The translations under genes were made by a program, and so were the position numbers. The notes under the pieces were generated by a model. The model saw only the letters and a program-made list of their open reading frames with translations. It was not told where the DNA came from and did no database searches. A stretch of 64,000 nt of DNA from a virus, in IMG/VR virus record IMGVR_UViG_3300037553_000311, positions 1 to 64,000 of that record; one strand, 5' to 3'. Positions 1 to 64,000 of the stretch are shown here, one piece after another; the stretch's first letter is position 1, and each line of letters starts with the position of its first letter.

Positions 1-368
1 AGTTTGATCCTAACCTTAATATACTAGCTAAGAAGATATATGGTGGGACTGGTACTGATGAGTTTCGTGGAGTAACTACGGATTCCAATAATAATATCAC
101 ATGTGTTGGATGGACTAGTTCAGAAGGAGCTGGTAATTATGATGCATTAGTAGTGAAGTTATCATCTGATATACCTACTGGTACATTTGTAGGTACAGTA
201 CTCACTAATCTTACCCTAGGTGATAGTAACTTAACATTAGCTGATAGTAACTTAACCTTAGCTGATAGTAATCTTACATTCACTGATAGTAACTTAACCT
301 TAGCTGATAGTAATCTTACATTCGCTGATAGTAACCTGACTCAAGAATCTGATAATATCCTACTGTAA
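1..368 (+). CDS. Beta-propeller-like repeat protein, 3' end only
   Basis: This is the 3' end of a gene that begins upstream of the window; the reading frame is open from base 3. The visible part starts inside a repeat of the type found in five other genes here (DxxNNNITCVGWTSSEGAGNYDALVVK). It then changes to a different tail: six or seven tandem copies of a 7-residue unit close to DSNLTLA, ending QESDNILL. Such short Asp/Asn/Leu repeats could form a beta-solenoid stalk, which is inference. The other paralogs in the window lack this tail. A perfect 15-bp hairpin at 458-490 probably ends the transcript. Function unknown; an extracellular or virion-surface role is only a guess from the repeat type. 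Confidence 0.8.
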   Translation, partial: FDPNLNILAKKIYGGTGTDEFRGVTTDSNNNITCVGWTSSEGAGNYDALVVKLSSDIPTGTFVGTVLTNLTLGDSNLTLADSNLTLADSNLTFTDSNLTLADSNLTFADSNLTQESDNILL

Positions 369-741
369 GATTACTACTCAAATACTAATCTAATATACAT
401 ATATGATGAGAGTACTACTTTGAACCTAGTAGTATCACAATTATATCACATCAACTCCGTAGTATACCTAATGATATTAGGTATACTACGTGAAGTGTAT
501 TTATCATATGTCAGATCACATAAGATCTCAAGTATATATTACTATAGTAGAAGTACATCAGATACAACCAGATGTATCTCTACTGATCTTTGATTAGTAG
601 ATAGCACATCAGATACAACCAGATGTACCTCTACTGATCTAGTAGTATGTATAGATTGTAAATGCATCTTCATCATCCATATATCAACTACCGATATCTA
701 TTGGTAGTTGATTATTTAATCATTAACCATAGGAGCATGAT
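369..741. repeat. Intergenic: hairpin repeats upstream of the tubulin gene
   Basis: There is no gene here. Besides the hairpin at 458-490, positions 535-640 hold two tandem units of the dispersed hairpin repeat (stems built on TACATCAGATACAACCAGATGTA-like sequence with a CTACTGATCT...AGTAG flank). Positions 683-712 form a 10-bp hairpin (ATCAACTACC with its complement) just upstream of the tubulin ribosome-binding site. A promoter for the tubulin operon probably lies here, but I cannot identify its core elements. Confidence 0.5.
458..490 (+). terminator. 15-bp perfect hairpin after the first repeat gene
   Basis: The arms CGTAGTATACCTAAT and its exact complement are separated by GAT. It lies 90 bases after the stop of the upstream gene, with a weakly T-rich stretch following. 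It is a candidate terminator, or possibly an RNA-processing hairpin. Confidence 0.5.
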
Positions 742-1896
742 ATGAGTAACGCAGTTAAAGCACCAGATCTTTCTCTCATCAGTAAATCGAAGAGTCGCAC
801 TATCCAACCGAAGAGTCGCACTATCCCAGTCGACACAACAACTAAAATACAAGAGGCATCTATGTCAGATAAGAAAGATACTACCCCAATCCCATCATCT
901 AACGCTAACGACATCGCTGATGATGGAGTACTCAAATGGACACTCACTGGTGCTGGTGGTGCTGGTAAGAAATCTATCATCAGATACGCTGAAGGTAATA
1001 AAGATACATCCACCCAGATGGTATCGATTGATACGTCAGGATCATCTTCGCTAGGTACTGATATTTCAAATATCGTAGAAATGATCCGTATCAAAGATCT
1101 CAATGGTTCAGGTAAACTCAGAGCTGAGAATCATAAAGTCCTCACTAACTTCATCAGCTCATATGTAAATGATCATCCATTTGAAGATGTCAATGTACTA
1201 GTGTATTCTTTCTCTGGTGGATCAGGTTCAGTCATTGGACCATTACTCACTAATGAGATATTACGTGCTGGTAAAGTAGCTATCGTACTCGGCATTATCG
1301 ATACCGATAGTGAAGTAGATACTATCAATGCACTCAATACACTGAAGACATTACAGAATTATGTATCTAAGCACGATGCATATCTCCCTATCGTACTCTT
1401 TGATAATGATACTACTAGACTCAAAGTAGATAACACTATCGATAAGATACTGGATAATCTCACTAGGTTATTCGATATCCCATATGAAGGTCTCGATAGA
1501 CAAGATCGTATCAAGTTCTTACAACCTAATCACTTCCAAGGTATATCTGGTGGTATCAAACTACTCAATATATCTAGTCAAGATAATGGTGACTGGGAAG
1601 ACTCATCTATAGTTTCACCTGTAGATGAATATGATAAGATCGATGCTACCATGATCATCACTGACCCAGCTACATCTATCAAGTTATCAACTAAATGTAA
1701 TATCACATATAGAGGGTTCCTGACTGATGGATCTAGTAAACCTCTCATAACTAGTATAGGATATGAGATACCTACATCACTCATAGAGAAATTGAATGCT
1801 ATCATACATTCATTCAGATCTATGTCTGTTAAAGAGACTACTGTAATCGATTCTGAATATGTAATCGGTACTGATACTAATGGGTTAGTACTATAG
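742..1896 (+). CDS. Tubulin/FtsZ-like GTPase (PhuZ-type)
   Basis: This 384-residue protein has the tubulin/FtsZ GTP-binding layout. A glycine-rich T1-like loop GAGGAGKK is at about 70-77, and the diagnostic G-box GGSGSVIGP at about 159-167 follows a hydrophobic strand (VNVLVYSFS). TDSE at about 188-191 and an Asn/Asp-rich loop VLFDNDTTRLKVDNTID fall where T5/T6 are expected. Jumbo-phage tubulins (PhuZ) form filaments that position replication compartments and capsids in the cell; that role is inferred from the family. The ~60 residues before the first strand form a low-complexity extension with a KSRTI duplication. The start at 742 has AGGAG eight bases upstream. An alternative start at 862, with AGAGG before it, would remove most of the extension. 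The lipoprotein gene follows 10 bases later. Confidence 0.85.
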   Translation: MSNAVKAPDLSLISKSKSRTIQPKSRTIPVDTTTKIQEASMSDKKDTTPIPSSNANDIADDGVLKWTLTGAGGAGKKSIIRYAEGNKDTSTQMVSIDTSGSSSLGTDISNIVEMIRIKDLNGSGKLRAENHKVLTNFISSYVNDHPFEDVNVLVYSFSGGSGSVIGPLLTNEILRAGKVAIVLGIIDTDSEVDTINALNTLKTLQNYVSKHDAYLPIVLFDNDTTRLKVDNTIDKILDNLTRLFDIPYEGLDRQDRIKFLQPNHFQGISGGIKLLNISSQDNGDWEDSSIVSPVDEYDKIDATMIITDPATSIKLSTKCNITYRGFLTDGSSKPLITSIGYEIPTSLIEKLNAIIHSFRSMSVKETTVIDSEYVIGTDTNGLVL

Positions 1897-1906
1897 GAGA
1901 ATTATT

Positions 1907-2125
1907 ATGAGATATAATAAATACATACTACTGATAGCATGTGTATATGTAATGACATTATTTGGATGCAGTACTAAAGTGATTGAGATTCCAGCACCAC
2001 AGTTACATTTCCCCATCCCACCAGTACATACACTCAAAGCACTGCAAGATATGAATGATCCAGAGACTGATACTTGGATTTATGAATTGAGTCGTCTGAA
2101 GGAGATGATGCACCACTCTAAATAA
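1907..2125 (+). CDS. Small proline-rich lipoprotein (possible outer-membrane spanin)
   Basis: This 72-residue protein has a short basic N-terminus, a hydrophobic core (YILLIACVYVMTLF) and a lipobox ending in Cys (LFGC) at about residue 21. Signal peptidase II processing and lipid anchoring are therefore expected, which implies a host with a lipoprotein pathway. The mature part begins with a proline-rich stretch (EIPAPQLHFPIPPVHT). Small proline-rich lipoproteins of this size are typical of Rz1-like o-spanins, but no i-spanin or lysin gene adjoins it, so the spanin idea is weak. GGAG lies just upstream, and the gene is probably co-transcribed with the tubulin gene. Confidence 0.7.
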   Translation: MRYNKYILLIACVYVMTLFGCSTKVIEIPAPQLHFPIPPVHTLKALQDMNDPETDTWIYELSRLKEMMHHSK

Positions 2126-2134
2126 ATACACCCT

Positions 2135-2172
2135 ATTCCACCATAGTGCTGACGTCAGCACTATGGTGGAAT
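2135..2172. terminator. 38-bp perfect palindrome between convergent genes
   Basis: Bases 2135-2172 form a perfect 38-bp palindrome (18-bp arms around a central CG). It sits between the lipoprotein gene (+) and the small gene on the minus strand. It is best read as a bidirectional terminator. The absence of a loop would also allow DNA cruciform extrusion or binding of a dimeric protein. Confidence 0.6.
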
Positions 2173-2199
2173 TATGAATACTTTAGGAGGTATTACTTT

Positions 2200-2427
2200 T
2201 TATTTGACAGGCTCATTATCGATTACAAGATCAGCACTACGTACATCAAATGCTTTACGAACCATCGTACACATTGGGAGTACGATTGCATCATCTATCT
2301 TATTAGGAGATAATTTGACCTGCTTTTCAACAAAGGTCACTACAGTATTAGCAAATTCCTTCAAGACATCTTGCGACATCATTCCTAGAAGTGTGCTAAT
2401 CAACATATCCAATAACTTATTTTTCAT
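2200..2427 (-). CDS. Small conserved-looking phage protein, unknown function
   Basis: The protein is 75 residues from the chosen ATG at 2427. An in-frame ATG two codons upstream (2433) lies only two bases from the AAGGAG ribosome site, while 2427 has the normal eight-base spacing. The N-terminal helix is amphipathic/hydrophobic (KNKLLDMLISTLLGMMS) and is followed by a region containing SPNKIDDAIVLPMC. A segment like this recurs in small phage proteins, some annotated as holin-associated, but I cannot assign a role. It lies just downstream of the ribonucleotide reductase gene on the same strand and could share its transcript. Confidence 0.65.
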   Translation of the reverse strand: MKNKLLDMLISTLLGMMSQDVLKEFANTVVTFVEKQVKLSPNKIDDAIVLPMCTMVRKAFDVRSADLVIDNEPVK

Positions 2428-2516
2428 TACCATTTCTCCTTACATATTAGTTATTCATAACTTAGCTAGATACATTTCTAGCTATTCATAACATAGATAT
2501 TTAGTATATTAATATA

Positions 2517-4619
2517 CTAAATACATTTACTATAACCACATGTTTTACATATATCACATCCGGATTCATGGATCAGTTCAGCTTGACAGTCTGGACAAAT
2601 ACTACGATAATGATTACCAGAATCACATAGGAATAACTTAAATAACTTACTCAACTGTGCTGGTAGATCAAACATATTACCACTAGATCGTTCTAGTTGC
2701 TTAATGATCTCATCTAAGACTACACCGTACCGTAGTAATAATGATACTAATCTACAAGTCATGACCCAGCTAGTAGCTTTATCACTAAGATCTACTCTAT
2801 TATCAAATGGGAATTTAGCAAACACCTCAATTGGTAACTTACGTTCATCTAACCCTATGATGATGTAAATAGATGATCCATCTGTATCCTTTAATCTATA
2901 TCGCTTAGCATCTAATACATCTGGTAATTCTCTCTTACTCAGTGCAGATACTTCAGTATCATTAGTAGTATTGAGTACCTGATGATCTCTAGATCCATCT
3001 CGATATACAGTAAGACCTTTACATGCTAGATCATACCCCATCATGTATATATCGTATACGTCAGTGATAGTAGCGTCGTTCTTTAGGTTGATAGTTTTAG
3101 ATATCGCTGCATCTACTCCATTAGTTTGTAACGTAGCTTGCATCAATACATGATCTTCAGGCGATATCTCTTGTGCTCCTCTAAATATATTCTGAAAGTT
3201 CTCTGGTATCTCATCATGTCCTAGTACTGTACCAGTGCTAATCACTTTAGCCATGAGTTCATCACTAAAGAATCCTTCACGTTTAGCTACAGTTTCAAAA
3301 TGCTTATTAACTAACATGAGATCAGTACCATCCATGACATGCTTACGTACTACTACTGAAAAGTATGGCTCACATCCAGATGCACAGTCTGCTATCATGG
3401 ATACTGTACCAGTCGGCTGAATTGACGTAAGTGCTGCATTTCTAAGACTGATATCATCTCCACTATTAACATATGCTGAATATGATCCCAACTTACTAGC
3501 TAACTTCATAGATGTATCTGTAGCTATCTTTTTTATAAATCCCATTATATTAGCTGATACACTTCTACCTAATTTACTATTATACGCAATCCCTAATTGG
3601 ATAAGGATATCATGTAATCCCATAATACCTAATCCTAACTTACGAGTACGTTTAGTAGCTATACCGATCTCTCTTATAGGAAACATATTCTTATCTACTA
3701 CGTTATCTAGGAATGTGATACTACTAGCTACTACGTGTGATAACCTTTCATAATCTATAGCGTCATCTTTTATGAAATTACTTAAGTTGATAGAACCTAG
3801 ATTACATGCTTCAAATGGAAGTAATGGTTGTTCCCCACATGGATTTGTAGCTTCGATATCACCGAGATGTGGCGTTGGATTATACTCATTGATTCTATCT
3901 ATGAAAATGACTCCAGGTTCACCATTCTTCCATGCTAGATTGACTATCTGATTAAATACATCTTTAGCTGATATCGATTCAGTTACACTATTAGTACTAG
4001 GTTCGATGAGATCAAATGATGTATCATTCTTAACGCATTCCATGAACTCATCAGTGATAGCTATACTGAAGTTAAAGTTATTGTACTTAGTTTGATCTTC
4101 TTTAGCATGTATGAATTCTACAATATCTGGGTGATCTATACGTAATACTGCCATATTAGCACCACGACGTTTACCACCTTGTTTGATTACATCAGTAGCT
4201 GAATCGAATACTGATATGAATGAGAGAGGACCAGATGCTACACCTTTAGTTGAGTTTACTAAAGAGCTTTTACTACGTAATTTGCTAAAGTTATATCCAG
4301 TACCACCACCTGATTTATGAATGAGTGCTCCATGCTTGATAGATTCAAAGATAGATTCCATTGAGTCTTCTACTGGTAAGACGAAGCATGCTGATAGTTG
4401 ACCTATATCAGTACCAGCATTCATTAGACATGGTGAATTAGGTAAGAAGTCTAGATCATATATGAGACTATAGAAATCACTACGTTCGGTATCATCATTA
4501 CCTATGGCGTCAGATATACGATGACACATGGTATTCCAATCTTCTTTATCACCTTGGGTATTTGTTAAATAGTATCTAGCGTCCAGTACATATTCTGCTG
4601 TATCTGTCAATTGCGACAT
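2517..4619 (-). CDS. nrdJ: Class II (adenosylcobalamin-dependent) ribonucleotide reductase
   Basis: This 700-residue enzyme reduces ribonucleotides to deoxyribonucleotides. Class II type motifs are visible: SGGGTGYNFSKLR at about 103-115, GVASGPLSFI and QGGKRRGANMAVL (about 126-159), and NPCGEQPLLPFEACNLGSINL at about 259-279. The last includes active-site Cys261 and the Glu two residues later. The phosphate-binding PTGTVSMIADCASGCEP is at about 402-418. The C-terminus is a Cys-rich ribbon (CPDCQAE...CDICKTCGYSKC), as in NrdJ proteins, with the terminal cysteines expected to shuttle reducing equivalents. No small subunit or activase gene adjoins it, as expected for class II. The enzyme would need host cobalamin. 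AAGGA precedes the start. Confidence 0.93.
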   Translation of the reverse strand: MSQLTDTAEYVLDARYYLTNTQGDKEDWNTMCHRISDAIGNDDTERSDFYSLIYDLDFLPNSPCLMNAGTDIGQLSACFVLPVEDSMESIFESIKHGALIHKSGGGTGYNFSKLRSKSSLVNSTKGVASGPLSFISVFDSATDVIKQGGKRRGANMAVLRIDHPDIVEFIHAKEDQTKYNNFNFSIAITDEFMECVKNDTSFDLIEPSTNSVTESISAKDVFNQIVNLAWKNGEPGVIFIDRINEYNPTPHLGDIEATNPCGEQPLLPFEACNLGSINLSNFIKDDAIDYERLSHVVASSITFLDNVVDKNMFPIREIGIATKRTRKLGLGIMGLHDILIQLGIAYNSKLGRSVSANIMGFIKKIATDTSMKLASKLGSYSAYVNSGDDISLRNAALTSIQPTGTVSMIADCASGCEPYFSVVVRKHVMDGTDLMLVNKHFETVAKREGFFSDELMAKVISTGTVLGHDEIPENFQNIFRGAQEISPEDHVLMQATLQTNGVDAAISKTINLKNDATITDVYDIYMMGYDLACKGLTVYRDGSRDHQVLNTTNDTEVSALSKRELPDVLDAKRYRLKDTDGSSIYIIIGLDERKLPIEVFAKFPFDNRVDLSDKATSWVMTCRLVSLLLRYGVVLDEIIKQLERSSGNMFDLPAQLSKLFKLFLCDSGNHYRSICPDCQAELIHESGCDICKTCGYSKCI

Positions 4620-5293
4620 AGTTAGTATTCCTTATGATTATTAGTGAGTAGATCAGGTGCCATTATGACTAAAATATATCAGATCATAGTACTTATTTAT
4701 TACTAAAATATCACATTTCCTACCCCTTATAAAATCATGAGTAGGAGATCCCCTATTTCTACCTGTATATCCCTACGTGACCCCCCATATTTGCTATATT
4801 TCGTGTTTGCTACGTGCAGTAATATAGGCGTTCAGAAATGGGTATTTCAGTAAGTATGAAACTTATCTGAAATTAGCAGTATTTGAGATATCTGATGACA
4901 TATTAGGCATTATTTGATATGTCATCTAATCGCTAGATCTGATGACATATTAGGCATAATTTGATATGTCATCTAATTGAGCTAATGTACTACATTTGAT
5001 ACATGATTCTTACACACTCTGAGCATGAGCGAACATCTTTACCTACTATCAAGAGTGCTATCGGTAGCTTACTATTTCAGGAGGAGTGTGATCTTCCGAC
5101 ATCTCAGATATATATCATCATAGTAGAAGGTATCAGCTACTACTTGATACCTACCACTGATCTTCGATTAGTAGTAAGTACATCAGATACTATTTGATAT
5201 GCTACCTGATCTAGTGAATATATAACGTATAGGATAATCTATACACATGCTAAAAGTCAGATATCTGACATGATACCTTAGGAGGGTATGAAT
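4620..5293. promoter_or_regulatory. Intergenic regulatory block with several repeat families
   Basis: No gene is supported here. In order: ~4700-4885 is one copy of a ~200-bp repeat carrying the TATCCCTACGTGA element (other copies at 9605-9895 inverted and 12370-12670). 4893-4926 and 4941-4973 are tandem hairpins with GATGACATAT stems. ~5007-5050 is one of the CACTCT/AGAGTG hairpins. ~5100-5218 is the dispersed TATCAG...TTGATA hairpin repeat. 5227-5286 is the two-palindrome leader of the next gene. Divergent transcription of nrdJ and the repeat protein probably starts in this block. Confidence 0.6.
5227..5286 (+). promoter_or_regulatory. Two-palindrome leader with strong ribosome-binding site
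   Basis: Hairpin 1 (GTATAG/CTATAC) is at 5227-5244, the palindrome GTCAGATATCTGAC is at 5256-5269, and AGGAGG is at 5280-5285. The same arrangement precedes the genes at 22407, 39203, 57153, 58591 and 63561. Confidence 0.7.
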
Positions 5294-6547
5294 ATGAAAG
5301 TGAATACTGAAGTAATGAATATCGATGGTAACGATGGGTGCGATTTTGATAAAGCAGCTATAGACTCTAATGATAATGAGCATTTTGATAAAGTAGTTAC
5401 TGACGCTAGTGGTAATACCATATGTGTTGGTACTGTCAGATCAGAAATGACCGATAGTCGTGTGGGTATATCATTAGTGAAGTTTGACACTAACCTTAAT
5501 GTACTAGTTAGAAAGGTATATAATGGTAGTGGTGGTGATAGATTCAGACAAGTAATTACTGATTCCGATAATAATATCATCTGTGTTGGATGGAATCATT
5601 CCGAAGGAGCTAGTAATTGGGATGCACTAGTAGTAAAGTTTGACCCTAACCTTAACATATTAGCTAGGACAGTATATAGTGGGACTGATTTGAGTGAGTT
5701 CCGTGGAGTAACAATTGATGATAATGATAACATCATCTGTATTGGTCATATTGCTTCAGAAGGAGCTGGTGGTTGGGATGCGTTAGTGGTGAAGTTTAAT
5801 AGTGATCTCAATGTGCTAGCTAATAAGATCTATAGTGAGACATATTGGGATGAGTTTTATGCAGTAGCTATTGACTCTAGTGGTAATGTCATCTGCACTG
5901 GTCAGACTCAATCAGGAAGAGCTGGTAGTTGGGATGCTCTAGTAGTCAAGTATGATAGTAATCTCAATGTATTAGCTAAGAAGATGTATGGTGGTATTAA
6001 TTTGGATGAGTTCAGTGCAGTAGCTGCTGACTCTAATGGTAATGACATCTGCACTGGTCAGACTCAATCAGGAAGAGCTGGTAGTTGGGATGCTCTAGTA
6101 GTCAAGTATGATAGTAATCTTAGCATATTAGCTAAGAAGATATATGATGGGGCTGGTAGTGATATATTTCATGGGGTAGTTACAGACTCTAATGATAATA
6201 TTATCTGTGTTGGACGTATCTCAGAAGGATCTGGTAATCGTATCGCACTGATAATGAAATTTGACACTAACCTCAATGTACTGACTAGGTATATCTATAA
6301 TGATACTGATAGCGATTGGTTCTATGGAGTTACCACTGATGATGATGACAATATCATCAGTGTTGGATGGACAAATTCAGGTAGTACGTCAGGAGCTGGT
6401 AATTGGGATGTATTAGTGGACAAGTTTGATAATAACCTTAATATACTAGCTAGTAAAGTATATTGTGTGACTGATGATGATGATGACTTTCACACAGTAG
6501 CTACTGACTCTAGTGGTAATATCATAGGCGTTGGATGTACTATCTAA
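5294..6547 (+). CDS. Beta-propeller-like repeat protein, prematurely stopped
   Basis: The 417-residue product is made almost entirely of about eight ~47-residue units with the pattern DSxGNxICVGxTxSEGAGxxDALVVKxDxNLNxLAKKxY. This resembles bacterial beta-propeller (SBBP or delta-60 type) repeats. No signal peptide or membrane segment is seen. The start is the second ATG of ATGAATATG because the first is only two bases from AGGAGG, and the paralog at 39203 has only the second. The TAA at 6545-6547 interrupts the final repeat. The frame continues DTGTDTPLVVKLYGSSDT to a TAA at 6602-6604, matching how paralogs finish. The stop is therefore probably a nonsense mutation, or is read through. Function unknown; adhesion, decoration or a cytoplasmic scaffold are all possible. 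Confidence 0.85.
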   Translation: MKVNTEVMNIDGNDGCDFDKAAIDSNDNEHFDKVVTDASGNTICVGTVRSEMTDSRVGISLVKFDTNLNVLVRKVYNGSGGDRFRQVITDSDNNIICVGWNHSEGASNWDALVVKFDPNLNILARTVYSGTDLSEFRGVTIDDNDNIICIGHIASEGAGGWDALVVKFNSDLNVLANKIYSETYWDEFYAVAIDSSGNVICTGQTQSGRAGSWDALVVKYDSNLNVLAKKMYGGINLDEFSAVAADSNGNDICTGQTQSGRAGSWDALVVKYDSNLSILAKKIYDGAGSDIFHGVVTDSNDNIICVGRISEGSGNRIALIMKFDTNLNVLTRYIYNDTDSDWFYGVTTDDDDNIISVGWTNSGSTSGAGNWDVLVDKFDNNLNILASKVYCVTDDDDDFHTVATDSSGNIIGVGCTI

Positions 6548-6608
6548 GATACCGGTACTGATACTCCACTAGTAGTGAAGTTATATGGTAGTAGTGATAC
6601 ATAATCTT

Positions 6609-6652
6609 AATAAACTCATAGCATACCTATTACGGTATGCTATGAGTTTATT
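6609..6652 (+). terminator. CATAGCATACC-type terminator
   Basis: A 19-bp stem (6609-6627 with 6634-6652) contains CATAGCATACC and is followed by TTTTTT. It ends the repeat-protein transcript. This is the first of nine copies of this stem sequence in the window. Confidence 0.8.
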
Positions 6653-6767
6653 ATTTTTTATACACTCTCAACATGAGTAATCAGTATCTACTCATATCAC
6701 ATCGGTACACTCTGAGGAGTAGGTAAAGATATTTGCTACTGCTGAGAGTGCATACATGATTTCCTAT

Positions 6768-7352
6768 CTAGTCCGTACTAATAGGTTTAGATAATTCAGA
6801 ATACGCATTCAATATATCTATCACCTCAGTCGTAGATCGTCTAATACCCTTAGTATTGATAAAGTAGCTATAGCTATACTTATCTACAAAATGGAAATAC
6901 ACTAGCACCTTATTATGTAACTCATGAATTTCATCAGCAGTAAGTCCATTAGTATTAGCATAGATATCTGTAGTCTTCAGTAGATCTCCAATAAACTTCC
7001 TATTAGCATATAGGTAATCTTCAAAATCACCACCTATATAGAAAAGGTAATCATGTATATTACAACAACTAGTGATATTCACACCATCTACATCCTCAGG
7101 TATATATTGAGTAATAAATGATCCTTCAGCACCACAACCATTACAGCATTCATCTAATTCATCATCAGTCATATCAAGCATACCATCTGGTATATCTAAC
7201 TGTGACTCTACTAACATATTTCGTATCATAGTACCACCCCAATTCTTTGGATCATTACCAGGTAATTTCATCTTGATTCGTTTTACCATACTCGATAACA
7301 TACTCAATCCAGTCAGTATAGTAGGAGTTAAATTACTCATCATCGTCATCAT
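6768..7352 (-). CDS. Phospholipase A2-like fold protein
   Basis: The protein is 194 residues from the first ATG; four in-frame ATGs are clustered behind AAAAGGTGAG, so the exact start is uncertain. The recognisable part is CNGCGAEGSFITQYIP (about 70-85) followed by SCCNIHDYLFYIGGD (about 95-109). This matches the PLA2-type CCxxHDxxY active-site helix with His100-Asp101, and then FEDYLYANRKFIGDL, as in bacterial and phage PLA2-like proteins. The upstream Gly/Cys segment would be the metal-binding loop. The family hydrolyses glycerophospholipids, but phage members are mostly untested, and membrane disruption at entry or exit is inference. There is no signal peptide. A ~15-residue hydrophobic stretch near the N-terminus is weak. 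The gene stands alone on the minus strand. Confidence 0.6.
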   Translation of the reverse strand: MMTMMSNLTPTILTGLSMLSSMVKRIKMKLPGNDPKNWGGTMIRNMLVESQLDIPDGMLDMTDDELDECCNGCGAEGSFITQYIPEDVDGVNITSCCNIHDYLFYIGGDFEDYLYANRKFIGDLLKTTDIYANTNGLTADEIHELHNKVLVYFHFVDKYSYSYFINTKGIRRSTTEVIDILNAYSELSKPISTD

Positions 7353-7419
7353 CTCACCTTTTCATTTATTTATCAATCTTATTACGTCATCTACATCGGT
7401 AAACAAATATAATACTATA

Positions 7420-7450
7420 GTGGAGTATCAAGTATTATCCGATACTCCAC
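7420..7450. repeat. Dispersed hairpin element, inverted orientation
   Basis: GTGGAGTATC and its complement enclose AAGTATTATCC. The loop is the reverse complement of the GGATAATACTT form seen elsewhere, so this copy is inverted relative to most others. It lies just upstream of the gene at 7499. Confidence 0.5.
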
Positions 7451-7498
7451 TGATCTTCGATAATCTATCAGTCACCTATATTAAAATGGAGCCTACAT

Positions 7499-8302
7499 AT
7501 GAAAAACATCATCAACATCCTATTAAGAAAGTTATACAATCAGATACCTAATGAGCTACTAGAACTCACATTCAAACCTCATCAATCTAACCTATCACTA
7601 GATAGTATCATAAAAGAAGAAATCATCGTCAATATCGTATTAGTAGATTGTAATTTATATGCTGGTAGACCTACTAAAGTCACATTGACTAGAGAGATGC
7701 TAAAAGATATCAAATCACCTAAGACATCATCTATCATAGGTAATCAATCCATCTACTACATACCACCTGAATATCGTGAATTTAGAGATATCAGTGTCAT
7801 ACTAGATTTAGCATTCCCTACAGCGATAGGACTAGCCTCAGTATATCCTCAGCATCAACAATATGGTAGGACAGTACAAAATGCAGCAGATGATGCCCTC
7901 ACTAGTTTCAATAGACAACCCTCATATCAGACACCTCATGCTATCCTCTTAGGTAATAATTCAATCAAACTATCACCTCCCATGATGCATACTGTAAATT
8001 GGATAGTAAGTTGCATGTTGTCATATGATGATGATTTCACTAACCTAGGTAATAATTGCATCAGACCCTTAGAGAAATGTGTACTACATGCTACTGAAGC
8101 ATATATATATAATAAACTTAGAGTAGCTGTAAATCAAGGATACCTAGAGAGTGGATCACAGTTATCTAGTATATCGGATATCGTAGGTGACTATTCAGAC
8201 GCTAATGAGAAATATGATGAAGCTGTATTACGATTCAGAGGCGCTTCTATATTTGACAAAGAGACTATGTTAGATTATCTATCACTGACTATCGGATCTT
8301 GA
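7499..8302 (+). CDS. Conserved-type phage protein, possibly virion connector
   Basis: This 267-residue protein has a GGAG site ten bases upstream. It begins KNIINILLRKLYNQIPNELLELTF. It has a central IVLVDCNLYAGRPTKVTL and YIPPEYREFRDISVIL, and ends with a helical VGDYSDANEKYDEAVLRFRGASIFD region. That arrangement resembles proteins I associate with giant myoviruses, where they are annotated as hypothetical or structural; this is recollection rather than a computed match. There is no signal peptide or membrane segment. It stands alone between a PLA2-like gene and a repeat-rich block. A neck or head-completion role would be a guess. Confidence 0.8.
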   Translation: MKNIINILLRKLYNQIPNELLELTFKPHQSNLSLDSIIKEEIIVNIVLVDCNLYAGRPTKVTLTREMLKDIKSPKTSSIIGNQSIYYIPPEYREFRDISVILDLAFPTAIGLASVYPQHQQYGRTVQNAADDALTSFNRQPSYQTPHAILLGNNSIKLSPPMMHTVNWIVSCMLSYDDDFTNLGNNCIRPLEKCVLHATEAYIYNKLRVAVNQGYLESGSQLSSISDIVGDYSDANEKYDEAVLRFRGASIFDKETMLDYLSLTIGS

Positions 8303-8345
8303 CATATGTGATCTCACGCTATCTTAGGTATATATTAACATAGTA

Positions 8346-8478
8346 GTAAGCATATCAGATACTACTTGATACACTTACTGATCTAGCGATTAGTAAGCAT
8401 ATCAGATACTACTTGATATACTTACTGATCTAGCGATTAGTAAGCATATCAGATACTACTTGATATGCTACCTGATCT
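8346..8478. repeat. Three tandem 47-bp hairpin units
   Basis: Three units start at 8346, 8393 and 8440 with GTAAGCATATCAGATACTAC. Each forms a stem of the TATCA...TGATA type, followed by ACTGATCTAGCGATTAGTA, which can form a second stem with a TAGC loop. The third unit runs directly into the leader of the small gene at 8522. Confidence 0.7.
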
Positions 8479-8482
8479 TAAA

Positions 8483-8515
8483 GTCAGATATATCTGACAT
8501 GATACCTTAGGAGGG
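8483..8515 (+). promoter_or_regulatory. Leader variant (one palindrome) with TTAGGAGG site
   Basis: The 16-bp palindrome GTCAGATATATCTGAC is at 8483-8498 and AGGAGG is at 8509-8514. The other leaders carry a 14-bp form of the same palindrome. The first hairpin of the usual leader is missing here. Confidence 0.65.
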
Positions 8516-8521
8516 TAAGTT

Positions 8522-8656
8522 ATGAAAGTAGATAAAGACAGCCTAGTATCGATAATACTATCGATACTAGTCTTGGGAGCATTGATGCTCCCAAGTGGGA
8601 ACGTAATAGATGAATTTATGACACTAGCAGACATAGCTAATGTCATCTATAGATAG
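8522..8656 (+). CDS. Tiny membrane protein (44 aa)
   Basis: A short open frame starts eight bases after a perfect AGGAGG. It encodes MKVDKDSLVSIILSILVLGALML, then PSGNVIDEFMTLADIANVIYR, with one clear transmembrane helix (about residues 8-24). The DNA under the helix also contains two back-to-back perfect hairpins, a 12-bp stem at 8543-8570 and an 11-bp stem at 8572-8595. The region may therefore act at RNA level as well, for example as a terminator or attenuator. Its leader is shared with the repeat-protein genes. Function unknown. Confidence 0.55.
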   Translation: MKVDKDSLVSIILSILVLGALMLPSGNVIDEFMTLADIANVIYR

Positions 8657-8753
8657 GATTCAAGGATCACATGAGGTAACTTATATATCTCATGTGATCC
8701 TAACTACTGTATTTATTTTTATCACATACACTATTCACACATAAAAGAGGAGC

Positions 8754-8786
8754 ATGTATATAAAACCAAGAGGTAACTGTTCATGA
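8754..8786 (+). CDS. Ten-codon upstream ORF coupled to the next gene
   Basis: ATG at 8754 has the best ribosome-binding site of the region (AGAGGAGC just before it) and encodes MYIKPRGNCS. Its stop overlaps the next gene's start as ATGA. This suggests translational coupling or leader-peptide control of the gene at 8783. The peptide itself may have no function. Confidence 0.35.
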   Translation: MYIKPRGNCS

Positions 8787-9352
8787 CTACTGATCATATA
8801 AATAACATGTTCTCAAACGAGGACATACTAATATTCGTAGGTAGTACCGATAATGAAAACACAGCAGTAGCACATATGATGAATATATCACCTCCATCTT
8901 ATGTCAAAATCATGTATGATGGGATGATACATCTAGCTGAATCTCACGTCACTAGATCATTCAATGATGTATGTCTAATGTCTAATGGTAATATCGTATG
9001 TATAGGTGAATGTACTATAGATGGTGATACTACTTCTATGATAGTGATGTTTGATTCAGTAGGTTATACTGTACAAATAGGGTCACCTACTGATTATACA
9101 TTACATAGTATTGAACGTCATAGTACTGACATGTTCATATGTGAAGCTAGTGATACATCTACATGTAGTAATGTCATCTTCAATAATACGTTAGATATAG
9201 AATATATTACCGATGTAGTAGATATAGTCATTGACGATGTACCGATTCCACAACATGATGATGATAGTAATGTAGTGATCAGATTTATCGTATGTACTTC
9301 ATTGATAATATCTGCTGCGTTAGTATATTACATTAGTAGGTCAGTAACATAA
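8783..9352 (+). CDS. C-terminally membrane-anchored propeller-repeat relative
   Basis: This 189-residue protein contains a degenerate copy of the propeller repeat (FNDVCLMSNGNIVCIGECT, then DTTSMIVMFDS). Acidic stretches follow (VVDIVIDDVPIPQHDDDSN), and it ends with a transmembrane helix (VVIRFIVCTSLIISAALVYYI) and a short basic tail. There is no N-terminal signal, so a tail-anchored, cytoplasm-facing topology is likely. It appears to be a divergent member of the repeat family built at 5294, 39203, 57153 and 58591. A weak AGAGGT lies 13 bases upstream, and translation may depend on the overlapping ten-codon frame at 8754. A CATAGCATACC terminator follows directly. Function unknown. Confidence 0.75.
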   Translation: MTTDHINNMFSNEDILIFVGSTDNENTAVAHMMNISPPSYVKIMYDGMIHLAESHVTRSFNDVCLMSNGNIVCIGECTIDGDTTSMIVMFDSVGYTVQIGSPTDYTLHSIERHSTDMFICEASDTSTCSNVIFNNTLDIEYITDVVDIVIDDVPIPQHDDDSNVVIRFIVCTSLIISAALVYYISRSVT

Positions 9353-9362
9353 TAAAATCCTC

Positions 9363-9397
9363 ATCCATAGCATACCTGTAATAGGTATGCTATGGAT
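9363..9397 (+). terminator. CATAGCATACC-type terminator
   Basis: A 15-bp stem (ATCCATAGCATACCT and its complement) has the loop GTAAT. It closes the transcript of the membrane-anchored protein and marks the start of the gene-free island. Confidence 0.75.
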
Positions 9398-9604
9398 ATC
9401 GTATCTTATACTACCTGATCAGATGACCTCACTCTCAGCAGTAGCAAACATCTTTCACTACTACTCCAAAGTGCATTTATGTAATGGATCTATACGATAC
9501 TAAATCTATGTAGTTTTGCTACTCTAGATGCATCATATATGATAAGTGATAATGTGATATAAATCTACTCTAATTATACTTAGAATATATGCCTAATATG
9601 TTAT

Positions 9605-9895
9605 CCGATCTAGCAAATATCTCAATTTTCAGATAAGTTTCATACTTACTCAAATACCCATTTCTGAACGCCTATAGAACCGTGTGTAGGAAACACGAAA
9701 TATAGCAAATATGGGGGGTCACGTAGGGATATACAGGTAGAAATATGGGGTCTGTCACCCGTGGTTTTATAAGGGGTAGGAAATGTGCTATTTTAGCACT
9801 TTATTTTAGCTGATATATAGCTAATCTAATCAGATATCAGCTACATTTACCATCTGATTCCATACTAAAAATATATACACTCTGAAGAGTAGCAA
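9605..9895 (-). repeat. Left arm of large inverted repeat
   Basis: Read on the minus strand, this block matches 12370-12670 over most of its length, including TATCCCTACGTGACCCCCCA, the segment around CGTTCAGAAATGGGTATTT, and the AATCAGATGGTAAATGTAGC end. A related copy lies at ~4700-4885. Within it, the 34-bp module at 9748-9781 is not inverted relative to the right arm. Confidence 0.75.
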
Positions 9896-10042
9896 AAGAT
9901 ATCTGCTCATCTAGATATTATCACCTATCTCATTCACTCGTCATACCTATTAGATCCATTATCGCCTCCAGCATGATTACATGTCATCTATATCATCTGC
10001 GATAGACTTGAACATATCTAACAGTTATCATTAGTATCCATA

Positions 10043-10500
10043 TAGAAAACTACCAGTCACCTTACAGCTACTACTCATATACATTAGTTACCTACAGTAA
10101 TTATATTCATTATCTATCACCTTACAGCTACTACTTATATATCTACATCTACCAGTTACCTATAGTAATTATACGTATATCTGTTATCACTCTTACTACA
10201 GTTACTACTCATATACTACATACAATTACATCTACCAGTTACCTATAGTAATTATACGTATATCTGTTATCACTCTTACTACAGTTACTACTCATATACT
10301 ACATACAATTACATCTACCAGTTACCTACAGTAATTATATTCATATCTATTATCACTATTACTACCTATATATCTACATCTACCAGTCACCTATGGTAAT
10401 TATGATTATATCTATCACCTTACAGCTACTACCTATATATCTACCAGTTACCTACAGTAATTATATCTATTTCTATCAGTCACTCTTACAACTACTACAT
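10043..10500. repeat. Iteron-like tandem repeats, 83-bp period
   Basis: About six copies of a unit built on CCAGTTACCTAYAGTAATTA are separated by pyrimidine-rich spacers such as TATCACTCTTACTACAG. Copies starting at 10148, 10231 and 10314 are spaced exactly 83 bp apart and two units are nearly identical. One strand is strongly depleted in G. They resemble replication iterons, but no Rep gene is adjacent. Confidence 0.75.
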
Positions 10501-10644
10501 AAATCTATGATCATCATACATTCACAACATGCTCATTTCTGAGCATGTTGTGATATATTCATATATGTATACCTAGTGAATGAATCGTATAATCATAACT
10601 GTATCCATATCACATGTACTCTGTGTAAATCGACTATATCAAAC

Positions 10645-10810
10645 CTACTCATATAGTCATCCAAATCTGTCCTTCTAATTCTATTGCACACTACAGTATA
10701 GTACTACTAGTATCTTTTATATTACTCTACTCATATAATCATCCAAATCTGTCCTTCTAATTCTATTGCACACTACAGTATAGTACTACTAGTATCTTTT
10801 ATATTGATCT
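10645..10810. repeat. Two-copy 83-bp direct repeat
   Basis: Two almost identical units start at 10645 and 10728 with CTACTCATATARTCATCC and end in AGTATCTTTTATATT. The 83-bp spacing equals that of the neighbouring iteron array, although the sequences differ. The second unit lies immediately upstream of the candidate structured RNA and could hold its promoter. Confidence 0.75.
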
Positions 10811-10859
10811 ATTCATACTTTACACTCTAATTCTAAAAATATAAGCTCTTATTCACCTA

Positions 10860-11640
10860 ACTTTGCTAATTTTTTAATCTTTACCATAGCAACTGTCGTA
10901 ATAGGCTCTCCGTCGTACCGTGTAGTTTGTACTGTATGAACGAGTTACAAATATTAGTTAGTGTGTATCTTAGAATTTCTAATTCTATTCTATTGGGAGA
11001 AGCGAACTTTGATTCGGAGAATTAAAGTCGCTTCGTAACTAATCTTTTATATATAGGCAGTATATGTAAGGTGCTTGTGTTTTTCCATTTTGTGAGATGA
11101 AAAATCAGATTGCTTCCAAAACAAATAACACGCATCGTAACTTATGTTTTTTTTATTCACACTTCTCCACTTAAAAAATATATAAAAAAAAAGGCGGTGG
11201 ATATATAATAGGTAAGACACTAACACTGCTACCACCGCCACCTTGCGACTGGAGGCGAAGCCGCCAGGAGCTAGTGCATAAATGACCAGGTGCTATAATG
11301 ATCGTCTAGTTATTATTTTATCAATCTCAACTCATGTGAAATTACCATTCTTCTAGAGAGTGGTTCTATCTATCATGGTGAGTGATCTATAATCAAAACT
11401 TGCAATTCCAAAAAGTGAATTTTTGAGTAAATTTATCAACTATTGATGAATTTTTCAATTTACAAAACTGCTCAGTCCCACGTTTACCGGACGTAAGCTT
11501 CACGCCCATGTAGCATGGACGTAGTACGAATAATTTCAGCTCACCCCTTGTTCTATCGGGGATGGTACCAAGCACGGTAATACCGAACGTAAGTCAATTG
11601 AACCCAATCTACGTGAAAGTAGATTGGGTTCAATCGTTAT
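10860..11640 (+). ncRNA. Candidate large structured non-coding RNA (~780 nt)
   Basis: This block stands out from its AT-rich surroundings by local GC-rich helices and lack of coding potential. Visible helices: GAAGCG-ACTTT at 10999-11010 with 11024-11034 (one bulge), GGCGGTGG (11193-11200) with CCACCGCC (11232-11239), an interrupted hairpin around TGGAGGCGAAGCCGCCA (~11250), CCATG-TAG-CATGG (~11507-11519) and CCCC/GGGG (~11545-11562). It ends in a 16-bp terminator-like hairpin at 11597-11634. Size, 3' hairpin and placement in a phage non-coding island recall the large ornate phage RNAs (GOLLD, ROOL), but I cannot match conserved sequences of either class. The orientation is inferred from the hairpin at the right end. 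Confidence 0.5.
11597..11634 (+). terminator. 16-bp perfect hairpin at the end of the candidate RNA
   Basis: The arms built on TTGAACCCAATCTAC pair perfectly around a GTGAAA loop. A long T-run is absent (CGTTATAAT follows), so it could be the 3' terminal stem of the RNA rather than a classical intrinsic terminator. Confidence 0.6.
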
Positions 11641-11930
11641 AATATCGGTGGTGAGTCATATTATTATCTCTCAATCACTATAGTATCGCTCGTAGTGATA
11701 TGTCTAATTAGGTGATGAGTGATGAACATCTACATATATTGAGATCGCATATCTAATTTTAATATCAAATACCTACTCCGAAATTAGATATATTTAATAA
11801 ATTTGATATAGATATTAGCTAAAAAGTACATATATCCGATGTATCCAATCTACTCTAAATAGACATATATTCAATCTACTCTAAAATTAGATATCAGGTA
11901 ACGGATCAATTAGTATCTAATATATGCCAC

Positions 11931-12340
11931 ATGATCTAGTGATTAGTAGAAGGTATCGGATAATACTTGATACCTCCCACTGATCTAGTGATTAGTAGAG
12001 ATACATCAGATACAGCCAGATGTACTTACTGATCTTCGATTTGATGAAATACATACTACGTTCGATGTAGTAGGTGATTAGCTGATTTTACACTCTTCCA
12101 TTCCTCGGGGTATAAGTTTTGCTAAAAATGCTTACGAGCGGTCTCAGAAGCAAATCATACATTTAGTACAGATGTGATTTGTAGTCATAAATCACCAGTG
12201 CTTATATTACCGATACTAGTGATTTTATCGAACCACTTTCCTCAGGGAATATATCACTTATTTTACATATAAATCACCAGCACCTATAGTGTAATGATAA
12301 TTGCAAATACTCTTCCAATCCTCGGGGTAGATACTTTTTT
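11931..12340. repeat. Hairpin units followed by a second structured block
   Basis: 11931-12050 carries two dispersed hairpin units (TATCGGATAATACTTGATA type). 12060-12340 carries two copies of CTCTTCCAWTCCTCGGGGTA (12093-12112 and 12310-12329). Between them are a hairpin with CAAATC/GATTTG arms near 12152-12182 and one with AAATCAC/GTGATTT arms near 12190-12225. The paired motif at both ends suggests a duplicated or folded RNA element. There is no coding potential. Confidence 0.45.
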
Positions 12341-12369
12341 ACTCATATCAGATGACCTCACTTTCAACA

Positions 12370-12670
12370 TGAGTAGATATCTTTCGCTACTACTCAAAGT
12401 GCATATATTTTTAGCATAGAATCAGATGGTAAATGTAGCTGATATCTGATTAGATTAGCTAGATATCAGCTAAAATAAAGTGCTAAAAAAGAGGGTCTGT
12501 CACCCGTGGTTTTATAAGGGGTAGGAGAGGTGCTATTTCTACCTGTATATCCCTACGTGACCCCCCATATTTGCTATATTTCGTGTTTCCTACGTGCAGT
12601 AATATAGGCGTTCAGAAATGGGTATTTCAGTAAGTCTGAAACTTATCTGAAATTAGCAGTATTTGAAGAT
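12370..12670 (+). repeat. Right arm of large inverted repeat
   Basis: This is the counterpart of 9605-9895 in opposite orientation, and in the same orientation as the partial copy at ~4700-4885. It includes the TATCCCTACGTGACCCCCCA element and the GTTCAGAAATGGGTATTTCAG segment. The module at 12493-12526 (GGGTCTGTCACCCGTGG...GGGGTAGGA) reads the same way on the + strand as in the left arm, so it has flipped relative to its flanks. Confidence 0.75.
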
Positions 12671-12765
12671 CCGGTAGTATATTCTAAGTATATTTGAGTA
12701 GTATCTGAATATATCTGATAATGAGATAATGTCAGATATAGTAGTGATGATATATGAACTAAACG

Positions 12766-12802
12766 TATCCATAGCATACCCGTAATAGGTATGCTATGGA
12801 TA
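12766..12802 (-). terminator. CATAGCATACC-type terminator
   Basis: A 15-bp stem (TATCCATAGCATACC with its complement) lies 12 bases beyond the stop of the minus-strand gene 12814-14061. It probably ends the packaging operon and may also insulate the island. Confidence 0.75.
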
Positions 12803-12813
12803 TCGTGTATGGA

Positions 12814-14061
12814 TTATAAGCTCTCAAATGATACTAGACATATGTAGAGTGATAATGCTACTATCAGTAATGAGATAGTATTAGATCTTCGTGTGATTTT
12901 ATTATCAGTAATCAAATACTCTATCGATAGTTTATTATTAGTGAGATCATTATTAGTCTTCTGGTATACCGAGTATATCTTCTTAGTATTAGTATAGATA
13001 GCTATCTTACTATTCACATTGACTGACTTATTATGTATAGCAGAATCATAGATGGAATACACTACATCATCTATCAATTTGACTAGACCTACAGATATGA
13101 TAGTACCATTACGTTTAGTTATCACCTTCTCAGATTCATTATCAGCTACCTGTATATTAGCTACATCAGTAATGACTAATATAGCACGTTTCAACATACC
13201 ATAACTTATCATAGGGATGGTATGATTCACCATCTTGATATAACCTTCGTTAACAAACTGAGACTTAGATAATATCTTATTATATACAGCGCTAGATATA
13301 TGACTAAAAGAAGCATTGAGTTCCTTGAGTATCTTCTCACCATCTAGCGTAGTGGTGCGAGAAAATGATTTCATGTAATCATCAGCTTCCTTAGTCTCTA
13401 AGTAGTTACCTACGATATTTTGTAACTGACTACGTATTCGTGTACTAGTATCAGTGATGAGATATAGTACTTTAGCATCATCGTTAAAGTTCATGACAGT
13501 ATTGTAATGGATATTGTCTTTAGATATTATCGTAGTAGACCTATTAGTGGTAACCTTCTTCCATGTATGATCTTGCTTGATACTATACTTGAGTGATAAT
13601 CTTTCCATTACTGTTTGCATGATATCATAATTAGCTCCATGAGGTAGATAGTGATTGATAGCGCTAGCAATGAATCTGTACTGATGATAGTTCAGTACGT
13701 TAGTAGCTGTCTTTATCATCAATTTACTAGGTAATCTACTAGTCATTATCTTATGTATCATATATACAGAGACTAAGTTTAGTGCATCTGACACTACCTT
13801 ATGATCTTTATTGACAGATGGGATAGCTTTTATGATAGCTATGACATCACGTTCATCTAGTGATAGTACTTCAAAGAAGTTAGAGAAGTCATCGGATCTA
13901 AAAACAAACTTCTCTACAGCTAACATGTTAGAGTTGAGTACTAGTGGGTGAGTTTTATATATCTCAAATGATAGCACCATACGATTGAATCGTTCACATA
14001 ATTTAGGTGTAATCTTAAGATCTAGATCCTTATCGAAATGTGTTAGTATATGAGATGACAT
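12814..14061 (-). CDS. Probable virion protein with C-terminal membrane helix
   Basis: This 415-residue protein is the last gene of a minus-strand operon after TerL and the metalloprotease (21-bp gap to the latter). It has mixed alpha/beta composition with segments such as DALNLVSVYMIHKIMTSRL, YHQYRFIASAINHYLPHG and DTSTRIRSQLQNIVGNYL. Proteins of this pattern in giant myoviruses are usually annotated as structural; this is recollection, not a search. The final ~20 residues (NTISLLIVALSLYICLVSF) form a transmembrane helix, which is odd for a capsid component. The operon partner also has membrane segments. GAGGAT lies upstream of the start. Specific function unknown. Confidence 0.75.
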   Translation of the reverse strand: MSSHILTHFDKDLDLKITPKLCERFNRMVLSFEIYKTHPLVLNSNMLAVEKFVFRSDDFSNFFEVLSLDERDVIAIIKAIPSVNKDHKVVSDALNLVSVYMIHKIMTSRLPSKLMIKTATNVLNYHQYRFIASAINHYLPHGANYDIMQTVMERLSLKYSIKQDHTWKKVTTNRSTTIISKDNIHYNTVMNFNDDAKVLYLITDTSTRIRSQLQNIVGNYLETKEADDYMKSFSRTTTLDGEKILKELNASFSHISSAVYNKILSKSQFVNEGYIKMVNHTIPMISYGMLKRAILVITDVANIQVADNESEKVITKRNGTIISVGLVKLIDDVVYSIYDSAIHNKSVNVNSKIAIYTNTKKIYSVYQKTNNDLTNNKLSIEYLITDNKITRRSNTISLLIVALSLYICLVSFESL

Positions 14062-14082
14062 CGAGTTTATATCCTCATTGTA

Positions 14083-15702
14083 TTATTTTTTAAATAGAGT
14101 ATCTAGCTGAGACGCTGTCTTATAGGCTCTAGTACTTAGCATATTATCAATACTGATAGCTAATTTAGCATAGTCACTACTTACTCCACCATCACCTAGT
14201 GTATTATTTAGTATAGAAGTAATAATATTACCAGGTAGATTGATGAAGTTGGTAATATTATTATGTAACTTAAACGGTATAGTAGCTAACTGCTTCTCCA
14301 TGATAGAGATATCTTCTATTAATTCATTCCTTATAGCTGGTGGTAGACTACTATCTTTCAGCATGTCGATATTATTAGATACATTACGGCTTAATCGCTT
14401 GATAGTAGTTTCATATGATGAACCACTGAATCTATACAGTTTAGCACCCATGACAGATATACCTACAATTACAGGTATACGCAATGCGACATTGATAGCT
14501 CTCAGTGCAAAACTATCCCGTATGGTACTATTAAACACTGGTATCATGAAACCACGTGCCATCATAGCACTTTGGATCTTACCTATTTTGATTAGCATAC
14601 TATTCAGCTCAGGACTCATACGATACCTACTTACATATTCATCAGCTAATCGTTCCCACATGGTAGTATTATTTTCATCTACATATAGAGATCTAGATCC
14701 TGTACTATTACTTTTACCCTTAGGTGGATTAGGTATTATCATTAACTTGACTGCGGTGAATATAGTATATTTACCCAAATATATACTCAGTAGTAGTATT
14801 AGTATTATCCATAGAGTGTTACCAGCGTAGATATTCTCAGTATCACTGATATCATCATCAGATATCTTAGATAGTAATGTATCGATAGAGCTGGATAATT
14901 TCATTCGTAATTTACTATTATCCCCAGCCTTATCTAGCTTCTTATCCAGTTCTTTCTTAAGACCTTTTGGATCTTTCTTTATCAATTGATCAGTATCACG
15001 TAATGCATTATTGCCATAGTATCCAGTATAACTCAGATCAGCCATATATTCAACCCAAGCAAATACGTGACCTAATTCATGTAGTAATGCTGATACTATT
15101 TCTCTGGATGTAGGTTGATATTTAGTATGAGCTTTAGGTAAGAAATCACCAAGGACAAATATACCAATGGGTAATCCTATCACTACACCAAGAGTACCAG
15201 CTTCTTTGAGTATCTTACCTCGTTCTCTATCTAGACTCTCAGTTACTTTTAATACATCCTTTACAGTATTAGCGTTTCTTAACTGACCTTTTACATTACC
15301 TTCAGCAGCATAAATTAACTTACTCATATAAGTATCGCACTTAGATAAGCATACATATATACTACATACATTATCAATGTTGCTAGGATATGATGTCTCT
15401 AGATTTTTAATTACGACACCGGTGTATTTCTTTACTACCTTCTTAAACTCAGGTTGGACATACTTATCTATGAAAGTCTTCATGCGCCTATGTTTGATAC
15501 TAGCACTAGAACTATCTGTAGGATCACCGTAATCTTTATCATGCTTAGTGGTAAATTCGAATATACTATCGATTAATGAGATAAGCTTCTCAGGGAATTC
15601 TTTACTTGTCTGTAAGCTTATAGATTCAGTAGATCCTAGTACGTCTCTGAACATCGGCATGCTGGAATCTAATGTATCGATACTACCTATTAAAGTACTC
15701 AT
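14083..15702 (-). CDS. Membrane zinc metalloprotease in the packaging operon
   Basis: This 539-residue protein has a zincin active site HELGH at about 208-212 within REIVSALLHELGHVFAWVEYMAD. WERLADEYVSRYRM follows at about 349-362, whose Glu suits a third zinc ligand as in gluzincin peptidases. Hydrophobic segments at about 171-187 (LGVVIGLPIGIFVLGDF) and 297-320 (LWIILILLLSIYLGKYTIFTAVKLM) suggest membrane association. A long helical region precedes the motif. It starts nine bases after the TerL stop, and its ribosome site (GGGAG) overlaps the TerL end, so the two are tightly coupled. Substrate unknown: it could process a head or ejection protein or a host membrane protein. Confidence 0.75.
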   Translation of the reverse strand: MSTLIGSIDTLDSSMPMFRDVLGSTESISLQTSKEFPEKLISLIDSIFEFTTKHDKDYGDPTDSSSASIKHRRMKTFIDKYVQPEFKKVVKKYTGVVIKNLETSYPSNIDNVCSIYVCLSKCDTYMSKLIYAAEGNVKGQLRNANTVKDVLKVTESLDRERGKILKEAGTLGVVIGLPIGIFVLGDFLPKAHTKYQPTSREIVSALLHELGHVFAWVEYMADLSYTGYYGNNALRDTDQLIKKDPKGLKKELDKKLDKAGDNSKLRMKLSSSIDTLLSKISDDDISDTENIYAGNTLWIILILLLSIYLGKYTIFTAVKLMIIPNPPKGKSNSTGSRSLYVDENNTTMWERLADEYVSRYRMSPELNSMLIKIGKIQSAMMARGFMIPVFNSTIRDSFALRAINVALRIPVIVGISVMGAKLYRFSGSSYETTIKRLSRNVSNNIDMLKDSSLPPAIRNELIEDISIMEKQLATIPFKLHNNITNFINLPGNIITSILNNTLGDGGVSSDYAKLAISIDNMLSTRAYKTASQLDTLFKK

Positions 15703-15711
15703 GATTCTCCC

Positions 15712-17832
15712 TTATATGTTTGTAAAGTATGCATTGATATCTATATCGGGGTAGACATTGATATTAGCTTTAGTATTGACTAAATCGTCAACTGTATCTA
15801 CTCGCTTGATCATATTATTAGCATCGTCAGGTAATAGTGATTTGAGATCATTCAACTTATGTATGATACCTACACGTTTAGTTCTATCTTTCTGTATAGA
15901 TAATCGCTTATCTAGTACCTGTATTCGTAATTGGAGGTCATCTATATCTACTCCATTTTCTATATTCTCCTCTGCTATTATATCTTGCAATATAGTATCC
16001 TTCCTCATATCACTGAATGCATCATACATGCTAAGATTCTTACCAAATAGTACAACCATGCAGGCTAAGATATATCCGACTACTCTATCATCATGTCCAC
16101 TACTAGTATGATCGACTCTACCATTTCTTATAGTCAATCCCTGTATCTCTAGTACTAGTCCAGCATCATTGATCTTATCAGCAGATAATTCTAACGCTCT
16201 CTTAAACACTGTATTATATAAGAATTTCCTACCGATAGTTGCACTGTTAGAGTTTCTAAAGCCAAAGTACTTTCGGTACTTGTCATATAATTCTCCATGG
16301 GCTATATTCACGTTCTTAAATTTATTATCAGCATGATCTTGCACTACTAAGTTGTATATTCTTTTAAATGGATTAATACCTTCCTTATCCAGTTCTAATA
16401 GTACAAGATCTATCACGCCTACTGCCATATTTCTTTCTGGTATATAGAGTATGTTAGGATTCTTTAATAGTTTGACTACTAGTAGAGCTACCTTAATTAA
16501 GTTCACTGTATTACAGATACATACGCCTATGACTTCTAGACTCCTAGCATCTACAAATACGAATGAGGTATTATCATTACCTACATTTTCAGATACATCC
16601 ATACCTAGTACGATTGGTATCCTAACGAAGTTAGCTTGTATCTCTACTTGTTCTTTTGGTATGTACCACCTGATCATGAACTCATCGATATATTGCACAT
16701 ATACAGGTTCTTTCTTACTACTATGTACCTTATCTAGTAATAGGATATCTATAGGAGATGTCTCACTACCACGAGTCCATTTATTCAGATAATCCCTAGC
16801 GATTGTATCTTTAGTACCTTTAGATCTAGCAGCCTTTTCATTAAACCATGCATCATCATAACCTAATTGCTGATAGCTAAATTCACTATAGATCATCTTA
16901 GCACTACTACCACTAGCTACAGTAGCATTTAACTTAGCTTCATCATCTAAGTCATATAAGTGCTCAGTGAATGCAAAACTATCTAGTATCATAGCGTGAG
17001 TATAAGCACCTTCAGTACTATTCAATTTACCAGCAGTAGTAGCTAATATATTACCATATGGGTCATGATTCTTTCTTGCATTATCTACTGCTGTACCAGT
17101 AGAAGCTATAGCTATTGGATATGTGATATCGATATTATTAAAGTAAGCTATCTCATCCCAAAATTGAGAAGGTGTAGTCATACCACGACCTAGTGAATCA
17201 GCACCTGAGTTAGAATTCTGAGCTACATAACTATCACATGTATTACTCAATGCATCATATGTGATCTCTTCACTATTATTAATATCATTAGCTGATGAAT
17301 GTACTAACCATTTTGGTAATCCATCTCTCATATCTTTTAACCTAATGATATTAACTTTCCTCAACTTATTACCTTTAGCTAATATAGAGAATCTGTAGTT
17401 ATATGAGAGGAAATACATTACTGATATAATAATACTTGTTGCTGTAACTGTCTTAAGTGTTTGCCGTGGCGCTATTACTAAATTATCTATATGGTTAAAG
17501 TATAACCAGATGATTGATAAATTACCTCTGTTCACTTTAAATCGCACACCATCAGTACCAATTTCATGGATACGTAGGAGTTCTCTAAATATGTAATATG
17601 GATTAGTCTTAGCTTCTCTCACTATCTTAAGCTTTAACTCTTCTGAATTATCCACTAGGTTATGTGGATCGATATCTGCAAGATCTGGATCTAATAAGAT
17701 TAAGTGGAATAAGTTATTCTTGATTCCCATCCGCTTTAGGACAGCATGCATTCGTACAAATGATCTATTCTTAGTCTGTAAATGTATATGAGTCTCGTCT
17801 AGATGCGCATAATCTTTCTTAAATAGTATCAT
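15712..17832 (-). CDS. terL: Terminase large subunit (packaging ATPase-nuclease)
   Basis: This 706-residue motor packages DNA into the prohead. The ATPase domain has a Walker A variant APRQTLKT at about 121-128, a Walker B-like region ending FWDEIA at about 224-229, and a coupling motif GNILATTAGK at about 260-269. The RNase H-like nuclease domain shows GMDVSE at about 410-415 (first metal-binding Asp412), YIPERN at about 463-468 (Glu466), and DHTSSGHDDRVVGY at about 574-587 with the terminal acidic pair. Length is typical of T4/phiKZ-type terminases. AAGGT precedes the ATG. It is the first gene of the minus-strand operon TerL, metalloprotease, structural protein. No small terminase gene is recognisable nearby. 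Confidence 0.93.
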   Translation of the reverse strand: MILFKKDYAHLDETHIHLQTKNRSFVRMHAVLKRMGIKNNLFHLILLDPDLADIDPHNLVDNSEELKLKIVREAKTNPYYIFRELLRIHEIGTDGVRFKVNRGNLSIIWLYFNHIDNLVIAPRQTLKTVTATSIIISVMYFLSYNYRFSILAKGNKLRKVNIIRLKDMRDGLPKWLVHSSANDINNSEEITYDALSNTCDSYVAQNSNSGADSLGRGMTTPSQFWDEIAYFNNIDITYPIAIASTGTAVDNARKNHDPYGNILATTAGKLNSTEGAYTHAMILDSFAFTEHLYDLDDEAKLNATVASGSSAKMIYSEFSYQQLGYDDAWFNEKAARSKGTKDTIARDYLNKWTRGSETSPIDILLLDKVHSSKKEPVYVQYIDEFMIRWYIPKEQVEIQANFVRIPIVLGMDVSENVGNDNTSFVFVDARSLEVIGVCICNTVNLIKVALLVVKLLKNPNILYIPERNMAVGVIDLVLLELDKEGINPFKRIYNLVVQDHADNKFKNVNIAHGELYDKYRKYFGFRNSNSATIGRKFLYNTVFKRALELSADKINDAGLVLEIQGLTIRNGRVDHTSSGHDDRVVGYILACMVVLFGKNLSMYDAFSDMRKDTILQDIIAEENIENGVDIDDLQLRIQVLDKRLSIQKDRTKRVGIIHKLNDLKSLLPDDANNMIKRVDTVDDLVNTKANINVYPDIDINAYFTNI

Positions 17833-17934
17833 GTAATTTACCTTAGGGTTACGACTACGTTGTATTAGTATAGGACTACACTATTATGATGAGCAGATAT
17901 CTTTTACTCATGCTCAGAGTACAATATTCACCAC

Positions 17935-17968
17935 GACTTCCCATCCCACATACGTGAGATGGGAAGTC
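17935..17968. terminator. 11-bp perfect hairpin
   Basis: GACTTCCCATC (17935-17945) pairs with GATGGGAAGTC (17958-17968). It lies between the TerL start and the leader of the gene at 18120, immediately before AAGGAG of a nine-codon frame. It may be a terminator or a structure shielding that site. Confidence 0.5.
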
Positions 17969-17981
17969 ATAAGGAGAAAGA

Positions 17982-18026
17982 ATGAATAACGCCAGTATCA
18001 TACGTGGTTGAGGGTACGTATGATAC
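17982..18026 (+). promoter_or_regulatory. Nine-codon leader frame running into an 11-bp hairpin
   Basis: A strong AAGGAG precedes ATG at 17982, which encodes MNNASIIRG and stops at 18009-18011. The frame overlaps the left arm of a perfect hairpin (17995-18005 with 18016-18026), so a translating ribosome would disrupt the stem. This is the layout of an attenuator or leader-peptide control, here upstream of 18056/18120. The function is inference. Confidence 0.45.
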
Positions 18027-18055
18027 CGATGAACCTGATAGCCTTAGGAGGATAA

Positions 18056-18157
18056 ATGATTACTATTTCGATTCATATTATAGTAGTAACTAATATAATC
18101 ACCTTAGGAGGAAATCCAAATGATGGATGCAATGAGTATGATAAAGAGACTAACTAG
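18056..18157 (+). CDS. Small ORF (33 aa) overlapping the next gene
   Basis: It is preceded by GCCTTAGGAGG, the same ribosome site as the leader family. It encodes MITISIHIIVVTNIITLGGNPNDGCNEYDKETN, with a short hydrophobic N-terminus. It overlaps the start of the 18120 gene by 38 bases in another frame, and that gene's own TTAGGAGG site lies inside it. It may be a coupling leader rather than a functional protein. Confidence 0.4.
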   Translation: MITISIHIIVVTNIITLGGNPNDGCNEYDKETN

Positions 18158-18392
18158 AGTCATCAACCTAGTCAGTAATATTAATAGAATGCCGAAGAAT
18201 CTCAGGTCAAGACAAGGACTGAATAACAGTAATGCATTAATCCAACTCAAAGAACGAGCAATTGTACTAAGGGAGAGTATCGAATACTATGTCAATTTTA
18301 ACGATGATGATCCTTTCGTATTAGATGGTACGATTGAATTAGCTGATGACATATGTGAACAGATTTTAGGATGCATCACTCATGTGAATTAA
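18120..18392 (+). CDS. Hypothetical helical protein (90 aa)
   Basis: A short, mostly helical protein starts nine bases after TTAGGAGG. The N-terminal half is basic (MIKRLTRVINLVSNINRMPKNLRSRQ) and the C-terminal half acidic (YVNFNDDDPFVLDGTIELADDICEQIL). I recognise no family. Two small upstream frames (17982 and 18056) suggest controlled translation. Its stop overlaps the stop region of the convergent gene at 18389. Confidence 0.65.
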   Translation: MMDAMSMIKRLTRVINLVSNINRMPKNLRSRQGLNNSNALIQLKERAIVLRESIEYYVNFNDDDPFVLDGTIELADDICEQILGCITHVN

Positions 18393-19081
18393 GCTCTCAT
18401 CATATTCTCTATAGTATTAGGTATCTCACCATCATTATCATCTACTAGAGCAGATATCATTCCCTCATTCATATAGCTACCTACTATCTTAGATGTAGTA
18501 GATTTAGGTGAATGACTTATCTGATTGAGAGGTACAATGATGGGATCTTTCTTCATAGTAGTATGTCTATAGAATTTGAATGGATCATTAGCATCTCTAA
18601 ACATATGTGAATAGATTAACCCAAATATCGAATGATTGATACCTAATGATACACCAAAACATTCTTCATCATGATTGAATAGACTGATGATGCTATCGTA
18701 AGTTATAAATGGAGGTATCTTACCTAGAGCTAAGAATGTAGTAAATATCACATACACCATATTAGAGTCCTTTACGACATCAGTCTCAGATATGAAGATA
18801 TCTCCTGTATTTAGAGTCAGTACTGTATATGGATAATCATCTTCTACTCTATTCTCTATAGTAGATGGTTGTATACTTATCTTAGCTGGTAATATTAATG
18901 TAGACTCTATCCTAGAGTTGATTACCATCTTTAATATACCTAATGTACTTACCTGATTAGAGATATATAATAAGTCACGTTCTGCATAAAATGCTGGTAT
19001 GTATATCTCTAATTTATCACCTATAAACACCTTAGTATTCTTCACTTGCTTAAAGTATTTGTCGATGGATGATTTAGTCAT
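18389..19081 (-). CDS. Conserved-type giant-phage protein, unknown function
   Basis: The protein is 230 residues from ATG 19081, which has GGAG eight bases upstream. The frame extends 14 codons further to 19123, but that start lacks a good ribosome site. It is mostly beta-rich with segments KVFIGDKLEIYIPAFYAERDLLYISNQVSTLGILKMVI, IFGLIYSHMFRDANDPFKFYRHT and SKIVGSYMNEGMISALV. Proteins of this overall pattern occur in giant myoviruses as uncharacterised conserved proteins; this is recollection. It lies between the packaging operon and the prohead protease, which hints at a head or neck role. There are no motifs of known enzymes and no membrane segment. Confidence 0.75.
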   Translation of the reverse strand: MTKSSIDKYFKQVKNTKVFIGDKLEIYIPAFYAERDLLYISNQVSTLGILKMVINSRIESTLILPAKISIQPSTIENRVEDDYPYTVLTLNTGDIFISETDVVKDSNMVYVIFTTFLALGKIPPFITYDSIISLFNHDEECFGVSLGINHSIFGLIYSHMFRDANDPFKFYRHTTMKKDPIIVPLNQISHSPKSTTSKIVGSYMNEGMISALVDDNDGEIPNTIENMMRA

Positions 19082-19185
19082 AGTAGGTTCTCCATAGTAA
19101 TGTGGTTTATATAATATAGGCATATGTGCAATCGTTCCACATATAAGGTCTATACTATCAATGTCAACTAAAAAAAGGATCTCAC

Positions 19186-20022
19186 ATGAAACCAGATACT
19201 GATATATATTTCACAGTCAGTACTTGCATCGTCGATGATAATCGAGAACTAGGCAAGGGAGTAAGAGATAAAGATGGGTACTTTACTGATGTACCTGTAG
19301 CAGTACTAGGTACAACTACTCGTAATAAGACTAGCTATGATACTAAGTCAGTAATCGATAATATCAAAGGACCTGATTCCACATTCCATATCAGATTGAC
19401 TGAAGGTACTCTATATGGTGAGCATGGACATCCATTTGTAGATCTCAATACTCGCATGGGTATGCAACGTCTTATGTCATTAGAAGCATCTAAAGAATCT
19501 CACCATATCAGATCAGTAAAAGTAAAGCGAGTAGATGATCTCGGTATAGATCTAGTACTCATAGATACCAAAGGATCAGGTCCATATGGTAAATATCATG
19601 ATGAAGCTATGCTAGATCCTTCTAGAAATATAGCCTATTCACTTAGAGGTTTGTCTAAAGGTAAATTAGATAAACGTACTGGCGTCATGAATAAAGAATT
19701 AGTCTCATTAGTTACATTTGACTCTAATGTACCATCTGGTGGATTCAAAGAAGCATCTAAACGATATATGTCATCTACTGAAAACTTATCATACTACTCA
19801 GAAGATGTAGTGGATCAGATCATCATACCAGATGATTATGGTATCATAAGAGAAGTAGCATTAGAAACATTCACTGATACTGAACTAAATGATATACTAA
19901 AGAGTACTAAGATAGTGATAGGTAAAACTATAGAGTACTATATAGATAAGAATAACCAAGTACTAGTGGATCAAGGAACTAGTAAAGGTATATTCCATAC
20001 ACTATTCAACAGAGGTAAATGA
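19186..20022 (+). CDS. Prohead core protease, gp21/herpesvirus-protease fold
   Basis: This 278-residue protein has the layout of phage maturation serine proteases of the herpesvirus-assemblin fold. LTEGTLYGEHGHPF at about 71-84 carries the candidate catalytic His. KESHHIRSVKVKR follows at about 103-115, then LVLIDTKGSGPYGK. NIAYSLRG at about 148-155 contains the candidate nucleophile Ser152. The His-to-Ser spacing of about 70 residues fits the fold. These enzymes cleave scaffold and capsid precursors during maturation. AAGGAT lies upstream. It is followed after four bases by a ClpP-like gene and then a degenerate one, an apparent three-gene operon. Catalytic assignments are by pattern only. 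Confidence 0.75.
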   Translation: MKPDTDIYFTVSTCIVDDNRELGKGVRDKDGYFTDVPVAVLGTTTRNKTSYDTKSVIDNIKGPDSTFHIRLTEGTLYGEHGHPFVDLNTRMGMQRLMSLEASKESHHIRSVKVKRVDDLGIDLVLIDTKGSGPYGKYHDEAMLDPSRNIAYSLRGLSKGKLDKRTGVMNKELVSLVTFDSNVPSGGFKEASKRYMSSTENLSYYSEDVVDQIIIPDDYGIIREVALETFTDTELNDILKSTKIVIGKTIEYYIDKNNQVLVDQGTSKGIFHTLFNRGK

Positions 20023-20026
20023 TACC

Positions 20027-20650
20027 ATGGGTATATTATCAAATCTAAATATAAAACGTATGCAGGATGATCCATCTAGCAGTGACGTCAATTTTGTATC
20101 AGATCATGGTTACTGTTACAGGATCGTACCTAATACTAAATCAGTCTATGTATATTTCAATTGTGGATTTAGCGATATCAGTACATCACTCAAGTTGATA
20201 GGTATGATAAATTCATTATCTGAAGAACATACTCTACATTTCAGTATCAATAGTCCAGGTGGTGAACTCAATTACATATATGCTCTACTATCAGCTATTA
20301 AACGTACAAAAGCTCTAGTGATCATGTGTAATACAGGATTTGCTGCATCATGTGGATCATTACTATTATCATCTGGAGATCAGATATACATAGCTCCACA
20401 AGCTATCACTATGTTTCATGGTCCAACTAGCTTCAATTATGGTAAATCTATCTACAGTAAAACCTCTAATGATATACTATTAGATACTGTCAAAGTACAT
20501 CTTAAGGATATAGTAGCTAAAGGTATATTGTTAGAAGAAGAGTATGAAGGTATATTTACCAGAGATGATGAGTACTTTATTCCTAGTGACGTTATGATCA
20601 CTAGGCTCAAGAATAATAATCTCTGGTATGAGAAAGGGGGAGTACTATAA
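20027..20650 (+). CDS. ClpP-like serine protease
   Basis: This 207-residue protein is of the ClpP/crotonase-fold peptidase type. A SPGG substrate-binding motif is at about 76-79, GFAASCGSLLLSSGD at about 104-118 carries the predicted nucleophile Ser108, and the His is in MFHGP at about 129-133. An acidic residue for the triad is plausible in FTRDDEYF near 178-184. No Clp ATPase is adjacent. In phages such proteins act in head maturation or remain unassigned. Its stop overlaps the start of the next gene by one base (TAATG), implying coupled translation with a degenerate paralog, so the two may assemble into a mixed ring. That is inference. Confidence 0.85.
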   Translation: MGILSNLNIKRMQDDPSSSDVNFVSDHGYCYRIVPNTKSVYVYFNCGFSDISTSLKLIGMINSLSEEHTLHFSINSPGGELNYIYALLSAIKRTKALVIMCNTGFAASCGSLLLSSGDQIYIAPQAITMFHGPTSFNYGKSIYSKTSNDILLDTVKVHLKDIVAKGILLEEEYEGIFTRDDEYFIPSDVMITRLKNNNLWYEKGGVL

Positions 20651-21393
20651 TGGATGCATCAGTAGAACAAATAAACGACTTCATTGATACATTCGATGAA
20701 CTAAATGAGGAAGTATCAGGAATAGTATCATTAGAAGATCTAGCTAATGATCTACTAGGTATGGATAGTAATGTCAGTTTCTCCACTATGATGAAAGTAC
20801 AAGATACTACTAAATCTACGTACCTTGAGCAATGTATAGAAACATGCGATGAATCTAAAGCTGAACCTGTAGAGATAGTAAGAGAAGTAGGTAATAATGA
20901 CTATATCACTATAGTTGATATATCTAGTGTATATGAGTTTGCATTTGATGGAGAATCTAAGCCTAATATGTATCAGCAATTAACACAACTCACTAAAGAT
21001 GATACATTGAGTGTAATTTCATGCATACCATTTCACAGATTAAATGGTACTGTCATATTTGATGGATTAGCATATTTCAATGCAATAGCTACATTACCTT
21101 GTAAGACTACATATCGTATTGATACTAAAATAGGTTTCATTGATCTGATGTTAGCTATGAGATGTGATGATGTCATTGTAGGTGAATTTGGTACATTATC
21201 AATAGAGTATGATCAAAAAGCTAATGTCCCAGCTTGTTATAAATTCATGTATGATAATATCGTAGATAGTACTTATGAATACTGGATAGGTAAAGGACTC
21301 ATCACTCAAGAAGAAGTAGATAATCTGAGTAATGATGTGAATAAGTATATACACTTATCTAGTAAAGAGATGATGAATAGGTTAAGTGAATGA
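20650..21393 (+). CDS. Degenerate ClpP-like protein lacking catalytic residues
   Basis: This 247-residue protein is translationally coupled to the ClpP-like gene. The C-terminal ~180 residues can be laid over ClpP: a strand-turn YQQLTQLTKDDTLSVISCIPF, then GTVIFDGLAYFNAIATLPCKTTY. TKIGFIDLMLAMRCDDVIVGEFGTLSIEY falls where the partner has GFAASCGSLLLSSGD...MFH. In that overlay the nucleophile Ser is Leu and the His is not present. The SPGG motif is also lost. An acidic N-terminal extension of about 80 residues is specific to it. This parallels ClpP/ClpR pairs of plastids and cyanobacteria, where an inactive subunit mixes with an active one. The relationship rests on a by-eye alignment. Confidence 0.65.
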   Translation: MDASVEQINDFIDTFDELNEEVSGIVSLEDLANDLLGMDSNVSFSTMMKVQDTTKSTYLEQCIETCDESKAEPVEIVREVGNNDYITIVDISSVYEFAFDGESKPNMYQQLTQLTKDDTLSVISCIPFHRLNGTVIFDGLAYFNAIATLPCKTTYRIDTKIGFIDLMLAMRCDDVIVGEFGTLSIEYDQKANVPACYKFMYDNIVDSTYEYWIGKGLITQEEVDNLSNDVNKYIHLSSKEMMNRLSE

Positions 21394-21414
21394 AGTAGAT
21401 AATATCCCGTCGAT

Positions 21415-21451
21415 ACCCTCGCCTACACATACCACATGTGTAGTCGAGGGT
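21415..21451 (+). terminator. Terminator hairpin after the protease operon
   Basis: A 17-bp stem with one mismatch (ACCCTCG, then CCTACACAT, with complements) ends at 21451 and is followed by a short T-rich stretch (AGTCTTTATTT). It closes the prohead-protease/ClpP operon. Confidence 0.75.
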
Positions 21452-21466
21452 AGTCTTTATTTCATG

Positions 21467-21645
21467 CACTTTGAGCATGAGCGATATGCATCTGCTACTG
21501 TAGAGAGTAGATTACTATTTTAGAAGAGCGTGATCTCACGACATCGGACAATATCTAATACACTACATGATCTAGAGATTTTATAATATCCTATACACAT
21601 ATGAATCGTCAGATATCTCATCTGAATTTGATATAATACAGGAGT
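21467..21645. repeat. CACTCT-type hairpin repeat and degenerate leader
   Basis: GCACTTTGAGCATGAGCGAT...AGAGAGTAGATTAC at ~21464-21510 is nearly identical to the copy at ~22134-22180. Downstream, GTCAGATATCTCATCTGA (~21608) looks like a decayed leader palindrome before the gene at 21651. No gene lies here. Confidence 0.5.
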
Positions 21646-21650
21646 ATATA

Positions 21651-22031
21651 GTGAAATTAGAAATTGACCAGTTCAGCATAGTAGCTGATTATGAGACCAA
21701 GGAAATCATCATTACCAGTTCCAGTAGTGGTGATGAGTACATTATACGTAATATGATATTAGCATACCCCATTGAAGAGGGTATAATGGTGGATACTAAG
21801 AACAACATTATCTGGCTGTCTGGATATGATACAGGTGCTGATACAGATGACAATGAATTCACATTTGTACGAATAGATTTAAGCACAAATAAAGTGATCC
21901 GAAGAAACATTCATGCATGTAATACGGATGTGATCTGGATCATCGGATCAGCTAGGTGGGAACTAGCCGTACGGTACTGTAGTATTCCGTACCGATACGT
22001 CGAATCAACCCTGTGTGTAATCAAGTTCTAA
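21651..22031 (+). CDS. Small protein related to the propeller repeats
   Basis: This 126-residue protein has a GTG start placed ten bases after CAGGAG. The middle (DTKNNIIWLSGYDTGADTDDNEFTFVRIDLSTNKVIRRNI) follows the same sequence rhythm as one unit of the propeller-repeat family (DSNNNIICVGxT, then DALVVKxDxNLNxLxKK). It may be a distant single-unit or two-unit relative. There is no signal peptide or membrane helix. It is flanked by the same repeat types as the larger paralogs. Function unknown. Confidence 0.6.
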   Translation: MKLEIDQFSIVADYETKEIIITSSSSGDEYIIRNMILAYPIEEGIMVDTKNNIIWLSGYDTGADTDDNEFTFVRIDLSTNKVIRRNIHACNTDVIWIIGSARWELAVRYCSIPYRYVESTLCVIKF

Positions 22032-22406
22032 TCACTAGATCAGTGGGAGGTATCAAGTATTATCCGATACCTTCTACTAATTGTATCAGATCAATCACCT
22101 ACTCGTATGGGTAGGTGATTGATCTTCATCTCATGCACTCTGAGCATGAGCGATATGTATCTGCTACTGTAGAGAGTAGATTACTATTTTAGAAGAGTGT
22201 GATCTCGCGACATCTCAAGTATATATCAGTATAGTAGGTATCATATCAGATAATACTTGATATGCTACCTGATCTAGTGATTAGATAAGCATATCAGATA
22301 CTACTTGATATGCTACCTGATCTAGTGATTATATAGCATATAGAATAATCTATACGTACACAAAAAAGTCAGATATATATGACATGATACCTTAGGAGGG
22401 TAAGTT
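22032..22406. promoter_or_regulatory. Intergenic: terminator, hairpin repeats and leader
   Basis: 22048-22072 is an inverted-orientation AGGTATC hairpin. 22089-22124 is a 14-bp terminator (GATCAATCACCTAC and complement). ~22134-22180 is the CACTCT-type hairpin. ~22226-22330 contains two TATCAG...TTGATA hairpin units. 22339-22402 is the leader: TATAGA-ATAA-TCTATA, then GTCAGATATATATGAC, then AGGAGG. No gene lies here. Confidence 0.6.
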
Positions 22407-22538
22407 ATGAGAGATAAAATTAAAGTAACGAATGAAGATATCATCATTATTGCTGGTTGGACGTATGTTATATGTCCAGTAATAATATTCACGATCATCT
22501 CAGTTATCGCTACAGTTGTAGCGAATAACATCATCTAA
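22407..22538 (+). CDS. Tiny membrane protein (43 aa) with family leader
   Basis: It starts eight bases after AGGAGG and encodes MRDKIKVTNEDIIIIAGW, then a long hydrophobic helix (TYVICPVIIFTIISVIATVVAN), ending NII. One transmembrane segment is clear. The coding DNA contains small inverted repeats (for example TCGCTACA with TGTAGCGA near the end). The last bases and the following 80 bp, terminator included, are repeated exactly after the gene at 27251. Function unknown. Confidence 0.55.
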   Translation: MRDKIKVTNEDIIIIAGWTYVICPVIIFTIISVIATVVANNII

Positions 22539-22547
22539 CTACAAATT

Positions 22548-22584
22548 ATCCTCACCTACACATATCACATGTGTAGGTGAGGAT
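22548..22584. terminator. 16-bp terminator, part of an exact 80-bp duplication
   Basis: ATCCTCACCTACACAT pairs with its exact complement around ATCAC, and TTTATTTTTT follows shortly after. Bases 22533-22612 are identical to 27431-27510. It serves as a shared terminator with the convergent Rad50-like gene. Confidence 0.8.
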
Positions 22585-22624
22585 GATATCTTTATTTTTT
22601 ACACTTTAGCATCTACTCATATAT

Positions 22625-25117
22625 TCACCCATACGTGATCTTCACATTATCATTATACCCAGCAGGTACTTCGATACTATCTTTAGTGAGTAATATAGTA
22701 TCACCACTAAAGCCATCTATGAGTACTTGATCATGAGCTATTAGAAATAACTGACTCACTATCTTATTCGTTACTAGCTTATTGATAAGATCAGCTAATA
22801 GATTCTTATGTACAGTATCTAAGTTTCTATCTATCTCATCTACATATACTGGGTAATTATTAAGATCTAACTCGATGATCATAGCTAAGTTAAATGCTAA
22901 TGTAATGATACCTATCTGACCTTGAGAACATTCACTTATATCTCGTATCTTGATACCTTCTATACTAAGAGGGAATACAAAGTTTAATGTATCTACTGGA
23001 TCTATCACCATATGATACGATGTCATCTCACCTATGAAGTAGTTAGTAGTAGTGATGATACTATTAACAAACTCTTTAGTGTAATTGATAGGTAGTTCAG
23101 ATAATGACTCCTCAACTAATTTACTATTAGTATGTAGTGTCTTATATTCATCTATTACAGTATTCACTTCCTTATCTAATCTGATAGCTATAGACTCTTG
23201 TTCTTTACAGATATCAGTGATATCTATAAGCTCTTTCCTTATGTCATTTAGCATCTTATCTAGTATAGTATTCACTCTATTTAAGTAATCGATACTAGCA
23301 CTTACAGATGTATCCTTTTCCATAATCACTATGTTATTTGATAACTCGATAAGCTCACACTTACTAGAGTGAAACTTAGTTAGTAATCTCAGATCATTTA
23401 CATGATTATCACGCTCTAAAGTCTTAGTAATATGTACATTACGTAACTCATCTAATTGGATCTTGTACTTATCTAACTCAGATGTAAGTACTTTAGATGA
23501 GAACTTGATGTTGTTATTAACAGTAGCTTTATCTTTCTCTAAGATATCGATACGCTTGAGTAAGCTCTGATAAGATATATATGATTCACTCTCACGTATG
23601 TAGTTATTGATGATAGTAGATATACCGTTAGGGTAATTTTGCACTATGTTAGGAAGATCACTCATATCTATATATCTGGAGATGGGACCTGATAGTGAGT
23701 TATATATCTCATCTAGGTGTTTCCATACTAGAGTCTGAATTTCTAATTCTTTAGCAAGATTCATACAAGTGGATTCTAGCTTATCTATTCGCTTAGATAA
23801 ACTAATCCCTATCTTGACTAACTTAGCAAGTTCATTCTTTTTAGCTGTGACATGTGAGTTATACTTGATATATAACTCACATGATCCTTTATCACATATG
23901 CTGGCAGTATCGTATTCATTTATCAACTTATTAGCATCTCTCTTACGTTTACTATTAGTACTAGCTTCAATTTTAGCACTACTTAATAGGTTACTATGTT
24001 CACGTAATGATTCTTTTAGTAGTTGATATTCATGTTTACTTAAGATCTTATCATAGGTTACATATGATAAGTTAGTCAGCCAGTAGTTTAGCTTATTATT
24101 AGTCTCTCTAGCGTTATCGATATCATCTATACTGAGAGGTATAAAGTCAGTCTTAAATTCATATGTGTTAGCGTGTACTACTAGATCAGCTAATTCTTCT
24201 TCAGATGAGGTATTAGACTTAGAGATGCTTTTCAGTTTAGCTTCGTAATCGTTTATATTAGTGACTACAGTAGCTAGAGATTTAGTACATTCTAGTATCT
24301 CATTATCTAGCAATTGGATATGTACTGGTAGTGTAGTCAACTTAGTTTCACTACTAGCTCTATCGATATGTGTATATGATAATATGTCATTATAGTTGTC
24401 CCGTAGGGTAGTACGTAAGTCGTCTATATCGATGATTTCACTATCATCACTGACGGTATCTAAGCCCTCCAGTAACCCATTTACCTTAGTTATCCATATG
24501 AGTAATAGTTTCTCCTGATCTTCATACTTCTTCTTAGTATCATTTAGCTTTAGTAACTTATCAGTATCTAGCTGTTGTGATGATAATTGAGCTTGACGTT
24601 GATATAATCTATCTAAGTTATTACTAGCTGAAGTAGTAGCCTTCCTTACAATTTTATGTCTATCTATGAATAAGCTAATATCAATAGGGTTCATATCTAA
24701 GAGTACTGATTTTCTCTGACTAGGTCTCATATTACATATATCTAATGAGCACTTGAGTATAGTCTGTTTAGTGGTATCTAGTTTTAGATACTTATATATG
24801 AGTTCTCTCTGTACTCCATTAGTACCATTCTTATTTAGATTAGTACCATTCTGTATAAATAGATGACCCATCTCTCTGCTATATCTGAGTTCATATATGT
24901 CATTCTCATATTCTAATGTAAGCTCTTTATACCCAGTCTTAGTGAATAAGCTCTTATTATTATCATAAGGATATAGTTCATTGAGTACACTAGATTTAGC
25001 ATACCCATTCCTACCAGTAATGATAGTGATGGGTGAATCAAATTCAGCTTCAAAGTGTTTAATGTTAGCTACTTGAAATCTAATGAAGTTATGCAATACG
25101 ATCTTTAGTATCTTCAT
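22625..25117 (-). CDS. SbcC/Rad50/gp46-like recombination ATPase
   Basis: This 830-residue SMC-type ABC ATPase works with an Mre11/gp47 nuclease at DNA ends. Walker A GRNGYAKSS is at about 35-43. Long coiled-coil arms are interrupted at about 408-413 by CDKGSC, where a zinc-hook (normally CxxC) is expected; here the cysteines are four residues apart. The ABC signature CSQGQIGIITLAF begins at about 730, Walker B PVYVDEIDRNLD lies at about 756-767, and the switch His is at about 795 (LIAHDQ). Length and order match phage gp46. The N-terminus KILKIVLHNFIRFQ is typical. AGAGGAT precedes the ATG. The nuclease partner is not in this window. Confidence 0.9.
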   Translation of the reverse strand: MKILKIVLHNFIRFQVANIKHFEAEFDSPITIITGRNGYAKSSVLNELYPYDNNKSLFTKTGYKELTLEYENDIYELRYSREMGHLFIQNGTNLNKNGTNGVQRELIYKYLKLDTTKQTILKCSLDICNMRPSQRKSVLLDMNPIDISLFIDRHKIVRKATTSASNNLDRLYQRQAQLSSQQLDTDKLLKLNDTKKKYEDQEKLLLIWITKVNGLLEGLDTVSDDSEIIDIDDLRTTLRDNYNDILSYTHIDRASSETKLTTLPVHIQLLDNEILECTKSLATVVTNINDYEAKLKSISKSNTSSEEELADLVVHANTYEFKTDFIPLSIDDIDNARETNNKLNYWLTNLSYVTYDKILSKHEYQLLKESLREHSNLLSSAKIEASTNSKRKRDANKLINEYDTASICDKGSCELYIKYNSHVTAKKNELAKLVKIGISLSKRIDKLESTCMNLAKELEIQTLVWKHLDEIYNSLSGPISRYIDMSDLPNIVQNYPNGISTIINNYIRESESYISYQSLLKRIDILEKDKATVNNNIKFSSKVLTSELDKYKIQLDELRNVHITKTLERDNHVNDLRLLTKFHSSKCELIELSNNIVIMEKDTSVSASIDYLNRVNTILDKMLNDIRKELIDITDICKEQESIAIRLDKEVNTVIDEYKTLHTNSKLVEESLSELPINYTKEFVNSIITTTNYFIGEMTSYHMVIDPVDTLNFVFPLSIEGIKIRDISECSQGQIGIITLAFNLAMIIELDLNNYPVYVDEIDRNLDTVHKNLLADLINKLVTNKIVSQLFLIAHDQVLIDGFSGDTILLTKDSIEVPAGYNDNVKITYG

Positions 25118-25252
25118 ATTAGTATCCTCTTGTACATTAGTGATTAATATATATTACCAGTTGTTATTTGATAGTATTACTGTATCCATAGAATATCGCT
25201 AATATATTCTAAAACATTGAATCCACTCCACTAATATAACAGGTAAGCATAT

Positions 25253-26023
25253 ATGGATAACATAATCGTAACTAAAACAGAGGAACAATATCGTAAAGAT
25301 ATCGACACTAATAATGTATCTAAGGTAAGTGTATATGAGAACAATAAAATACCACAACATGTAGCATTCATATCAGACTTGAGCATGTATCTACCAGATA
25401 TATTCGAGGTACCATCATGTGATAATAATGAAATGTATGCTCGTATAGTAGATAATGTGAATACCTTAAGATTTAAAGCAGTAGAGTTAATAGATACATG
25501 TCCTATCTGTGGTAGTAAACTCACAGTGCTAGATACATTAGCTGATAGCTTAATCATATGCTTTAATCTAAATTGTACAACTGCGCCACTGGAGCATTAC
25601 TTATGTAGGAAATTATACATACTCACTAATCACATGATAGAAGATCACATCATCATGCATTGGATAAGTGAGTTACGTACTAGTGATAAAACAGTCACAT
25701 TTACATCAATCTTAACACATGTGATAAATTCTATACATGAAGACCACGATCCATATACTGATGAAAAGCAATTGATCATAGATAGTATTCGTAATCTAAC
25801 AATAGATAGATTCATCAACCTAGTAACAGTATTAGATGTAATAGAAAACCCAGATACATTCGGTATCGAGTTTGATTCATCATTAGTGAACCTAATCAAC
25901 CGAGTATCTAATAATCTCAATGATAATATTGATCATACTAAATCGATGATAGATATGACTAATATGATACTAACTAACCTGGAATTATTAGAGTTATATA
26001 AACGATGCTACATTACCACTTAG
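25253..26023 (+). CDS. Zinc-finger protein, possibly DNA-ligase C-terminal-like
   Basis: The protein has 256 residues. A four-cysteine zinc finger DTCPICGSKLTVLDTLADSLIICFNLNCT lies at about 82-110. It is followed by EHYLCRKLYILTNHMIEDHI, and the spacing recalls the zinc finger plus helix-hairpin-helix part of NAD-dependent DNA ligase, without any adenylation domain. That similarity is weak and the rest of the chain is unfamiliar and mostly helical. It is divergent from the Rad50-like gene, with AGGT upstream of the start. A role with DNA ends would fit the neighbourhood but is unproven. Confidence 0.7.
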   Translation: MDNIIVTKTEEQYRKDIDTNNVSKVSVYENNKIPQHVAFISDLSMYLPDIFEVPSCDNNEMYARIVDNVNTLRFKAVELIDTCPICGSKLTVLDTLADSLIICFNLNCTTAPLEHYLCRKLYILTNHMIEDHIIMHWISELRTSDKTVTFTSILTHVINSIHEDHDPYTDEKQLIIDSIRNLTIDRFINLVTVLDVIENPDTFGIEFDSSLVNLINRVSNNLNDNIDHTKSMIDMTNMILTNLELLELYKRCYITT

Positions 26024-26406
26024 GATTGAGTAATATCATTACTACTATATATACATGTATGGGATAATGCAGAGTACATATCAGATACTATCTACCATTG
26101 AAACTGTGTAATAATATTATGCTAGTATATATAGTAGTAATCTAAATCAGTCACTATTTCAGGTATATATCACTATAGTAGAAGGTATCAGATAATACTT
26201 GATACCTCCCACTGATCTTTGATTAGTAGAAGGTATCAGATAATACTTGATACCTCCCACTGATCTAGCGATTAGTAGAAGGTATCAGATATAATCAGAT
26301 ATGCTAATAGTAATGTATATGTGAAGTAACTATAATCATCATTGGAATACTTAATTGGTAAGTGTTTCATCTAACGTAGTAAGTTATAAAAAAAGGAGCA
26401 AGTAAT
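26024..26406. repeat. Intergenic hairpin repeats, duplicated at 38.9-39.1 kb
   Basis: ~26080-26300 is almost identical to ~38890-39110. Both carry ACTGTGTAATAATATTATGC, an ATATATCACTATAGTAG segment, then two AGGTATCAGATAATACTTGA-type hairpin units separated by CACTGATCT...GATTAGTAG. AAAAAAGGAG at the end serves the gene at 26407. No gene lies here. Confidence 0.7.
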
Positions 26407-26862
26407 ATGGATAAGGAAACTAAGGATGTTAAAAAAGTAGGCAATTACGATGAAGCAACTAAGTTCATTAATGATCACATCAAGCTCATTTCAGATAAAC
26501 CTGGTAAGATCATCTATCAGATGAATCGTGACCCATATGTCAAATTCATGACAAGTAAGGGAATCACTAAAGATTCTCTTGAGCAGATCACTGACGCTAA
26601 TCATGAGTTCATGCATGGTTCGATGTTGGTGGCGAAAGATAAGCTCGTCGAGCATAATGATGAAGATCGTGTGGAACTTCGTTTCCGCTGCCCAGATGGT
26701 CGTCAGGATGTAATCATCAAACGATCTAAAGATGTACGTAATCTGAAATCTGGTGAGACTTTCACCAAATATGGTACCGTGTCAGTAATTAAACGACTCC
26801 GTACTCAGATGGATAAAGGTATTATCGACGCAATTGCTGCTGAGATTGAGAAGACCGTATAA
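26407..26862 (+). CDS. Probably highly expressed small protein, unknown function
   Basis: This 151-residue charged protein ends with DRVELRFRCPDGRQDVIIKRSKDVRNLKSG, then ETFTKYGTVSVIKRLRTQMDKGIIDAIAAEIEKTV. Its codons (CGT, CTC, GGT, ACC, CGC) are markedly less A/T-biased than those of its neighbours and match the capsid gene, which suggests strong expression. AAAGGAG lies nine bases upstream. It is a single gene with a terminator hairpin at 26868-26905. The many Lys/Arg residues and predicted beta/alpha C-terminus could suit a nucleic-acid-binding or head-internal protein, but I recognise no family. Confidence 0.8.
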   Translation: MDKETKDVKKVGNYDEATKFINDHIKLISDKPGKIIYQMNRDPYVKFMTSKGITKDSLEQITDANHEFMHGSMLVAKDKLVEHNDEDRVELRFRCPDGRQDVIIKRSKDVRNLKSGETFTKYGTVSVIKRLRTQMDKGIIDAIAAEIEKTV

Positions 26863-26867
26863 TGCAC

Positions 26868-26905
26868 ATCGTTAGACTTCTCCAATGTTGGGGGAGTCTA
26901 ACGAT
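26868..26905 (+). terminator. Terminator after 26407-26862
   Basis: ATCGTTAGACT (26868-26878) pairs with AGTCTAACGAT (26895-26905), with extra inner TCTCC/GGGGA pairing. It is followed by ATCTTTACT. The next gene's AGGAG lies 13 bases further on. Confidence 0.7.
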
Positions 26906-26925
26906 ATCTTTACTAGGAGATAATC

Positions 26926-27273
26926 ATGAGTACAGATATGTTACCGATTAATAGTAAGTCACCGATGGATATGTCACCGATTAATAGTAAATCACAAGTC
27001 AACTTAGATTTTGATAGTAAAGTGTTACCTGATAAGTTAGTAGCTAATCTCATCACTGGTGAATTTAAAGTAGGTGAAGTCGATATACAAATGAAAGATG
27101 TCGAGGTTGGTATCATCGCCACAGAGACTAATGTAGCAGAAGTAATCGAGTGGTTAGAAACACTCACAGTAACAACTGTAATCATAGTGACTCCTAAAGG
27201 ATTCTCTATGGATACATTAGATCATTTCATAGAAGTGGCACGATCTCATAATGATAACTGTAATCATAGTTAA
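26926..27273 (+). CDS. Hypothetical protein with duplicated N-terminus (115 aa)
   Basis: It starts after AGGAGATAATC. The N-terminus contains an internal duplication, DMLPINSKSPMDMSPINSKS. The rest reads as an alpha/beta fold (EVDIQMKDVEVGIIATETNVAEVIEWLETL, then TVTTVIIVTPKGFSMDTLDHFIEVA). I recognise no family. The 3' end overlaps the tiny frame at 27251. It may be co-transcribed with 26407 if the terminator between them leaks. Confidence 0.65.
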   Translation: MSTDMLPINSKSPMDMSPINSKSQVNLDFDSKVLPDKLVANLITGEFKVGEVDIQMKDVEVGIIATETNVAEVIEWLETLTVTTVIIVTPKGFSMDTLDHFIEVARSHNDNCNHS

Positions 27274-27436
27274 CAATACATTAGTGATTGTACCATTAAC
27301 TATGTCGCTCAATGTTGCATTATATCACCCTCTAGTAATGGATGCTCGTATATCATCTGTATTGACTCCTACAGTACTGATGGTAGAACTGCTATCTATT
27401 ATGTCATTGAGCGACATAACTAATGGTATAATCTAA
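27251..27436 (+). CDS. Doubtful small hydrophobic ORF containing an inverted repeat
   Basis: A 61-codon frame overlaps the end of the previous gene and has no ribosome site of its own, so it would rely on coupling. The product (MITVIIVNNTLVIVPLTMSLNVALYHPLVM...LMVELLSIMSLSDITNGII) is hydrophobic. Most of the frame is spanned by a 29-bp imperfect inverted repeat (27286-27314 and 27405-27433). The stop is followed by the 80-bp block also found after 22538. It could be a real small membrane protein or simply a structured 3' region. Confidence 0.35.
   Translation: MITVIIVNNTLVIVPLTMSLNVALYHPLVMDARISSVLTPTVLMVELLSIMSLSDITNGII
27286..27433. repeat. 29-bp inverted repeat around a 90-bp spacer
   Basis: The arms at 27286-27314 and 27405-27433 match at 26 of 29 positions when one is inverted, centred on CATTATGTCGCTCAATG-like sequence. 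In RNA this would be a very long stem. In DNA it could be the ends of a miniature element or an invertible segment. Confidence 0.65.
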
Positions 27437-27445
27437 CTACAAATT

Positions 27446-27482
27446 ATCCTCACCTACACATATCACATGTGTAGGTGAGGAT
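27446..27482 (+). terminator. 16-bp terminator, second copy of the 80-bp duplication
   Basis: It has the same sequence as 22548-22584 (ATCCTCACCTACACAT stem, ATCAC loop, T-rich 3' side). It ends the 26407-27436 transcript. Confidence 0.8.
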
Positions 27483-27643
27483 GATATCTTTATTTTTTAC
27501 ACTTTAGCATGAGCAAGAGATGTTTGCTCCTACTCAGAGTACATCAGAACCAGTGTACATAGATGTTATTTTTCATACGATCCATTCATATGTATAGGTA
27601 TATAATCGATATGACATTACGCTTTTTTTTAGGAGTATGTATT

Positions 27644-29056
27644 ATGAGTATTAAAAAAATAGTATCTAAAGCATGTATGCATTCATGTCTAGTGAAGAAG
27701 AAATTCACTGAAGCTGTCATCGTAAAAGAGAGAACACTGTATGATGATGGTAGTACATCATCTAGGTTAGCTACATATGTAGATCCTAAGAGATCTTTCT
27801 ACATGACTCAGAAGAGATATCGTGATTATAAGTATAAGATTGAACTAGAGGATATATCTAAGTTAGATAAGTTCACAGTAAAGAATATAGATCTACGAAG
27901 AAAGTTAGCTGAAGTACTAGGTCTACGTCCTGGATATCATAAAGATGCTGTCCTATTTAGATCTCCTTATATATTTGGTGCTGATATTTCAATAGAGTCT
28001 CTAATCAAGATGCACTACATGAATACATTTGAAATAGATATACCACCAACATATGGATTCTTAGATATTGAAACATCGATAGATACAGATGAGATTATGC
28101 TCATATCGTATATAGCAAATGGTACAGTATATTTATGCGTACTAGATCACTTCTTATATAGAGAAGAGACAGATACTAATGGTAATATCAATCGTATCAA
28201 AGTATCAGAAGTAGAGATGAATAATTATCTGCTGAAATCACTAGGTGATTATACTAGTAAGTTAAATCCATCTAAAAAGATACCACAGAATCTCATCTCT
28301 ACTATGAAAGGATTAAAGTATGAGCTTAAAGTATTCACTAATGAGATAGAACTGATAGCATGGACTTTTAAGAATATCCATCATGAGCAAGTAGATATGA
28401 TAGGTATTTGGAATATGGGTTATGATATCCCATATATACTAGATAGGTTGAAATTATTGAAAGTATCATCTGAATCTATTTTCTGTGACCCTACGTTAGA
28501 TGAATCATTCCGTTACGTATCTTATATTGCAGATAAGAATAAGAGGATAGCACATTTCACTCTAAAGTGGGATTACCTACATTGTACTTCTGGTTCTCAA
28601 TTTATAGATAGTATGAGTCTATTTAGTCAGGTACGTAGAACTGCTGGATTTAGAGCAAAATATACACTAGATGCTATACTAGATGAGGAATTAGGTCTAT
28701 CTAAATTACCATTAAAAGATGGTGGTTCTCATGCAGTCAATCAGCGACGTCACTTCATGGATTATACTGTATATAATGCATTCGATAGTATATCATTATA
28801 TCTACTAGAGATGAAGAATAATGATCTATTAGCGATGTCTATTCTTGCTGGTATGACTCCAATATCTAAGTTTGCAGCAGCTGGTATCAAAAGTACCAAT
28901 AGTACTTATCGTCATCATTTAGCTAAAGGTAAGATCTTAGCTAGTGTTAGTAATCTTGATAACTATGTGAAGTTAGATAAGTTATTTAGTAATTGTGGTG
29001 GTCTAGTATTACCTCCGCATAATGTTGAAAATGTAGGGATATGCTTAGATATCTAG
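27644..29056 (+). CDS. Family B DNA polymerase, exonuclease fragment
   Basis: This 470-residue protein (start ATG 27644 eight bases after AGGAG; a 27-codon upstream extension of the frame lacks a site) carries the N-terminal and 3'-5' exonuclease domains of a family B polymerase. Exo I FLDIETS is at about 139-145, Exo II WNMGYDIPYI at about 256-265, and Exo III YNAFD at about 377-381. It ends at CGGLVLPPHNVENVGICLDI, just where the palm domain with motif A should begin. Motif A is found instead in the next gene, 107 bases downstream. The exonuclease triad looks intact, so the fragment could proofread in trans or assemble with the other pieces. Confidence 0.88.
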   Translation: MSIKKIVSKACMHSCLVKKKFTEAVIVKERTLYDDGSTSSRLATYVDPKRSFYMTQKRYRDYKYKIELEDISKLDKFTVKNIDLRRKLAEVLGLRPGYHKDAVLFRSPYIFGADISIESLIKMHYMNTFEIDIPPTYGFLDIETSIDTDEIMLISYIANGTVYLCVLDHFLYREETDTNGNINRIKVSEVEMNNYLLKSLGDYTSKLNPSKKIPQNLISTMKGLKYELKVFTNEIELIAWTFKNIHHEQVDMIGIWNMGYDIPYILDRLKLLKVSSESIFCDPTLDESFRYVSYIADKNKRIAHFTLKWDYLHCTSGSQFIDSMSLFSQVRRTAGFRAKYTLDAILDEELGLSKLPLKDGGSHAVNQRRHFMDYTVYNAFDSISLYLLEMKNNDLLAMSILAGMTPISKFAAAGIKSTNSTYRHHLAKGKILASVSNLDNYVKLDKLFSNCGGLVLPPHNVENVGICLDI

Positions 29057-29163
29057 TACTGTATACTCCTACGTGAAGGTCATATTTAGCCTATTTTAGA
29101 TTCACCACTCCCGATATAATAGGTACTGAGAATGGAGTATATAGATAATTGGAGAATGTCACC
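29057..29163 (+). promoter_or_regulatory. TACGTGA repeat element between polymerase fragments
   Basis: ACTCCTACGTGAAGGTCATA and the following TTTAGCCTATTTTAGATT, then ATATAATAGGTACTGAGAAT, align with the elements at ~38730-38820, ~4752-4850 and ~12535-12630. GGAG at 29151-29154 serves the next gene. There is no endonuclease or intron signature between the two polymerase pieces. Confidence 0.55.
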
Positions 29164-29463
29164 ATGTCAAATGATACCACTAGTAGTGATAATAAAGTAC
29201 CGACTACACTTTCTTTATACGTGAGTCAGTGTGATTTTAAATCAGCATACCCATGTATCATGCGTACAGCTAATATATCTAGAGATACGTTCACAGGAGT
29301 AGTATATAGTATCGAAGGTAGAGATAGATCATCAATCATAGATTACTATTCTAACCTGATACATCTAAGAGAAAATGCAGTATACTTATGTAGTGAGTAT
29401 CATAATTTCCCAGATTACCTAGAGATGGATGATGTGGTAAGTCAGTACTTATCTACTCAGTGA
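29164..29463 (+). CDS. Family B DNA polymerase, motif A fragment
   Basis: This 99-residue protein has ATG 29164 nine bases after GGAG. It contains DFKSAYPCIMRTANISRDTF at about 29-48, which is the family B motif A (DFxSLYPSI) with the catalytic Asp29 and the usual NIS that follows. It stops about 50 residues later (DDVVSQYLSTQ), before the fingers. Motif B (KxxxNSxYG) and motif C (YGDTDS) are in no open frame of this window. It would be non-functional alone. Together with the exonuclease piece it shows a polymerase broken into at least three parts, or a decayed copy. Its short, neat frame and ribosome site argue against recent random decay. Confidence 0.75.
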   Translation: MSNDTTSSDNKVPTTLSLYVSQCDFKSAYPCIMRTANISRDTFTGVVYSIEGRDRSSIIDYYSNLIHLRENAVYLCSEYHNFPDYLEMDDVVSQYLSTQ

Positions 29464-29538
29464 TTATGCACATATCTTTTTATTCACCAGCATCATACCT
29501 ATAGGTGATAAATGAAAAATTAATTATAAGGTGACATT

Positions 29539-30198
29539 ATGCAGTATGTATTCTTTACAGGACGGAATAGAGTAGGTAAGACAACATTATCTCTAGCATT
29601 ACATCAGTATCTAATTAGTAATGGTAGTGATGTTGAAATAGTATCATTTGCAGAGGCTATGAGGTATGAGATAGTTGAATATTATGGTATCCCATATGAT
29701 GTAATATTTGATAAGAGTATAGATAAGAATACATATATGATCACATTAGGTGATTACCCATATCTAAATGAAGCTGTAGAGTTACATATATCTAGTGGAC
29801 TTACTGATAATGAGGATACATTTAAGTCAACCACATATACATTACGAGAACTACTTATAACACATGGTACTCATATCAGACGTAAAGATGATAATGATTA
29901 TTGGGTGAAGTTATTTTCACATCATGCCATGGTGCTAGCTGAACGTGGAGTAGATATGATGATCGTAGATGATGCTAGATATCAGAATGAATTTGATACT
30001 ATAGCTACATGTGATCTCATATTCTGGTTAGATAATGGATTCACAGGTACGTCAGATCTACCACAAGATAATGTTGTCGCTTGGTATCGTGCAAATAGAG
30101 ATAGATGTATCAGCATGGATATACCTATCCCACTGTCACCGAGTAAATGTGATATCATACTACAAGATGTAATTAAACACATAGGAGATCGTACATGA
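29539..30198 (+). CDS. Deoxynucleoside monophosphate kinase, T4 gp1-like
   Basis: This 219-residue protein has a P-loop GRNRVGKTT at about 8-16. Its signature resembles phage dNMP kinases: FAEAMRYEIVEYYGIP, later LRELLITHGTHIRRKDDNDYWVKLFSHHA and VDMMIVDDARYQNEFD. It phosphorylates dNMPs to dNDPs for DNA synthesis, using ATP. AAGGTG lies before the start. The stop overlaps the next gene's start (ATGA), so the pair is translationally coupled. It fits with the class II reductase and ThyX-like protein as the phage's nucleotide supply set. Confidence 0.85.
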   Translation: MQYVFFTGRNRVGKTTLSLALHQYLISNGSDVEIVSFAEAMRYEIVEYYGIPYDVIFDKSIDKNTYMITLGDYPYLNEAVELHISSGLTDNEDTFKSTTYTLRELLITHGTHIRRKDDNDYWVKLFSHHAMVLAERGVDMMIVDDARYQNEFDTIATCDLIFWLDNGFTGTSDLPQDNVVAWYRANRDRCISMDIPIPLSPSKCDIILQDVIKHIGDRT

Positions 30199-30758
30199 TA
30201 CATAGTAAGACTACGTTAAACTGTCTCTCAATCGATCTTGGATCTAATCTCGGTTGGGTGAAAAGTCGAATCACATTACAACCTAAGCTCAAGTTAGACG
30301 TGACTGAGCATAATACAATAAATCTAAATAAGCTCACTGATATAGAGATGCGGAATGATTTTAATAATGTGTATCATCGGAACCGTGTCAAGTTGACTAT
30401 CTTAGAAGACATACTAACAAAACTGACTAGTCGTCTTAAATATGATCTATATATAGTGGAAGATGTATTTGCTAATCCATATAGAGTAGCAGCTTTTAAA
30501 TCTCTACTACTGATGATGGATACATTAGAGCGTATAGTTAATATTAAACATGGTAAGAGACTACACACGATAGCACCAATGGCTATCAAAAAGATAGTAG
30601 CTGATATGGGTAATGCTGATAAGATGGCTGTACAAGAAGCATTACTAGCTAATGAAGATATCACTATCAGGAAGCCAGATCTATTAACTGAACATACAAG
30701 TGATGCAATCGGTGTAGCGTACGCCTTCAGTAAAAAGTACCTACTCAATAGTATTTGA
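30195..30758 (+). CDS. RuvC-like Holliday junction resolvase
   Basis: This 187-residue RNase H-fold nuclease has LSIDLGSNLGW with Asp14, IVEDVFANPYRVAAFKSL with Glu89, the APMAIKKIVADMGNADKMAVQEAL region typical of RuvC, and EHTSDAIGVAYAF with His167 and Asp170. Together these give the expected acidic/His catalytic set. It resolves branched DNA during recombination or before packaging. Length matches bacterial and phage RuvC. It is coupled by ATGA overlap to the dNMP kinase and followed by a 14-bp hairpin terminator. Confidence 0.85.
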   Translation: MIHSKTTLNCLSIDLGSNLGWVKSRITLQPKLKLDVTEHNTINLNKLTDIEMRNDFNNVYHRNRVKLTILEDILTKLTSRLKYDLYIVEDVFANPYRVAAFKSLLLMMDTLERIVNIKHGKRLHTIAPMAIKKIVADMGNADKMAVQEALLANEDITIRKPDLLTEHTSDAIGVAYAFSKKYLLNSI

Positions 30759-30765
30759 CATATAT

Positions 30766-30801
30766 CACTACTCACTACCGCATACGTGGTAGTGAGTAGT
30801 G
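30766..30801 (+). terminator. Terminator after the kinase/resolvase pair
   Basis: CACTACTCACTACC (30766-30779) pairs perfectly with 30788-30801 and is followed by TCTTTGTTT. Confidence 0.8.
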
Positions 30802-30927
30802 TCTTTGTTTATTCACTCTGAAGTAGTAGTAAAAGATATCTACTCATCTCAAGTATATATTACTACAGTAGATCATATTAAACGATAGCGTGAAATAGTT
30901 CACTCATATACATCATCAGGAGATACC

Positions 30928-32235
30928 ATGATTAACATATCTAAATTAGACACCAGCGAGATCTCATCAGCTAAACTATTAGCAAGTATATGCTACCAGC
31001 CATCATTATCAGTAGCTAAACAAAAGTGTCAAAGTGTCCCACTCAAGAGAGGATTATATAACACTGGACATCATACTACGTTTGAGAGTACCCATCATAC
31101 ATTTATGATAGAATCTATACCGGTGTCACTAGTCACATTTGGACTACATATGAATCACCCATTTTATAACTCACTACAACGGAGTGGTAGATATTGTACA
31201 GACATGTTCAATTCAGATACACTACTACCTCACGTCAGTGAATTTATAGATAAGTATCTCATAGGGAATGACTTTAATGTAGCTGATAGATTGAGACTGA
31301 TAACATATGTATTCTCAGGAGTAAAGTTATATCAAGACTATATCGATATCATCACAGAAGATGCAATCTTAGCTATAGTTAAAGAACGTCCTAACTTACC
31401 TAGTAAAGTTATCAATATGCAAGCTACTAGATTTGCTCAAGAGCAATTACGCTGTGTCATATCTACAATTACCCCAACAGGATTAGCTCATACATTATCT
31501 ACTATCGCATTAGCTAGTATGTATAATGTATCTTGGAATCAACCATTGAGAGATATCCTATTTGATATGGTAAAGTTATCTACTACAGGTACAGAGTTAG
31601 AATTTATACTAGATGGAGTTCGACCTATAAATCATTGGGTACCTACTATGTCCACTCATGATGTATCTTTAGCTATATCACCTATCGTATCTAACGTGTC
31701 TGGTAAGCATCCAAATATACTTAACACTATACCAGATAAGCTCAATCTATCACCATATGATCCACATACTTCAGATACATTAGATGATAACATCACTACA
31801 GAGATATCTACATCTATCATGAGTTATGGACAAGATCAACGTCATCGTACCATAGAGAGATCTAATCCTCATATCACATGTAGTTTATATATACCACCAT
31901 TACTAAGGAGACATAGTGAATTAGTAGCTAGATATAGTGACATCAAACAGAACTGGATAAGTATGACTAGACACTATGGTCTTGATAAACTCATCCACTT
32001 CATTCCATATGGATCAATGGTGAAATATACTGAACGAGCTACTACTAAAGCATTTCATCATAAGACAGCTAAACGATTATGTCTTAAATCTCAAGAAGAG
32101 ATATATGAAGTAGCTAGGTTAAGTAATATAGCTAATGGAACTAATCTATCACCACCATGCATCTCTCGCAGATGTCGTGAGACGGTAACATGTGGTCGTG
32201 TACGTGATTCTGATGTCAGTAGAGATTTGATATAA
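30928..32235 (+). CDS. thyX: ThyX-like flavin-dependent thymidylate synthase (divergent)
   Basis: The protein has 435 residues, about twice the usual ThyX length. The N-terminal ~220 residues follow the family: GLYNTGHHTTFESTHHTFMI, IPVSLVTFGLHMNHPFYNSLQRSGRYC at about 64-90, and FAQEQLRCVISTITPTGLAHTLS. The classical RHRxxSxNxxSxR signature is altered to HPFYNSLQRSGRY, keeping the Ser-x-Arg-Tyr end. A second half of about 200 residues (from TTGTELEFIL on) lacks obvious motifs but is similar in composition and may be a second family unit. Expected reaction: dUMP to dTMP with FAD and methylenetetrahydrofolate; the altered signature leaves activity uncertain. AGGAG precedes the start. Confidence 0.75.
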   Translation: MINISKLDTSEISSAKLLASICYQPSLSVAKQKCQSVPLKRGLYNTGHHTTFESTHHTFMIESIPVSLVTFGLHMNHPFYNSLQRSGRYCTDMFNSDTLLPHVSEFIDKYLIGNDFNVADRLRLITYVFSGVKLYQDYIDIITEDAILAIVKERPNLPSKVINMQATRFAQEQLRCVISTITPTGLAHTLSTIALASMYNVSWNQPLRDILFDMVKLSTTGTELEFILDGVRPINHWVPTMSTHDVSLAISPIVSNVSGKHPNILNTIPDKLNLSPYDPHTSDTLDDNITTEISTSIMSYGQDQRHRTIERSNPHITCSLYIPPLLRRHSELVARYSDIKQNWISMTRHYGLDKLIHFIPYGSMVKYTERATTKAFHHKTAKRLCLKSQEEIYEVARLSNIANGTNLSPPCISRRCRETVTCGRVRDSDVSRDLI

Positions 32236-32243
32236 ACAAAGAT

Positions 32244-32281
32244 TACCTTCACTCACGCAGTAACATGCGTGAGTGAAGGTA
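32244..32281. terminator. 16-bp bidirectional terminator
   Basis: TACCTTCACTCACGCA pairs with its exact complement around GTAACA, with TTTTTT on the + side. It lies between the convergent ThyX-like gene and 32289-33287. Confidence 0.85.
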
Positions 32282-32288
32282 TCATTTT

Positions 32289-33287
32289 TTATCCCCGATA
32301 TGCTAATAGTAATACAAATACATCGTCATATAATTCAATCGTATATATGTCATCATGTTTCAATGCCATACGTAATGTGTCAAGATCATCAGTATCAAAT
32401 AGTAGCTTAGTGTTATATGCATCTAACATATCAGCTAGATCTATAGTGAAGTTACCCATTACACTAGCATCTCTAATAGTCCCAATGATATTACTCAATC
32501 GTACATCATTTAATGTCTTGATACCCATCTTACCAGTATTAAAATCTAACCACATGAGAGCTGAAGATAGATTATTATTACCGATACTGATGATATTATC
32601 CTCTATCTTATCTAAGAAATCATCACCTCTATTCACATCGATAGCTTTAGTATCATCACTCAATATATCAATATAAGCACCATTCAAGATATCTACATTA
32701 GATAGTTTCTTTATCTCAGAGAATGACCACCCATTTACATAATAAGGACGCATTACTTGCTTAGTAAATAACTTAGTTACTAATCTAGATGCAGGAGTAC
32801 AATCAACAGTATCACTCACTGATGTATATACTTTATCTATAACAAACTTACCATATATACCAGTAGTTACTGGATCATCAGATAATTCATCATCTATACC
32901 TAAGTATACTAATCTAAAGATCTTGATCTTAGGCGATAGAGTATTATGTCTCACGCTAATCTTACCAGCGTATATATGGTATCCTGGTCTAAGTGCTATC
33001 AATGCATGTTTACCATTCACTTGCTTATTTAACTTATTAAACAAGATAGCATCTAGTAGCTCATCATTACTACCAGAAATGATAGTACCTAATGATGATA
33101 CATATTTATCATTACGACCACCTGTCTCCCAGAAGGTGACTTCATTCTTTCTTATATTCACAGGGATATATACTTCCTCACCTACTGTGATATACATGCG
33201 CATCAGCTCTACTATATCTGGTACAGCGAATGTACTCTTAGCATGAGATGTATCTGTTATGATCTTACTGACTATTATTTTATTCAT
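32289..33287 (-). CDS. Hypothetical protein (332 aa)
   Basis: A soluble-looking beta-rich protein starts after GGAGAG. Segments include VPDIVELMRMYITVGEEVYIPV, NGKHALIALRPGYHIYAGKISV, and a C-terminal LDAYNTKLLFDTDDLDTLRMALKHDDIYTIELYDDVFVLLLAYRG. No motif of a known enzyme or fold is recognisable. It is convergent with the ThyX-like gene and lies downstream of the helicase on the same strand (173-bp gap), so a replication link is possible only by position. Confidence 0.75.
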   Translation of the reverse strand: MNKIIVSKIITDTSHAKSTFAVPDIVELMRMYITVGEEVYIPVNIRKNEVTFWETGGRNDKYVSSLGTIISGSNDELLDAILFNKLNKQVNGKHALIALRPGYHIYAGKISVRHNTLSPKIKIFRLVYLGIDDELSDDPVTTGIYGKFVIDKVYTSVSDTVDCTPASRLVTKLFTKQVMRPYYVNGWSFSEIKKLSNVDILNGAYIDILSDDTKAIDVNRGDDFLDKIEDNIISIGNNNLSSALMWLDFNTGKMGIKTLNDVRLSNIIGTIRDASVMGNFTIDLADMLDAYNTKLLFDTDDLDTLRMALKHDDIYTIELYDDVFVLLLAYRG

Positions 33288-33460
33288 TACACTCTCTCCA
33301 TATGTTACATTTAAAGAAAGTGAGCAACTTAGTTAATCTCACGATACCACATGCGATCCATTTAAGTGGGTGATTCTTATTATGCGGCATATCGAATCTA
33401 TCTATTATTATACAGTGTATCATGATATAAATTCCTATAGTATTTATGATGTGTCTATCA

Positions 33461-35014
33461 TTATTTGATACCTAATATTGACTCAATGTCAATGTGCTCT
33501 ATCTTAGATGTAGTAGGATTAGAGTGTATATTTCTAACAAATGCTGGGTTACTATGGACGTCATCTGGTATACCTATAATAGGATCTTCAAATAGGTAAG
33601 CACAGAACTTGTCTACTTCTGGAGTATCATCAACATATCTATGTTTACCCCATTGCATAGTTAGCCAAGATCTACCAGCATCATCGAGTTCAATGTTCAT
33701 ATAAGCTACGAAATCAAATTCTCTCCCTATACCAATACTACCAGCAGTATGTCGTTCACCGAATTGCTTTACTGGATGTGGGACACCTGATCCTACGATA
33801 TCACTAGCACCTCTATTTAATTGTGCGGCAGTAAAGAACGTAGTACCGACTGCTTTAAAGAAGTTACATGTTCGATTACATAGCTGATTTATCAATACAT
33901 CATTACCAGAGCGACTAAATTTACCATCACCTTTCTTCATTAGCAGTAAGTAATCTATGATGCAAGCTACTATATTGTATCCTGAGTTAGTATACTTTTC
34001 ATGTAACCTAACTAAGTCATCATAACCAAATTCATCAGGTAAATATCTCTCAATCACTATAGTGAATTCGCCACGATTAAAGTAATCATAGATGGCATTT
34101 ACTACATCTTCATCTGTCATATCACCTGATGGATTATTACCAGTGATAGACTTATACATCTGATTGAACATTTTCATCATACTCATGTATCCGATATCTT
34201 CAAATGATATAATCAGGATCACTGGCTGTTTCCCAGGTATCTTAGGTGGAGTACTATAATCATTTATCCACTTAGCTAAAGACCTCAGCATACTACTCTT
34301 GTAATTATGTTGCCTAGCACAGAATAATACACTCTCACCTAAATAGAAACCACCTTTACTACCACACATCTTATTGAGACCTTGTAGTCCAGTCTTCAAT
34401 ATGTAATCTACATGTCTATCTTTATACATAGAGACAGCATCTTTGATACTAGACTTCTTACTAAAGTCAATCTTCTCTACAGGACCACCTTTACCTATGA
34501 AACTATCGATATCCATGATAGTATTCTTAAAGTCACCTATGAGGTCTTTTATCTCTGTAATCTTATCAGTCTGATCTTCTACGTTATAAGCTAGTTTACA
34601 TTCTCTAATGCTCCCATATAACTTACTGATATATGAGTTACTCTTATGCCATATAACTATGTTGTTGAGCTTCTCAGATAGGTTAGCTAATGTAGTAGCA
34701 TTTGTCTTAGTCTTCAGTAATCCACGGATAGTTTCCTTTATCACCTTATCTCGTCTGAATACCTTATTACTTAAGTATCGAGTCATCAGGTTACTGATAT
34801 CTGACTTGTTTTCTTCTAGTAGTAATCCCTGGGAGATAACATCTTTGCATAACGATATATATAGATTACAGTAATTGATATTATTAGTACTCAATGATGA
34901 TGCGCTATCGACGTATAATTCAAATAGCTCATCAGCTAGATGCTTAGTTTTTACAGTATTGATATGCATTAGTAGTCTTAGTAAGTCATAAAATAAAGTA
35001 GCATCGATGTGCAT
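33461..35014 (-). CDS. DnaB-like replicative helicase
   Basis: The protein has 517 residues. The C-terminal RecA-type domain begins near LKTGLQGLNKMCGSKGGFYLGESVLFCARQ (about 207-235). The P-loop is atypical, ARQHNYKSS at about 233-241, where DnaB/gp41 have GxxxxGKS/T. Then come IISFED (about 268-273, catalytic Glu), Walker B ACIIDYLLL at about 350-358, TTFFTAAQLNRG at about 392-403 and AGSIGIGREFDFVAYM. The N-terminal ~200 residues are helical and could be the collar domain. GGAG precedes the ATG. It would unwind DNA at the phage fork; the loss of the standard P-loop Gly is shared with the RecA-like gene at 43361. Confidence 0.85.
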   Translation of the reverse strand: MHIDATLFYDLLRLLMHINTVKTKHLADELFELYVDSASSLSTNNINYCNLYISLCKDVISQGLLLEENKSDISNLMTRYLSNKVFRRDKVIKETIRGLLKTKTNATTLANLSEKLNNIVIWHKSNSYISKLYGSIRECKLAYNVEDQTDKITEIKDLIGDFKNTIMDIDSFIGKGGPVEKIDFSKKSSIKDAVSMYKDRHVDYILKTGLQGLNKMCGSKGGFYLGESVLFCARQHNYKSSMLRSLAKWINDYSTPPKIPGKQPVILIISFEDIGYMSMMKMFNQMYKSITGNNPSGDMTDEDVVNAIYDYFNRGEFTIVIERYLPDEFGYDDLVRLHEKYTNSGYNIVACIIDYLLLMKKGDGKFSRSGNDVLINQLCNRTCNFFKAVGTTFFTAAQLNRGASDIVGSGVPHPVKQFGERHTAGSIGIGREFDFVAYMNIELDDAGRSWLTMQWGKHRYVDDTPEVDKFCAYLFEDPIIGIPDDVHSNPAFVRNIHSNPTTSKIEHIDIESILGIK

Positions 35015-35118
35015 AATAATTCTCCAAAAATAATAGATTAATGTGTATGTGAATATACCTAGATTATTGTCTAAATGTATTCACTTTAACTACCAGCTCT
35101 AATGAGAGGAAACTACCC

Positions 35119-36327
35119 GTGGTGACTGATAATAGAATAAATATAATGCGTCTGATAGCTAAATATGTAGATGCTATTTATCTACGTAAAGCTACTAGAG
35201 ATGATACATCACATATATCTAATGCAGCTCATAATCTAGTGAAGACTACTAGAATCACATTGAGGTCATCTAATTTAACTAAGTTAGAGAAGCACGTATT
35301 CGATAACTTAGATAGAGTATATCAGAATGTTACTACTAATACATTAAGTAGATATACAGATCTAGCTAACTTAGAATCATTAGTACATATGTCAGAACCA
35401 ACACTATCGATAATTGTCAATCCTATCATCAAATACCTGAAGAGTACATTAGCTATAGTAGGAGTACTAGATTACTCAGATACTAATATAGTTTTACCAA
35501 GGATACATATCACACCTAAAGATGAATTAGGTATCAATCACTGTAATCGCACATTATTTACTACTGAATATTCTATGACTACTAACTCATCATATAATTC
35601 AATATATGCTAAGATCATCATCCCTGGTGAAATAGTAACACATACTCATCTGATAGATCTATGTAGTCTAGTAGCGATATCATCTCCACCATGTATAGGT
35701 AGTGTATCTCTATCAGAATATTTAAGTAGTCAAGTTGTAAGACGATATGTATATCTTACCAGATATGCAGTAGTAGATACTGAACAAATATTAGAATACC
35801 TCAGTATCAATAATAATAACGTAATCACATTAGAGGAGATATTACATAATGTCAAATCAGATAGTTTTGTAAAGACGATAGGTACTTTCGAAGAACTAGA
35901 TGATGATACTACTGATAATCCAGATGAAGATCAAGTAGATCCCGACGATGATAGTGGAGATAATCCCGATGAAGATACTACTGATAATCCACAAGACGAT
36001 CAAGCAGATCCCGACGATGATAGTGGGGATGATCCAGCAAATACGCCTCCTCCTAGTGCTTCCAAAACTGATGAAGAGGGCGATAACGATAATACACACG
36101 ATAGTAAGAAAAGTCTCTTAGGTTTAGATTTAGAACTAGCTAAAGATGAGACACTCGATGATCTAATGTACAAGATGTACGTAGTAAATATACTTGATAA
36201 AGTAATAGCTGGTACTGATTATACCGCTGAAGTAGTTTCGGCAGCAACCATATGGAAGAGTCAGTATATATTCCTAGTGAGCGTTAAAGAGACGGAACGA
36301 TTCTTAACTAATTTGAAAATAAAATAA
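35119..36327 (+). CDS. Scaffold-like acidic protein upstream of the capsid gene
   Basis: This 402-residue protein starts at GTG 35119 (another GTG follows at once), with GAGGA nine to twelve bases upstream. It ends 12 bases before the capsid gene. The N-terminal 250 residues are helical/mixed. Residues about 258-311 are a very acidic linker with two 23-residue copies of TTDNPDEDQVDPDDDSGDNP. The last ~75 residues form a new helical module (LLGLDLELAKDETLDDLMYKMY). Placement directly before the major capsid gene, acidity and helicity fit a prohead core or scaffold protein such as T4 gp22, but sequence similarity is not apparent. Confidence 0.7.
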   Translation: MVTDNRINIMRLIAKYVDAIYLRKATRDDTSHISNAAHNLVKTTRITLRSSNLTKLEKHVFDNLDRVYQNVTTNTLSRYTDLANLESLVHMSEPTLSIIVNPIIKYLKSTLAIVGVLDYSDTNIVLPRIHITPKDELGINHCNRTLFTTEYSMTTNSSYNSIYAKIIIPGEIVTHTHLIDLCSLVAISSPPCIGSVSLSEYLSSQVVRRYVYLTRYAVVDTEQILEYLSINNNNVITLEEILHNVKSDSFVKTIGTFEELDDDTTDNPDEDQVDPDDDSGDNPDEDTTDNPQDDQADPDDDSGDDPANTPPPSASKTDEEGDNDNTHDSKKSLLGLDLELAKDETLDDLMYKMYVVNILDKVIAGTDYTAEVVSAATIWKSQYIFLVSVKETERFLTNLKIK

Positions 36328-36339
36328 AGGAAATTACCC

Positions 36340-38529
36340 ATGAGCAATATTAACTTTGAAGAATTTATTGGTAGCTGCGAATCTCTTGATCTCCAAGCTA
36401 CTCCAGATAATATGAATCATAATGAAGTACATGTGATCGGTGGCGTATATGGTCATGTGAAAGAGTTCCTCGTTCAGACTAATCTTGCTGGCGATCAGAT
36501 GGCTTCACTTGAGTCATTCAATACTGCTATCAGCAACTTTAATCCTCAGGTAGCTCTTACTGATATCGGTCCTGAAGATATCCAGACACTTTGCGCATCT
36601 TGTGGTATCAGTGAAGTAGATATGCGTGCTGCTGTTGAATCAGTAGGACTGTGTATTCATAACTACACTAATAACTATGACCTTCAGACTCACTTCGCAT
36701 CTTCTTCACCTTCCGCTTCTCATGGTGAATTTGAGATGAGGGATCTCGATACAATCTATGATCCTAAAGTAGTTGACAATATGTACATGGACCCAAAAGC
36801 AGCCATTGAAGCATTTGGTGCCACTACTAATAATACTATCACTGATGCTAAAGTAGCTATCACTGTAAGTATCCTTAGGTTTCACCGTTCAGTTATTCAA
36901 CGTCTGCTTCCAACAGTCCCCACTACTTCGAACATCATGACTTTCAAAGTAGATCATCTTGAGACATATGACCTCACCAAGTCTCGTGATAATAATAGTT
37001 CAGTACGTGAAGGTGATCATCAGACTCCATTCGTTGACCTGTACAGAGATCCATCACCAGCGAATATCGATCCTAAGCCTATCGTTTTGCGTACAGCTAA
37101 TGATACTACTCCTAATAAACTGATCGATGAGAATATTGTTAAAATTGGTACTGAACTCAACATGTTCGATTACTCTCTCGATGCTGGTACCTATGGGTAC
37201 AATCATGTCGATTACACAGATCTTGTAGGTGATGATGTACGTATCAAATCTCTCTACATTACAGTGGGTGATGGTAGCGTTACTGAGATGGTTCCAGTTA
37301 ACACTATGACAGAATCAGGAGCTCGTTTGGTAATGAGCCTCAATAATAATGATTCAGCTGATCGTTCAGCTAATCTCACTGGTGTAACTGGTCTCAAAGA
37401 TGTTACTACTATCATGGATGGTACAGTATCTACAATCCTTGATGGCTTCAGTGCAGATGCAGTAATCAAAGTATCATACAACGTATCTGGTAGCATCAAC
37501 CTTAGGACTTCTAACTTGATCGTTCACGGTATCATCTCTGTTGAACTTTCTACTGTATCTGGTAATGCTGTAATCAGTGCTGATCAGACCCTGTTCGACA
37601 CTCTCACTATCGAGCTTGCAGCTTATGAAGTAGCAGCTAATTTCTCAGAAGAGAATGTACGTAAGACAACTAAAGCTCTCCGTATCCTCTCTAAACAATA
37701 TGGTTACGAGATCAAAGGATCAGCTAATACAGTAGTACAGTATTCTCTGAATCAGACTCGTCCAGAAGTAGTAATCGATGGTCTTGCTAAACTCCAGGGT
37801 ATCGGAATCGATGATCGTGGTATCAATATCATCATGAATGGTATCAGTGAGATCAAAGACAAAATCACAGCAGAAGCTGCTCTCGATATCCATTACTCTA
37901 AATCTATTGCTAACTCTTATGTTAGTGGACAACGTATTCGCCCTTATGTATATCAGGGTAATATCGATGTGACAAATAGTGTAACTATCAAAGAGTCAGA
38001 TCGTCTTGGTGATGTCCGTTCTTATACTGAGAAAATCATGCTGGAAGTAGTAACACGTTTGATGAATGAGTCTTTTTATCAACAAGAGCTTGGTACTGGT
38101 GAGAAAGTAGTATTCAATGTACTCACCTCAGGATTTATCAAAGATGCACTCTTGACAGTTCCTCATTATCATGATCACTTGAGAGATACTTCAGCAGATG
38201 CAGTCAATGATGGTCAGGTAGAATTCCGTAGAACTCTTCCTAATGGTGTAGTGTTGAATATCTTTACCACTACATTTGAGTACATGACTGATCGTATCAT
38301 CATGGTACCAGTACGTCCTAATAATCCTCGTAGTACTCTGAACTTTGCTTGCAATGCAGTACGTGGTTCATTTGTAGCTCAAGCTACTCCTAGTGTAGAT
38401 GGAGCTATTTACAATCAGCTCATCGCTAGTACTCGTGAGATGCCTATCGTACTCACACCTATGGCAGCTATGTTGACTGTCACTGGACTGTCTGCTGTAT
38501 TTGAAGGTAATGGCGGACTCGGTGCATAA
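36340..38529 (+). CDS. Major capsid protein candidate
   Basis: This 729-residue protein has clear high-expression codon choice (CTC, CGT, GGT, ATC, AAC) unlike most genes here. AAGGAAAT precedes the ATG. Size is close to phiKZ-type capsid proteins. The N-terminal ~160 residues (to about SASHGEFEMRDLDTIYDP) look like a removable delta domain. The body begins DAKVAITVSILRFHRSVIQRLLPTVPTTSNIMTFKVDHLE, typical of capsid E-loop and N-arm regions, and ends beta-rich with PNNPRSTLNFACNAVRGSFV. A prohead protease gene is in the window, and xxE sites near the delta-domain end are plausible targets. Assignment rests on context, size and codon bias. Confidence 0.75.
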   Translation: MSNINFEEFIGSCESLDLQATPDNMNHNEVHVIGGVYGHVKEFLVQTNLAGDQMASLESFNTAISNFNPQVALTDIGPEDIQTLCASCGISEVDMRAAVESVGLCIHNYTNNYDLQTHFASSSPSASHGEFEMRDLDTIYDPKVVDNMYMDPKAAIEAFGATTNNTITDAKVAITVSILRFHRSVIQRLLPTVPTTSNIMTFKVDHLETYDLTKSRDNNSSVREGDHQTPFVDLYRDPSPANIDPKPIVLRTANDTTPNKLIDENIVKIGTELNMFDYSLDAGTYGYNHVDYTDLVGDDVRIKSLYITVGDGSVTEMVPVNTMTESGARLVMSLNNNDSADRSANLTGVTGLKDVTTIMDGTVSTILDGFSADAVIKVSYNVSGSINLRTSNLIVHGIISVELSTVSGNAVISADQTLFDTLTIELAAYEVAANFSEENVRKTTKALRILSKQYGYEIKGSANTVVQYSLNQTRPEVVIDGLAKLQGIGIDDRGINIIMNGISEIKDKITAEAALDIHYSKSIANSYVSGQRIRPYVYQGNIDVTNSVTIKESDRLGDVRSYTEKIMLEVVTRLMNESFYQQELGTGEKVVFNVLTSGFIKDALLTVPHYHDHLRDTSADAVNDGQVEFRRTLPNGVVLNIFTTTFEYMTDRIIMVPVRPNNPRSTLNFACNAVRGSFVAQATPSVDGAIYNQLIASTREMPIVLTPMAAMLTVTGLSAVFEGNGGLGA

Positions 38530-38553
38530 GTAGTACATGTAGTAGATACTAAA

Positions 38554-38588
38554 CTCCATAGCATACCTATCATGGGTATGCTATGGAG
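38554..38588 (+). terminator. CATAGCATACC-type terminator after the capsid gene
   Basis: CTCCATAGCATACC pairs with GGTATGCTATGGAG around TATCATG. It lies 25 bases after the capsid stop. Confidence 0.8.
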
Positions 38589-38589
38589 G

Positions 38590-39202
38590 TCTTAGTGTAC
38601 TTGATTGATAGATACAGCTTACGCCTTATACTAGTGATGGTAGTGATACTCGAATATAGCAAATATGCACTTTGAAACTCAAATCGTTATAGAACCGCAT
38701 GTAGTGATTTGAAAATAGGCTAAAAAGAGCTTCCACGTATATCCCTACGTGAAGGTCATATTTGGGCATATTTGGATTTACTACGTACGGTTCTATAGTG
38801 GGTGAAAATGGTGTATTTGAGTTACTTATTATCTTATCTGAAATATCCTGGGATTTTGAGATAGATGATCTATTAGTAGCTTATTATTTCAGATACTATC
38901 TACTATTGAAACTGTGTAATAATATTATGCTAGTATATATAGTAGTAATCTAAATCAGTCACTATTTCAGGTATATATCACTATAGTAGAAGGTATCAGA
39001 TAATACTTGATACCTCCCACTGATCTTTGATTAGTAGAAGATATCAGATAATACTTGATACCTCCCACTGATCTAGCGATTAGTAGAAGGTATCAGATAT
39101 AACCAGATGTACTTACTGATCTTAGATGAGATAACGTATAGATTAATCTATACGTACACTAAAAGTCAGATATCTGACATGATAGCCTTAGGAGGGTAAG
39201 TT
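38590..39202. promoter_or_regulatory. Intergenic regulatory block upstream of a repeat protein
   Basis: ~38690-38830 carries the TATCCCTACGTGAAGGTCAT element within partly self-complementary flanks (AGAACCGCATGTAG and CTACGTACGGTTCT). ~38890-39110 duplicates 26080-26300, with hairpin units. 39135-39154 is the palindrome CGTATAGATTAATCTATACG, 39165-39178 is GTCAGATATCTGAC, and AGGAGG lies at ~39190. Short open frames here have no ribosome site. Confidence 0.65.
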
Positions 39203-40339
39203 ATGAAAGTGAGTAATGAAGTAATGAATATCGATGGTAATGATGGATGTGATTTTGATGAGTTCTACGCAGTAGCTACTGACTCTAGTGGTAATACCAT
39301 ATGTGTTGGCGTTATCAAAACAGAAGGAGCTGGTGGTGATGATGCATTAGTAGTCAAGTATGATACTAATCTTAATGTACTAGCTAGGAAAATATATGGT
39401 GGTATTAATTTGGATGAGTTCAGTGGGGTAGTTATAGATTCCAATAACAACATCATATGTGTTGGGAATACTTATAGTGAAGATAGTGGTATTGATGAAG
39501 CACTAGTAGTCAAGTTCGATCCTAACCTTGACATAATTGCTAAGAAAGTATACGGTGGTAGTGGTATTGATAGGTTCTATGAAGTAGTTACTGATGATAA
39601 TGATAATATCATATGTGTTGGACGTACTGTTTCAGAAGGATCTGGTGATTATGATGCACTAGTAGTAAAGTTTGATAATGACCTTAACATACTAGCTAAG
39701 AGGATATATGATGGAGCTGGTAATTACCGATTCTATGAAGTAGCTACTGACTCTAATGGTAATATCATATGTGCTGGACGTACTCAAACAGAAGGAGCTG
39801 ATTCTGATGTTGCTCTAGTAGTCAAGTACGATCCTAACCTTGACATAATTGCTAAGAAAATATATGATGGTAGTGGTGCTGATGCATTTTATACAGTAGC
39901 TACTGACTCTAATGATAATATCATATGTATTGGATGGACTGTCTCAGAAGAAACTGATTCTGATGAAGCACTAGTAGTCAAGTTCGATACTAACCTTAAC
40001 ATATTGACTAAGAAGATATATGATGGTATTGATTGGTTCAATGGAGTAGCTATAGACTCTAATGATAATATCATATGTGTTGGACGTACTGCTTCAGGTA
40101 GTACGTCAGGAACTGGTAACCATGACACATTAGTAGTCAAGTTCGATCCTAACCTTGACATAATTACTAAGAAATTACATAATGATGCAATTATTGATAG
40201 GTTCTATGAAGTAGTTACTGATGATAATGATAATATTATCTGTGTTGGACGTACTGTTTCAGAAGGATCTGGTAGTTTCGATGCATCAGTAGTCAAATTT
40301 GATCCTAATCTTAATATGCTAGTTAATAAGATACAGTAG
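39203..40339 (+). CDS. Beta-propeller-like repeat protein
   Basis: The 378 residues form about eight ~47-residue units of the pattern FYEVATDSNGNIICVGRTxSEGxGxxDALVVKxDPNLDIIAKKIY. There is a single start ATG eight bases after AGGAGG, which defines the start for the whole family (MKVSNEVMNIDGNDGCDFD). There is no signal peptide or membrane helix. The repeat is rich in Asp/Asn and resembles beta-propeller or delta-60 type units; eight blades would be unusual but possible. It is flanked by the full cassette: hairpin units, two-palindrome leader, and CATAGCATACC terminator at 40358. Units are close to one another at DNA level, allowing recombination. Function unknown. Confidence 0.88.
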   Translation: MKVSNEVMNIDGNDGCDFDEFYAVATDSSGNTICVGVIKTEGAGGDDALVVKYDTNLNVLARKIYGGINLDEFSGVVIDSNNNIICVGNTYSEDSGIDEALVVKFDPNLDIIAKKVYGGSGIDRFYEVVTDDNDNIICVGRTVSEGSGDYDALVVKFDNDLNILAKRIYDGAGNYRFYEVATDSNGNIICAGRTQTEGADSDVALVVKYDPNLDIIAKKIYDGSGADAFYTVATDSNDNIICIGWTVSEETDSDEALVVKFDTNLNILTKKIYDGIDWFNGVAIDSNDNIICVGRTASGSTSGTGNHDTLVVKFDPNLDIITKKLHNDAIIDRFYEVVTDDNDNIICVGRTVSEGSGSFDASVVKFDPNLNMLVNKIQ

Positions 40340-40357
40340 TTGGATGTGATCTAAATA

Positions 40358-40396
40358 TACATCATAGCATACCTATTACGGGTATGCTATGATGTA
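40358..40396 (+). terminator. CATAGCATACC-type terminator
   Basis: TACATCATAGCATACC pairs with its complement around TATTACG and is followed by TTATTATTTTTTATG. Confidence 0.8.
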
Positions 40397-40404
40397 TTAT
40401 TTTT

Positions 40405-40633
40405 TATGCACTCTCAGCATGAGCAATAAGTATCTACTACTCATAATAGTGTGATCTATTAGTAGCTTACTATTTGAGGTATATATCATCATAGTAGAAG
40501 GTATCATATAATACTTGATGCATCTCTACTGATCTTCGATTAGTAAGTATATCAGATACTACTTTGATATACTACCTGATCTTCGATGAGATAAGCATAT
40601 CAGATAAACGTCAAATACACGGAGGATATCATA
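40405..40633. repeat. CACTCT-type hairpin and TATCAG hairpin units
   Basis: GCACTCTCAGCATGAGCAAT...ACTCATAATAGTG is at ~40410-40453. Hairpin units (GGTATCATATAATACTTGATG and TATCAGATACTACTTTGATA types) are at ~40480-40600. GGAGG at ~40621 serves the gene at 40634. Confidence 0.6.
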
Positions 40634-41227
40634 ATGATGACAGATGACACTACGATTGATAATGTAGGTAAGGTCGGAGCGATTGTTTGGGATGATGAAT
40701 TATTATCATCTAGTGAAGTAGCTAGTAAATTATCAATCACTAAGAAGTATCTACAAAAGCTATATAGTTCAGGATGTAACACTGAAGCTAAATTACGACA
40801 GTGGAAGAGATCTCAGGGTAATAAAGAAGATATCATCATATATAATACTACCAATGGTGAACTATCTCTATCTGAGATAATAGATAAGCATCATTATGTA
40901 ATCGACCGTGTGATACTACTAAAACGTATCGATGATTATGGTGAAGATAGTGAAGCTATCTGGTTACCAGTAAATCATGTTCAATTCAAACGATGCTTAT
41001 CTGAGTTCGGAATCGAATACGTATCTCATACGTCGAATTACCAGGTGATACGAGATGTAAAATTCGATCGAACTAATCACTGTGCTAGAGTCTATGGGTT
41101 CAGATATACATGTGAACATTATAATGATTGTCAAGAATACCGACTAGTGAATAAAACACATCATCCACGTTACGTTAAGGATAAATGTTTCGTGAATAGT
41201 GAGTTAGAAGTTAATATGACATCTTGA
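40634..41227 (+). CDS. Possible DNA-binding protein with helix-turn-helix
   Basis: This 197-residue protein starts eight bases after GGAGG. Residues about 24-50 (LSSSEVASKLSITKKYLQKLYSSGC) read like a helix-turn-helix. The rest has two segments of mixed structure, AIWLPVNHVQFKRCLSEFGIEYV and VKFDRTNHCARVYGFRYTCEHYNDCQEYRL, with several Cys/His that might bind metal. I recognise no family; regulator or nuclease-associated DNA-binding protein are both possible. A 14-bp terminator hairpin follows at 41240. Confidence 0.65.
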   Translation: MMTDDTTIDNVGKVGAIVWDDELLSSSEVASKLSITKKYLQKLYSSGCNTEAKLRQWKRSQGNKEDIIIYNTTNGELSLSEIIDKHHYVIDRVILLKRIDDYGEDSEAIWLPVNHVQFKRCLSEFGIEYVSHTSNYQVIRDVKFDRTNHCARVYGFRYTCEHYNDCQEYRLVNKTHHPRYVKDKCFVNSELEVNMTS

Positions 41228-41239
41228 TAAATGTCAATC

Positions 41240-41272
41240 ACCCACCTACGCATATGACATGCGTAGGTGGGT
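41240..41272 (+). terminator. 14-bp terminator hairpin
   Basis: ACCCACCTACGCAT pairs with its exact complement around ATGAC. Only a weak T-rich stretch follows. Confidence 0.7.
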
Positions 41273-41319
41273 ATAAATCATTTGTAGTATAAATTACAAC
41301 TATATTAGAGGATAGTATA

Positions 41320-41652
41320 ATGCAGGTAATCAACATGACACCATATGTAATCAGTATATTGAATTCAGATAGCATGGTAATAACTAAGCTCAAACCATCA
41401 GGTAATACAGTAAGATTAGTCAGTACCACTAGTCGTATGGATGTTGTATATTCTGGTAATATTCCTATACCACTGACAGCTACAGTATTTGGTGAACCTG
41501 AAGGCTTACCAAATACTGTAGCTGGTATAGTGTATATAGTCGATGCTTCTGTGAAAGATAAGTATCCAGAAAGAGATGATCTAGTAACACCAAATGAACC
41601 AGTGCGTAATAGACTAGGTAATATCATCGGGTACTGTAGTCTACGTATCTAA
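41320..41652 (+). CDS. Small conserved-type phage protein (110 aa)
   Basis: It begins MQVINMTPYVISILNSDSMVITKLKPSGNTVRL. After a PIPLTATVFGEPEGLPNTVAGIVYIV core it ends DDLVTPNEPVRNRLGNIIGYCSLRI. This N-LTPH-like start, GLP...YIV core and terminal VR..G.IIG pattern is common in small proteins of phages and some bacteria whose function is unknown to me; this is recollection. GAGGAT lies upstream. It is convergent with 41673-42578. Confidence 0.75.
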   Translation: MQVINMTPYVISILNSDSMVITKLKPSGNTVRLVSTTSRMDVVYSGNIPIPLTATVFGEPEGLPNTVAGIVYIVDASVKDKYPERDDLVTPNEPVRNRLGNIIGYCSLRI

Positions 41653-41672
41653 TCACCTGTCCTCATATGATA

Positions 41673-42578
41673 CTACTTTTTAATCAATGCTGCTGATTTC
41701 ACTGATCCCAGTACGCCAACTAACCAATGTTCAGTATGATGTAACTCTTTAATGCTCATCCCATAAGTATTAATCAAATCACCAGTATCTCTTACTACAG
41801 TAGCTACCTTCTTTAATTTAGAGATATCTACCTTACTAATATCCACATTAGATAGTATCTTATATGTATTATCTAGTACCTTATATAGTTTACGTAATAC
41901 CTTCTCAGATGATATTGCATCGTTAAATTCACCACTACTCTTCAAGCATGTATCTACTGATGTCTTTAACGCTACATTACTGTTAAACATCGTACCAAAT
42001 CTAGTAAGTTTATTAGGTAATTTCACTATCACTATATCCTGTATCTTATGGGATACTTCAGATACTATATCCACCATATTGTTATTATCCAATGTATCAA
42101 GTATAGTGACAGCATGTTCCATATCATCTGATTTGATGCATTTATTAAATGAAGTATAGTTAGTTAACATCTCTTTAGAGCGTGATAACATGTTGAAATC
42201 TACCATTACCTTATTCATGTATCTGGTAAGATCTTCAGGTGCTAACGTGAATGGTATCGTAGGACACATGACAGTGCGGATCTTAGAGTAATCTACACGA
42301 TATGTCAATTTAGTAGCTGTCTTATTACTAGAGATGTATCCTTCTAATTCACTACGTCGTACGTTTTTTAGGAATGATGTTAAGTTAGTACCTATATTAG
42401 ATAATACTTTCCTCAAGTAGTCTGATAGTGCGATTAAGATTCTACTAGCTACATTGACTAAACCCTCTAATGATACAGACTCTTTACACCTATCATAGTT
42501 AATGAATAATGCATCTAATTCAGTGAGTAATTCAGCTTCAGTTCGTTCATAATTGGTAGACAATTCAGGTAACAGCAT
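41673..42578 (-). CDS. Helical phage protein, possible virion component
   Basis: This 301-residue, almost entirely helical protein has GGAGAG before the start. The N-terminal third reads CKESVSLEGLVNVASRILIALSDYLRKVLSNIG, then TNLTSFLKNVRRSELEGYISSN, and the C-terminus ends in KELHHTEHWLVGVLGSVKSAALIKK. The style resembles head-internal or structural proteins of giant myoviruses, but no firm family is recognised. There is no signal peptide. It is convergent with 41320, and its upstream side (42579-42900) holds the leader of a divergent small gene. Confidence 0.75.
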   Translation of the reverse strand: MLLPELSTNYERTEAELLTELDALFINYDRCKESVSLEGLVNVASRILIALSDYLRKVLSNIGTNLTSFLKNVRRSELEGYISSNKTATKLTYRVDYSKIRTVMCPTIPFTLAPEDLTRYMNKVMVDFNMLSRSKEMLTNYTSFNKCIKSDDMEHAVTILDTLDNNNMVDIVSEVSHKIQDIVIVKLPNKLTRFGTMFNSNVALKTSVDTCLKSSGEFNDAISSEKVLRKLYKVLDNTYKILSNVDISKVDISKLKKVATVVRDTGDLINTYGMSIKELHHTEHWLVGVLGSVKSAALIKK

Positions 42579-42905
42579 TGTGGATTCTCTCCTAGTTGTA
42601 ATAAAGTATTAATTGTTATAGCCTTATAGCTATATAATAAAGTATATGAGTATTATACGCAACCTATATGATTAACTAACTTAGCTAGGTAGGTACTTAT
42701 TTTTAAGTATCAGTAGAAGTGCCATCTCAACAACTTTCAGGTATATATTAAGATAGTAGTATAGGATATTAAGAGTGGTTCTTAGTATCTAAGTAGTACC
42801 TAGTCTTTAGTTCCTAGGTTGAAAAGAACGATGAGTTAGTGCGTAAACTTACCAGTACAACTACTGGGCTGATAACGCATACAAGTACCTTAGGAGGGTA
42901 TGAAT
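42579..42905. promoter_or_regulatory. Structured 5' leader of the 42906 gene
   Basis: There is no gene here. 42850-42885 contains the perfect hairpin CCAGTA-CAAC-TACTGG inside an outer TGCGT/ACGCA stem (~42839-42880), followed by TACCTTAGGAGGG. The dispersed two-palindrome leader is absent although the ribosome site is the same. The remaining AT-rich sequence probably holds promoters for the divergent gene pair. Confidence 0.45.
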
Positions 42906-43127
42906 ATGAAATATCAAATCAAGATAGAAACTGGCAATGACGTGATCGACATCAATATTGAGATGAGTTTAAAAGAAGCAATCGCCCTATCACGGGAATC
43001 TGAAGCGGTTATATACCGCTTCTGCAAAGAGTCTGATATCAAGATTACCGACATCGGTGAGCTCTTCAGTACTGCCATGTCGAAACTGAAGGAACGCATG
43101 AAGCGTTCCTCCTCCTCCAAAGAGTAG
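42906..43127 (+). CDS. Small, probably highly expressed protein (73 aa)
   Basis: The start is the second ATG of ATGAATATG, because the first touches the AGGAGG site. The sequence MKYQIKIETGNDVIDINIEMSLKEAIALSRESEAV is followed by IYRFCKESDIKITDIGELFSTAMSKLKERMKRSSSSKE. It has a beta-alpha start, a helical end and a serine-rich charged tail. Codons are richer in C/G than those of neighbouring genes, like those of the capsid gene, suggesting high expression. It has its own strong terminator. I recognise no family. Confidence 0.7.
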   Translation: MKYQIKIETGNDVIDINIEMSLKEAIALSRESEAVIYRFCKESDIKITDIGELFSTAMSKLKERMKRSSSSKE

Positions 43128-43133
43128 TACCTC

Positions 43134-43170
43134 CCCCCAACTTATCTAGTAGTATTAGATAAGTTGGGGG
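43134..43170 (+). terminator. Strong intrinsic terminator
   Basis: CCCCCAACTTATCT pairs perfectly with 43157-43170 and is followed by TTACTACTTTATTATTTTTTT. It is one of the most GC-rich stems in the window. Confidence 0.88.
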
Positions 43171-43360
43171 TTACTACTTTATTATTTTTTTATAATAACT
43201 ATTCATAGCTACTAGACTAGGTTATATAGTGAAATTATTTATCATAGAACCTCATAATCTTATAGATCAGGTAGTATATCGAGTAGTGTCTGATATGCTA
43301 TCTAATCACTAGATCAGGTGTCTGTTTTTTGTAATCTAATAATACACGGAGAATGTAATC

Positions 43361-44710
43361 ATGTCGCTACTAACTAGTCTAAATAATAAAGATCTATCTC
43401 TAGGTAGATTTAGCCTTAACACTGGAACTCATTTTGATATAGCTACTGGTAAGTTCATCCCAGGTAAGGTGAAAAATAAATCCACTATGATACTCAATGG
43501 TGGATTAGCTATGACTAACGCTATCACTGGTAGAGAACAAACATTTAAGTCATCTGTAGCTATAGGGTATTTTGTTAGAGCTATCAAGAACTACGAGAAA
43601 TCTATTGGTGTAGTATATGATTCAGAGATATCCATAGCTGGAGTCGAACGAGTTATCCAATTAGGTGGAGCTGATCCGTTACCTAACGATCCGTTGTATG
43701 ATCGCATTGAACTTTTCGATAAGACTCATGCTGACTTAGGTCAAGTATTTAAAGTAGTGCAAGATATAGCACGTAATAAAGAAAAGCATCGTAAAGATCT
43801 CATAGAAGAGACACCATTTATAGATCGTCACGGTAAGTTCTTAAAGGCATGGCGACCTACTTTAGTATTGATTGATAGCTTCTCAGCAGGTGAATTCACT
43901 AAGCAAGCTGAAGTATTTGAACAATATACAGTAGGTGATGCTAAAACTAATACAGTATATATGGGTGACGGTAATGCTAAAACTCAGTTCATGAGTCAGC
44001 TACCAGCATTAGCAGCTAAAGGTATCTACTTTATATTGACAGCCCATATAGGTGATAAGATCAAGATGGACCCATATGCTGCTAGTAATAAAGACTTACC
44101 ACATATGAGAGGATCAGATCATATCAAGCGAGTAGGTACACAATTCACATTCCAGTCTAATAATCTACTAGAGACTAGAAAGGTAGGTATACTCCAAGAT
44201 ACTAATAAGAAATGTCAATACCCTCACGATTCAGGTTCACCTGTTGAGCTACAAGAGATAATTTCTATAATATGTCGTTGTAAGAATAATGTATCTGGCT
44301 CTATCGTACATCATATCAGTTCTCAGTATTATGGGATACAGGAGTACTTGGAATACTTTAATCTCATCAAGAATAGTAAGACGTCATTAATGTCAGGTAC
44401 TCTCACGTACAAGTTAGGATTTGGTGATTGGGAATTTAACCGTAAGAATATTAGACAGCTCATTAAAGATGATTATGAGTTTCGTAGGACATTAGAGATA
44501 CTAGGACAGTTTTTATATATACGTAATAACTGGAACTTACCTGAAGTATCATCGATTGGATATGTTGAGTTCTGTAAGAAGCTTACAGAGGCTAATAGTA
44601 AATCATCTGATATAATTAACAGTACTGGAATCTGGTCATTTAATGCAGATAAACAAGACCGTAGTTATATGTCTATATTAGACATAGTAGCTCTGATCAA
44701 TCAAAAATAA
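43361..44710 (+). CDS. RecA/UvsX-like recombinase ATPase
   Basis: This 449-residue RecA-fold ATPase has LNGGLAMTNAITGREQTFKSS at about 45-65, with a Walker A variant GREQTFKSS (UvsX-style xFKS rather than GKT). GVVYDSEISIAGVERV carries the catalytic Glu near 90. Walker B RPTLVLIDSFS is at about 165-175, and LAAKGIYFILTAHIGDKIKMD at about 214-234 follows the L2/Q region. The C-terminal 200 residues are specific to this lineage. It would drive strand exchange in recombination-dependent replication with the Rad50-like and RuvC-like proteins; a helicase role is the main alternative. GGAG lies upstream. The adhesin gene follows 12 bases later. Confidence 0.8.
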   Translation: MSLLTSLNNKDLSLGRFSLNTGTHFDIATGKFIPGKVKNKSTMILNGGLAMTNAITGREQTFKSSVAIGYFVRAIKNYEKSIGVVYDSEISIAGVERVIQLGGADPLPNDPLYDRIELFDKTHADLGQVFKVVQDIARNKEKHRKDLIEETPFIDRHGKFLKAWRPTLVLIDSFSAGEFTKQAEVFEQYTVGDAKTNTVYMGDGNAKTQFMSQLPALAAKGIYFILTAHIGDKIKMDPYAASNKDLPHMRGSDHIKRVGTQFTFQSNNLLETRKVGILQDTNKKCQYPHDSGSPVELQEIISIICRCKNNVSGSIVHHISSQYYGIQEYLEYFNLIKNSKTSLMSGTLTYKLGFGDWEFNRKNIRQLIKDDYEFRRTLEILGQFLYIRNNWNLPEVSSIGYVEFCKKLTEANSKSSDIINSTGIWSFNADKQDRSYMSILDIVALINQK

Positions 44711-44722
44711 GATGGAGTAGTT

Positions 44723-46582
44723 ATGTTCATATTGCAGAATAATATCCCACTGACTAAAGTTGGGTCAGTATATAAGTATAATTTAGGATTTGAGACATTA
44801 GTAGTAACTGATCCATCATTAGTGATTGATAGATTGAACTACAGAATAGATCGGACTATCGGTCTGAGTCGTAGTTATGATCACATGATGAACCTTAATA
44901 TATCAGCTAAGGTATCTATCACATCCGATCCATTTGAATATACATGTACTAGTGATACTACCAGATTATTAGCTATCGAACAGATAGTCTCTCATGATGG
45001 TGAGATCATAGATATCGCATCTAACGTAGGTACTGTAGAGTATCACACATATAGTATCAAGTCGAATGATATATATGGTAGTGAAATAGCTGGAGCACTT
45101 ATCAATGTCACTGTACCAGAAGACGCTACAGATATCATATTGACAGTGACATCTACTCTGACTAATGATACAGGTACTACTGAACATGTCACATATCTAT
45201 CTACAGGTGAGGTAGCTACTGGTACTGGAGGTACTGGGGCTACTGGAGCTACTGGAGCTACTGGAGCCGATGGGAGAGATGGAATAGATGGAATAGATGG
45301 AATAGATGGAATAGATGGAGTCGATGGGAGAGATGGAGTCGATGGTGCTGATGGTGCTGATGGAATAGATGGAATAGGTGGAGTGGGAGCATTACCACCG
45401 ACTGCACCATTACTAGATATCCCATTCAAGATTAATATGGATACTTCCCAAGGTAATATAGTAACTAATTATATCAGAAATTCACCAGCTACTCACATTG
45501 ACCGGTATGGTATGATGATAAGTAGTGATGTAAATACACCAAGATTTACTAAAAATGGGATGATGCGTGAAGGTGTCGGTACTAACTATTTTCTTAATAG
45601 TAACTCACTTAACGCATATACACTAACTAACGCTACTCAGTCAATCGGCTATGATAGTGTATTAGCTATAGATGTAACTAACGTAGATAAAGACGGACAA
45701 TCACCTTGGACATTAGATGCTGATACTACATTACCTATCAGTGATCATACTGATGTGACATATAGTGTCAGATTACGTACAAGTGATCCATTATCTGTAG
45801 AGATGCAGATATTAGATGATGCCGGTGTAGTACTAGCTTCATCTATAATCACTACTAGTGATACGACCGAATTATATACAGTATCAGCAGATATATCTAA
45901 TATATCATCAGGTACTGTATCAGTGAAGCTCATTCCAGATAGTAATTCATCAGTATCTCGATTAGTAGTAGCTACATCTCAAGTGGAACCATTACCATTT
46001 GTATCTAGTTTCATACTTACTACTGATACACACATGACTCGTGAAATGGAATCGATCGTTATCAGTTATGATGATAATTTCCCTAGTAATGATCATGGTG
46101 TCACTGTACTCCTCGATGTATATATTAGAGGTACGTTACCATCACTAGATTCATGCTTCACATCAGGTAGTCTATCTATGTATATATCAGATCATGGTAG
46201 TAGTGTTCCTGTAGCTAAAGCTGCCATATCGGAAACTGATAGTACAGGTACATATCCTATTAATAATAAACTTAGAATGGGAGTAGTATATGATCCAGAT
46301 AATAATCTACTACAGTTATATGTAGATGGTGTAATTGTCGATACTACAAACATCACAGGTGATACTGATGTACCATTAGGTTCTGGGATGTCTCTTAGTG
46401 ATTTCTTTACTCAGGTCTATGATGGTAGTTATACTGATGATACATCTCCAGTACTATTACAGGGTAATGTTGACTTTCAATCAGCATTACTTATGATAGG
46501 TTCAGAGTTTACATTTATGGAATTTAGTAACTTAAGAGTAATATCTGAAGTATGTAGTGAAGTACAGATGATGAATTTATAA
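44723..46582 (+). CDS. Tail fibre/adhesin with collagen-like linker and LamG-like domain
   Basis: The protein has 619 residues. The N-terminal ~165 residues are beta-rich. Residues about 167-222 are collagen-like Gly-X-Y triplets (GATGATGADGRDGIDGIDG type), encoded by a near-repetitive GATGGAATA tract at 45220-45390. The rest contains IDRYGMMISSDVNTPRFTKNGMMREGVGTNYFLNS. This pattern of phage tail and surface proteins is usually followed by a concanavalin/laminin-G-like sandwich, here including VVYDPDNNLLQLYVDGVIVDTTNITGD. A trimeric receptor-binding or decoration role is likely. GGAG precedes the start, and a strong terminator follows at 46592. Confidence 0.8.
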   Translation: MFILQNNIPLTKVGSVYKYNLGFETLVVTDPSLVIDRLNYRIDRTIGLSRSYDHMMNLNISAKVSITSDPFEYTCTSDTTRLLAIEQIVSHDGEIIDIASNVGTVEYHTYSIKSNDIYGSEIAGALINVTVPEDATDIILTVTSTLTNDTGTTEHVTYLSTGEVATGTGGTGATGATGATGADGRDGIDGIDGIDGIDGVDGRDGVDGADGADGIDGIGGVGALPPTAPLLDIPFKINMDTSQGNIVTNYIRNSPATHIDRYGMMISSDVNTPRFTKNGMMREGVGTNYFLNSNSLNAYTLTNATQSIGYDSVLAIDVTNVDKDGQSPWTLDADTTLPISDHTDVTYSVRLRTSDPLSVEMQILDDAGVVLASSIITTSDTTELYTVSADISNISSGTVSVKLIPDSNSSVSRLVVATSQVEPLPFVSSFILTTDTHMTREMESIVISYDDNFPSNDHGVTVLLDVYIRGTLPSLDSCFTSGSLSMYISDHGSSVPVAKAAISETDSTGTYPINNKLRMGVVYDPDNNLLQLYVDGVIVDTTNITGDTDVPLGSGMSLSDFFTQVYDGSYTDDTSPVLLQGNVDFQSALLMIGSEFTFMEFSNLRVISEVCSEVQMMNL

Positions 46583-46591
46583 CACACTATC

Positions 46592-46627
46592 CTACTTGAT
46601 CACACTAATGTTAGTGTGATCAAGTAG
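46592..46627. terminator. 17-bp bidirectional terminator
   Basis: CTACTTGATCACACTAA pairs perfectly with its complement across TG, and CTCTCTTTTTTTT follows. It separates the convergent adhesin gene and 46646-48247. Confidence 0.88.
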
Positions 46628-46645
46628 TCTCTCTTTTTTTTAGAT

Positions 46646-48247
46646 TTAGAGTAGTGCTTCTAAGTAACTAGCTTTAGTTATTACATGATATGCGTTTTTA
46701 TTAGTCATTACGCTAATAAAATTTCTACCACCTTCAGTCAACTCACCATATATGGTATTATTAGTTTCACCAGCAGCTATAGCAAATGCTTGGTTTAGAT
46801 GTATAGACCAACCACGATCAATAGTATTCATCTCATTAAACCCTGGATCAGTGGTGCTAAAATCTCGATATGTTGAATGAGCTTCTCGTAATGATGTACC
46901 GTCGTTATGAGCTAACCCGACTACACCGATTATATATTTATCATAAGCTACTGTCATCATCTCTAAAGTAGAGTTGAGAACTAATTCAGATGTTACTATA
47001 TCTACTTTAGTTTTTAAATTGATATAATCTGTAATAGATGGGTGGATATCGGTATTGGTCAATTGTGTGATATCATCATATAGCGGTATCAGGTAGTACT
47101 GATTCACAACGAACAATTCAGGAAAACGTGATTTCCATACTGGTAGACTACCTAATCCACTATCTATGAGTAAATTTATTATAACTTGTCTAGCTTCTAT
47201 AAAGTTTAGCTCTCTACCACGGTACATTATGTTAAATGTAAGGTACCTTGATTGGTTATCAAATACATGTAATGTAGTGAATGTTTGCATACCAGATTGA
47301 TCATCGGTAGTAAGGCCAGGTACTAGAATATTATTAGCTGTAGATCTAGATAAGATAGCTGAATCAAATGGATCGGATAGATGAGATGGATCTAATAATG
47401 TCTCTAATGGTAATGGTGGTACGACTGAGAGTACAGTGAAAAGAGGATAATCGTTCCTAAATGGAGCTCTACCAAACCATGCAGTCAACTCTAGTATTTC
47501 ACCACCTTTATCGAATGAGAAAGTACCCCAGCTAGGAACATGTCTATGTAAGTTTACATCGTCATGTACATGTAAGATATCACATGTATTAGATATATCT
47601 ATTGAGCTTGCAACATACCCAGTAAATGATACATCTGATGTAAGTACATTATCGATATCGACTAAGGTATCATCTGGAATAGTACCATAGTTCAGGTACT
47701 CGATGATATTGAATAGGTACTCTTTATCTTGTTCAGTGAGACTCTCAATGAGAGTTATCTCAGATGCTTCCAGTTTAGTATGATCAAATGTGAGATTGTA
47801 TTTACGATTAGATGTTATGACTACAGGTGTAGATAGTAATGTCTCATTAGCCATTCCAACTAATGTAGTATTATCATATACCATCTTAGGATGTACATCA
47901 TTTACATCATCATATAACGTAGCATATGACCAAGCTGTGACAGCGTCAGTTAGTGAATCATATTGCATCATCGTTACTGTAAATGGATCAGCGATATTAC
48001 CGTAGCTATCGATGATATCAGGTATCATCAGATTACCTATTGTGGTATCATCATTATTGTGAAAAGATTGTCTATATACGATAGGTAATCTTTGAGTTCT
48101 AGTATCTGTAAACTCAATAGGTTGAACCATATGTTCAATCATTTCACGATCAAGGTAGCCACATGGGATAGTTGTAGTTTCTAGATTTAATAAGGTGATG
48201 TTGGGATCAAATACTGATCCATCAGATACGAAGCTATGAATTGCCAT
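46646..48247 (-). CDS. Probable virion/baseplate structural protein
   Basis: The protein is 533 residues from ATG 48247. The frame begins five codons earlier at 48262, but GGAG lies within those codons at the right distance for 48247. It is a beta-rich protein with no membrane segments. It reads MAIHSFVSDGSVFDPNITLLNLETTTIPCGYLDREM at the start. The later region MTVAYDKYIIGVVGLAHNDGTSLREAHSTYRDF precedes NTIYGELTEGGRNFISVMTNKNAYHVI at the end. Large size and position facing a block of tail genes suggest a tail or baseplate component. No specific homolog is recognised. Confidence 0.75.
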   Translation of the reverse strand: MAIHSFVSDGSVFDPNITLLNLETTTIPCGYLDREMIEHMVQPIEFTDTRTQRLPIVYRQSFHNNDDTTIGNLMIPDIIDSYGNIADPFTVTMMQYDSLTDAVTAWSYATLYDDVNDVHPKMVYDNTTLVGMANETLLSTPVVITSNRKYNLTFDHTKLEASEITLIESLTEQDKEYLFNIIEYLNYGTIPDDTLVDIDNVLTSDVSFTGYVASSIDISNTCDILHVHDDVNLHRHVPSWGTFSFDKGGEILELTAWFGRAPFRNDYPLFTVLSVVPPLPLETLLDPSHLSDPFDSAILSRSTANNILVPGLTTDDQSGMQTFTTLHVFDNQSRYLTFNIMYRGRELNFIEARQVIINLLIDSGLGSLPVWKSRFPELFVVNQYYLIPLYDDITQLTNTDIHPSITDYINLKTKVDIVTSELVLNSTLEMMTVAYDKYIIGVVGLAHNDGTSLREAHSTYRDFSTTDPGFNEMNTIDRGWSIHLNQAFAIAAGETNNTIYGELTEGGRNFISVMTNKNAYHVITKASYLEALL

Positions 48248-48399
48248 AAGAGTTATCTCCATTATTGTGATATATTAAATGAACAAGGTATCATTATAAA
48301 TGATATAGTGGTAGTGATGCTTGAAATCATATTACCACTATACTATTATGAGTATGTCACTGTAAGTATATGTACTCATAATTATAAGAAGTACTAAGC

Positions 48400-48483
48400 A
48401 TGAATGATCTGTCACTGGTCTTTGACTATCTTCCATATGGGAGTGAAATTGAGTTACAGGCTAATATCTGTAGTGAATCTTGA
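48400..48483 (+). CDS. Doubtful 27-codon ORF
   Basis: ATG 48400 encodes MNDLSLVFDYLPYGSEIELQANICSES and stops just before the TTAATATC region upstream of the next gene. The peptide looks protein-like, but the ribosome site is weak (AAGAAG). It could be a small leader gene for the tail operon or chance. Confidence 0.3.
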   Translation: MNDLSLVFDYLPYGSEIELQANICSES

Positions 48484-48517
48484 AAATAATCTTAATATCA
48501 TCACTAGGAGTACATAT

Positions 48518-50122
48518 ATGCCTACATTAGATACGTTAATACCAGAAAGTGCTAAACAGATAGTTAATCCTATCTCAGAATTGATAAGTAGACGAATCAT
48601 ACGTTCATTAGGTTTGACAGAATTATTTAAGGGTAACCTATTTATCTATACTACCGGAAACGATTCATCTAAATTTAAAGATAGCTCTGGTAATGTTAGA
48701 GTCTCTAAGAATAGATGTGATGTCACAGTAGAGCCTAATTATAATCCTAACGATACAATCTTTGATACGTTTACTACTAAAGATAAAGATATCCACATGG
48801 GTTCTAATAGAGGTCTATTTGGAGAAACTCCAATATTGCGAGATAAGCGACCTAATGTATATCTCTATGAAGTATCTGTACCATGCTCAGTTGAGCTCAA
48901 ATTCAAGATGAAACTCAAATCAGTAGAACTAGCTGACCTAGTATCTACATCGATATATGCTAAAGCGATGTCATCATCTACTATATATAATTACAACGAT
49001 GTGGAGTATAATTACCCACTAGCTGATAGACTCATCATGATGCTATATAAGGTATATAAGTTACAGGATGATTTAACTATGACATTCCAAGAGTATCTCA
49101 AGATAGCTAGTGGTGATGCTATTAGAATATTAGTAAATAGACATCAGCTAGACTCTGGTAATAAGGAGCTAGTGATATATCGAGAGATGACTAATGTATT
49201 AGGAGTACTAGATTACTCAGCAGATCCACCAGATGAAGATGAGCGTAATAATAAAGTAGTAGATAGGTACTCAGTGGAGTTTAACTATAAGTTCCAATTT
49301 AGTAAACCATCACTACTACGTTTGAAGTTCCCAATTATGATAAATAATCAGTTATTCGGTAGCTCATTGATAAAGAAAGCATATACACATAATGATCCAG
49401 ATAAGGTAAGGACACATCCTAATTCGGTCATCAATGAATTCTTTATGAGTAAGAATCAAGTAGTGAGTTTAAAGAAAGCATATCCTCTCACTAGGTATCC
49501 AGATTACGATGATTGGAATCATACTCCAGCTATGCATCATCGTTACGCTAATCAATATCAGTCAGTATTTAAAGGTATCCTAGCTGTAGAGGTAGATCCT
49601 AATGATGCAACATTATCATTAGGTGTAGATATACCTAATGACATCTACCCACTATTACCTACTGAATTAGCTAATGCTATAGATGAATTAACTACATTAG
49701 AAGATAAGATCAATGTCTTAAAGCGTGAGAGTATATTCAACATAGCTATCTTTAGTAATGATAATCTCATGACTTATGATAATATCAATATCACTGATGA
49801 TCTAGTCTTATCTGTAATAGACAGAATATCAATTACTAAGGTATATCGGATAGTGATATCACTCGTAGTAGATATTACTATACTAGATGCTAAGTATATA
49901 TATTACATGTTAAACAACCCAGACTACTATGTCAGTTATCTTGAATATTTCGCTCAGTATCTGGAACGTCATGGGTACATTACCATCACTAATAATAGTA
50001 TCACTGGGGACGAACAGCTATATCTACCAGCTACATATCAACAAGGTCCTACATTAGGAGCTCGTCATGGATATGGTAGATCGATAGTACTAAATAATAT
50101 TACAATAAACACCAGTAGATAG
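48518..50122 (+). CDS. Virion structural protein, first of the tail operon
   Basis: The protein is 534 residues. ATG 48518 has AGGAG eight bases upstream; an open extension to 48404 lacks a site. It begins MPTLDTLIPESAKQIVNPISELISRRIIRSLGLTELF. Long beta/alpha segments follow, such as VVDRYSVEFNYKFQFSKPSLLRLKFPIMINNQLF and VSYLEYFAQYLERHGYITI. The style and placement, first in a tightly packed run of four + strand genes ending in a hub-like protein, suggest a baseplate or tail-assembly protein. There is no enzyme motif or membrane helix. Confidence 0.8.
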   Translation: MPTLDTLIPESAKQIVNPISELISRRIIRSLGLTELFKGNLFIYTTGNDSSKFKDSSGNVRVSKNRCDVTVEPNYNPNDTIFDTFTTKDKDIHMGSNRGLFGETPILRDKRPNVYLYEVSVPCSVELKFKMKLKSVELADLVSTSIYAKAMSSSTIYNYNDVEYNYPLADRLIMMLYKVYKLQDDLTMTFQEYLKIASGDAIRILVNRHQLDSGNKELVIYREMTNVLGVLDYSADPPDEDERNNKVVDRYSVEFNYKFQFSKPSLLRLKFPIMINNQLFGSSLIKKAYTHNDPDKVRTHPNSVINEFFMSKNQVVSLKKAYPLTRYPDYDDWNHTPAMHHRYANQYQSVFKGILAVEVDPNDATLSLGVDIPNDIYPLLPTELANAIDELTTLEDKINVLKRESIFNIAIFSNDNLMTYDNINITDDLVLSVIDRISITKVYRIVISLVVDITILDAKYIYYMLNNPDYYVSYLEYFAQYLERHGYITITNNSITGDEQLYLPATYQQGPTLGARHGYGRSIVLNNITINTSR

Positions 50123-50130
50123 GAGAGCAT

Positions 50131-51594
50131 ATGCCATTAGTAAAATTGACAGATAGAGATGATCCATCTACCAGATTAGGATCTAGTCAGCAAGTGATAG
50201 AATCTAAACACATAGATACCGCAGTAAAGAATACATTCATTAATCGAACAGCTATATCTCCTGATACATATGGAGATATATTTGGCGCAATATTGACATA
50301 CCCAGAAGGAGTAGAAGTCACTGTAGAGTATTATAAGCGTAGAATACCATATATCAATAAGCAAACTGGAGATCACAGTTTCTCATTAGAACGAGCTGCT
50401 GTACATTCTAGCTATGACTTAATTAAACAGCTACAATTCAGGATAAAGGATGAGTTAAATATAGAGATAGATCCTAATAGTACTGAGACTAAAATAGATG
50501 GTGAATGTATCATGTATCCTGGTCTCTCACCTAACGTAGGAGATATATTTTACCTCAATCTACCAGATGATAATATCGGCGTATTCATAGTAGATCTAGT
50601 AACACCATTATCTATTAGGAAAGGTACTAATTACCTTATCAACTTTCACCTATATGCATTCTTAGATGACACTATTCATGATAAGCTTGAATCATCTGTA
50701 GTAGATGTATTATACTTTGATAAGCAGAAGTACTTTGATGAGAATGTTACCTTACTCAGTGATGACTCATATCATCAGCTAGTAAAACTCAAGAATACTA
50801 GATCTAAGCTAATCAATCTCATGATGTCTCAGTTTCATGATACATATGAGAAGACATTGATACGATCAGATACGTTATATGATCCATACCTGGTAAAGTT
50901 CATGACTGATAAAGTATCAGTACATGATACTAAGAGGGATATATGTCAAATAGCTCCTACTTACTTAGATATATTCCCTAATACTATCTGGTCAGCTCTC
51001 ATTGATAATAGTCTTACTCACCTAGATATCACATCACATCGATATGTGAAGTATAACTTTTACCTATGGGATGTAACTATATCTAATCTAGATGAACAAC
51101 CAATAGTATTCTTACATGGTGAAGACTTTAAAGAGAAAGAAGATAGGATACAGGATATCGGATTTGCAGATAGACCAGTGACAGATAAGTACTTAAGTTA
51201 TCATTTCTCATCTAACCTGTACTATGCACTGATTCATGCATTTGAGACATCTCCTATAACTAATATATCAGATCATTTAGGTGATATAGATAGTGATACA
51301 CGATATACTAATCACCTCTATGATACTGCATATTCATTAGTAACTAAACAGTATGAGCCATTAGAGTACTTTTATACATGTGGTATCACATTAGGATCTA
51401 ATAACGATATAGGCTTATCTGAGTTTGAATACCTCATATATGATAAGCTGATTAATGATAATGTAGATATTCCATTCTTAGTAGATGATGTACTCAGTAC
51501 TTTCCCGTTTACTCATCTCACTGATAATGATAAATTCTACTATATCCCAGTACTGATACATCTATCTGATGTAGCTATACGTAGACTAACATAA
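50131..51594 (+). CDS. Virion structural protein (tail/baseplate)
   Basis: This 487-residue protein starts eight bases after the previous stop, with AGGAGAG in between. A beta-rich region PGLSPNVGDIFYLNLPDDNIGVFIVDLVTPLSIR, then GTNYLINFHLYAFL at about 127-175, looks like a small barrel of the kind found in tail proteins. A helical C-terminal half follows. No specific homolog is recognised. Co-transcribed with 48518, 51605 and 52056. Confidence 0.8.
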   Translation: MPLVKLTDRDDPSTRLGSSQQVIESKHIDTAVKNTFINRTAISPDTYGDIFGAILTYPEGVEVTVEYYKRRIPYINKQTGDHSFSLERAAVHSSYDLIKQLQFRIKDELNIEIDPNSTETKIDGECIMYPGLSPNVGDIFYLNLPDDNIGVFIVDLVTPLSIRKGTNYLINFHLYAFLDDTIHDKLESSVVDVLYFDKQKYFDENVTLLSDDSYHQLVKLKNTRSKLINLMMSQFHDTYEKTLIRSDTLYDPYLVKFMTDKVSVHDTKRDICQIAPTYLDIFPNTIWSALIDNSLTHLDITSHRYVKYNFYLWDVTISNLDEQPIVFLHGEDFKEKEDRIQDIGFADRPVTDKYLSYHFSSNLYYALIHAFETSPITNISDHLGDIDSDTRYTNHLYDTAYSLVTKQYEPLEYFYTCGITLGSNNDIGLSEFEYLIYDKLINDNVDIPFLVDDVLSTFPFTHLTDNDKFYYIPVLIHLSDVAIRRLT

Positions 51595-51604
51595 GGAGGA
51601 GATC

Positions 51605-52048
51605 ATGGGTTATTATGGTCACGATATTCATACCACATTGAGTGGTTTTATTAATGGAGTACCTTATCCATGCGAACTACCTCTATATTACTTTGATGAT
51701 CTAGAAAGTATGACTAATGGTAAGATAAAGAATGTATCTAAGGTAGATGTAGATGCTAGAGTCAGATCTAGAGTCACTATATCAGCTATGATAGATATGG
51801 TCGATAGGACTATACCATTTAGGATACTCAAAGATGATGATATCATCACTATATATGAGTACCTCAATGAGTATGTACATGAGATGGATAAGTATCTTGA
51901 TGTACCTGATGTAGCTGACTACTCTAGGAAGTCTAAGGTATTTGTAACTATGCTTAAGCGATCTATCCGTATCATATCTAAGTATAATAAGAGAGCTAAA
52001 GCTATCTACCTGGATGAAACCTTTATGCAAAAGATGCTAGGTAAATGA
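51605..52048 (+). CDS. Small tail-operon protein (147 aa)
   Basis: It begins MGYYGHDIHTTLSGFINGVPYPCELPLYYFDDLESM after a strong AAGGAGGAG. The second half is helical and basic (YSRKSKVFVTMLKRSIRIISKYNKRAKAIYLDETFMQKML). It lies between two structural genes with gaps of 10 and 7 bases, so it is likely a baseplate or assembly component. No family is recognised. Confidence 0.75.
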   Translation: MGYYGHDIHTTLSGFINGVPYPCELPLYYFDDLESMTNGKIKNVSKVDVDARVRSRVTISAMIDMVDRTIPFRILKDDDIITIYEYLNEYVHEMDKYLDVPDVADYSRKSKVFVTMLKRSIRIISKYNKRAKAIYLDETFMQKMLGK

Positions 52049-52055
52049 GGTCATT

Positions 52056-53402
52056 ATGTTATTAGCAACTAGTATGTTAGTAGAGCAGTTAAATCGTATC
52101 ATCGGTATTGATAGATCTAACATATACTCTATGAACTTGACACTAAAGAACTATGATGATCCAGAGTTCATAATAGATAAGATAGTAGTAGACAAACTAA
52201 GACATAAGCAATTGTTCAATGTCAACGTAACTGATGATATACAAGTCACTGCTAACCTATTCCCAGATGATTTATTAAAGATAGTGAATCTACAATCTAA
52301 CCTCTATGCTGAGATAGTAATCGAATATGTAGATAGAGATACATTCGATATCATACTGGAAGAAGAACCTAAGATATATAGATATGGTGTATTTATCCAT
52401 GAGCTAGAAGATATATCAAAACGCATCGGTATCCAAGGATTGACTCAAGTTAATAAAGGTGCTGAAAAAGATCTCACTAAGGGCTCTCATGTATCTAGGA
52501 CATACCCTATCAATTTCCAACTCATATCGGAGACGAACTACGCAGTAAATAAACAAATGTTTAATGGACTCATCACTGATATCACAATGAGTAAAGCTAT
52601 AATGTATATAGCGTCAGTACTAGGTATCAAAAAGATCAACATGATCCCACCACATAACACTACTCAATATAAGCATATCCATATACCACCAAATATGAGT
52701 TCATATAAAGTCATATTTGATTACTTGCAAACTAAGTTCGGTATCTATGATAAAGGATTATCATACTACTACACTGACGAAGTACTCTACCTCTATCCAG
52801 CATATGATACTGAAATAGAGAGACCTGATAAGCTAAAGATAGTCAAAGTGAGTCCTAGTACATATAGTGGACTCAATAACTATCATGACCTACAAGGTAA
52901 AGTACTCACTATCGTATCTAATACTGACATAGAACATACTACCATGTCTAATGTAGCTATGGAGAATGAAGGATCTAATAAAGTATATGCATCATCAGAT
53001 AGGATGCTAGATGGTCAAGTAGATCCAAAGACCATGACTATAAGTGATACTTGTCTAACTATATCTAATAATAAATCTCACTCCATAGTGAAGAACTCAG
53101 CTATACCTTCATATGAAGAACCCACTAATAACATCTTCACTAAGTTATCTAGTCTAGCTATGGGTAATGCTGAAATGATTACGCTAGGGTGGAACATGGC
53201 TAGGTTATATATGTTAAAACCTGGTACACCGATCGAGTATATCTATGATGGTGAAGATCAAGTCATGATGAAATCTGGTATATTAGAAGCTATCACATAT
53301 ACTACAATGCTACAGTTACGTAAGAATGATCAATTTGTATATACTACTCTAGCTACACTGATGGTGCGATTAAGTACCGATAGTGAAGTATACATTGCAT
53401 AA
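52056..53402 (+). CDS. Baseplate hub-like protein
   Basis: This 448-residue protein is the last gene of the tail operon. Its layout resembles gpD/gp27-type hub proteins. A beta-rich N-terminal region includes VTDDIQVTANLFPDDLLKIV and PKIYRYGVFIHELEDIS. YPINFQLISETNYAVNKQMFNGLITDITMSKAIMYI comes next. HIPPNMSSYKVIFDYLQTKFGIYDKGLSYYYTDEVLYLYP at about 208-250 is the kind of segment seen in phage hub proteins. The C-terminal beta region ends MLQLRKNDQFVYTTLATLMVRLS. The hub would connect tail tube and spike. A CATAGCATACC terminator follows. Confidence 0.7.
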   Translation: MLLATSMLVEQLNRIIGIDRSNIYSMNLTLKNYDDPEFIIDKIVVDKLRHKQLFNVNVTDDIQVTANLFPDDLLKIVNLQSNLYAEIVIEYVDRDTFDIILEEEPKIYRYGVFIHELEDISKRIGIQGLTQVNKGAEKDLTKGSHVSRTYPINFQLISETNYAVNKQMFNGLITDITMSKAIMYIASVLGIKKINMIPPHNTTQYKHIHIPPNMSSYKVIFDYLQTKFGIYDKGLSYYYTDEVLYLYPAYDTEIERPDKLKIVKVSPSTYSGLNNYHDLQGKVLTIVSNTDIEHTTMSNVAMENEGSNKVYASSDRMLDGQVDPKTMTISDTCLTISNNKSHSIVKNSAIPSYEEPTNNIFTKLSSLAMGNAEMITLGWNMARLYMLKPGTPIEYIYDGEDQVMMKSGILEAITYTTMLQLRKNDQFVYTTLATLMVRLSTDSEVYIA

Positions 53403-53408
53403 GCACTC

Positions 53409-53443
53409 ATCCATAGCATACCTATCTGGTATGCTATGGATGA
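53409..53443. terminator. CATAGCATACC-type bidirectional terminator
   Basis: CATCCATAGCATACC pairs with its complement around TATCT. It lies between the convergent hub-like gene and 53450-54613. Confidence 0.8.
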
Positions 53444-53449
53444 TGTATA

Positions 53450-54613
53450 TTACATAATTAGTGAATCTAACTTCTCTTTTATCCTATCTCTAATGAATGG
53501 GTTACTTGTAGATTGCCAAAACTTAGTATTGAGTAACCTACCTATCTCTATCTCTAATATCTTCTTTAACTGTTCAGATCTAGTAGCACCTGGTTGTAAC
53601 TTATATATATTCACTAGTAATGATAGTATCGGATACTGTTGGATGAAATTGAGATAATAATACTGACGATTAGTATTGAGTACGTAATGATCATCTCTCA
53701 TATTTTGTATCTCAGCTAATAGACTAGTACCATGTCCTACCAGTAATGAGTTCACTAACTGATCTGGTTTCATAGTACCCGATATGACATTATCTATGAG
53801 TAGAGTGACTTCGTCTATAGCTTTATCTATATTAGCTCTAGCAAAGAAAGTCCTATCGCCATAGATGAGTTTACACTTATCAAATATGTAATCCTTATCT
53901 ATAAGCTTACCGAGTACTATATCTTCTATTATATTAATAAACCACCTCTTAGATACATCATATAAGATAGGTAATATGCAATATGAATATATGAATGGGT
54001 AGTTATTAGATGTGATATCCTTATTATTCTTATTCAGTATCTTATACTTAGTATAGAGCATGAGTAGATCAGTCAAGTTGATTCCGAACATAGCTTCTAT
54101 CGGTGGACTGATTTCATAACGTAATCTAGTAGCAGTATTATCTAACCGCATCTCAGACGTATCCATCATCAAATTACTCAATGGTCTAATCTTACCCCAT
54201 GTAATCATAGAGTCACTACCTAGTGGTAATGGATCTAATATATCATACCTACTAGTGATGAGTACGTATTCAGTAGTGGACATAAACTCATTATAACAGA
54301 AAGCATTCTCTCTTATGATATCTTTCTTGATGTACTCTGAATACGCTGGTCCAGATAGTTCCTTCTGGATACGTACAAATCGCTCCATGTCATTATTAAA
54401 CTTAGTCAAGTGACGTATATCAGCTCTCACTATTAAGCTATTGATAATATCTATACCTTTAGATGGTATCGGATCAGTAATCGTCCTAGCATTACGTCTT
54501 ATTATATTAGTAACGCCTTTGTGTAAATGACTTAGATACTTTTCAGTCCTTGGTAGCTTAATGACACCGACACCTGATATCTTACTTAAAAAGCGTTTTA
54601 ATGTAATGAGCAT
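53450..54613 (-). CDS. Hypothetical helical protein, possible structural
   Basis: The protein is 387 residues from ATG 54613, with AAAGGAT nine bases before it; the frame extends 19 codons upstream without a site. It starts MLITLKRFLSKISGVGVIKLPRTEKYLSHLHKG. It is mostly helical, with CILPILYDVSKRWFINIIEDIVLGKL, and ends REL-type helices (RSEQLKKILEIEIGRLLNTKFW). There are no catalytic motifs. Its position, convergent with the tail operon, suggests a structural or assembly function. Confidence 0.75.
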   Translation of the reverse strand: MLITLKRFLSKISGVGVIKLPRTEKYLSHLHKGVTNIIRRNARTITDPIPSKGIDIINSLIVRADIRHLTKFNNDMERFVRIQKELSGPAYSEYIKKDIIRENAFCYNEFMSTTEYVLITSRYDILDPLPLGSDSMITWGKIRPLSNLMMDTSEMRLDNTATRLRYEISPPIEAMFGINLTDLLMLYTKYKILNKNNKDITSNNYPFIYSYCILPILYDVSKRWFINIIEDIVLGKLIDKDYIFDKCKLIYGDRTFFARANIDKAIDEVTLLIDNVISGTMKPDQLVNSLLVGHGTSLLAEIQNMRDDHYVLNTNRQYYYLNFIQQYPILSLLVNIYKLQPGATRSEQLKKILEIEIGRLLNTKFWQSTSNPFIRDRIKEKLDSLIM

Positions 54614-54933
54614 GATGTTATATCCTTTAGTTATGTAGTAATAGGTCATCCTAATACTATAGTATCGCATCTAGTATAATAGTCTACATATGAGTAGTAA
54701 CTTATTTACCCTACTGATGTATTCATGTAAATCTGGTAATATTATAGCTGACATAAGATCAGTCACTATTTCAGGTATATATCACTATAGTAGATATACA
54801 TCAGATACTACTTTGATGTACCTCCACTGATCTAGCGATTAGTAGATATACATCAGATACTACTTTGATGCACATTTATCTTAACCAAGTACATGGTATG
54901 ACATCATGTACACATATTAAATAGGAGATCATA
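54614..54933. repeat. Intergenic hairpin units
   Basis: ~54755-54880 carries TCAGTCACTATTTCAGGTAT followed by two units of the hairpin family in the form ATACATCAGATACTACTTTG, each with the CACTGATCTAGCGATTAGTAG flank. AGGAG at ~54923 serves the small gene at 54934. Otherwise AT-rich, with nothing recognised. Confidence 0.6.
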
Positions 54934-55131
54934 ATGATTGAAACATTCAGGTACGAAAAGAATAATCATCAACCAATTAGAGTACTCGGTAATATAAATG
55001 ACCAAGTCGAGTATATGGATGAAAGCGCTATAGATTCTCATACACGTATATATCACTTTGGTGACAATATGTCTATCATTGATGCTATGGGTGAATCACG
55101 AGAGTATTTCGGTAGCACTTTTGTAGTTTAG
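54934..55131 (+). CDS. Hypothetical small protein (65 aa)
   Basis: AGGAG lies eight bases before ATG. The sequence MIETFRYEKNNHQPIRVLGNINDQVEYMDE is followed by SAIDSHTRIYHFGDNMSIIDAMGESREYFGSTFVV. It is acidic and probably small alpha/beta. No family is recognised. Downstream (~55160-55195) is a hairpin with TTGGTA/TACCAA ends that may serve as terminator or as leader of the next gene. Confidence 0.6.
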   Translation: MIETFRYEKNNHQPIRVLGNINDQVEYMDESAIDSHTRIYHFGDNMSIIDAMGESREYFGSTFVV

Positions 55132-55258
55132 TAATGTAACATAATAAGTGTATACTATATTATGAAACCCTTGGTATACTACATTAGTAGTTACCAAATG
55201 GTATAAATACCGTATGTCACATAATCGTGACTAATATATTATCCTAAGGAGGATATCC

Positions 55259-56830
55259 ATGCCAGTAATCGAAAGTGTAAAAGATCAAGAAGTAGGTAAT
55301 CCAGTATCTGGTACTATCAATGAGCGCCCAGCAGCTCCAACGATTGGTGACATCATGAGTATTCATGGTATCAGAGGAGGTCAGTCTCAAGAAGCCTCTG
55401 AATATATCGATCGTATCAAGAAAGCTGTACAAGCTTTCACCACTACTGAGAAAGTACAAGTACGACGTCTCGGTAATGATGAAAACATTACCGTGTTTAC
55501 AGTAGGTAAAGATTCAGTGATCCTCAGGACAGATTCTGAAGTAGTATCTAATCTCAATGAACTATTAGTAGAAGCTGATCTTCAGCGTGTCTATAAAGAG
55601 TTCAAAGCGATTTACCCTGAGAATCAGTTAATCAACATCATCGCATGTAATAAGTACATGTACGGGAAAGCTTCCCAGATGACTACTTACATTAAAGAAT
55701 TATTACATACTCGTAACTCTGAGTTCATTAAGAACTTCACAGTGAAATCATTCACTCGTAAGTATAAGCTCGAAATCGATACTGATGTAACTGCCGTGAA
55801 ACAGTATCTTGAGATGAATAGCCCTAATGCTACACGTACTGTAGACTTCGGGTTCACAGCATCAGTAGTAGATAATGAGCAAGATAGTAGTGGTGGATAT
55901 CAGAAGCGTGAACCTATCTTCGCTGTCAGTGGATATGTAGACTTTGTTGAGATCGCTCAAAGTAGCGGATATATCGCTGGTTTCAGCACAGGACCAAGTC
56001 GATTCCAACCGATAATTCACGTGACTGAAATCTGTAGTACTATCGTATCATCTAAGATACTTGCACTCGCTATCCCATTAGCAGCAGAGATCTTTGTCAA
56101 TCGGGAATTGTGGAAGACACCATTCCTCACGCTTGGACGTACTGATATCAATATCGGTAATCTTCTTCTTGATCCAGAGAAGAATACTCCATATAAAGCA
56201 AAGACAGCTACTGATATCGCTCGTACATTTACTAATATCGAACCACCATTATTCACAGTAGATGTAATCAGTGGAGCTGCTGGTCTTCCTGGTCTGAATC
56301 GTTTCACTAACCCAGATCGTCATCACCTTATCTCTCAAGATATTGCTGACTTCTTGGATACAGATGAAAGAGGAATTCTCCCATCAGATGGAAAAGCAGT
56401 ATCCTATAATGTCGATCGTGAGATTGTAGGTATCGTGGAATCAGCTAAAGGTCTCAAAGGTGCTTCGTTATTAGACACTAGAGATATCAGTTACCTATTC
56501 GCTACATCTCTCTTGGGATATAGTGATAAGATACGCCACCTCATGCGTGGTAGTAGTGATCCAATTGCCAAATATGAACTCATCAAAGAGATCATCGGTG
56601 AAGTAATCCCTACAGGTCTCAATACGATCGCATTGATCAATGGTGATTTTATCACTAAGATAGCTGTCATCATCTCATCTAAGATCGACATCGTATTACC
56701 GACTAACAATACTGCTCAGCAGATAGATATCTCCAAATACACTGATCTCACTTACAATGGTGTAAGTACGTTCAGTACATCTAACAATAGTAATATGAAC
56801 TTTCAGCAAGGTAGTTATACCAGCTACTAA
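55259..56830 (+). CDS. Abundant virion or compartment protein, unassigned
   Basis: This 523-residue protein has high-expression codon choice and a near-ideal AAGGAGGATATCC before the ATG. Segments include RTVDFGFTASVVDNEQDSSGGY and EPIFAVSGYVDFVEIAQSSGYIAGFSTGPSRFQPIIHVTEI. ILALAIPLAAEIFVNRELWKTPFLTLGRTDINIGNLLLDP and RDISYLFATSLLGYSDKIRHLM come further on. It lacks recognisable tail-sheath features. I associate this pattern with giant-myovirus structural proteins from memory. A sheath, inner-head or nucleus-shell (chimallin) role cannot be separated from sequence alone. It is a single gene with its own CATAGCATACC terminator, expected to be one of the most produced proteins. Confidence 0.8.
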   Translation: MPVIESVKDQEVGNPVSGTINERPAAPTIGDIMSIHGIRGGQSQEASEYIDRIKKAVQAFTTTEKVQVRRLGNDENITVFTVGKDSVILRTDSEVVSNLNELLVEADLQRVYKEFKAIYPENQLINIIACNKYMYGKASQMTTYIKELLHTRNSEFIKNFTVKSFTRKYKLEIDTDVTAVKQYLEMNSPNATRTVDFGFTASVVDNEQDSSGGYQKREPIFAVSGYVDFVEIAQSSGYIAGFSTGPSRFQPIIHVTEICSTIVSSKILALAIPLAAEIFVNRELWKTPFLTLGRTDINIGNLLLDPEKNTPYKAKTATDIARTFTNIEPPLFTVDVISGAAGLPGLNRFTNPDRHHLISQDIADFLDTDERGILPSDGKAVSYNVDREIVGIVESAKGLKGASLLDTRDISYLFATSLLGYSDKIRHLMRGSSDPIAKYELIKEIIGEVIPTGLNTIALINGDFITKIAVIISSKIDIVLPTNNTAQQIDISKYTDLTYNGVSTFSTSNNSNMNFQQGSYTSY

Positions 56831-56849
56831 TCATCCTAAGTCTATCATC

Positions 56850-56883
56850 CTCCATAGCATACCTATCTAGGTATGCTATGGAG
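56850..56883 (+). terminator. CATAGCATACC-type terminator
   Basis: CTCCATAGCATACCT pairs with its complement around ATCT, 20 bases after the 55259 gene's stop. Confidence 0.8.
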
Positions 56884-57152
56884 CATTTAGTGTGTCATGT
56901 AGCTTCTCTTTTTATGCACTCTTAGGAGTAGCAATAAGTATCTACTACTCCTAAGAGTGTAGTTCATCAGTAGCTTACTATTTCAGGAGGAATGTGTCCT
57001 CACTACATCTCAGGTATATATTACCATAGTAGATGTACATCAGATACTACTTGATGTACATCTACTGATCTAGTAATGAGATAACGTATAGAATAATCTA
57101 TACACATGCTAAAAGTCAGATATCTGACATGATACCTTAGGAGGGTATGAAT
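56884..57152. promoter_or_regulatory. Cassette upstream block of the next repeat gene
   Basis: 56917-56959 is the best copy of the CACTCT hairpin: CACTCTTAGGAGTAG pairs perfectly with CTACTCCTAAGAGTG. ~57005-57075 is a TACATCAGATACTACTTGAT-type hairpin unit. 57086-57103 is GTATAGA-ATAA-TCTATAC, 57115-57128 is GTCAGATATCTGAC, and AGGAGG lies at ~57139-57144. Confidence 0.7.
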
Positions 57153-58262
57153 ATGAAAGTAAGTAATGAAGTAATTATTACCGATGGATGTGATTTCGAT
57201 AAAGCAGCTATAGACACCGCTGGTAATATCATCTGCATTGGCACTGTCAGATCGGAAGAATCTGATACTAACTTTCCACTAATAGTTAAGTATGATGTCA
57301 ATGGTGATATCATACTTAAGAAGATGTATTATGATATTAATTTAGATAAGATCCGTGGAGTAACCACTGATTCTAATGGAGACATCATCTGCATTGGCAC
57401 TGTCAGATCGGAAGAATCTGATACTAAATATCCATTAATAGTTAAGTTTGATACTAATCTTAATGTACTAGCTAAGATGATATGTGATACTGGTGATGAT
57501 TGGTTCAATAAAGTTACCACAGATGCTAATGACAATATCATCTTAGCTGGATGTGCTCTCTCAGAAGAAATTAGTGGTATTGATGCATTAGTGGTTAAGT
57601 ATGACCCTAATCTCAATATACTAGCTAGAAAAACATATGGCGATGGTGGTGAGGAATTTAACCAAGTAACCACTGATTCTAGTGGTAATGTCATATGTGT
57701 TGGATGGACAAATTCAGAAAGAATTGGTACTAATGCCGATGCATTAGTGGTCAAATTTGACAATGACCTTAACATAATTACTAGTAATACATATGATGAT
57801 ACCGATATTGATTGGTTCTATGGTGTAGCTATAGATTCCAATAACAACATCATATGTGTTGGACATACTAGCTCAGGTAGTACGTCAGGAGCTGATTGTT
57901 ATGATGCATTAGTGGTTAAGTATGACACTAATCTTAACATGCTAGCTGATACGATATATAGTGGTATTGGTAATGATTGGTTCGATGCAGTAATCACTGA
58001 TTCTAGTGGTAATGTCATATGTATTGGATGTACTGATTCAGGTAGTACGTCAGCAGCTGGTAATTATGACATGCTAGTGTCGAAGTATGACGCTGATCTC
58101 AATGTATTAGATAGTAATACATATGGTGATACTAGTAGTGATGAATTATATGCAGTAGCTACTAATCATAACGGTGATATAGTATGTGTTGGAGATACAT
58201 TATCAGATAGTACGTCAGGACCTAGTAATTATGTTATACGAGTAGTAAAGTTCACTAGCTGA
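57153..58262 (+). CDS. Beta-propeller-like repeat protein
   Basis: The protein is 369 residues, and the start is the second ATG (57153) by analogy with 39203. About eight units of the ~47-residue repeat are present, for example FNQVTTDSSGNVICVGWTNSERIGTNADALVVKFDNDLNI. Some units have a GSTSGA insertion in the loop (SGSTSGADCYDALVVKYD). It ends cleanly at a repeat boundary (NYVIRVVKFTS), which shows the natural C-terminus of the family. There is no signal peptide. It has the full cassette context. The paralog at 58591 lies 330 bp downstream with nearly identical leader and first repeats. Confidence 0.88.
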   Translation: MKVSNEVIITDGCDFDKAAIDTAGNIICIGTVRSEESDTNFPLIVKYDVNGDIILKKMYYDINLDKIRGVTTDSNGDIICIGTVRSEESDTKYPLIVKFDTNLNVLAKMICDTGDDWFNKVTTDANDNIILAGCALSEEISGIDALVVKYDPNLNILARKTYGDGGEEFNQVTTDSSGNVICVGWTNSERIGTNADALVVKFDNDLNIITSNTYDDTDIDWFYGVAIDSNNNIICVGHTSSGSTSGADCYDALVVKYDTNLNMLADTIYSGIGNDWFDAVITDSSGNVICIGCTDSGSTSAAGNYDMLVSKYDADLNVLDSNTYGDTSSDELYAVATNHNGDIVCVGDTLSDSTSGPSNYVIRVVKFTS

Positions 58263-58284
58263 GATCATACATGATCTAAACATT

Positions 58285-58317
58285 CCCATAGCATACCGAT
58301 ATCAGGTATGCTATGGG
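58285..58317 (+). terminator. CATAGCATACC-type terminator
   Basis: CCCATAGCATACC pairs with GGTATGCTATGGG around GATATCA and is followed by TTTATTATTTTTT. Confidence 0.82.
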
Positions 58318-58590
58318 TTTATTATTTTTTATGCACTCTGAACATGAGTAGATATCTTTACTTACTCTCAAGAGTGAATCCATCTAATATACTACTATTT
58401 CAAGTATATATCATTATAGTAGAAGGTATCAGCTACTACTTGATACCTACCACTGATCTTCGATTAGTAGTAAGTATCAGATACTACTTTGATGTACATC
58501 TACTAATCTAGCGAATATATAGCGTATAGAATAATCTATACGTACACTAAACGTCAGATATATGACACGATACCTTAGGAGGGTATGAAT
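58318..58590. promoter_or_regulatory. Cassette upstream block of 58591
   Basis: ~58333-58378 is the CACTCT-type hairpin with a GATATCTTT loop. ~58395-58515 contains two TATCAG-type hairpin units. 58523-58542 is CGTATAGA-ATAA-TCTATACG. 58553-58566 is GTCAGATATATGAC, a variant palindrome that keeps the outer pairs. AGGAGG lies at ~58577. Confidence 0.7.
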
Positions 58591-59289
58591 ATGGAAGTAA
58601 GTAATGAAGTAATGAATATATATGGTAATGATGGAGATCAATTCGATAAAGCAGCTATAGACACCGCTGGTAATATCATCTGCATTGGACATGTTAAATC
58701 AGAAGGATCTGATACTAAATATCCATTAGTAGTTAAGTATGATACTAATCTTAATGTACTATTTAAGAAGATGTATTATGATATTAATTTGGATGAGTTC
58801 CGTGGAGTAACTACGGATTCTAGTGGTAATATCATCTGCATTGGATGGACTGTCTCAGAAGAAACTGATTCTGATGTTGCAGTGGTAGTCAAGTTCGATA
58901 CTAATCTTAACATAATCGCTAAGAGAATATATGGTGATAGTGGTGGTGATTGGTTCAATGGAGTAGCTACTGACTCTAGTGGTAATGTCATCTGTGTTGG
59001 ACATACTACCCCAGGTAGTACGTCAGGAGCTGGTAGTTATGATGCATTAGTAGTCAAGTTCGATACTAATCTTAACATAATCGCTAAGAGAATATATAGT
59101 GATAGTGGAGATAGTGGTGATGAATTTGACCAAGTAACTACTGACTCTAATGATAATGTCATCTGTGTTGGATGGACTGATTCAGAAGGAGCTGGTAGTT
59201 CTGAATATCCTAATCGTGTAGATGCATTAATAGTGAAGTATGATAGTGATCTTGATATACATTGGACGTACTCATTCAGAAGTATCTAG
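58591..59289 (+). CDS. Beta-propeller-like repeat protein, frameshift-truncated
   Basis: The protein is 232 residues with about four and a half repeat units, starting MEVSNEVMNIYGNDGDQFDKAAID (second ATG). It ends abnormally, DSDLDIHWTYSFRSI. The last bases TTGGACGTACTCATTCAGAAG match the DNA for GRTxSE of other units (TTGGACGTACTGTTTCAGAAG) in a shifted frame. Read in that other frame it gives GRTHSEVSSSDDT and a stop. A deletion between two repeats that did not preserve frame explains this. The cassette leader and terminator are intact. The truncated product may still fold as a partial propeller. Confidence 0.82.
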   Translation: MEVSNEVMNIYGNDGDQFDKAAIDTAGNIICIGHVKSEGSDTKYPLVVKYDTNLNVLFKKMYYDINLDEFRGVTTDSSGNIICIGWTVSEETDSDVAVVVKFDTNLNIIAKRIYGDSGGDWFNGVATDSSGNVICVGHTTPGSTSGAGSYDALVVKFDTNLNIIAKRIYSDSGDSGDEFDQVTTDSNDNVICVGWTDSEGAGSSEYPNRVDALIVKYDSDLDIHWTYSFRSI

Positions 59290-59315
59290 TAGTGATGATA
59301 CATGATCTAAACATA

Positions 59316-59348
59316 CCCATAGCATACCTGATATCGGTATGCTATGGG
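59316..59348 (+). terminator. CATAGCATACC-type terminator
   Basis: CCCATAGCATACC pairs with GGTATGCTATGGG and is followed by AATATTATTTTTATG. Confidence 0.82.
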
Positions 59349-59584
59349 AATATTATTTTTATGCACTCTGAACATGAGCAAACATCTTTACCTACTCTCA
59401 AGAGTGAATCCATCTAATATACTACTATCTCAAGTATATATTACTATAGTAGAGATGCATCAGATAATACTTGATACATCTCTACTGATCTTCGATTAGT
59501 AGAAGGTATCAGATAATACTTGATACCTCCTACTAGATCAGATAGCGCATCATATTAATAATCACACATAGGAGATACCACATC
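59349..59584. repeat. CACTCT hairpin and TATCAG hairpin units before RNAP gene
   Basis: ~59362-59406 is the CACTCT-type hairpin. ~59420-59545 carries two hairpin units (ATGCATCAGATAATACTTGA and AGGTATCAGATAATACTTGA forms). There is no two-palindrome leader; AGGAG at ~59571 serves the RNA polymerase gene. Confidence 0.6.
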
Positions 59585-61090
59585 ATGAAAGTACTACCAA
59601 AGATACTCAACCTAGACGAGCTCTATCATAAGACCCCTAACAAAATCATCTTCAATGAACTACTCATCAGTAAGACACCAGAAGAAATCATAGATATCAT
59701 CTGTGATGTAGGTAGTGATAAATCAGACACATTAGCTAGATGCTCATGTGATGCACTCGTAGGTAATTATTACGAAGGTCTCATCTGCGCTAAGTGTAAT
59801 TCTAAATGCATCAGTTCACTCTACTCTAATATCACAATAGATACATGGCTAGAGATACCTAACTCTATAACTAAAGTACTCAATCCACAAGTATATATCA
59901 TCCTATCTAAATGGATGGGTAATAATGCTAAGAAGGTACCTTACCTAGATACTATCGTCAATATCAAAGCTGAACTAGATGAAGAACTCAAGCCTCATAT
60001 ATTAGGTCAAGGCTTCAATTACTTCTATAGTAACTTCAGTTCTATAATCAATCACTTTGCTAATATCAGAGCTAAGAAACCTTCTACTAAAGCATTACTC
60101 AAGTTCCTAGATAATAATAAGCATAATATGTGGTGCACTAAGCTACCAACTGTCAGTAGTATATTACAACCAGTGACTAAAGCTAATGGATTTGTAAGAT
60201 ATGTATATCCTAATATCGGATACCTCATCAAGTCTATTATCAATCTCAATGGTATACTCTTATCAGAGAAGATGATGAACTTTAGTGTGAATCATATAGA
60301 GAGACATTTCTTCGCTGTATATTCAGCATTCATTGATTATGTCACAACTATAGCTAAAGAACGTCTCCCAGCAAAGAAGCATCTACTACGTAAACATATA
60401 TTTGGTAGTAGACTCCATTGTACAGCTAGGTCAGTAGCTATACCACTCATAGTAAATCATGAAGCAGATGATGTACATATCCCATGGAAGATAGGAGTAT
60501 CTTGCTGGAAGTATCACATCATCTCTATGTTGATCAATAGACATAGTCACACGATAGCTGATGCATTTAACAGAGTATCTAAAGCTATCAATGTATATGA
60601 TCACACGATAGATAAGATAATGCAAACACTCATCAAAGAGTGCCCGTATAAAGGTCTACCAGTACTAATCAATCGGAACCCTTCACTACAGATCGGTTCT
60701 ATACAGTTACTCTTTGTAACTAAAATCAAACCAGGTTTCACTAAACCACCAACACTGATTGAAGAAGACTCAGTGGATAATATGATACTAACAGGTGGAA
60801 AGGTCACGAATAAGGTAAAGTATAAGTTTCCAAAAGAAGTGACATTAGCTGTAGACGATGGTACCATAGCATCATCTCCACTAATCATCGCTGGTTTCAA
60901 TTTAGATTATGATGGGGATGAGTTACATGTATTCCCAATATTCGAGATGAACATGGTACCTAAGTTAAAGGTACTACATCCAGTATCAAAGATATTCAGC
61001 AGTAAGTACATCGGAGTTTCTAATGATGTATCACTTAGTAACCAGCAGTTTATTCTCCTAGACGGGTTTGTAAACGATCCTGATATCTGA
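59585..61090 (+). CDS. RNA polymerase beta-prime subunit, N-terminal catalytic part
   Basis: This 501-residue protein matches the front half of a multisubunit RNAP beta-prime. A cysteine cluster (C53, C55, C68, C71, C75) forms the zinc-binding part. KHIFGSRLHCTARSVAIPL at about 270-288 corresponds to the KRVDxSGRSVI region. VLINRNPSLQIGSIQLL at about 360-376 matches VLLNRAPTLHRLGIQAF. FNLDYDGDELHVF at about 438-450 holds the Mg-binding triad Asp441/443/445. The gene ends about 50 residues later, so the C-terminal half must be encoded separately, as in phiKZ-like phages with split virion or non-virion RNAPs. It would transcribe phage promoters. No other RNAP part lies in the window. Confidence 0.9.
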   Translation: MKVLPKILNLDELYHKTPNKIIFNELLISKTPEEIIDIICDVGSDKSDTLARCSCDALVGNYYEGLICAKCNSKCISSLYSNITIDTWLEIPNSITKVLNPQVYIILSKWMGNNAKKVPYLDTIVNIKAELDEELKPHILGQGFNYFYSNFSSIINHFANIRAKKPSTKALLKFLDNNKHNMWCTKLPTVSSILQPVTKANGFVRYVYPNIGYLIKSIINLNGILLSEKMMNFSVNHIERHFFAVYSAFIDYVTTIAKERLPAKKHLLRKHIFGSRLHCTARSVAIPLIVNHEADDVHIPWKIGVSCWKYHIISMLINRHSHTIADAFNRVSKAINVYDHTIDKIMQTLIKECPYKGLPVLINRNPSLQIGSIQLLFVTKIKPGFTKPPTLIEEDSVDNMILTGGKVTNKVKYKFPKEVTLAVDDGTIASSPLIIAGFNLDYDGDELHVFPIFEMNMVPKLKVLHPVSKIFSSKYIGVSNDVSLSNQQFILLDGFVNDPDI

Positions 61091-61105
61091 CCATATTACA
61101 CTCTA

Positions 61106-61142
61106 ATCTCTATAGCACACTATTACAGTGTGCTATAGAGAT
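61106..61142 (+). terminator. 16-bp terminator after RNAP beta-prime gene
   Basis: ATCTCTATAGCACACT pairs perfectly with its complement around ATTAC, and CTTTT follows at a distance. Confidence 0.75.
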
Positions 61143-61264
61143 TATGTAATAACTTTTAATAGCATCTTACCTATATTATGAGAGATACGTCGTCCCACAT
61201 GGAGTTCGTATCAAATACGATAATCAACACGATAAGTTAGTCGTGACATTTAAGGAGAAGTATA

Positions 61265-63070
61265 ATGAATTCATTAACAGCACCTGGTAAGATGCACTGT
61301 TTCAACTGTGGAAAATACAAGCTAGAGAAACACTTCATGGGTAAACCATCTGGACGATTTGCAATCTGTATGAATTGTATTAATGAGTATCTACCTAACG
61401 ACAAAGCTCAAATCACTGACATGAAACCAGTTCATTCTGGAATGTGTACTAGTGATAAATGTAATCGTACTACTGACCTATATACATTCAATGACAAGAT
61501 CATATGCTTACCATGTTTATATAAGTTATTAGTTAGTTGTATGACTGGTGATAATAGTAATTATATTACATGCTCTCGATGTGGAGACAATCAACCGATA
61601 TCTTCTTTTGCTAATAGTGGTAGAACAGTTAACTGGGGTAAGAAGTCAATATGTCGAGGATGTATCAGTGGGAGCGATCACGTTAAGCATAAACTTATAT
61701 CAGATATGACTGATAAAGAAATTACAATCACTGAGAAGAAGTGTGGTCATTGTGGAGTAGTGAAAACTATCAATCACTTCAATCGCCGGAATACTTCAGA
61801 CGATGGTCTTGCCACACATTGTCAGGTATGTACTAAGTATATAAGAGATTGTCGAACAGCTAATTTAGCTAAGCTTCCAGATAAGAATCTACCTATCGAT
61901 GAATATACTGATCTATTAAAACATGTTCACTTCATATGCATCAAATGTAATTCACCCAAACAACTTTCTAATTTCCCTAGCTTTAAAGATACATATAAAC
62001 ATGTATGCAATAGTTGTACAACATCCAGATTATCAACAACAGCTACTAGTACGTATGCTGATTTTCAAATCAAGTACAAAGCGGCTAATACTAATCTAGA
62101 ACACGAAGATGTCCAAAGGTGCTCTAATTGTAAATCGATCAAACCACTATCTCATTTTCATCAGCACCTCAATGGTGTAGGGGGTGGAATTTCAAAGACC
62201 ACGTCATGGTGTAAAGCTTGTAGGGTAATTCAGGCAAAGGATCGATGGGGAGATATAAAAGATCATCATGCGGGTGTATGTAAGAAATATAAAGCTAAAT
62301 TCCCTGAGAGACGTCTAGCTACTAATTTAGTTAGAACCTCTTTGTTAGATGTCGATGGTATCGTATCTAGATTACCAAATAATTATGTCTATCATCATTG
62401 GAACTATTCTACTGAACATCACTTAGATGTTATCCAATTGAGTAAAGCTATTCATATCAACTTACATTTAAGATTAGAATATCATAGAGATCTTGAAACA
62501 GGTACATTCATATTTAGAGATAAGAAAACAGGTGAGCTTTTAGATACTAAAAAGAAGCACGTGTTGGTTATTGATGAGATCAAAAGTTCAAATCCTAAAC
62601 TAATTGAACCTATAATAAGTGATCGTCAAGGATTGAAGACTAAATATATAACTAGTAATAAACCTTATGCTAATTTGATAGTACCTGTCACAGATGAGAC
62701 TGAAAAGGTATTCTGTAGGTCTTGTAAAAACTATCTACTGCCTGCATATTTTAATGAGGTACAGACTAATGGTAATGTTAAATTCATTTATGATGTTTGT
62801 ACTAGATGTAATACTGTATTAGGAGCTAGACACGATGTGAATAATGATCCAGAAATCAGTAGTATAGATGAGTTGAATACTAAGGATACTCGTGATTACA
62901 GTATCGTTTCGAAACATTGCTATGGGTGTTTAGAATTGAAACCGTTAGCATCATTTCCTCGATCAGCTGCTAATATTTTAACTGGTAGGCATCGGTATTG
63001 CGCCGATTGTGCTAAGTATATACGTGGTACTGACAGTAAACAGGATCACATCAATCATGATGAGTTGTAG
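61265..63070 (+). CDS. HNH-endonuclease-like protein with eight zinc-finger repeats
   Basis: The protein has 601 residues. Eight modules of the form CxxC...K...F...CxxC are recognisable, beginning at about C12, C61 (variant spacing), C103, C160, C225, C286, C484 and C552. Between the sixth and seventh, YVYHHWNYSTEHHLDVIQLSKAIHINLHLRLEYHRDL (about 374-410) has the His-His, Asp and spaced His pattern of an HNH nuclease. Such zinc modules accompany HNH homing-type endonucleases in phages. It would cut DNA, possibly as a mobile element, and lies directly after the split RNAP gene. Codon usage is more mixed than that of its neighbours, suggesting a separate history. AAGGAG precedes the start. Confidence 0.75.
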   Translation: MNSLTAPGKMHCFNCGKYKLEKHFMGKPSGRFAICMNCINEYLPNDKAQITDMKPVHSGMCTSDKCNRTTDLYTFNDKIICLPCLYKLLVSCMTGDNSNYITCSRCGDNQPISSFANSGRTVNWGKKSICRGCISGSDHVKHKLISDMTDKEITITEKKCGHCGVVKTINHFNRRNTSDDGLATHCQVCTKYIRDCRTANLAKLPDKNLPIDEYTDLLKHVHFICIKCNSPKQLSNFPSFKDTYKHVCNSCTTSRLSTTATSTYADFQIKYKAANTNLEHEDVQRCSNCKSIKPLSHFHQHLNGVGGGISKTTSWCKACRVIQAKDRWGDIKDHHAGVCKKYKAKFPERRLATNLVRTSLLDVDGIVSRLPNNYVYHHWNYSTEHHLDVIQLSKAIHINLHLRLEYHRDLETGTFIFRDKKTGELLDTKKKHVLVIDEIKSSNPKLIEPIISDRQGLKTKYITSNKPYANLIVPVTDETEKVFCRSCKNYLLPAYFNEVQTNGNVKFIYDVCTRCNTVLGARHDVNNDPEISSIDELNTKDTRDYSIVSKHCYGCLELKPLASFPRSAANILTGRHRYCADCAKYIRGTDSKQDHINHDEL

Positions 63071-63127
63071 ATCAGAATGTCTAAGTAAGTCAAGCATATA
63101 TCTTATATAGATGAACTCTATACTAAA

Positions 63128-63165
63128 CTCTCATAACGCTCTCTACATCGGGAGCGTTATGAGAG
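63128..63165 (+). terminator. 14-bp hairpin after the HNH gene
   Basis: CTCTCATAACGCTC pairs with GAGCGTTATGAGAG. It is the probable terminator of the HNH gene. Confidence 0.75.
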
Positions 63166-63560
63166 AGCGTGTGATGATGTTTTTATTAGCTGATGATCCA
63201 CTCTAATAATAGAGCTTCTCTTTTTTTACGGATGCACTTTCAGCATGAGATAATATCTTTTACTACTACTCAAAGTGCATATATTTTTAGTATAGAATCA
63301 GATGGTAAATGTAGATATTCATATCGGATCTTTGATATATCCCTAGTTACTATATAAGCTCTATATTTCAGGTATATATTACTATAGTAGAGATGCATCA
63401 GATGATACTTGATGCATCTCTACTGATCTCTGATTAGTAGATGTGCATAAGATACAACCTGATGTACATCTACTGATCTAGTAATGAGATAGCGTATAGA
63501 ATAATCTATACACACGCTAAAAGTCAGATATCTGACATGATACCTTAGGAGGGTATGAAT
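63166..63560. promoter_or_regulatory. Cassette upstream block of the last repeat gene
   Basis: ~63233-63282 is the CACTTT-type hairpin followed by ATTTTTAGTATAGAATCAGA and GGTAAATG, also found in the large inverted-repeat arms. ~63365-63485 contains two hairpin units (ATGCATCAGATGATACTTGA type). 63494-63511 is GTATAGA-ATAA-TCTATAC, 63523-63536 is GTCAGATATCTGAC, and AGGAGG lies at ~63547-63552. No gene lies here. Confidence 0.7.
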
Positions 63561-64000
63561 ATGAAAGTGAGTAATGAAGTAATGAATATCTATGGTAACG
63601 ATGGAGATCAATTCGATAAAGTAGCGATAGATTCTAGTGGTAATGTCATCTGTGCTGGTACTATCGGATCAGAAGGGACTGGTAGTCATGTGGGTATATT
63701 AATAATCAAGTATGATATTAACCTTAATGTACTAGTTAGAAAGGTATATGGTGGTAGTGGTGGTGATAGGTTCGGACAAGTAACTACGGACTCTAATAAT
63801 AACGTCATCTGTGTTGGATATACACTATCAGGAAGAGCTGGTGATTATGATACACTAGTAGTGAAGTTTGATAGTGATCTTAATCTACTAGCTAGGAAGA
63901 CATATGGTGGTATTATTTTGGATGAGTTCAGTGCAGTAGCTACTGACTCTAATGATAATGTCATCTGTGCTGGGTATACTACTAGTGAAGATAATTGTTA
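63561..64000 (+). CDS. Beta-propeller-like repeat protein, 5' part
   Basis: A further paralog runs off the window end. From ATG 63561 it reads MKVSNEVMNIYGNDGDQFDKVAIDSSGNVICAG, then continues with repeat units (FGQVTTDSNNNVICVGYTLSGRAG, YDTLVVKFDSDLNLLARKTYGG). The first ~20 residues are shared with the other paralogs, so the N-terminus is a conserved cap. About three units are visible, with no stop in frame. The full cassette leader lies upstream. Confidence 0.88.
   Translation, partial: MKVSNEVMNIYGNDGDQFDKVAIDSSGNVICAGTIGSEGTGSHVGILIIKYDINLNVLVRKVYGGSGGDRFGQVTTDSNNNVICVGYTLSGRAGDYDTLVVKFDSDLNLLARKTYGGIILDEFSAVATDSNDNVICAGYTTSEDNC

Follow-up and report, generated by a model that had tools for sequence, protein, structure and literature searches.

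A DNA polymerase is typically a single catalytic chain. In PhiKZ-like phages, a lineage of jumbo phages, however, the family B DNA polymerase (PolB) is normally encoded by two genes, one for an N-piece (phrog_3011) that carries the exonuclease and motif A, and a distant one for a C-piece (PF20286, the Pfam family divDNApol; phrog_2927) that carries the fingers, motif B and motif C. Examples are PhiKZ gp82 with gp50, and SPN3US gp222 (594 aa; exonuclease and motif A) with gp248 (759 aa, divDNApol; motifs B and C), the latter encoded elsewhere in the genome. The literature already describes the PhiKZ polymerase as a two-subunit split enzyme (PMC5105663, citing Cornelissen et al. 2012) and the C-piece as a polymerase without a fused exonuclease (Iyer et al., 2021 review, PMC7824862). 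In Aeromonas phages 44RR and 25, gp43 is split into 43A and 43B, with an intercistronic untranslated sequence and the homing endonuclease gene seg43, and the split subunits of phage 25 co-purify with polymerase activity (PMC2988022). Likewise, Aeh1 nrdA, which is split by insertion of a homing endonuclease (mobE), is fully functional (PMC2988022).

Here we analysed a window of 64,000 nt of viral DNA (bases 1-64000 of a 92,684-bp IMG/VR record) in which the exonuclease and motif A of a PhiKZ-like PolB lie in two genes. The locus shares with the PhiKZ type its lineage, the break after motif A, homology over the full length of the N-piece and, by prediction, a C-piece that is far away, but differs in that exonuclease and motif A form one polypeptide in 14/14 aligned cultured-phage records. 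As in 44RR and 25, a PolB gene is cut by a short untranslated insert and one relative has an endonuclease gene in the gap; the gp43 genes, however, are in two pieces only, belong to an ordinary T4-type polymerase of an independent lineage and have their cut downstream of motif A (43A residue 397) and upstream of motif B, whereas the break in the window precedes motif A. Aeh1 nrdA is similarly the gene of an essential enzyme that is in pieces and still works, although it encodes a ribonucleotide reductase, and at our locus an endonuclease ORF occurs only in the gap of one relative. The unusual feature is thus the additional break that separates exonuclease from motif A, the break after motif A being already known, and a literature search of partial coverage returned no report of a three-piece PolB. 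We consider it very probable that an already two-gene PhiKZ-like PolB underwent a further gene fission and that three genes encode the polymerase.

The two N-piece genes in the window

The features of the locus and its surroundings are as follows.

27630..27634, plus strand: Shine-Dalgarno-like AGGAG of polB-exo, from sequence
27644..29056, plus strand: polB-exo, putative 470-aa exonuclease subunit; ATG at 27644, stop at 29054-29056
28064..28072, plus strand: Exo I motif DIE; D141 and E143 invariant in alignment A1
28409..28426, plus strand: Exo II motif WNMGYD; N257 and D261 invariant in alignment A1
28772..28786, plus strand: Exo III motif YNAFD; Y377 and D381 invariant in alignment A1
29057..29163, plus strand: untranslated 107-nt spacer between the cistrons, with stops in all three frames
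29151..29154, plus strand: Shine-Dalgarno-like GGAG of polB-A, from sequence
29164..29463, plus strand: polB-A, putative 99-aa motif-A subunit; ATG at 29164, stop at 29461-29463
29233..29253, plus strand: motif A, DFKSAYP, with the metal-binding Asp and steric-gate Tyr
29539..30198, plus strand: dNMP-kinase-like gene (PF21448, phrog_139; synteny)
30195..30758, plus strand: RuvC-like resolvase gene in the polymerase-piece neighbourhood (phrog_159; synteny)
33461-35014: divergent DnaB (PF20307, 1.6e-55)
36340-38526: PhiKZ capsid protein (PF25620, 3.4e-30)

Profile matches to a PhiKZ-type capsid protein and a divergent DnaB assign the contig, which is a fragment, to a PhiKZ-like phage. We also observed a ThyX-like protein near the polymerase pieces (30928-32235; PF02511, 4e-8). 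A motif like VYGGTGTDYFxGVATDTNNDIICVGYT, possibly forming beta-propeller repeats, recurs in about ten ORFs dispersed along the contig (5288-6547, 39203-40339, 57147-58262, 58585-59289 and 63555-64000 in the window, and onward to about 72.5 kb of the contig). All of these ORFs match a single ORF of one relative (L121, below) and are, on this comparison, a lineage-specific expansion.

PolB-exo comprises an N-terminal domain, the 3'-5' exonuclease and the first palm strand region, matching positions 7-445 of the 576 in phrog_3011 (9.7e-76) and, above the cut-off, PF03104 (2e-6). The Exo I, II and III carboxylates of family B DNA polymerases are all intact. The preliminary description had the exonuclease part end just before the palm; the exo ORF in addition includes the first palm strand region (GGLVLPP) ahead of the break.

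PolB-A is a palm segment that begins with the strand preceding motif A and extends as far as the C terminus of the usual N-piece. It matches phrog_3011 at positions 480-563 (1e-9 to 1e-10), so that the two genes match two parts of one family, while its match to PF00136 reaches just 13.4 bits, below the cut-off. Its motif is of the DxxSxYP type. The two ORFs lie in different reading frames and share the phage's codon bias. The in-frame codon score of polB-A (0.237) exceeds that of all 220 off-frame 297-nt stretches (maximum -0.147), which speaks against an ORF that arose by chance. These results bear out the earlier reading of a separate 99-codon motif-A gene and of good ribosome sites on both pieces.

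We found no terminator-like site in the 107-nt spacer and no match to the group I intron model (RF00028, E<=10) in window positions 28700-29600. As a structured RNA the spacer folds like its shuffles (z -0.13), and a scan of the polB region for sigma-70 promoters gave a site count not above chance.

Relatives that share the break and relatives with introns

Relatives were located through family alignments, with 80 loci coming from a family-wide scan and more from a clade-directed scan; exact peptide patterns taken from the exo piece and from the capsid protein yielded no close relatives in viral_contigs, and a scan of genome_contigs yielded no relatives. Among the 117 loci examined, 92 encode the exonuclease together with motif A in a single ORF and 20 carry an interruption; the other 5 either stop short of motif A or show no detectable one.

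Two relatives, L120 and L121, have the same break as the window between exonuclease and motif A, and in none of the three do the two form the single polypeptide of the PhiKZ type. The exo piece of the window is 46-48% identical to theirs (about 46-51% across the three phages) and the motif-A piece 43.5%, with homologous separate motif-A genes at 5363-5632 in L120 and 7271-7564 in L121. The break falls in the same loop, after VGxxL, and an alignment of the three revealed no conserved residue lost at the junction. The dNMP-kinase-like gene follows next in all three phages, and the ThyX-like gene is also kept. In L120, 3 nt separate the exo stop codon from the motif-A ATG, whose ribosome site, GGAGG, sits within the end of the exo gene. 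In L121, the motif-A piece starts at a TTG preceded by GGAGG, and the pieces lie 1.9 kb apart with two ORFs in the gap, one of which is GIY-YIG/T5orf172-like (phrog_681, 4e-7; PF10544, 0.011, below the cut-off). No endonuclease ORF was found at the break in the window or L120. The three phages form a single clade (SH-aLRT 100); the break is known from these three genomes only, all of them incomplete metagenomic contigs.

A sequencing or assembly error might have split a normal N-piece gene, given that the window comes from one metagenomic contig. The break nevertheless recurs independently in L120 and L121, so that three independent contigs show it, and the 107-nt insert carries its own ribosome site; we are almost certain that no such error is involved.

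An intron between the pieces, with splicing to one polypeptide, is how many relatives arrange this gene. Group I introns (RF00028) were found in 13/13 Rfam-tested interrupted relatives other than L120 and L121 (the interrupted L032, L075, L134, L135 and L140 stand outside that test), and they occupy two sites of the N-piece gene, one following DWI and the other at the codons of motif A. In such intron-interrupted genes, for example those of L053, L035 and L082, the same gene is broken within about 20-30 codons of motif A. They differ from our locus in having a ribozyme, in exon-2 ORFs that typically have no proper start and in a product that is presumably one chain, whereas the motif-A ORFs of the split-gene phages have their own ribosome sites. 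The split site in the window, L120 and L121 is also distinct from both intron sites. No RF00028 match was obtained in L120 or L121 either, the insertion in the window is at most about 140 nt, and the 3-nt spacer rules an intron out in L120. On the tree, the introns represent 14 scattered gains or losses, compared with one change for the fission in the window clade. Splicing, which the preliminary description had left as an escape from its reading, is hence highly unlikely here.

The introns deserve mention in themselves. They occur in the PhiKZ-like N-piece gene of L035, L078, L045, L056, presumably L134, and others, with two in the single polymerase gene of L035 (5353-8607). L134 and L135 are interrupted and the near-identical L136 is not, which suggests recent intron mobility.

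Ribosomal bypassing, frameshifting or a split intein might instead unite the pieces in one chain. T4 gene 60-type bypassing, which spans 50 nt, offers a precedent, and the 107-nt spacer is able to form an 11-bp stem. Its folding, however, is no better than that of shuffled sequences, the gap in L121 is 1.9 kb long and holds two ORFs, and the junction adds no more than between a few and roughly a dozen residues, far below intein size. We regard joining by any of these routes as extremely improbable, and return to separate chains from a fissioned gene as the preferred reading.

The C-piece and the fate of the broken gene

Motifs B and C had been reported as nowhere in the window, and this holds: searches with PF00136, PF20286 and a custom C-piece profile (hmmsearch --max) found neither the motifs nor a C-piece in the window or in the whole 92,684-bp contig, itself a fragment. 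A C-piece hidden in the contig was rejected by PF20286 and the custom profile at maximum sensitivity. Since the lineage encodes a distant C-piece, this absence is ordinary. It also qualifies the earlier picture of a polymerase broken on both sides of motif A: both breaks are real, but only the one before motif A is unusual, the later one being the known PhiKZ split.

A C-piece is present in 20/20 relatives of a first set and in 4/9 of a second set that includes short fragments. In addition, L121 has an intact one of 753 aa that contains both motif B and SDTDS, so that this one genome holds all three genes (exo, motif-A and C-piece). Collinearity between the window contig and L121 extends over 12.8-92.5 kb of the former and 14.6-98.6 kb of the latter; the L121 C-piece lies at 142-144 kb, about 44 kb beyond the point matching the end of the contig. 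From this arrangement, the polB-C gene of the window phage is predicted to lie outside the contig.

The N- and C-pieces cover complementary parts of PolB, both in PF00136 (59-94 and 98-190) and when mapped by RB69 gp43 and Pol delta, the C-piece aligning to the fingers and motif B part of Pol delta. Across 21 aligned C-pieces, motif C shows little or no variation in its DTDS and no conserved Asp occurs upstream of motif B, which argues that the N-piece chain provides motif A across the whole lineage; a C-piece with a motif A of its own was rejected on the same ground. Throughout the PhiKZ lineage, separate polypeptides accordingly provide the motif A catalytic Asp and the motif C DTD (for example, the L004 C-piece at 11544-13823), a division between chains that the 2021 review (PMC7824862) leaves unmentioned.

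The pieces could also be relics, the decaying remains of a polymerase gene after another enzyme had replaced it: the gene is broken, and the contig holds no C-piece. Yet the break is common to three phages whose exo pieces are about 46-51% identical, all three have retained their ORFs, their ribosome sites, every Exo motif and motif A, and L121 has an intact C-piece and no other PolB. A complete PolB, sought in both the window contig and L121, was found in neither. Of the two options in the preliminary description, relic pieces are therefore very unlikely, and assembly from three or more polypeptides is favoured by the conserved break, the roughly equal conservation of the pieces, their own ribosome sites and the L121 C-piece. 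We argue, from residues and ORFs retained over long divergence, that selection keeps the split pieces, which are real and conserved and most likely a working three-gene variant of the PhiKZ split PolB.

Position of the cut and a proposed three-subunit polymerase

When the N-piece profile is aligned to RB69 gp43, the motif A segment corresponds to residues 405-431 of gp43, which contain DLTSLYPS, and the fission falls between about 380 and 405. An AlphaFold2 model of an unbroken N-piece (L020) had a mean pLDDT of 87.6, with an exonuclease body, mostly above 90, that matched RB69 gp43 (Foldseek 2.6e-16). Residues from about 440 to about 530 are low-confidence; the break site (about 463) and motif A (476-484) lie inside, within a stretch of pLDDT 44-74 that, as modelled, is not confidently ordered without a partner. 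The model of the L121 C-piece (pLDDT 81.9) matched RB69 gp43 weakly (6e-5). We infer that the motif-A segment may fold only together with the C-subunit, in which case the cut would separate a self-sufficient exonuclease from a palm-completing subunit.

In the proposed mechanism, a single fission in the loop that immediately precedes motif A would have given three genes, polB-exo (27644-29056), polB-A (29164-29463) and the predicted off-contig polB-C. PolB-exo and polB-A would be co-transcribed and translated from separate ribosome sites. The motif-A subunit of about 90-100 residues would insert into the C-subunit and complete the palm, its Asp joining the DTD of motif C to hold two metals, and the exonuclease subunit would dock as a proofreading module, so that the three chains would reassemble into one enzyme. 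The break probably derives from insertion of a mobile element (a homing endonuclease or a short intercistronic insert), as in gene 43 of phages 25 and 44RR and in Aeh1 nrdA. Because introns and an endonuclease ORF cluster at the same spot in relatives, the split could plausibly stem from such an insertion and its later loss; an endonuclease may alternatively have entered an already split gene, as noted for phage 25.

A bolder reading, which we put forward as possible but rather doubtful, is a replicative polymerase with its active-site carboxylates on different chains and a stand-alone motif-A subunit of about 90-100 residues apart from the exonuclease, such that the exonuclease and polymerase modules could be assembled, exchanged or regulated independently. 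If true, this would allow, for instance, a core that lacks proofreading and consists of the motif-A subunit and the C-subunit. The placement of exonuclease, motif A and motifs B and C on three chains would show where the PolB fold tolerates cuts under selection, and the assembly of an active site in trans would become directly testable. It would also show how a single site in a replication gene comes to be the common target of introns, endonucleases and fissions.
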